The translations under genes were made by a program, and so were the position numbers. From a virus, in IMG/VR virus record IMGVR_UViG_3300044986_000619, positions 1 to 23,553 of that record: 23,553 nt of DNA; one strand, given 5' to 3'. This document shows, one piece after another, positions 1-23,553 of this stretch (its first letter is position 1; each line of letters opens with the position of its first letter). A model generated the notes under the pieces. The model ran no database searches, had not been told where the DNA came from, and was given only the letters and a program-made list of their open reading frames with translations.

Positions 1-133
1 CAACAGGAATAGCTTGGCTACCTACGTTACCACTGGTATCGATAGTCAGCATCGACGTAGCCAACGGTGCAGCAGACAGCCAATCAGAGTACAGACCTTT
101 GTTGCGGATCGGAGAGATAACGCCAAGCGACAT
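1..133 (-). CDS. Partial phage structural-type protein (N-terminus only)
   Basis: An open frame starts with ATG at 131-133 and runs off the left edge of the window, so only about 44 residues are visible. They begin MSLGVISPIRNKG and continue with a Ser/Ala/Thr-rich stretch containing LTIDTSGNVGSQAIP, a style common in phage virion or fibre proteins. The start lies 10 bases after the stop of the 99-residue gene upstream. The sequence in front of it (AATAGGTATTAAGCT) has only a weak ribosome site. Function is not recognised; a virion role is suggested only by composition and by its place at the end of the late gene block. Confidence 0.6.
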   Translation of the reverse strand, partial: MSLGVISPIRNKGLYSDWLSAAPLATSMLTIDTSGNVGSQAIPV

Positions 134-143
134 AGCTTAATAC

Positions 144-443
144 CTATTGAGGCAATACGTCTGGAATCTGAAGTTGCTGAACAAGTGCCGCTTGTTGCTC
201 TAGTGTCAGAGAATCAAACATCTGCAAAGCAGACTTCTTTTTGTGTTCAACAAGTTGTTGATAGTACGAATCGCAAGCTGACTTGAAGATCATTTCAGCG
301 TAGCTTGCATCGGTGAATAGTGGCTTGGGTTCTTCACCTTCCGGCAGGGCTTCGTTTGCTGCCTGGATAGGTGCGTTGGCTTGCAGCACAACGAACTGCA
401 AACCCCAGAGTTGTTCACTTGTTAGCTTGGTTAGATCGATCAT
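144..443 (-). CDS. Hypothetical phage protein, 99 aa
   Basis: This gene encodes a small acidic, mostly helical protein starting MIDLTKLTSEQLWGLQFVV and ending QLQIPDVLPQ. There is no signal peptide, membrane segment or cysteine cluster; one Cys is present. A GGGA element lies about nine bases before the ATG, giving a plausible ribosome site. It is followed closely by the partial structural-type gene at the left edge, so the two are probably co-transcribed. The helix-rich composition could suit a tail-assembly or chaperone-type protein, but I do not recognise the family and assign no function. Confidence 0.7.
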   Translation of the reverse strand: MIDLTKLTSEQLWGLQFVVLQANAPIQAANEALPEGEEPKPLFTDASYAEMIFKSACDSYYQQLVEHKKKSALQMFDSLTLEQQAALVQQLQIPDVLPQ

Positions 444-663
444 TGAACTTTAATTCCCATTTGTAGTTTTCTTGACAATGGCAAGACTGCTTGAACAGTA
501 GCCAGAAAAGCGTATCAATAGAGACTCTCAATAAAACAGCGTTGCGACTGTAAGCAAGACTTGAAAGCATCCATTGTGATTCTGCAAACACAATAGCCGC
601 CAGCAGCCTACTCACTGCAATTTGAATATGATCGAAGCGAGTTAACCCTTGAGGGATATCCAT
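415..663 (-). CDS. Possible small protein with a hydrophobic segment (uncertain ORF)
   Basis: This 82-codon frame fills an otherwise empty 198-base gap and overlaps both neighbours, by 22 bases upstream and 29 downstream. The product starts MDIPQGLTRFDHIQIAV, has hydrophobic stretches near residues 15-37 and 44-57, and ends in a charged tail. The ribosome site is poor (AAAGAT directly before ATG). The codons look reasonably protein-like and phage genes often overlap, but there is no recognisable family. If it is not a gene, the gap at 444-641 holds only short weak inverted repeats and no clear terminator or promoter. Confidence 0.4.
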   Translation of the reverse strand: MDIPQGLTRFDHIQIAVSRLLAAIVFAESQWMLSSLAYSRNAVLLRVSIDTLFWLLFKQSCHCQENYKWELKFNDRSNQANK

Positions 664-1010
664 ATCTTTGAGTTCGCGCCCACTGCGGAGTTGACCGTAA
701 AACGAGTAACCTGAGCATGACGGATCTTCGCAAGCTCTGTCGCATCCGTGAACACTTTAATGCCAGTCGCTGCCGTCCACGAAACCAGATCAATCCAGGT
801 CGTGCCATCATAGGTTGTCTGCATCGTGATGGTCTTTGTGTTGACACCGGCAGGCAGAACCAACATCACAGAGTCCGCTGGCCCTATATCAATCGACCCG
901 CTCGTGACACCGGCATTGGCAATCGTAACGCTAGCCCAACCGTAATCCCGAAAGATTGACGTTTTTTGCTTTGGACCCAAATCACTAAATGTTCTAACTT
1001 CACTTGGCAT
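642..1010 (-). CDS. Hypothetical phage structural protein, 122 aa
   Basis: The protein begins MPSEVRTFSDLGPKQK and appears beta-rich, with alternating Val/Thr/Ile segments and a TTYDGTTWIDLVSW stretch reminiscent of small beta-sandwich virion proteins. It has no signal peptide, membrane segment or cysteine. A good ribosome site, AAGGATTAACT-ATG, lies just after the stop of the cysteine protease gene, so both are probably on one message. A head, tail or base-attachment component is the most natural guess from fold style and position, but this is inference and no family is recognised. Confidence 0.7.
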   Translation of the reverse strand: MPSEVRTFSDLGPKQKTSIFRDYGWASVTIANAGVTSGSIDIGPADSVMLVLPAGVNTKTITMQTTYDGTTWIDLVSWTAATGIKVFTDATELAKIRHAQVTRFTVNSAVGANSKIWISLKG

Positions 1011-1020
1011 AGTTAATCCT

Positions 1021-1839
1021 TCACGCTAAGACAGGGGCTATGTCATCCCCGTCAATGGTTGATCGAATAGCAAAGAATTGATGGTACTTAATCGTGTGCC
1101 GGAAGTGTCGATTCCATGTCTGATACGAACGACCTTCTTGCCCCCAGGTCACGTCCCAGCTATTACACATATCAAAGAGCCACTCTCCACTGGGAGACAG
1201 GATTACATCATCGACAAGTACCGCATGATTACCCACGCCAGCAGACTCACCAGACACACCATTAGCGTCCAAGCGACTCCACGCATTAGACGCATGAACT
1301 GCCACCACACAGTCGTAACCAAGAGCATTTGCTACTGCGAGGTCTAGCTCCTCCTCCAGCACATAACACTCCAGCATGATATTGTTTTTCATTGAGTCCT
1401 TTTGCGACTGCGGGATTCGCCCCCACAAATACTCAGGACGCTCATTGGCAATCGCAGCGGGAATGCCACGAGTTGTCATCCACTCCATACCATCTTTCAA
1501 GAGCGAGCCTCGATCGACACCACCATTGATCGCAGCGTACATAGCAAAGCCGCTCAGCATCCGTCGCGGCAATCCACGCCGTACGCGAGCGCGAGCACCA
1601 GCTCCTGCACAAGCAAAGCCGTTACATGCTCCAAGCGATTTTTGATTCATAACCCAATCAAGACCAAAACGCTTGCGACCGCTCTTACGACGCGAATCCG
1701 TGATGATCTTATTAACCTGCTCACGAGTCAGCATGGGCTTAGCATCTGCAAACAAACGAAAGCCACTCTCTCGAACTTCAGGCACAATCAAGCCAGTTCC
1801 ATAGAACTGACCATTCACTTCAATCAGCTCTTTTGACAT
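1021..1839 (-). CDS. Papain-like (C1 family) cysteine protease
   Basis: This 272-residue protein carries the full catalytic set of papain-fold peptidases. NQKSLGACNGFA (residues 65-76) matches the papain NQGSCGSCWAF region, giving oxyanion Gln66 and nucleophile Cys72. GNHAVLVDDV gives His205, and CNSWDVTWG gives Asn226 followed by the conserved Ser-Trp. The middle (LSGFAMYAAINGG, then GMEWMTTRGI) also follows the family layout. There is no signal peptide and only a short leader of about 55 residues instead of a long propeptide. It is preceded by AGGGAAGTGAC-ATG. It sits between membrane-anchored thioredoxin-like genes and structural genes. Its role could be virion protein maturation, cleavage of a host protein, or attack on wall peptides during lysis; the sequence does not decide. 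Confidence 0.85.
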   Translation of the reverse strand: MSKELIEVNGQFYGTGLIVPEVRESGFRLFADAKPMLTREQVNKIITDSRRKSGRKRFGLDWVMNQKSLGACNGFACAGAGARARVRRGLPRRMLSGFAMYAAINGGVDRGSLLKDGMEWMTTRGIPAAIANERPEYLWGRIPQSQKDSMKNNIMLECYVLEEELDLAVANALGYDCVVAVHASNAWSRLDANGVSGESAGVGNHAVLVDDVILSPSGEWLFDMCNSWDVTWGQEGRSYQTWNRHFRHTIKYHQFFAIRSTIDGDDIAPVLA

Positions 1840-1840
1840 G

Positions 1841-2245
1841 TCACTTCCCTGTGTACTTCTTTACGATCAAATCAATGCTCTCGATGCTTGGGTTCGCCTC
1901 AACTCCGACAGACTTATTTGTCTTCTTGTCAATCACCAAAATGGCTGGAGGGTTAACCGCCCCCAATTCCCTGAGGTATCTCTCAACTTCAGGTTTTTTC
2001 GCATCGACTGTTACGTCATAACGCCTGGTCGTGACACCTCTACCAGCTAAGCCCTGCCACTGCTCACTATTAACCAAGATCGCTACATCGGCACTTGTCT
2101 GGCTAGTTTCATCCAAAAGGATAAAGTAAACCTCGTCATAGACCTTAGGCGGAAACACACTGAAGTCACCCCCACTGCTGAGCATCAGCACAGCCGCTAT
2201 TACCAGCAGCAGCCCGCCCAAGAAAGACGCTTCTTTACTTTTCAT
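1841..2245 (-). CDS. Membrane-anchored thioredoxin-like-fold protein lacking CXXC
   Basis: The chosen start gives MKSKEASFLGG and is preceded by AGGAG nine bases away. An upstream in-frame start at 2269 has no ribosome site and would overlap the previous gene more. Residues about 6-24 form one transmembrane or uncleaved signal segment. The rest resembles a thioredoxin-type alpha/beta domain: VAILVNSEQW strand, a helix with a run ending YLRELGAVNPPAILVID, and a C-terminal helix. The PP pair sits where the cis-proline loop would be. The redox CXXC is absent, so it is probably not an oxidoreductase. It overlaps the previous gene by 11 bases, suggesting coupled translation. Fold assignment is moderate; function is unknown. 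Confidence 0.65.
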   Translation of the reverse strand: MKSKEASFLGGLLLVIAAVLMLSSGGDFSVFPPKVYDEVYFILLDETSQTSADVAILVNSEQWQGLAGRGVTTRRYDVTVDAKKPEVERYLRELGAVNPPAILVIDKKTNKSVGVEANPSIESIDLIVKKYTGK

Positions 2246-2486
2246 CTTTCTTGACTCCTGACACAGCATCTAAGATTACCTTGTCTACAGCGGCCAGCGT
2301 GGAATCATCCACCTCACCAACTAGCATCTTTCGAATCTCAACGAACTTGCCGATCACATCATTGGATGCAACACCAGAGCTAGCTACTTTTCTGGGCACA
2401 ATCTTCGCAATCAAGTCGAAACAACCCAGTGAATACGCAACCAAGACAAGACCAATACAGGCGATAGCGAACGGCAAGTACTGCAT
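2235..2486 (-). CDS. Small single-span membrane protein (holin candidate)
   Basis: This 83-residue protein has a hydrophobic segment at about residues 4-22 (YLPFAIACIGLVLVAYSLG) followed by a soluble helical tail rich in charge, ending VSGVKKDEK. A strong ribosome site, AGGGGAAGTTTATT-ATG, precedes it. The coding end overlaps the next membrane-protein gene. Size, topology and its place near the protease and another small membrane protein would fit a holin or spanin-like component, but single-span small proteins are common in phages and no family signature is visible. Treat the lysis role as a hypothesis. Confidence 0.7.
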   Translation of the reverse strand: MQYLPFAIACIGLVLVAYSLGCFDLIAKIVPRKVASSGVASNDVIGKFVEIRKMLVGEVDDSTLAAVDKVILDAVSGVKKDEK

Positions 2487-2524
2487 AATAAACTTCCCCT
2501 AGAATTGTTCCCGCTCCATCGGTT

Positions 2525-3511
2525 TCATACGTTGCACACAATCTTGCCGCGATCAATGATGTAGTTGCGAAACTCTGTGCTGCCATTCGCATCAACACGC
2601 GCCCGACCAAAACCGTGATTCCAGTTATTGATTGGTGAATAACCCTTGATCATTTGGCACATACAGCCAATTGAGAAGCAGCGATGAATCCTCTTGCTAA
2701 GCCCCTCCGTAGAAACATGCTCACTGGAAAAGTGATGATGACTAACCACTCCACTGAATCCGATTTTTCCGTAAAGCGTCTTAGCAGGATTTACCGGTGA
2801 ACCAGCACCTTTGGGTAGCTCGTGTCCATGGAACACAGGCAGGTCACCGATAATTACATGCTGCTTGCTGGTTATGTAATCAAACTTCAGCTCATTAAGC
2901 CTCAACACCTGATCAAGCTGGAATGCCGATATGCCCACTACCGCACTAGCCCGCTGGTATAGATATCTCTCATAGCGATCTTCGTGGTTTCCAATCTTGT
3001 AAACTCGATGGCCACGAAAGTACTTTCTCAATCCTTTCAAGATTTCGTGCATCGTATTAAGCTCATCAGAGGGACTCGCCATCCTCGGATCTGAGACGTA
3101 ATCAGATAGTCGATAGAAATCTACGCCATCGCCGTTAAGCAAGATGTTGGTTATTTTGTTATCGAAGCAAAACCGTATCATCGACTCGATCGAAACCTCA
3201 TCGTGATACGGCACATGCCAATCGCCAGTAATGAGCCAATCACCTTTCTTGGTGTACTTGGCAGGAGGTAAAACCTGATGGATGCCCTTAGGTAGTATTA
3301 GCTTGGAGGGCTGCTTACGAGCTACTACCGCACCTTTCTTTTTTCGATTCCCATTCCCCATAACCCCAAAGCGATAGCGAATGAGACTTCGTGCAGACTC
3401 AGTGGTGTACAACTCTGGATACTGCTCGACTAGCAGGCGAGCCAGTGTTCTATTACCAACATTAGGATACCGATCGACAATCTCATCAACTAATTTATCT
3501 CGCCGCTTCAT
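2525..3511 (-). CDS. Calcineurin-like metallophosphoesterase with N-terminal HTH-like region
   Basis: The 328-residue product contains the usual metal-binding motifs of the calcineurin-like phosphoesterase superfamily: GDWH at 96-99, NGD at 126-128, GNHED at 174-178, an HGHE at 228-231 and SHHH at 257-260. These bind two metals that hydrolyse phosphodiesters or phosphomonoesters. The first 60 residues, with NRTLARLLVEQYPELYTTESARSLIRYRFG, look like a small helical DNA-binding extension known from some phage relatives. The start at 3511 was chosen because GGAGGG lies eight bases upstream; a longer frame to 3544 lacks this. Possible jobs are nuclease, nucleotide phosphatase or RNA processing. 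The substrate cannot be read from sequence. Confidence 0.85.
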   Translation of the reverse strand: MKRRDKLVDEIVDRYPNVGNRTLARLLVEQYPELYTTESARSLIRYRFGVMGNGNRKKKGAVVARKQPSKLILPKGIHQVLPPAKYTKKGDWLITGDWHVPYHDEVSIESMIRFCFDNKITNILLNGDGVDFYRLSDYVSDPRMASPSDELNTMHEILKGLRKYFRGHRVYKIGNHEDRYERYLYQRASAVVGISAFQLDQVLRLNELKFDYITSKQHVIIGDLPVFHGHELPKGAGSPVNPAKTLYGKIGFSGVVSHHHFSSEHVSTEGLSKRIHRCFSIGCMCQMIKGYSPINNWNHGFGRARVDANGSTEFRNYIIDRGKIVCNV

Positions 3512-3551
3512 GCGAAGCCCTCCAGAAAGAAACCGAAGCGACAACGCTAAA

Positions 3552-3782
3552 CTATTTCATGCTTTTATTTCCCCGACATTTCCATCGCTTACGTGAAATA
3601 TCATTGGGGCAAGGAGGATTGTCGCATTTGGGAATCTTTGCTGATCGGGCGCAATAAGAGTCACCTTTAGCTGTCCCAGGCTTAGGCGTAACACCAGCTT
3701 GACCAACACTACGCTTTTTGCCGTCAACATTAACTGCGACGGCCTTACCTTTGGCGGGCTGACTTGCTGCTTTCTTAGGCAT
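3552..3782 (-). CDS. Small basic Cys-containing protein
   Basis: This 76-residue protein is Lys-rich at the N-terminus (MPKKAASQPAKGKAVAV) and ends in a small cysteine region with Cys44, Cys53, Cys58 and Cys69 inside YCARSAKIPKCDNPPCP. Four cysteines in this spacing could bind one zinc ion or form disulfides. The basic N-terminus could contact nucleic acid. It overlaps the gene upstream by 8 bases and has a purine-rich AGAGAGAAGAA before the ATG. No family is recognised, and whether it is packaged or acts in the cell is unknown. Confidence 0.65.
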   Translation of the reverse strand: MPKKAASQPAKGKAVAVNVDGKKRSVGQAGVTPKPGTAKGDSYCARSAKIPKCDNPPCPNDISRKRWKCRGNKSMK

Positions 3783-4215
3783 TTCTTCTCTCTCTAACTA
3801 GGACACTTATAAGCATGGATGTTACGTCTAGGTTTTTGTCTCGCCACTTTGGAATCGACGTAAAGTCTGCAAACCTAACTGTAGTAATCACCTCACACTC
3901 GATGCCACCTATACGCTTACGGTGGAATACATCTCTGATACGATTTCGAAAATAGGCTTTGCTTGCCAAACCTTCCTGGGTCTTCATTCGGCCTGTTGAC
4001 CTAGTTAGCCGAAAGGTATATCGAATATCATCTTGAAGGTTCGTGCCTATCCCTTCTGATTCTTCCATGGGAGATAGGACTATTCCTAATGACGGCTTGA
4101 GTTCAGGCGGATCCTCATAACGTATCTCATCAGTTCGATGAGGAGGAAAAGACTCCGCCCTCAGCAATAGAAGAATTCGATCAACAATTTCCTGATGACG
4201 ATCTAGCTGTGCCAC
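3775..4215 (-). CDS. Putative tail completion/terminator-type protein, 146 aa
   Basis: The gene begins with GTG and its first base overlaps the TAG of an alternative frame upstream (TAGTG), which suggests translational coupling. The protein begins HQEIVDRILLLLRAE-like after four residues, an amphipathic helix followed by a beta-rich domain (GIVLSPMEE, IRYTFRLTRSTGR, CEVITTVRFAD, VTSMLISVLVRE). This helix-then-sheet layout and length are typical of phage tail-terminator or neck-completion proteins. No membrane segment is present. The call is by resemblance in layout and genomic position only, so alternatives among small virion proteins remain open. Confidence 0.55.
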   Translation of the reverse strand: MAQLDRHQEIVDRILLLLRAESFPPHRTDEIRYEDPPELKPSLGIVLSPMEESEGIGTNLQDDIRYTFRLTRSTGRMKTQEGLASKAYFRNRIRDVFHRKRIGGIECEVITTVRFADFTSIPKWRDKNLDVTSMLISVLVRERRNA

Positions 4216-4427
4216 TAGCGGCTCACAATCTCATTTAGTCGCGTCGAAACACGATAAGTCACTGTGAAGTTGTATGCGGTTGCGGCAAAGCCGATCCCGA
4301 TGAGGATGGCTGCTGCCCACTGTGCAGCTCTTGCTCGATCACGGCTTGCTTGTTCAGGATTGCGGAGATTGCAGTAAAGTTCCCTGTAGCTAGCGCGAAT
4401 GCAATGGCGATGACCGTGGCAATCCAC
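4215..4427 (-). CDS. Possible small membrane ORF overlapping the PAS gene end
   Basis: A second frame overlaps the end of the PAS gene and continues 44 bases past its stop. Its last 40 residues include AAQWAAAILIGIGFAATAY, a convincing transmembrane segment, and a charged tail ending RLNEIVSR. A GTG at 4425-4427 with AAGGA ten bases upstream is a candidate start giving 70 residues, but the first part is Cys/His-rich and not protein-like. Alternatively the frame is reached by a -1 frameshift from the PAS gene, or a base error has split one gene. The stop overlaps the GTG of the next gene (TAGTG), which argues that ribosomes do end here. Confidence 0.35.
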   Translation of the reverse strand: MDCHGHRHCIRASYRELYCNLRNPEQASRDRARAAQWAAAILIGIGFAATAYNFTVTYRVSTRLNEIVSR

Positions 4428-4891
4428 TTGTAATTGTCCTTTAGAAGAATCACCATGTCCTTCCATGTCGTTCCACCTGATTCCCTGATGTCGTTGTGCG
4501 GCACGAAGAATATCCAGTAAAACTCCACTTTCCCCACTACCGGCTCCCGAAACACCGTCAAGCTGCCCCACGCATACCGAGGTCTCTCGGGCCTTGATCC
4601 GCTCTTGTGGTACGCCTTCACTACGGTATAGCTCGTCAGGTCGCCACTGCTCAGATTGATCAGTAGATCCTTGTCGATCGTCCGATACTTGTCGTGCGTA
4701 ATTTCGTCCAGAGTGAGTGACAGCAGTTGCCCCTCGGTGCATTCGAGAAATCGACAGATAGAAGTATTTACCCATAAAAACTTACCTTCCTTGCTGACAG
4801 CCGCCATCCCGATTGGCATGTCTGAGCACAACCTGACGGCACCCATTTGCGTTATGGTGACTGGCCCCAAAACGGGATCCGTGAGCGCCAT
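4259..4891 (-). CDS. PAS-domain protein with C-terminal transmembrane segment
   Basis: Residues about 20-132 form a PAS domain, a small sensory fold that binds ligands or partners. The visible pattern is DMPIGMAAVSKEGKFLWVN, then CRFLECTEGQLLSLTLDEI, and the central sheet WGSLTVF / VEFYWIFFVPHND. Residues about 154-178 (YKWIATVIAIAFALATG) form one membrane span, and the tail is Ser/Pro/Gln-rich. No kinase, cyclase or HTH output domain follows. It starts at ATG 4889-4891 with AAGGA nine to ten bases upstream. It lies between a tail-completion-like gene and a thioredoxin-like gene in the late block. A sensor of cell state or energy at the membrane, perhaps tied to lysis timing, is an inference. 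Confidence 0.8.
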   Translation of the reverse strand: MALTDPVLGPVTITQMGAVRLCSDMPIGMAAVSKEGKFLWVNTSICRFLECTEGQLLSLTLDEITHDKYRTIDKDLLINLSSGDLTSYTVVKAYHKSGSRPERPRYAWGSLTVFREPVVGKVEFYWIFFVPHNDIRESGGTTWKDMVILLKDNYKWIATVIAIAFALATGNFTAISAILNKQAVIEQELHSGQQPSSSGSALPQPHTTSQ

Positions 4892-4903
4892 AGGCGAGCA
4901 TCC

Positions 4904-5293
4904 TTACATCTCTTCCACTATCTGCTTCAAAGCCGACATTGACATATAGCCTACATGTCGAACCACCTTACCCCGTCCGTAAATATCAAATCTCGGCCAA
5001 GGTCCATCGGCAGTGTATGTCTCCTCAAATTTCCAACCAGCAGCCTTAATCTTCGCAAGCTCACTAGCCTTCCATTTGCTACACCACACGCAATTGTGGC
5101 TGGTATACATGACGATTGTTCCGTCCATCGTCACTGGCTCGTCTTCTTTGCCAGTCTCCTCAACTACTGGCTCCGCAAGCTGATCCTGAGCTACAGGAGC
5201 TGGAAGAGGCTGTCTATTGTCAGGAAACAGGCATGAGAAAATCGTCCCCACAACCAAGCCTACGAACGGCAGAACAATACAATCTCGTCGCAT
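4904..5293 (-). CDS. Membrane-anchored thioredoxin/glutaredoxin-like protein
   Basis: The 129-residue product has an N-terminal hydrophobic anchor at about 6-23, a Pro/Glu-rich linker, then a thioredoxin-fold domain. TIVMYTSHNCVWCSKWK supplies a redox CXXC (Cys68-Val-Trp-Cys71), and PWPRFDIYGRGK matches the cis-proline strand region. Such proteins exchange thiols and disulfides, here probably outside the cytoplasmic membrane. A Cys at position 21 follows the anchor but the lipobox is weak, so lipoprotein status is unclear. The start ATG overlaps the previous stop (TAATG). A role in folding or reducing secreted phage or host proteins is possible but unproven. Confidence 0.8.
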   Translation of the reverse strand: MRRDCIVLPFVGLVVGTIFSCLFPDNRQPLPAPVAQDQLAEPVVEETGKEDEPVTMDGTIVMYTSHNCVWCSKWKASELAKIKAAGWKFEETYTADGPWPRFDIYGRGKVVRHVGYMSMSALKQIVEEM

Positions 5294-5595
5294 TACACTG
5301 CCCTCACGCTCTGAATAGCCTTCTTTACAAGCGACATCAAAGCCGCCTTCAGAACCTGATCAGTCATTGCCTCGAAAGCATCAGGCACCCCTGGCAGATC
5401 CAGTGGCGAAATGTATCGGTCATAAAGCTGACCAACGAACGCAGCCATAGCGTCAGCATCTATACCAGCCTGCTTCTCTACAATATCGAGAATCAACTTA
5501 GCCAGTTCTCCAATAGCAGAACCCTTCGTTGATCCTGCCGAAGCAGCAAACGTAGCTACTCCTTCTTCAAGTTGCATTTTTACATCGGGACTCAC
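5293..5595 (-). CDS. Hypothetical helical protein, 100 aa
   Basis: I chose the GTG start at 5593-5595 because AAGGAG sits six bases before it. A longer frame to 5655 would overlap the preceding gene and carries no better ribosome site. The product (MSPDVKMQLEEGVATFAASAG onward) is Ala-rich and mainly amphipathic helix, with LAKLILDIVEKQAG and MSLVKKAIQSVRAV near the end. It has no cysteine or clear membrane span. Position between a connector-type protein and the thioredoxin-like gene suggests a small late protein, perhaps virion-associated. No family is recognised. Confidence 0.7.
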   Translation of the reverse strand: MSPDVKMQLEEGVATFAASAGSTKGSAIGELAKLILDIVEKQAGIDADAMAAFVGQLYDRYISPLDLPGVPDAFEAMTDQVLKAALMSLVKKAIQSVRAV

Positions 5596-5621
5596 AATAA
5601 TCTCCTTGGAGGGTGAAAAAA

Positions 5622-6818
5622 CTAAACAGGTGCATTGACTTTCGAATAGCGCCAATACTGATCACCTAACCAGAATGGCGTCATTGGAGTCGCCTCCTGG
5701 TCATAATTAGCTGAGCATTCCGCTGCCACAGCCTGTCGCAAAGCTTGCCGTGTCAACTCCTTAGACTCAGCTAACTTTGCGTGGTCTGCGTTCATAGCAA
5801 ACCTCTCCATAGCCAACGCTTCAATTACATTGAGCATTGTCGCTGGCTCGATATCTAAGACATCACTGATCGAGTATCCTCGACCAGAAGCTGTCTCGCT
5901 CGCAGCTTCAGTAAGTTCTAGCTGCGTTGAACTAATAACTCGCCTAACAAAAGCTTGATAGACATACTCTTCTCGGTCTGTATTATCTTGATGATTGCCT
6001 TTAGGCAGGTAACTATTTGGCGAGAGGCGAAACAAAGTGCCCACCAGCTTTTGACTAAACGACGCTCCCGAGCATGTCACCGTAGTGCTTCCGCTCGTAA
6101 TCGCCGCATCACTACCTGACACCTCATAGTTCCTCAGAGGCACAGGACGAACCGTGACGGTTGCCTCATACACCTCAGATTCGCTCGGAGGTGGAATAAG
6201 CACGACATCAACAGCACCAAACCTATTACGACTAGGAAGCAGAGCGTACCTCAATGGAACACCTGGACTCCGAAGAGTCTTTTGGATTCGAGGAACCTCT
6301 AGTTGACTAGCAGGCTGCAACCTAACCAAACTCGTAGCTCGCCACATTTCTCGTACCTCGCGTATTGGCGAAGGCCAGGAATATGCCGACCTAAACCACA
6401 CGAGAGAAACAAAGCTCTCATCTGCACCAGGGTTAAGCTCTGTGGTAAGAGTCACGATCTTGTCACTTATGCGACGCTCTATCTGATAAGTCGCGTCACC
6501 GGCATGCACTTCACCTAGATGAGCATTTGCGGGCCAAGACTCTGCCGATAAAATTGTTAGCTGTCTTTCATTGGCCCCGCCTGTATGATCATACGAGCAC
6601 GAAGCTACAGAAAACGAAGCATCTGTCCTAAGCATTAGCTTACGATTAAAAAATCTCCACTTATGCAAAGTAGGCAATTCCCGATACGCATCGTCAATCG
6701 CAACTCTTAATCTTGTCACATCAGACACAGATCCAGAAAGCCCGTTACGCAGGAGCAATCGCTGAACGATATCGTAAAACGTAAATACGTTGTTCCAATC
6801 GACTTGATCTACTATCAC
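5622..6818 (-). CDS. Putative connector/adaptor or tail-tubular protein, 398 aa
   Basis: The protein begins with a helical region that includes VTRLRVAIDDAYRELPTLHKWRFF, a pattern seen in podovirus and siphovirus adaptor or tail-tubular proteins that sit below the portal. A beta-rich middle domain follows (about residues 60-320, with GSTTVTCSGASFSQ typical of a beta-sandwich), then a helical C-terminus. Length is in the range of such connector proteins. It starts with GTG; the upstream GGAA is a modest ribosome site. It lies downstream of portal and two small structural genes in the same direction, which supports a head-to-tail joining role. Exact family is uncertain. Confidence 0.6.
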   Translation of the reverse strand: MIVDQVDWNNVFTFYDIVQRLLLRNGLSGSVSDVTRLRVAIDDAYRELPTLHKWRFFNRKLMLRTDASFSVASCSYDHTGGANERQLTILSAESWPANAHLGEVHAGDATYQIERRISDKIVTLTTELNPGADESFVSLVWFRSAYSWPSPIREVREMWRATSLVRLQPASQLEVPRIQKTLRSPGVPLRYALLPSRNRFGAVDVVLIPPPSESEVYEATVTVRPVPLRNYEVSGSDAAITSGSTTVTCSGASFSQKLVGTLFRLSPNSYLPKGNHQDNTDREEYVYQAFVRRVISSTQLELTEAASETASGRGYSISDVLDIEPATMLNVIEALAMERFAMNADHAKLAESKELTRQALRQAVAAECSANYDQEATPMTPFWLGDQYWRYSKVNAPV

Positions 6819-6832
6819 GGGCTATTTCCAGA

Positions 6833-7279
6833 TTAAACGTGAGTCATTGCAGCCGAGACAACCATTTCGCCACCAGGAAGCTTAGTCGCAAGAAACGATG
6901 TTGCTGCCGTAGCAATCGAGAAGGTCAGCACTGCAACACCAGCAGCGTTCGTAATAACCGAAATCTCTTTGTCCGCAATCTTCTCAAGAACCTGCCCCGT
7001 GGTGGCAGCGATCGTGTAGTCGGCAGCGTTAGGCGCAAAGGTTGACGTACTCGAAATAAGCAAAATATCCAACCACACACGATTGGCTAGAGGCGCACCA
7101 TCAAGGCCAGTCGCCGTAATAGTCACCGTAATGACGTTAGTAACTTCAGCGCTGATCGAATAAGCGATACGCATACCGCCATCAACCAAGACATCCAAAG
7201 CATCGGCAAGCTTTCTTCCAGGTGCTGGCATAGCTACCGAGCTAATTAACGCAGTTCTTTCAGTTCCAGTAAGGGGCAT
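6833..7279 (-). CDS. Hypothetical beta-rich virion protein, 148 aa
   Basis: This protein starts MPLTGTERTALISSV and is dominated by Thr/Val/Ala beta strands, with TNVITVTITATGLDGAPLAN resembling an immunoglobulin-like or decoration domain and AAGVAVLTFSIATAATSF near the end. It has no cysteine, signal peptide or charged low-complexity region. The ribosome site GAGGATTTAGAA-ATG is good. It is only a few bases from both neighbours, so it belongs to the same late message as portal. A capsid-decoration or head-fibre role is plausible from composition, not proven. Confidence 0.7.
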   Translation of the reverse strand: MPLTGTERTALISSVAMPAPGRKLADALDVLVDGGMRIAYSISAEVTNVITVTITATGLDGAPLANRVWLDILLISSTSTFAPNAADYTIAATTGQVLEKIADKEISVITNAAGVAVLTFSIATAATSFLATKLPGGEMVVSAAMTHV

Positions 7280-7281
7280 TT

Positions 7282-7845
7282 CTAAATCCTCGCTCCATGC
7301 TTATCCACAACAAACTCCCTAAGTTCCTGATCACTCATCATTGAATGCTCAGGATCTGACCTATACTCGGTCATCTTTTCCTGTACCAATTCTTCAGCCA
7401 ACCGAATTGGAGGTGCAGGCGTTACGTCATAACGCTCTGTACCAACGTCCTCACAGTAAAGCCTCTTCGACTCACAAACCTTTCGAATCTTAGACATGCC
7501 ATCTGCCTGCGAAATAAACGCAGCCGGATCGCCATCTCCATCCGCAAGCTGAGTCAGGTACACATCGTTGGGGTTTGGCTCATAGCCTCTTGCTCTAGCT
7601 CCCTCGATAATCCTCTCCAGATACCAAGGGTCGTCCTTGAATTGTTGATCCAAGGTCCCACGTCCATTAAAGAACGTGCTTTCAGTTTTGACTCCAGGGA
7701 ACTTACGCTCAGCAAGCATCTCCCTCATATTCTTCTGTCCTCGATCGATTTCAGTTTTCGAAAGAGGAGGGTCGTAAATTGCCTCACCGCGATCACTAAT
7801 TGTCATCGTGTGAACAACTCCGTTGATCTTTACTTTTGTAGCCAC
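7282..7845 (-). CDS. Hypothetical phage protein, 187 aa
   Basis: The frame opens with GTG, preceded by GGAG about nine bases upstream, right after the portal stop. The protein begins with a short beta hairpin (VKINGVVHTMTISDRGEAIYD), followed by a charged helical region and an Asp-rich segment (LADGDGDPAAFISQADG). Two cysteines, in KVCESKRLYC, are four to five residues apart. The C-terminal helix includes LAEELVQEKMTEYRSD. I do not recognise a family. Its position directly after portal suggests a head or assembly function. Confidence 0.65.
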   Translation of the reverse strand: MATKVKINGVVHTMTISDRGEAIYDPPLSKTEIDRGQKNMREMLAERKFPGVKTESTFFNGRGTLDQQFKDDPWYLERIIEGARARGYEPNPNDVYLTQLADGDGDPAAFISQADGMSKIRKVCESKRLYCEDVGTERYDVTPAPPIRLAEELVQEKMTEYRSDPEHSMMSDQELREFVVDKHGARI

Positions 7846-7848
7846 TAA

Positions 7849-9939
7849 CTACATCTCCATCATCATCTCTGGGGGTAACTGCTCCATTGCCGCCATCAGC
7901 TCAGGAGACATCGGTAACTCATCGCCAGAGCCCATCGGCATCTGTTCGGGCATAGCCATCTCTGGAGGCATCTGCTGGATAGGCGGTTCTGGAGGCATCC
8001 CTGCTTCGGGAGGAATTTGCGGTGGCCCCTGCTCCTGCTGTTGCGGAGGAGGAGCAGGTGGTGGTGGCGGTGAGGGAACTAACCATTCCGTGACATCCTG
8101 CTCCATAGCATCACCCAGCGACTTGATAAAAGCATTGAGCGCCGTGGGATCTCCTTGCTGCGCCACTCTCGATAGCTCAGGTATCAAATACTGAGCCAAG
8201 CGTGCAAGATTTTCGTTATCGCGGAACTTGTTCGGCTTGCGAATAGAGTTCGCCTCCACCGTCATATTCATCTCACGCACATACACTTCAGGATCTTCAT
8301 TGGCAACTAGCGTATCCCATAACTGAGACGCATCAGGACCAAACAAAGGAATCAGATCCTTACCCTGCACATTCCACCCAGCGTAAATTCTCTCAACATT
8401 CGCTACGCTGGTCTGCCAATCCTCAACTCGCCTTGCCATCCAATCTGGACGAATCGAAGTAGCTGCCTCCTTGAAGTTAATATCCGCAGCAGTCCTAGCA
8501 ACCTTACCACCGACGTTCATTCCGTATAGCGATTCAGATAAGCCAGTACGCTTATCGAACAACATCGACACGTAATCGATCATTCGAAACACATCGAAGT
8601 TGACGGCAGGTGACTCGATCATCGACACCAGTTCTTTTACGTTCTGATGAATCTGACCATTGAGTTCTAGCACCAGATTGAAGTCATCCGACTTAATCTG
8701 ACGCATAATGTCGTCGCCAGCCTCTTTGAGAACTGCCCAGATATTGCGAGAGTTCATGTACACTCGATCGCACAAGCAGCTCATAATGACATTGAGGAAG
8801 ATTAGCTCACCCAAACCCATAGCAACAGGAGCTAAAGGCCAAGGACCACTGGCTGCTTCGTAAAAATCAAGCAATGACACCGGCCAGCGATTATCTCGAT
8901 AAATAGGAACCGGCCAGTCCAGCGACGACCTAATAACGTCATCCCCCTCATTAACTGTGCTAGGAGGAAAGTTAAGTGGAAAGTTGACGTTCTTGGCAAT
9001 ACACAAATAGGCGAAGTCACCCACGACGGTTTCGAACGCTTGATGAAGCGCATCATCGAAAGACTCAAGGCGAGTACCCACACCAACTCGACTGAAAATT
9101 TCATACCACACAATCTTATTTTCATTGCCACCTGCTGATAACTTGGCTGTGTGATACTCATCTCGGGACGAGTTATTGAAGTCCGCCGAGTCAGTACTAC
9201 CCACTGCACCCGAGGACACTGCGGTCTTCAGCGATCCTTCTGGCAAATTAAACCGACGCTCCACTTCCCAATAGTCATCAATATGCTGTCTAGCAATCCA
9301 GCCGCAATCTGACAGGTTAGGCTTAGTGCACTGAGGATCAATAAACAATCGCAGACAACTATCAAATATCGATCGAGTCAGCACACGGTCGCTGCCAGGA
9401 TACCTATAGGATTCCGTCCACAAACAGCCACGCCCTGTGATCAATGCCTCGGTAATAGCGAGACGACTCTCAGCAATTAAGCCACCATTGGGCTGCTCAC
9501 GCTGACTGTAGTTGAGATATTGCTCCATAAGAGAGCAGCGAGTTGCGTCGACTCTTCGCTGACTCTCGTAACGCTGCATGAACTCCTGATAAGCCTGCTG
9601 AGTGTTGGGATCGTTAGGATCACCAAACACATCAGGTTGGATATTAAGCCTCGCGTAAGGTCTGGCCGTCCTACCAGGATAATCCCAATACAATGAAGGG
9701 GCGACCACAGCAACTAATTCAAAAGCTTTCGCTATAGTCAACTTAAATCTAGGAGCAGGGAGATTGGCAAAGTATCTACTGCGAAACCCCTCCTCCCACA
9801 TAAAACCGCAGGAGCCCTGATAGAAGTTTCTACAGATATCTGCCGTCTTCCTAAACGGTTCACGCGCAGTACGTGCCTGCTCAAGCTTCCGCAACCATAC
9901 GCTAACCAGCTTACGCAGTCGCCCCTCAGCCTCAAGCAT
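7849..9939 (-). CDS. Portal protein (putative)
   Basis: The 696-residue size, helical N-terminus (ARTAREPFRKTADICRNFYQG) and large mixed core fit phage portal proteins, the twelve-subunit ring through which DNA enters the head. The gene lies one small gene after the large terminase in the same direction, as expected for a packaging partner. Residues about 620-696 are an exceptional Pro/Gln/Met/Glu-rich tail, including a PSPPPPPAPPP run and repeated P-E-M blocks. Such tails are disordered and may bind another structural protein. Its ATG overlaps the previous stop (TAATG). There is no diagnostic short motif, so the call rests on size, layout and context. Confidence 0.75.
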   Translation of the reverse strand: MLEAEGRLRKLVSVWLRKLEQARTAREPFRKTADICRNFYQGSCGFMWEEGFRSRYFANLPAPRFKLTIAKAFELVAVVAPSLYWDYPGRTARPYARLNIQPDVFGDPNDPNTQQAYQEFMQRYESQRRVDATRCSLMEQYLNYSQREQPNGGLIAESRLAITEALITGRGCLWTESYRYPGSDRVLTRSIFDSCLRLFIDPQCTKPNLSDCGWIARQHIDDYWEVERRFNLPEGSLKTAVSSGAVGSTDSADFNNSSRDEYHTAKLSAGGNENKIVWYEIFSRVGVGTRLESFDDALHQAFETVVGDFAYLCIAKNVNFPLNFPPSTVNEGDDVIRSSLDWPVPIYRDNRWPVSLLDFYEAASGPWPLAPVAMGLGELIFLNVIMSCLCDRVYMNSRNIWAVLKEAGDDIMRQIKSDDFNLVLELNGQIHQNVKELVSMIESPAVNFDVFRMIDYVSMLFDKRTGLSESLYGMNVGGKVARTAADINFKEAATSIRPDWMARRVEDWQTSVANVERIYAGWNVQGKDLIPLFGPDASQLWDTLVANEDPEVYVREMNMTVEANSIRKPNKFRDNENLARLAQYLIPELSRVAQQGDPTALNAFIKSLGDAMEQDVTEWLVPSPPPPPAPPPQQQEQGPPQIPPEAGMPPEPPIQQMPPEMAMPEQMPMGSGDELPMSPELMAAMEQLPPEMMMEM

Positions 9940-10274
9940 TAGCCGTTATCCTTTGCTTGCGTTTTGCTTCGTAGAACAGGATTCAGAAGCGGTGCAGCCC
10001 AATCAGGAAAAATCCAGAAACCGTTTCGCATGGCTAAATCAGTTGGACTGCCATCGATACTGAACAGCCTTTCGTCCGAAACATGGTAGGTTCGGTTTAC
10101 AATTTGACCTTCTCGACGACGCTGGCAAGGAGGCACAAAAAGAGACACTACACCTTCGTGATAAGACTCAGTTACAATAGCTGGGAGTGCATCATCCAAC
10201 TGACCAGCAGGACAATAAAGCACCGTAAATCCGACCGGAGCCAATCCACTAAACTTCTCATTCAGCTTGCTCAT
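9939..10274 (-). CDS. Small protein between terminase and portal, 111 aa
   Basis: This 111-residue protein is coupled at both ends: its ATG overlaps the terminase stop (ATGA) and its stop overlaps the portal start (TAATG). The sequence begins MSKLNEKFSGLAPVGFTVL and contains beta-rich segments (VSLFVPPCQRRREGQIVNRTYHV) plus a Pro/Trp segment near the end. Two cysteines are present without a clear pair motif. Tight coupling indicates a head-assembly or packaging helper made with portal. No known family is recognised. Confidence 0.75.
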   Translation of the reverse strand: MSKLNEKFSGLAPVGFTVLYCPAGQLDDALPAIVTESYHEGVVSLFVPPCQRRREGQIVNRTYHVSDERLFSIDGSPTDLAMRNGFWIFPDWAAPLLNPVLRSKTQAKDNG

Positions 10275-12013
10275 ACTTGCACCTTATATGGGGAGTAACT
10301 ATTACCAAGCTCAATCGAGTTGTCCGCCTTCTTGCTCTTGCTTCTCTCTATAGCTCGCAACTGATTGAACAATTGAAGGGAAGCTGAGCCTCCCCCTATA
10401 TTCTTCCCGGCAACCGGGAACCACTTTGGAAAACTTCCAGCCCAGTATTCGAGCCCGACACTTAAGTCGATCTTCTGACCTTTGGCCGGTCGATCGCCTA
10501 TTTCGTTGTCTTGCTTTTCTTCCTTGACATAATCCTCCAGTTGCTTGCACAGAACCGGACATCGATCGGTGACGATCCTTAAGTACGGATAGGATCCGGA
10601 CTTTTCATTGATGTGCATCCACGACTGCAAACGCATGATTCTTGATTCGACGTTTGCATTGCCCCACACAAAGTGATTGCCCGTCACAACAGACTGTATG
10701 TGATGGTTCTTGAAAGCTCTGGCATAGTTGTCTGCCACCGTCATCGAGAATCCCATTGTCGTCTGCTTACCGGCTCTTTGGTCAATAATAAACCGATAGA
10801 ACGGATAACCCTGCATCTTGGCTTTGATCATAGGAGCAAGTTGATCGGCATCACGACGACCAGGGTAAAGCTCGTCGTACACAACATAAAACTCACCAAA
10901 CCTGGGTGGCGGTATTGCGCAAAAAAGCACAGCAGGATTGTTAGTACCTGGATCGAGAATCATTTCTCTAGTCCAGTCCACGGGCGGCTGGCCATTAGTA
11001 GCCCTTAGCACCTTGGAGATTTCATCGTCGACACCTTCTGGGTAAATCGCACAATGGAAGTTGCGATCAAACAGATGGTACATCTTGAGCTGGTCGAGGG
11101 AGTATTCACCACGATCGCGAGAAGCCAGTTCTTCTGTTGTGAACCCCGACAGAAGTTCTCTCTTACCCTGTGGGTCAAGCTGAGCATTTTGGCTGGTCTG
11201 CAAGATGACCTCTCCGGCCATCGGATTAGGGTCGTTCGAATCCTGTTCCTTGGCTCTCGCTGTCAGCGCTCTCAGGGCAGCATTATTGGCTCTAGGCCAG
11301 CTAGACCAGTACAGCCTTCCTCGACGGTCAGCCAAACGAGACTGCCACTCTGAATAGTGTTGAGGATATTTGATTGCCTCGTCGATCCAGCATAAATCTA
11401 TTGGGTCGCCCTGTTTTGGTTCTGCTTTACTTGAGTAGGCGTAAATCTCAGCAAGAGTCTCTTTTGTGACAGGGTTCCAGATAACAACCTTTTTAAACTC
11501 GTGGTTGCCTTTGTTTTCCCAATCCCAAGATCCTGGCTTAATGTACCTATTAGGGATGATCGGATAGCTTGGCTGCACCTGCTCCGATCGAGCAGCATCG
11601 TCAGGATCATCCTGATTAAACGCTCGCCATTGTCCTGTAGAACGGTCACGTATGATCTTGAACAAGCCAGGACGAAACAGAAGCCGAAAGATTGTCTCAC
11701 CGATATGTCGCTGATCGTAGCCAATGATCCATATTGTGAGTGGTCTACCAATTTGATGAGGTCGCCTAGCCCTTATCTGACGACCATCTGACAGCGTGAT
11801 ATACGTATCCGTTGCTATTGCAGCAGTCAGAACAGCGAGTGAAAGACTCTTGCCTGCTCGCACACCACCACGCACTAGAAGCTCTCTGGCGTTACTTTCA
11901 AAAATAGGATCCTGATGAGGCTGAGCCCGAAACAGTTCGAGTCCGGTTGTTCTTCTGCGTGCCGCTTCAACCAGTGCTGCGGCTTCTCGACTCGAAAGTT
12001 GGTTTAAGCTCAT
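10271..12013 (-). CDS. terL: Terminase large subunit (DNA packaging ATPase/nuclease)
   Basis: This is the motor that pumps DNA into the head and cuts it. The N-terminal ATPase has a Walker A variant GGVRAGKS (residues 49-56) and Walker B IDLCWIDEA with Asp211-Glu212. The C-terminal RNase H-like nuclease shows MILDPG (Asp354), VVYDEL (Glu381) and FIIDQRAG (Asp411), the likely metal ligands. Length of 580 is usual for the family. I chose the ATG at 12011-12013; a TTG two codons earlier overlaps the previous stop (TGA) and could also serve, with GGGA just upstream. It is coupled to the downstream small gene and portal, and follows the zinc-ribbon gene that sits in the small-terminase position. 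Confidence 0.93.
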   Translation of the reverse strand: MSLNQLSSREAAALVEAARRRTTGLELFRAQPHQDPIFESNARELLVRGGVRAGKSLSLAVLTAAIATDTYITLSDGRQIRARRPHQIGRPLTIWIIGYDQRHIGETIFRLLFRPGLFKIIRDRSTGQWRAFNQDDPDDAARSEQVQPSYPIIPNRYIKPGSWDWENKGNHEFKKVVIWNPVTKETLAEIYAYSSKAEPKQGDPIDLCWIDEAIKYPQHYSEWQSRLADRRGRLYWSSWPRANNAALRALTARAKEQDSNDPNPMAGEVILQTSQNAQLDPQGKRELLSGFTTEELASRDRGEYSLDQLKMYHLFDRNFHCAIYPEGVDDEISKVLRATNGQPPVDWTREMILDPGTNNPAVLFCAIPPPRFGEFYVVYDELYPGRRDADQLAPMIKAKMQGYPFYRFIIDQRAGKQTTMGFSMTVADNYARAFKNHHIQSVVTGNHFVWGNANVESRIMRLQSWMHINEKSGSYPYLRIVTDRCPVLCKQLEDYVKEEKQDNEIGDRPAKGQKIDLSVGLEYWAGSFPKWFPVAGKNIGGGSASLQLFNQLRAIERSKSKKADNSIELGNSYSPYKVQV

Positions 12014-12015
12014 AG

Positions 12016-12633
12016 TCAATCCCAGCTAGGTTCTTCGTCCGTAGCTGGACGAGTCTCAAAAGGTACATCCTCAGGTTCTTCCTCTTGAGCGTTGTTCGTA
12101 ATACTCAAGACCTGTGTACGAAAATCAGCATCAGTACGGATGAGCTGAGCAGCGAGCTGAGCCAAGGTTGCTTGGAGGTCTTCGTCGGTCAGACCACTTG
12201 CATCCACATTATTCCGGTCGTCTAATTTTTCCTGTAGACTTAGGATTAGCTGCCAATACTTGACGATCACTGAGTCCTTGCGTTCGAACATCACTTGCTC
12301 CTTAGGAGACAGGTTGTCGCCACGCACCTTATCAAAGTCTTCTTTTAGCTTGGTAGCCAATCCATCAGGGCCACCAATCAACTCAGTAAACTTGGCGAAC
12401 ACTTGGTCAAGAACTTGCTTATCGGAACCGACGTTCTTGATACGAGAGAGAAGCTCTCTGGAAAATTGTGCCGTCTGTCTACGATCCGACATCTCTAGCT
12501 CCCTAGCGATTCGATCTCGCCGTATTTCGTGACACTCTTGGCAATAACCGCCAACGATGTGCCGATTAGAAAACACTTGCTTGCATTCGTAGCACTGTGA
12601 TGTAGTGCGAGTGACAGGTAGTCCTGAAGTCAT
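12016..12633 (-). CDS. Zinc-ribbon protein, putative small terminase subunit
   Basis: The 205-residue protein begins MTSGLPVTRTTSQCYECKQ and has CXXC pairs at Cys14/Cys17 and Cys31/Cys34, a small zinc ribbon. The rest is helical and charged, including LDQVFAKFTELIGG and LQEKLDDRNN, and ends in an acidic tail (EEEPEDVPFETRPATDEE). The acidic end and helical oligomer-type core resemble small terminase subunits, and its stop overlaps the region of the terminase start. GAGG lies six bases before the chosen ATG; a TTG at 12645 would add only four residues. Zinc-ribbon small terminases are unusual, so another DNA-binding or regulatory role is possible. Confidence 0.6.
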   Translation of the reverse strand: MTSGLPVTRTTSQCYECKQVFSNRHIVGGYCQECHEIRRDRIARELEMSDRRQTAQFSRELLSRIKNVGSDKQVLDQVFAKFTELIGGPDGLATKLKEDFDKVRGDNLSPKEQVMFERKDSVIVKYWQLILSLQEKLDDRNNVDASGLTDEDLQATLAQLAAQLIRTDADFRTQVLSITNNAQEEEPEDVPFETRPATDEEPSWD

Positions 12634-12651
12634 CAAGTACCTCAACGAAGC

Positions 12652-12686
12652 GGGGCCAGTAAGATTTAGAACGTCTCACCGGCCCC
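12652..12686 (-). promoter_or_regulatory. Stem-loop in the leader of the putative small-terminase gene
   Basis: GGGGCC at 12652-12657 pairs with GGCCCC at 12681-12686. After one mismatch, GT and AC add two more pairs, leaving a 17-base loop. It lies about 19 bases before the ATG at 12633, between two genes of the same direction. There is no following T-run, so it is not a good intrinsic terminator. It could be an RNA control element or a packaging-site element, but neither is shown. Confidence 0.4.
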
Positions 12687-12728
12687 AACCCCAGCGGCGC
12701 AAGCCACCCCCCATCGTCAAAGATTGGG

Positions 12729-12917
12729 TTACTTCTTCTTCAGAGGAGACACCATACTTTTGTAAGCGTTTCCTACTGGTGGCTCGTTCTGAAAGGCTGC
12801 TTTCTCACTAACTACATTCGGTACGGTTGGCTCTGAGCCGTAGCCCTTGCCAGTTACCTTGAAGGTCGGACTTGTAAGAGCATCACCTTTTGGCGTGATA
12901 CCTTTGATTTCTGACAC
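12729..12917 (-). CDS. Small hypothetical protein, 62 aa
   Basis: The product (MSEIKGITPKGDALTSPTF onward) is a short Gly/Pro/Lys-rich polypeptide with no cysteines or membrane segment, ending SPLKKK. The GTG start has a strong ribosome site, AGGTGA, six bases upstream, which is why I accept it as real. It is the first gene after the terminator following the decoration-type gene. Low complexity and a basic tail suggest an extended or disordered partner of capsid or DNA. Function is not recognised. Confidence 0.6.
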   Translation of the reverse strand: MSEIKGITPKGDALTSPTFKVTGKGYGSEPTVPNVVSEKAAFQNEPPVGNAYKSMVSPLKKK

Positions 12918-12944
12918 AGATCACCTCGCTTTACTTTTGATTGT

Positions 12945-12988
12945 TTTAGAAAAGCTGCTAGTGGACGGCATCCATGCCACCCACTAGC
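12945..12988 (-). terminator. Intrinsic terminator after the capsid/decoration genes
   Basis: GCTAGTGG at 12957-12964 pairs perfectly with CCACTAGC at 12981-12988, and GGCAT (12967-12971) pairs with ATGCC (12974-12978) inside. On the minus strand the hairpin is followed by AGCTTTTCT, a moderate T-run. It lies 20 bases after the stop of the 175-residue gene, so it would lower transcription into the terminase genes. Confidence 0.65.
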
Positions 12989-13002
12989 GTTCCACTAGCG
13001 TT
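12981..13002. repeat. Tandem direct repeat CCACTAGCGTT x2
   Basis: Two exact copies of the 11-base unit CCACTAGCGTT lie side by side at 12981-12991 and 12992-13002. The first provides one arm of the terminator stem. The second could pair with the other arm to give an alternative hairpin. Confidence 0.8.
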
Positions 13003-13008
13003 CGCAGG

Positions 13009-13536
13009 TTAGTAACCAGGGAATGCCCAAATAACATCGCGAACCTGAGCAGCAGCCGTGGAAGCGACATTAAGCCTGCCGCAAGCATTTAGAGAACCTG
13101 CTGCATCGTTGGTAACTGTATTAAAGCGACCCGAAGCTGCCGGAATGATGATGGCATTAGCGGAAACAGAACCAGCCGAGATTCCTCGGCCAGGACCACG
13201 CACGATGATGTAGAAGAACTCACCGTTAGCAACAGTCGTGGTTAGGAACGGATCGACTGCACCACAGCCTGTAGCAGCATCAGCCGTAACACCACCGATA
13301 AGAGTACCGGCAGAACCAGATTTCCAGGTAACAATCTGGCTGGCGCTCAATGTTCCACCCGAATCATTCTTCACCCAGATCGCAATAATTTCCTGGTTGG
13401 AAATGATCGTTCGTTGCGACTCAGGCAAGCTGTAGTCGACATGCTGAAAAGTGTGAACACCACCAACCAACTCAGGCAATTCGGTAGCAGGTGCCGTCCG
13501 CCCGAGAGGATAAAAATTCATTTGAACCATGCCCAC
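13009..13536 (-). CDS. Putative capsid decoration/head protein, 175 aa
   Basis: This gene lies directly downstream of the major capsid gene and ends just before the terminator. The GTG start has AAGGAG eight bases upstream. The product begins MGMVQMNFYPLGRTAPATEL and is a Gly/Ala/Thr-rich beta protein with an IVTWKSGSAGTLIGGVTADAA segment, typical of small head-decoration or stabilisation proteins (DUF2190-like style). It has no signal peptide. Order and composition support a protein present in many copies on the capsid, but the exact family is not certain. Confidence 0.7.
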   Translation of the reverse strand: MGMVQMNFYPLGRTAPATELPELVGGVHTFQHVDYSLPESQRTIISNQEIIAIWVKNDSGGTLSASQIVTWKSGSAGTLIGGVTADAATGCGAVDPFLTTTVANGEFFYIIVRGPGRGISAGSVSANAIIIPAASGRFNTVTNDAAGSLNACGRLNVASTAAAQVRDVIWAFPGY

Positions 13537-13586
13537 GATAAAATCTCCTTATTTGTTTTATTCAGCGTTATTAACTTGTTAGATCA

Positions 13587-14699
13587 TTAGGTTCCAAAAG
13601 CGCCGTATTTAGCAACATGTTTTGGATTGAAACGCATGTTACCCCAAAAACCCACCAAGACTTCGGTAGCCAAAGCGGTGTTATTGAAGTCGGGTCCAAC
13701 GCTGTAGAACAAGTCCGAGTGCAAACTAAACAAACTCATCTCGGCTGCGTTGACGGCGTATCCAGAACCTGCTGGACAGTCGTAATCCGGCATAACCATC
13801 GCACCACCATAGGTAAGTACGTTGTCACCGAAGCCAAGAGCTTTGCCGTAATCACTCACCATCAATCGCTCACGAACGCTCAAGCGATCAAGAAACTGGT
13901 CGTACAACTCCTGCGACAAAATGTGCAGCGTAGGGGTTTTGGTAGCCCCACTCAAATTCATGATCCACGACTTTCCGCGACGCATAACGTGCTCGCAGTT
14001 ATCTGACCAAGTAGAACCACCAGTACCCCATCTGTTAGATCGATAATTGAGGAGTTTTGGCGTAATGTAATCGAAGTCAGGTGTGCCAGATCCGAGAGGC
14101 CAGTCATTGGTTAGCAGGCTCGAAGGACGATCCGCAGCAGCAAGGTTAGCACTCCAAGCGCCACCGATGGAACCAGGACGAACCAACTTACCACCGTAGG
14201 CTGCTGACGATGAGGGCAGTGCCACTAAATCGTTAACAGAAACTGATCCATCCGGAACCATTGGGGTATCGATACCAATGAGCTGATTTTCGTTACCCGT
14301 ATTGCGAATAAACAACTCCGACGACAATCGATGACCAACTGCCGCAAGCAACGATTCCATCGCATCGCTGTAAAGATCAACAATAGCTAAAGGCTCTTTG
14401 TTCATCATTTGAACCTTGAGGTCCAAAGCCTGAGTGCCGATGATGCCAGCGACAGGAACCGTCAACTGTTCGAACGAGTTAGTTTGCGAATAGATAACAC
14501 CCACACCAGACGCATGGTTACGAGTGTCTGGTTGTCGAGCGCGAACATTCCAGTTGCAGGCGACACCACCCTGGTTATAAAGAATGCGACCCTCTTTTTG
14601 CAGATAAGCTAACCAGAAACGATTGCGGATCGTCTGGTCCGAAGCGCCTTTAAGAAACTTTGGCGCTGTGTTACGAATTGCTAGTGTTGCCTCAGGCAT
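13587..14699 (-). CDS. Major capsid protein, HK97-like (putative)
   Basis: The 370-residue protein follows the scaffold-like gene and has the composition and length of HK97-fold shell proteins. It begins MPEATLAIRNTAPKFLKG and contains an N-arm-like polar start, a core with EQLTVPVAGIIGTQALDLKVQMMNKEPLAI and VDLYSDAMESLLAAVGHRL (likely spine helix), and a beta-rich end with LATEVLVGFWGNMRFNPKHVA. AGGAG precedes the ATG by about ten bases. Many copies would form the icosahedral head. No prohead protease gene sits beside it; how or whether it is trimmed is not evident. Confidence 0.8.
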   Translation of the reverse strand: MPEATLAIRNTAPKFLKGASDQTIRNRFWLAYLQKEGRILYNQGGVACNWNVRARQPDTRNHASGVGVIYSQTNSFEQLTVPVAGIIGTQALDLKVQMMNKEPLAIVDLYSDAMESLLAAVGHRLSSELFIRNTGNENQLIGIDTPMVPDGSVSVNDLVALPSSSAAYGGKLVRPGSIGGAWSANLAAADRPSSLLTNDWPLGSGTPDFDYITPKLLNYRSNRWGTGGSTWSDNCEHVMRRGKSWIMNLSGATKTPTLHILSQELYDQFLDRLSVRERLMVSDYGKALGFGDNVLTYGGAMVMPDYDCPAGSGYAVNAAEMSLFSLHSDLFYSVGPDFNNTALATEVLVGFWGNMRFNPKHVAKYGAFGT

Positions 14700-14718
14700 T
14701 GCACTTTAACTCCTGTCC

Positions 14719-15918
14719 TTAATTGCCTTGATAAAATTCCCCAAGCGCTTCAGCGTTGTCCGGATCCGTCAACAGCATCTCTCGAAAAGACATTGGACGA
14801 TCAGACTGAGGTGCTGGACGTACCAACGCCTGCGACACACCGATTGACTTCCGTTCCGAATTGGTTGTTTGCCGAGCCTTCTCAACAAACTGGTTCTTCT
14901 TTTCTTGAACTTTTTCTTTCTTGGTCTTCGCTGCTTCCTCAGGAGTTGCCTCCTTGGGCAGTGGGGGCATTAGCTTGTAAGCCAAGTCTGCAATCACCAA
15001 CTCATCAGCAATCGCATTACCATACTGCTGACGAATCTCTTGAGCCTTCTGACGAAACAGTTCGCCTCGTTCACTCACAACATCACGACCATCAAGACCC
15101 TTCATGATCGTTCCGTCAGCACCGAGCTTAAAAAACTCAGCCTTGTGATCATCAAAAAACTTCTGTGCCCTTAGCTCAGATTCCTGTTCTTGACGAGCCT
15201 GCAAAGCCTGCTGCTGCCGCTGTGTAAGCGTGGTCGCAAGTTGTTCTTGAAACTGCTTAAATCGCGACTCAACAAGCTGACTGAACTGATCCATCAGACC
15301 AGCTTCACTAAACGCCGATACTGGATCGTTTATCAGAAGCTGACTACGACGCTGCTGCTCGGCAACCGCTGCGTTAAGCGACTGAGCTGCTCGAATCGAA
15401 TCTGCATCACCGTCTAGTGCTGGCAGAAATCGCGAGGTAGCATCGTCATACTTGCAGAGCTTAGTAAGCTGGGGATCTATCTCGACCCGCTCCCACTTCT
15501 TAAGCTTCTGTGCGTTATTCTCTGGCGACTGAGGTTGCTGTGGTGCCTGTGGCTGTGACACCTGATATCGCAGTTGCTCGGCAGCTTCCTGCGCTCGGCG
15601 TGCAGTCTCCTCCAGCTCAGCGACTCGCTTCTTTTCAGCGTCTCGCTCGGCTATTAAAGCAGCCAATTGTTTTGATAGATCGTCATCAGACAACTGATCG
15701 GCAGCGACGTTATGCTTAGCTAGTGCTTCGCGAAGCGGAGACATAGGAGCAGCTTGTTCAGCGGGCTCCTCGGCGGCAGGTTGCTCGACATCCTGCACTT
15801 CCTCGATCTGCTCAACCTCACTTACATCTTCGTTTTCATCTGACGACTGACTGGCCAGCGCAGCCGCTTGCCGTTTGGCTAGCGACTCCTCGATCATCTT
15901 TTGCAGGTCTGTAGACAT
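14719..15918 (-). CDS. Scaffolding-like protein, 399 aa
   Basis: The chosen ATG at 15918 follows AAGGAATCAGT; a longer frame to 15966 would invade the divergent control region. The protein is acidic and low in hydrophobics: a Glu/Asp-rich part at about 26-57, a coiled-coil stretch with RDAEKKRVAELEETARRAQE, a Pro/Gln block with QPQAPQQPQ, and further Gln-rich helix (LTQRQQQALQARQEQESE). It ends with LTDPDNAEALGEFYQG, a short tail that may bind capsid. Such proteins guide capsid assembly and leave before DNA fills the head. It is the first gene of the late minus-strand block. Confidence 0.8.
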   Translation of the reverse strand: MSTDLQKMIEESLAKRQAAALASQSSDENEDVSEVEQIEEVQDVEQPAAEEPAEQAAPMSPLREALAKHNVAADQLSDDDLSKQLAALIAERDAEKKRVAELEETARRAQEAAEQLRYQVSQPQAPQQPQSPENNAQKLKKWERVEIDPQLTKLCKYDDATSRFLPALDGDADSIRAAQSLNAAVAEQQRRSQLLINDPVSAFSEAGLMDQFSQLVESRFKQFQEQLATTLTQRQQQALQARQEQESELRAQKFFDDHKAEFFKLGADGTIMKGLDGRDVVSERGELFRQKAQEIRQQYGNAIADELVIADLAYKLMPPLPKEATPEEAAKTKKEKVQEKKNQFVEKARQTTNSERKSIGVSQALVRPAPQSDRPMSFREMLLTDPDNAEALGEFYQGN

Positions 15919-16039
15919 ACTGATTCCTTGGGGGTAGGGGTGATCCTCTACCGCATGATTCAGCAACTACATTTTTTTTGATGGCAAGAAAAATCAGTTC
16001 TGGGTAAAGCGGAACAATAATGGGAGGAAAGCTACAACA
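15919..16039. promoter_or_regulatory. Divergent control region between late genes and the wHTH operon
   Basis: These 121 bases separate the scaffold-like gene (leftward) from the wHTH gene (rightward), so both promoters are expected here or nearby. I see an 8-T run at 15972-15979 and a possible TTGATG -35-like element on the plus strand, but no convincing -10 for either direction. If the phage sigma-like factor reads these promoters, standard boxes need not be present. The wHTH gene has GGAGG at the right edge of this region. Confidence 0.5.
15933..15952 (-). promoter_or_regulatory. Stem-loop in the scaffold leader
   Basis: GGTAG (15933-15937) pairs with CTACC (15948-15952), with an inner GG/CC pair and a four-base loop. 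On the minus-strand message it sits just before the AAGGA ribosome site of the scaffold-like gene, where it could affect access or stabilise the 5' end. The stem is short, so the call is tentative. Confidence 0.35.
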
Positions 16040-16252
16040 ATGATCAATCCGCGACAGGAAAAGCTGCTCTCGATTCGCCAAGTAGCTAAAGAGATTGGGT
16101 ACAGCACCAATGCCGTCTATCGCCTAGTCAAAGATGGCGTTATGGGTGTCGATGGCAAGGTACATACGCTGGAGACATTTGTTACGCCTCAAGGAATGAA
16201 AACGACGGTAGAAGCCTATTATCGATTTCTGGAGACTCTCAATGAGTGCTAA
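16040..16252 (+). CDS. Excisionase-like wHTH DNA-binding protein (DUF1580-like)
   Basis: The 70-residue protein contains a MerR/excisionase-type winged helix: LSIRQVAKEIGYSTNAVYRLVKDGV (helix-turn-helix), then the wing GKVHTLETFVTPQGMKTTVEA and a closing helix YYRFLETL. The pattern ending in T-x-E-A-Y-x-R-F resembles the small DUF1580 proteins found mainly in Planctomycetota. GGAGG lies nine to ten bases before the ATG. It is coupled by overlap to the next plus-strand gene and converges on the recombinase gene. It may act as recombination directionality factor or as repressor of the divergent control region; this is inferred from context. Confidence 0.75.
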   Translation: MINPRQEKLLSIRQVAKEIGYSTNAVYRLVKDGVMGVDGKVHTLETFVTPQGMKTTVEAYYRFLETLNEC

Positions 16253-16604
16253 TGAAGATTACCTGCTGCAAGCAATGGATGCCGTAATGGGAAGCGTCAA
16301 CGAGACGCAAGAGATGATCGCAGGTTTAATGAATGAACAAGCAGAGTCCGTTCTGCCTGCCCGAGTAACGGTAGCAATGGAGTGCCTAAAGATTCTCCAT
16401 CGAAGCCAAAAGATCGTTACCTTCTCCGAGTTGAAGCGCGGCGGGGATTCGTCGGTCAGTACCCATGACCACGAACCAATCTCTGAGTCGGTCAAGAGAT
16501 ACCCCCGCACGCTTGAGCCTGAGGAGAGTCAACTCCGAGATGTCTGTTGCCAATTCCTTTCTGGCTATCTTATCGAAGCGATTAATGGCGACGAGACCGA
16601 TTGA
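16242..16604 (+). CDS. Hypothetical protein coupled to the wHTH gene; tail antisense to the recombinase
   Basis: The start ATGAGTGCTAATG overlaps the stop of the wHTH gene, indicating coupled translation. The first 60 residues (SANEDYLLQAMDAVMGSV, then EQAESVLPARVTVAMECLKILH) are protein-like and helical. From about residue 49 the frame is fully antisense to the end of the recombinase gene (219 shared bases), and there the sequence is more random (RGGDSSVSTHDHEPISE). It has no known family. The real product could be all 120 residues, or the gene may have spread into the neighbour by loss of an earlier stop. A role with the wHTH protein in the lysogeny or excision switch is a guess. Confidence 0.6.
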   Translation: MSANEDYLLQAMDAVMGSVNETQEMIAGLMNEQAESVLPARVTVAMECLKILHRSQKIVTFSELKRGGDSSVSTHDHEPISESVKRYPRTLEPEESQLRDVCCQFLSGYLIEAINGDETD

Positions 16605-17990
16605 TTCGATCATCTTCGGCCAAGCGTAGTAGGTGACACCAATCTGATTGGGGACAAGCAATCCCTTACGTTTTTCGCGGCGATCCTCAAAGACGTGATT
16701 AGCCCATTGCTTGCGACGATTCTGAGAAAACAATGCGTTAACGATATGAGCACAGTCGTTCTTGCTGAACTTCATTTCCTTCCATAGTATATGAGACATT
16801 CGGAAACGAACCATATTGCTGCCGCTTAGGACAAACCGGTTTTGTCCCTCCACGCACATAGACTTGTAGCACATCAAATGCTTTGTGTACTTAAGCCCTT
16901 CCCTCTTCATCTTCATCTTTGCTTCAGAAATCCTCTCACCCTTCATTGTGCTCTCAAGTTCTGCAAATGTACCCAGTAAACCCAGATACCAGTCACCGTC
17001 ATTTTGGTCTGTGCGTATCCCCTCCTCAATCAATCGCAGGATGATTCCCCTGCGATGAAACTCCTTCAGCGTATTGACCATGTCCTGTAGAGAACGAAAG
17101 ATACGATCGAAGCGATACACCACCACGCAGTCGCCACGCTTAGCCTCACCGAGGATACGTTTACCGCCAGGGCGTTCCGCAAATGGCACCTTAAAACTCG
17201 ACACCGCTTCGTCTGCCACAATACCCAGGCACTCACCTCCAATCGCCTTAAGGTCCTCTTCCACTCTCTCTCGCTGGTACTGGAGTCCCAATCCGGATTC
17301 CACCTGACCAGTACTCGACACACGGATATAACCCCAGGTACGGGTCACCTGCTGAGCCTCCTTACGTTTCTTTTTACGGCTAGGTGTAGCAGCCACAAGA
17401 CTTGCGATCTGGTCGTGCTCACGAAACTCCACCACCTCATCGACATTCATGTTAACTGGAGCCTTAGGCTTGGGCGGGATCGCCTTACCCTGACGAGCTG
17501 CCTTAATAGCATTGGCTTCCCTAGTACGGAAGGAGATCATCCTAGACCAGTGCTCAGCCAGCACTGCACAGATCGCAGCCTTGAGCTGCCCTGAAGCTGT
17601 CGAGAGGTCGATACCCTCGTGAATGAAGTGAACAATGATTCCACGCTTAGCGAATTGCCCCATCACAGTGCCGAAGTCACCGAGGTTTCGAAACATCCTG
17701 TCCACCGACCACACTAATAAATGATCTCCCTTTTGAAGCTTCTCTAGCAATCGTGAGCCAGCAGGTCGCTTGGCAAGCTTACTGTTTCCGTAGGCGCTCA
17801 CACCACGATCTACAAAAAAGCCAGGAGTACCCTCTGGATAGCAATCGGTTGACCACTGAACATCTTTGATCTTATAATGCTTGTACTGTATAGCTCGATC
17901 GATCTGAGCTTCGATACTCATTGACGTTGCGACGGAACTGGAATCCGACTGGCGACAATACACAAACACGCAGGGAGGTCGCTTAGACAT
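16386..17990 (-). CDS. Tandem serine recombinase with two catalytic domains
   Basis: This 534-residue protein holds two resolvase/invertase catalytic domains in one chain. Domain 1 (about 5-170) has YCRQS with Arg13 and Ser15, VSAYGN, and VDRMFR with Arg98 and Arg101. Domain 2 (about 217-365) has YIRVSS with Arg223 and Ser225, and FDRIFR with Arg296 and Arg299. These match the nucleophile and activating arginines of gamma-delta-type resolvases, so both look intact. A Lys-rich linker with RKKKRK lies between them. The C-terminal 170 residues are basic and probably bind DNA, but lack the long coiled-coil or zinc-ribbon layout of large integrases. The start ATG shares bases with the sigma gene start on the other strand; its own ribosome site is weak. 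Likely role: integration, excision or DNA inversion. Confidence 0.85.
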   Translation of the reverse strand: MSKRPPCVFVYCRQSDSSSVATSMSIEAQIDRAIQYKHYKIKDVQWSTDCYPEGTPGFFVDRGVSAYGNSKLAKRPAGSRLLEKLQKGDHLLVWSVDRMFRNLGDFGTVMGQFAKRGIIVHFIHEGIDLSTASGQLKAAICAVLAEHWSRMISFRTREANAIKAARQGKAIPPKPKAPVNMNVDEVVEFREHDQIASLVAATPSRKKKRKEAQQVTRTWGYIRVSSTGQVESGLGLQYQRERVEEDLKAIGGECLGIVADEAVSSFKVPFAERPGGKRILGEAKRGDCVVVYRFDRIFRSLQDMVNTLKEFHRRGIILRLIEEGIRTDQNDGDWYLGLLGTFAELESTMKGERISEAKMKMKREGLKYTKHLMCYKSMCVEGQNRFVLSGSNMVRFRMSHILWKEMKFSKNDCAHIVNALFSQNRRKQWANHVFEDRREKRKGLLVPNQIGVTYYAWPKMIESIGLVAINRFDKIARKELATDISELTLLRLKRAGVSLDRLRDWFVVMGTDRRIPAALQLGEGNDLLASMENL

Positions 17991-18771
17991 GAAGAAAGAT
18001 CCGGTTGCTGAGTTTCTAGCTGGCAGGAAAGCACCACGCCTAACCGCCGAACAAGAGAAGGATTGTCACGAAAAAGCCCTGGCTGGTGACGCTCAATCCA
18101 TGGAAACGCTGATATGTTCTCAGGCTCACTGGATATGGACACTCTGCCACAGGCACCATAAACCAAAACAACTCACCACAGACGATCTATTCCACGAGGC
18201 AATTTCGCAGGCTTATCTGGCGATGAAAAACTTCCATCCAGATCGCGGTCGTCTCTCCTCTTTTCTCTCACGAGTAATCCCAAGAAAGTGCTCTGACTTT
18301 GTTGTCAAAACGTGCAGCACGTTTGGCAAGCGAGCCCCAGCGGAATACATCTCGGACGCAAATTCATTTCTGCTTGACGAGGATGGCGTTAAGTCGATTG
18401 TCGCTGAACTCAAAGAATCTAACGTCTACGAGGACAGCTACTACGACGACATCGATGATCTAGCAGCCGTAGTGATATCCATACTATCGGACATGGAGCA
18501 AAGGTCAAGATGGATCGTGGCAAAAAGAATCGAAGGCAAGACTGCCGAGGAGATCGCCAACGAAGAAACCATGATTAACCTGAAATCCAACAGGCTAGGT
18601 AGAATCACCGAACCGTCTAACATCATGCTTACCCTTCACGCCATTCGACGCGAGATACTCCGTGAACTGCTCAGACGAGACATACCGCTCGAATCCTGGG
18701 TGCCGGGATCTAAGATAGGTCAACTCTTCGACATAGCTAGCAGCGGCGACCAAAATCGCCTTTTCGACTAA
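17989..18771 (+). CDS. RNA polymerase sigma-70-like factor (phage-encoded)
   Basis: Residues about 36-105 match sigma region 2: LICSQAHWIWTLC, then TTDDLFHEAISQAYLAMKNF and RGRLSSFLSRVIPRKCSDFV, the parts that bind polymerase core and the -10 element. Residues about 160-225 look like region 4 with a helix-turn-helix (RSRWIVAKRIEGKTAEEIANEE) for the -35 element. Size of 260 is somewhat above typical ECF factors; an acidic linker (EDSYYDDIDD) joins the two. GGGAGGT nine bases upstream is a strong ribosome site, yet lies inside the recombinase coding sequence on the other strand. It may redirect host polymerase to phage genes. The C-terminal end converges with the GNAT gene over 35 bases. Confidence 0.75.
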   Translation: MKKDPVAEFLAGRKAPRLTAEQEKDCHEKALAGDAQSMETLICSQAHWIWTLCHRHHKPKQLTTDDLFHEAISQAYLAMKNFHPDRGRLSSFLSRVIPRKCSDFVVKTCSTFGKRAPAEYISDANSFLLDEDGVKSIVAELKESNVYEDSYYDDIDDLAAVVISILSDMEQRSRWIVAKRIEGKTAEEIANEETMINLKSNRLGRITEPSNIMLTLHAIRREILRELLRRDIPLESWVPGSKIGQLFDIASSGDQNRLFD

Positions 18772-19231
18772 CACGATTAGCGAAGTACTCCTCAAGCCTA
18801 TTGCGTGTGTCACTGCTAGCTCGCGCACTTAGTCGCCAGAGCTGATGACCATCACAATCACCATCTATGCCGAACAAATGAAAGAAACAGCGATGGGCGA
18901 AAGCAACTGACGCTGGATCCCATCCTGGCACTGCCAGCGTGACCACATCGACATGATCGAGCCTAGCTACAGAACCAACCAGACCACGAGCAAAACCTTT
19001 TCTTCGGAACTCTGGTAATACTGCAATACGCCGAATGTAGATTTCCTTCATCTCACGCTCAGCCACTAACACTGCAATGATCTTGGTGCCAGTCTTCGCC
19101 ACATGAACTATCCAGTTGTTCTTCAGTGCATCAAGCACCTCATGCCCCACTATCAACTTCGGGTAGCAAGTCTGTAGCACCTTGATCGCTTGCTTCACAT
19201 CATCTTTGGAATCGCCTAGCGGAGCTTCCAC
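18737..19231 (-). CDS. GNAT-family N-acetyltransferase
   Basis: The 164-residue protein has the acetyl-CoA binding core of GNAT enzymes: strand IYIRRIAVLPEFRRKGFARGLVGSVA, in which RRKGFA (76-81) is the pyrophosphate-binding loop. Preceding strands (WIVHVAKTGTKIIAVLVAE) fit beta 2-4. These enzymes move an acetyl group onto an amine of a protein, metabolite or toxin; the target is not evident. GTG is the start, with GGAGG nine bases upstream. It overlaps the previous gene by 32 bases and is last in the replication block, converging on the sigma gene. Possible uses include acetylating host polymerase, tRNA or defence proteins, but this is inference. Confidence 0.85.
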   Translation of the reverse strand: MEAPLGDSKDDVKQAIKVLQTCYPKLIVGHEVLDALKNNWIVHVAKTGTKIIAVLVAEREMKEIYIRRIAVLPEFRRKGFARGLVGSVARLDHVDVVTLAVPGWDPASVAFAHRCFFHLFGIDGDCDGHQLWRLSARASSDTRNRLEEYFANRVSRKGDFGRRC

Positions 19232-19505
19232 GTTTCCTACCCTCCATCAAAGTCAAGATCATCCAACATCTTTCCTCGGGGGCGATAACAAGCTTGAGTC
19301 CGCTACAGTGTGCACAAAGAATAGGTTGTCCATCGCTAGTCAGTTTCCACTGCGTTAAGTAAAAGCCTCTACGAAGCTCGTCCTTAATGCGTTTCTCAAC
19401 ATCCGCCCTGCTCGGAAGCGGGTCAATCCGCAACCAGAAACGGAGCAGGGCATGCTGAGTCACCTCGACAACATCTTCCTTGCCGACTCTAAAACGGCAC
19501 TTCAT
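19200..19505 (-). CDS. DUF4258-like small protein, 101 aa
   Basis: The start chosen at 19505 (MKCRFRVGKEDVVEV) keeps overlap with SSB to 17 bases; an ATG four codons earlier is possible but has AGGA too close. The pattern VTQHALLRFWLRI, a spaced helix VEKRIKDELRRGF, and a late beta hairpin GLKLVIAPEERCWMILTLMEG resembles DUF4258 and the wider BrnT/RelE-like mRNase fold, in which an H-A-x-x-R start is common. A Cys pair (LCAHCSG) is unusual. Whether it cleaves RNA or is only structurally alike cannot be told. It is co-transcribed with SSB and GNAT. Confidence 0.55.
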   Translation of the reverse strand: MKCRFRVGKEDVVEVTQHALLRFWLRIDPLPSRADVEKRIKDELRRGFYLTQWKLTSDGQPILCAHCSGLKLVIAPEERCWMILTLMEGRKRGSSARRFQR

Positions 19506-19914
19506 CGGGAAAGTCATCTTCCTGCTTTTCAGGCTTGGATGTCTTAGCGGCTGGCTTGGCTGGTCGGGTCTCAGTCTTCCTCTCCGAGTCATCACTTCGC
19601 TTTCCCATAAGCGTCAACGTACTACCGATGATTGATAGCTTCGAGCGCGGATTACCCTCTTTATCGACCCAGCTCTCCGCTTGCAGGTCTCCGGAAACAA
19701 ACACCTCACCACCCTTCTCTACATATTGTTCCACCGTTTCCGCCGTCTTCCCAAAGAAGACCACATCGATATTTGACCACTTCGTCTCACCCTCTCGATC
19801 CTTGTGTGACCAGCCGAGCGTTATGTTGGCGACTTTTGTTCCGGACTTCGCCACTGTAATCCTCGGATCACTACTTACCCGCCCCTGCACTGTTGCAATA
19901 GCTGTTTTACCCAC
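19489..19914 (-). CDS. ssb: Single-stranded DNA-binding protein
   Basis: The 141-residue protein matches bacterial-type SSB. An OB-fold fills about residues 1-105, with ATVQGRVSSDPRITVAKSGTKVANITLGWS, then WSNIDVVFFGKTAETVEQYVEKGGEVFVSGDL, the usual conserved blocks. A disordered Lys/Pro-rich linker follows and the tail ends DDFPDEVPF, the acidic tip that binds replication partners. It coats single strands during phage replication and recombination. It starts with GTG with GGAG eight bases upstream, and overlaps the end of the 75-residue gene before it. Confidence 0.95.
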   Translation of the reverse strand: MGKTAIATVQGRVSSDPRITVAKSGTKVANITLGWSHKDREGETKWSNIDVVFFGKTAETVEQYVEKGGEVFVSGDLQAESWVDKEGNPRSKLSIIGSTLTLMGKRSDDSERKTETRPAKPAAKTSKPEKQEDDFPDEVPF

Positions 19915-20134
19915 GTTCGTTGCTCCATCTTTCTAGCGCAGCCGATACATTGCCCCACGTCTGACATTTGACTCGTAGCAGACGTAAGACTCTCTCTACA
20001 TCACGCTGCGGTAGATCTTGGCTGCGTAAAAGATCTGCCATCTCGTGATAAACATCACCCAACTCACGACGAGTCGGAAACTCCTGATATATCATGCTGA
20101 GTATCAACGACACTCCATCCTTCTTTCGGCTCAT
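19907..20134 (-). CDS. Small helical hypothetical protein, 75 aa
   Basis: The real start is MSRKKDGVSLILSMIYQEF at 20134, where ATG overlaps the stop of the HNH-like gene (ATGA) and AGGGATGA precedes it; a longer frame to 20272 is antisense-like in composition and inside that gene. The product is helical and Arg-rich (LPQRDVERVLRLLRVKCQTWG), could bind nucleic acid or a partner, and is coupled to SSB at its end. No family is recognised. Confidence 0.65.
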   Translation of the reverse strand: MSRKKDGVSLILSMIYQEFPTRRELGDVYHEMADLLRSQDLPQRDVERVLRLLRVKCQTWGNVSAALERWSNERG

Positions 20135-20562
20135 AAACTCATCCCTGTATTTTCGAATAGCATGTTGAGCCAGAAGTTGCTTGGTCGGGCAGGCTCTGGC
20201 GGCATGCCTGTCCATATATGACGCAAATAATCCCGATCGTAATACGCATGGTCCATGATCTGCTTGATCCACATTAAGTTTGCAGCATCGATCGTCGGGT
20301 ACTCTCGACCATTAATATGTTTCGTTGGTATCGCTACTCGATCATGCACATGACACTCATGGGCCAGTGGACACAAAAGGACAACAGCTCGTCTGTCGTT
20401 GACTCGGTGCATCGCTCCAGATCCACTGCTTATATGAGCCACCTGAAGCCACCAATCACCGTACCAATTTTTGGGGCGAGTCCCCTTAGTTAATCCTGTG
20501 AGCCAGCAGAATCTTCTTCCGGCGATGTCTCGAATTGATCCAGCATCTCCTGCTTCCCCCAT
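20131..20562 (-). CDS. HNH-like nuclease (putative)
   Basis: The core AHISSGSGAMHRVNDRRAVVLLCPLAHECH has the order His, Asn-Asp, and late His seen in HNH-type nucleases, where these residues hold a metal and cut DNA or RNA. A WYGDWWLQ stretch lies before it, and a helical tail follows. The start is uncertain: the ATG at 20562 has AGGTCGAA upstream and gives 143 residues, whereas the longest frame reaches 20601. It overlaps the LmbU-like gene by 73 bases. It sits among replication genes, consistent with recombination, junction processing or packaging, and the zinc-finger cysteines of many HNH proteins are mostly missing. Confidence 0.55.
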   Translation of the reverse strand: MGEAGDAGSIRDIAGRRFCWLTGLTKGTRPKNWYGDWWLQVAHISSGSGAMHRVNDRRAVVLLCPLAHECHVHDRVAIPTKHINGREYPTIDAANLMWIKQIMDHAYYDRDYLRHIWTGMPPEPARPSNFWLNMLFENTGMSL

Positions 20563-20963
20563 TTCGACCTGACGTACTTCTGAAGCTCCTGACTCGTCCA
20601 TCTCTCCGTCTCCGCTTTCTTAAGTGCAACAACTCGAATCCTCGGGTCTAGCTTGATCACCGCTAGATGGTGGCTCCATGAAAGATTGGTATTTCGCTGC
20701 GACATTGGAAACTTTGCACTGACGGCGACACATCGCTGCAATAGATCAGCACTGATATCTGGATCAACAATCTGATACATCTCATCACCAAAGAATTTTT
20801 CTCCAGTCAGCAGCGTATCACCGATCCACCAGTACACATGCCGCTGAAGCCACGCAAGCTTCGACAGCGGCTCCTCCAGTTCTTGTAGTTCAGGTGGTCG
20901 AGTGAGAAACGCATGACCATCAGCAAACACAAGTGGCCCCTGCTTCCAAGCAAAATCATTCAT
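20490..20963 (-). CDS. LmbU-like DNA-associated protein, 157 aa
   Basis: The section WWIGDTLLTGEKFFGDEMYQ, then SAKFPMSQRNTNLSWSHHLAV and ALKKAETERWTSQELQKYVR, follows a pattern of small proteins related to LmbU-type regulators and many phage or plasmid proteins: WWxGDxLxxGE, a helix with FPxSxR, LSxxHHxxV and a final WSxxELxxxV helix. These are probably DNA-binding, but their function in phages is poorly known. AGAGGTGAGTT-ATG gives a good start. It overlaps the exonuclease stop by 8 bases, so it is part of the replication operon. Confidence 0.65.
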   Translation of the reverse strand: MNDFAWKQGPLVFADGHAFLTRPPELQELEEPLSKLAWLQRHVYWWIGDTLLTGEKFFGDEMYQIVDPDISADLLQRCVAVSAKFPMSQRNTNLSWSHHLAVIKLDPRIRVVALKKAETERWTSQELQKYVRSKWGKQEMLDQFETSPEEDSAGSQD

Positions 20964-21885
20964 AACTCACCTCTAGTCGCAACGACTTTTCTAAAGCATG
21001 TAACCGTCGCACCCTAAGATACTCACCGTCAAATTCTTGAATCGCAGCAGCAACCTTTTCGCTGAACTGTGATGCTATCTGCGGTAGTGCATCCAGACAG
21101 TTAACGTAGTTCCCAAACATTGCCAGCAGCTTGCTCGCATAGATCTCGCCAATACCCTGTGCACCTGGGATGTCGTTCTTGCCTACCAAACAGAGCCAAT
21201 CGATCCACGACTGCGGAACCAGTGCGTAGCGGCTAAATAGATTCTCTCGCGAGAAAAACTCGCTCACCCAGAACGTCGTCGTTTGTGGGCCTAACAACTG
21301 GAACAGATCTCGATCCTGAGAGATAATGACCGTCTTGTCGCCTGCCAACGCATACGACGTAGCCAGTGATGCAAGTACGTCATCTGCCTCGAACGTCTCG
21401 ACCTTACAAACTTGACACTCCCACTTCACCAGCATCTCACGAACGCGATTTACAAATCGCAGCAGGCCAGGGTCAACCTCGATCCGTTTACTCTTCCATC
21501 TCGCATCGTACTGGTATCGCCAGCCACCTTGCTCACACTCATCAGCAAACACGATCGGAGAGCTAGCAAACCGCGCCTTTATTCCCTTCATTAGACTAAG
21601 GAACTCGTTACTGGATTGATCACTTCCTTTGGCCCTACTCCATGCCAGCCAGCACAATGCCTTTAAATCGATGGCCACAACATTTCTGCTTGGTCGAGTC
21701 TTGATCTGTTTAAGCTTGTAGTTATAAGTTGGCATGCAGCCCTTTAAAAACCAAGTCTGGCTACTTAGCTGCACCATCTCACGAGACTTATTGACCAGCT
21801 CCTCAAGCGTCTCACACTTTGATAGATCATCTTTATAAAGAGCGATCTGATCTCTCTGCCATTCCGTTAGACTCTTACTTTTCAT
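20956..21885 (-). CDS. 5'-3' exonuclease / flap nuclease (T5 exo-, Pol I N-domain-like)
   Basis: The 309-residue protein has the PIN-like nuclease core that trims flaps and primers: AIDLK (Asp73), VFADE (Asp115), FEADDVLASLA (Glu166, Asp168, Asp169), ISQDRDLFQLL (Asp191, Asp193), then an HhH region around IPGAQGIGEIYASKLL. In relatives the block GDxxDNIPG supplies two metal ligands; here it reads VGKNDIPG, so one is missing and the order differs. An N-terminal extension of about 65 residues (EWQRDQIALYKDDLSKCETLEEL) precedes the core. AAGGACAACCC-ATG gives the start, which overlaps the helicase end by 11 bases. Confidence 0.85.
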   Translation of the reverse strand: MKSKSLTEWQRDQIALYKDDLSKCETLEELVNKSREMVQLSSQTWFLKGCMPTYNYKLKQIKTRPSRNVVAIDLKALCWLAWSRAKGSDQSSNEFLSLMKGIKARFASSPIVFADECEQGGWRYQYDARWKSKRIEVDPGLLRFVNRVREMLVKWECQVCKVETFEADDVLASLATSYALAGDKTVIISQDRDLFQLLGPQTTTFWVSEFFSRENLFSRYALVPQSWIDWLCLVGKNDIPGAQGIGEIYASKLLAMFGNYVNCLDALPQIASQFSEKVAAAIQEFDGEYLRVRRLHALEKSLRLEVSYE

Positions 21886-23488
21886 GGGTTGTCCTTAATG
21901 CTGTGACCTCTGTGTGTTTAACTTTGCGACTCCAAGTGGCTTCCTCCACCGGCATACGCAGTAAGTTTTTGGGCGGGTAGTAGCCATACTTTCGCCGGAA
22001 GAAAGCCATGACCTGATTAAAGGACATGGGGCGATCGGACTTGCTGTTTCTCGCTGCATAAAAGAGCGAGTCCCAACGTGTTTGATCTTGTGGTGTCTGA
22101 CGAATGCGAGGTGCCCGAAAGTTTGGTTCGTTGACTCGTCGCAGCTCACCACTCTGCTGCACGATGAACTTGCCACGACGACCAGCCTCTCGGCCACAGC
22201 CCACTGGAGGCGCAGGGCAAGCAGGTATCGAGTGATGTCGCACTGTATGGCAGTACGGACACACAATGGGATCTCGCTCTGGTTGCTCTTGAGCTTGCTC
22301 GCGAATCTTCTTCTCGATCGTGGCTTCATCCTGATAGTACAGTTGCTCCCAATCTCGATCGCGATTAGGGCCTCCATTGAAACGATAGTAGCTACCAGCA
22401 TGATCAGTAATCAGCACATGGTCTGGTGTCTCAGGCGAATAACGAATAACCCTGCCCGTCGATTGCAAGTACGTCTTGATACTGGAAAAAGGAGTGGCGA
22501 GAACGCATTGATACATCTGTGGCAAGTCGATTCCTTCCCTCAATACGAACCGATTGCAGATCACCTTAATGTCACCACTGCGCCAGCGACCAAGAACATC
22601 TTCTCGGATCGAACCATCGGTGTCTGTGTACTGCTGCCCATCAACACACACCTTCGTCGCGTCGATATGGCACGCACGAAATCCAGCGTTATTGAAGTCG
22701 TTCATCAGTCCGATCGACTCCTCCACTCCAGGCGCAAACACAAGCGTTGGTCGTGCGTTAGGATTCTCCTCTCGCCAGCTCTGCACCACTCGCCCCACAA
22801 TCTGCTGACTCCAAACATGCTTGCGTATGTCACCAAGCGAATACTCACCCGTCTTGACTCGCTTGACCTTCGATAAGTCGAACTCAAACGGAGCCTTGAT
22901 AATCGCTCGTACATGAGCACCACACCTAAGGCAATCCGATGGCTTACCTGCCACAATTAGCCTCGGATACAGATGACTCATACCTATCGGAGTTGCTGTA
23001 ATACCGACGATCTTGGCTCGATCATGCAGGTACGATCGAAGGAACTTCTCGGACTCACCACTAGCTTGTAGATGTCCTTCGTCGACAAGCACAATGTCCG
23101 CTCCAAATCGCTCCCACCTGGAACTATTGATAGTCCTGGCGATCTCCGACTGCACACTACTGATCTGCACATCCTGGCTCGCATCAAAGTGCTCGGCCAG
23201 TGTCGCTGCACGAACACCAAAACCAATCCCCTTCACCTGAGCATTTGCCATAGTTTGACGAGTCAACATACGCCTGTTGGTTAAGATCAAAATCTTGGCA
23301 CCAATGTTGAGGTAATGTTGAACCAGTGCCCACATCACATCTGATTTTCCGGCACCAGTTGCGCTACAAAGCGTTACTGCGTTGTGCGTCCGAAGCTCCT
23401 CAACCACACGAGTTGCTGCCTCAAGCTGATGAGGCCAAGGCTCACGAGTAAAGCAGTTCCTTATTTGCTGTGTGTTGGCTTCTTGCAT
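21875..23488 (-). CDS. SF2 DEAD/DEAH-box DNA helicase with C-terminal zinc ribbon
   Basis: The 537-residue enzyme shows the helicase motifs in order: HQLEA near 20, Walker A SATGAGKS (42-49), DEGH (136-139), TATP (164-167), REGID (317-321) and QSTGRVIR (342-349). This matches RecQ/UvrB/type III Res-like SF2 helicases that couple ATP hydrolysis to DNA unwinding. A CXXC at 186-189 and a later set Cys410, Cys413, Cys424, Cys431 suggest small zinc elements. GGAGGGAGCA-ATG fixes the start at 23488; an in-frame GTG at 23500 lies inside the ribosome site. It heads the replication block and probably opens DNA for the phage replisome. Confidence 0.9.
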   Translation of the reverse strand: MQEANTQQIRNCFTREPWPHQLEAATRVVEELRTHNAVTLCSATGAGKSDVMWALVQHYLNIGAKILILTNRRMLTRQTMANAQVKGIGFGVRAATLAEHFDASQDVQISSVQSEIARTINSSRWERFGADIVLVDEGHLQASGESEKFLRSYLHDRAKIVGITATPIGMSHLYPRLIVAGKPSDCLRCGAHVRAIIKAPFEFDLSKVKRVKTGEYSLGDIRKHVWSQQIVGRVVQSWREENPNARPTLVFAPGVEESIGLMNDFNNAGFRACHIDATKVCVDGQQYTDTDGSIREDVLGRWRSGDIKVICNRFVLREGIDLPQMYQCVLATPFSSIKTYLQSTGRVIRYSPETPDHVLITDHAGSYYRFNGGPNRDRDWEQLYYQDEATIEKKIREQAQEQPERDPIVCPYCHTVRHHSIPACPAPPVGCGREAGRRGKFIVQQSGELRRVNEPNFRAPRIRQTPQDQTRWDSLFYAARNSKSDRPMSFNQVMAFFRRKYGYYPPKNLLRMPVEEATWSRKVKHTEVTALRTTHEK

Positions 23489-23553
23489 TGCTCCCTCCAC
23501 AGGCTAACGAAATTAGCAAACGCAGCCTGCGTTCTTTCTTTCCAAGGTGAGCG
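23461..23553 (-). CDS. Partial upstream gene, C-terminus only
   Basis: An open frame enters from the right edge and ends at TAA 23461-23463, overlapping the helicase start by 28 bases. The 30 visible residues, including WKERTQAAFANFVSLWREQC, read like a real amphipathic helix and basic tail. Overlap with the next start is usual in this operon. The other frames also stay partly open, so confidence is limited and function cannot be given. Confidence 0.45.
   Translation of the reverse strand, partial: RSPWKERTQAAFANFVSLWREQCKKPTHSK

Follow-up and report, generated by a model that had tools for sequence, protein, structure and literature searches.

The 23,553-nucleotide stretch of DNA analyzed here (the window), from an uncultured tailed phage, encodes a membrane-tethered PAS protein (PAS-TM) and what is most likely a real overprinted gene, ORF2, which is read in the −1 frame from inside the PAS gene (Table 1). 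We propose, with a probability of about 0.4 for the account as a whole, that the two products form a late accessory envelope module that adjusts membrane breach or envelope protection. The initial annotation of this DNA placed a PAS-domain membrane protein at positions 4259–4891, which coincides exactly with an open reading frame on the minus strand; the overlapping second gene went unnoticed there and is new here. Both genes recur in a sister lineage, and the PAS and ORF2 comparisons below involve these two lineages only, both of them metagenomic.

Table 1. Features of the PAS/ORF2 cassette and of the genes that border it in the window
Feature	Position	Strand	Basis or remark
PAS-TM gene, 210 aa	4259..4891	minus	Shine-Dalgarno-like site, −5.9 kcal/mol; sister gene 75% identical at the protein level
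S-box PAS domain, about residues 20–133	4493..4834	minus	profile, PDB-profile, tblastn and Foldseek matches
Predicted transmembrane span of the PAS protein, about residues 157–178	4358..4423	minus	hydropathy
ORF2 (candidate gene), −1 frame overlap of the PAS gene, 186 aa, extends beyond the PAS stop	4215..4775	minus	openness in both lineages, stop avoidance, reduced synonymous change, excess identity
Shine-Dalgarno-like AAGGAAGG ahead of the ORF2 ATG, within the PAS coding sequence	4785..4792	minus	−9.0 kcal/mol
Predicted C-terminal transmembrane span of ORF2, aa 154–172	4260..4316	minus	hydropathy 1.63 (window), 2.22 (sister)
Alternative shorter ORF2 form from Met104, 83 aa	4215..4466	minus	conserved ATG; strongest constraint here
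Thioredoxin-like protein, CVWC motif, lipobox-like N-terminus	4904..5293	minus	directly upstream of the PAS gene; lipobox read by eye
First gene of the inserted cassette, about 100 aa	5293..5595	minus	sister homologue MSPDVK...; start chosen by comparison
Conserved head-tail gene, upstream border of the accessory slot	5622..6818	minus	relatives at 27–34% identity
Tail-terminator-like gene (name inferred), downstream border of the slot	3775..4215	minus	directly after the 5622 homologue in distant relatives

The product of 4259–4891 is almost certainly composed of a PAS domain, one predicted membrane span and a short tail, in that order. The PAS domain is of the S-box type, for which the curated models TIGR00229 and PF00989 have cut-offs of 22.9 and 22.6 bits. 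The window protein lies below both (19.5 to 20.1 bits, E 8.1e-4, and 16.6 to 17.3 bits, E 0.0081, respectively). The sister protein scores 28.2 bits against TIGR00229, above the cut-off, and 21.7 bits (hmmscan) or 22.6 bits (six-frame search) against PF00989, and it is through this copy that a curated S-box model is reached. Both proteins match the PAS region of PRK09776 (DgcE-type), with E values of 4.1e-11 for the window and 4.8e-13 for the sister. With the sister protein as query, tblastn returns S-box PAS domains of bacterial diguanylate cyclases and kinases encoded on plasmids (best E 7e-7, over residues 9–114), and a two-sequence profile finds the histidine kinase PAS domain 3olo as its top match in the PDB (E 0.0028). 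The domain resembles the TIGR00229 S-box PAS domains of DgcE/PRK09776-type diguanylate cyclases and of histidine kinases in sequence, in the order of its secondary structure elements and in a PAC-like motif (W.SLTVF...W.FFVPHND), from which its 3′ boundary was placed. The PAS claim thus appears secure from sequence, and structural models back it only weakly. AlphaFold, run on the two-sequence alignment, gave two low-confidence models (pLDDT 38 and 39.5); the best Foldseek matches to the low-confidence domain model are nearly all PAS domains (3olo, MmoS, YtvA, DosP and FixL; top E 2.6e-3). The flavin-binding cysteine of LOV domains lies on helix E in a motif of the GxNCRFLQ type. Judged by eye, this element is absent from the PAS protein; a CRFL string in the window protein falls in an earlier helix of the 3olo alignment and reads CRCL in the sister.

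The span is the single hydrophobic segment of the protein, with a mean Kyte–Doolittle hydropathy of 1.92 in the window and 1.75 in the sister, in agreement with the membrane span noted initially. Three Lys/Arg residues flank it on the N-terminal side and one on the C-terminal side, a charge balance from which we infer that the PAS domain is cytoplasmic. Searches of Pfam, NCBIfam and PHROGs gave no match to a kinase, cyclase, phosphodiesterase or DNA-binding output, so the description of the protein as lacking an output stands. In this it differs from the DgcE and kinase sensors: it has no GGDEF, kinase or second sensory domain, only the C-terminal span.

PAS domains had also been called rare in phages, and our searches concur. 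Searched against 50,697 sequenced phage records, the PAS protein gave no match at E values up to 10; the search works, since it recovers relatives of the phage recombinase in 345 of these records. With a self-written generic PAS consensus and an E value threshold of 0.01, a single record of the 50,697 was matched, a count that is a lower bound because one consensus misses divergent PAS domains. Among 18 related virus records, the gene is restricted to three sister contigs. PAS-directed viral scans and two genome scans likewise returned the sister lineage alone for this gene, and by those two scans the genome collection gave no relatives of the phage itself.

ORF2 overlaps nearly the whole PAS gene from codon 39 onward, and the sister ORF2 has equal length and an equivalent position. 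The −1 frame of the PAS gene is open for 174 codons in the window and 170 in the sister, from the same starting codon; the longest −1 open run in any other gene, with 22 genes compared, is 97 codons. Synonymous resampling with genome codon usage predicts 14.4 and 12.6 stops in this frame where none occur, and 0 of 5000 such trials that kept the protein were stop-free. That the frame is open by chance or through base composition, and that ORF2 is no gene, is improbable. The PAS gene does use few T-ending codons and ORF2 lacks a homologue, but permuting the gene's own synonymous codons, which preserves its composition, still gives 6.9 and 6.4 stops (P 1e-4 and 1.5e-4). T-ending codons occupy 0 of 34 and 0 of 29 stop-making junctions, against T3 frequencies elsewhere of 27% and 26%. 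The openness of the sister frame is not merely inherited, because none of its 17 stop-making junctions with a different or new codon is T-ending (P 4e-4 under genome usage, 6e-3 under the gene's own T3 rate). A long chance frame does exist in this DNA, a +1 frame of 171 codons in the helicase gene (21875–23500, minus strand), but in the sister it runs for 81 codons only; lacking conservation, it is treated here as chance, whereas the start and end of ORF2 are identical in position in both lineages. The open frame and its start are conserved in more than one lineage, beyond chance expectation.

Selection on the encoded amino acids seems to be concentrated toward the end of the overlap. Codons for the same amino acid differ between lineages at 11 of 44 positions in PAS codons 140–206 versus 53 of 102 before (Fisher p 0.0034), and ORF2 identity opposite codons 140–206 is 59% versus 36% expected (reached in 0 of 4000 simulations). 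Over PAS codons 39–100, ORF2 identity shows no excess (41% versus 37% expected from the PAS frame), and across codons 39–139 stop avoidance is the sole signal of selection. The whole frame is stop-free and excess identity is confined to the C-terminal part; amino acids therefore seem to matter only there, in the region that bears the span. This leaves two options, a tolerant linker in the N-terminal half or a main product that starts at Met104, and the lack of excess conservation in the N-terminal half makes the translation start uncertain. Both candidate starts are preceded by Shine-Dalgarno-like sequences. The energy ahead of the first ATG is −9.1 kcal/mol in the sister, close to that in the window, a value of −9.0 being reached by about 3% of 476 minus-strand ATGs; at the Met104 ATG the energies are −9.3 and −6.9. 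Pfam, PHROGs and NCBIfam contain no convincing ORF2 homologue. Taken together, the two-lineage comparison indicates that ORF2 is very probably translated. We rejected a PAS–ORF2 fusion made by −1 frameshifting, as no slippery heptamer is common to both lineages; a TTTGGGG at codon 7 occurs in the window only and appears to be a chance match.

The PAS gene and ORF2 lie in a variable slot between the conserved head-tail gene and the tail-terminator-like gene. More distant relatives were gathered with a degenerate DNA pattern designed to match the tail-terminator-like gene and with a portal profile built from four sequences. They include four (G010, L038; G015, L036; and the related contigs L040 and L057) in which the border genes are adjacent or overlapping and the slot is empty. 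In the window lineage the slot holds four genes in about 1.4 kb, of which PAS and ORF2 are the last two. In G006–G008 it holds about 10.4 kb, read from sequence as a GalE-like epimerase, glycosyltransferase-like genes, a subtilase-like protease and small membrane proteins. A Ser-rich protein was also observed among the slot cargo at L082 (G007:C1:15800–28600). Since its contents range from nothing through 1.4 kb to 10.4 kb across relatives, the slot is a variable cargo site, and the PAS/ORF2 pair is quite likely accessory cargo, not structural. The same synteny argues against a plain virion protein, an identity that would have counted against the original sensor proposal. A role for the pair as a chaperone or scaffold for head-tail joining, with PAS as a structural fold only, would suit its co-directional position between head-tail genes, but is very unlikely given that the border genes sit directly together in distant relatives and that both products carry membrane spans. 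We also compared the PAS-protein span with a 121-aa membrane protein from the G007 slot and discarded the resemblance (hhalign probability only 0.4%).

Of the two thioredoxin-like proteins reported near the PAS gene, the one at 4904–5293 holds up: it has the CVWC motif and a hydrophobic N-terminus, and its sister homologue matches a thioredoxin PHROG (E 1.8e-4). The other, at 1841–2269, is thioredoxin-fold-like at best; it has no CxxC, and the sister copy matches ArsD below the cut-off (E 7.5e-4). Identities as ArsD and Mobilization_B were rejected for the neighbors on account of such sub-threshold matches. The small membrane proteins reported nearby are present. No coding-strand promoter was found in 3500–7000, so the cassette is probably transcribed with the late genes.

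Several observations concern other parts of the phage. Single-domain resolvases are the usual form, and the serine recombinase at 16386–17990 (minus strand; sister L007:3930–5606) carries two tandem Resolvase domains (PF00239) in one protein in both lineages, with the serine motif apparently kept in both halves as judged by eye. A divergent gene adjoining it (17989–18771, plus strand) encodes a sigma-70 region 2 protein (PF04542, E 1.4e-7), possibly a phage-encoded sigma factor. The region 1–1870 is 84% identical to the sister at the DNA level versus 64–72% in the other aligned stretches, which suggests recent exchange. The protein at 1021–1839 (minus strand) is a papain-like cysteine peptidase candidate, with weak Peptidase_C1 and PHROG peptidase matches, and is possibly a lysis or virion enzyme. 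Rfam and tRNA searches gave no match.

The arrangement would be that of a late-transcribed accessory envelope module of a tailed phage, in which an S-box PAS domain with one C-terminal span and no output is paired with the product read in the −1 frame from inside its gene. The PAS domain, in the cytoplasm, would act as a ligand- or state-sensitive dimerization module at the inner membrane. Because an output domain is absent, its effect must go through dimerization or a partner, and ORF2 is the obvious candidate because it is encoded by the same DNA, an arrangement that also ties the expression of the two together. Output could thus be protein–protein, reaching ORF2 by way of the span and tail. 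A further partner may be the envelope-anchored CVWC thioredoxin-like protein, which would be made immediately ahead of PAS-TM and whose upstream position makes a redox input thinkable. The likeliest job of such a module would be to respond to the state of the cell, either by adjusting the occurrence or timing of membrane breach or by shielding the envelope of the infected cell. A role in lysis, membrane state or exclusion is plausible for the pair. Timing of lysis or membrane state, taken separately, is a tentative assignment, and we rank it about equal with exclusion. The most specific form of the proposal, a two-protein switch with PAS as sensor and overprinted ORF2 as output subunit, linking the state of the cell to breach or protection of its envelope, is speculative.

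The leading alternative is that the pair belongs to superinfection exclusion or lysogenic conversion cargo with no link to lysis. PAS-TM, ORF2 and the lipoprotein-like thioredoxin would then alter the host envelope or titrate host PAS partners. We regard this as possible, though the odds are against it. It would account for a slot that is empty in some relatives and elsewhere carries GalE-like, glycosyltransferase-like and subtilase-like genes, for the presence of a phage-encoded serine recombinase, and for the fact that the closest PAS relatives are host signaling PAS domains. Expression in a lysogen is unsupported, however, by any promoter of the cassette's own, with the caveat that the promoter patterns may not be those of the host.

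Less likely is that PAS-TM and ORF2 act as a pair in lysis, in the manner of spanins or holins. Phage lysis genes are often read from overlapping frames, and two small membrane proteins in overlapping frames invite comparison with the embedded or overlapped Rz/Rz1 spanins of tailed phages, which are frequent and known in both +1 and −1 registers (PMC6139136). Two-component spanins are defined by an i-spanin with an N-terminal transmembrane segment and an o-spanin with a lipobox (PMC6139136). Neither feature is found here: hydropathy profiles of both products lack an N-terminal hydrophobic signal, both spans are C-terminal and leave little sequence predicted to be periplasmic, and where spanins have a coiled periplasmic domain there is a folded PAS domain. 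For holins, the one family match is to Holin_9 (E 0.06, 14 versus 25.3 bits), far below the cut-off, and no recognizable holin or endolysin lies beside the pair. Gene E of φX174 offers another comparison. This lysis gene is overprinted inside gene D, so that a membrane-span protein is set on the gene of a folded one, and the span of its product is essential (PMC8227390). E has a known lysis function, whereas ORF2 is a candidate gene and runs beyond the gene that it overlaps.

The late envelope module that we favor bears on how phages use PAS domains. Few sequenced phages encode one, and the known example, VqmA of vibriophage VP882, responds to a host signal by driving the lytic program (PMC8284805). 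VqmA works through DNA, with a DNA-binding output and no membrane span, and PAS-TM is the reverse. Among tailed dsDNA phages it is unusual for one membrane-protein gene to overlap another over such a length in the −1 frame, and standard gene callers would pass over this overlap. A membrane-tethered PAS domain without an output would mean that PAS sensing at the envelope is also used by phages.
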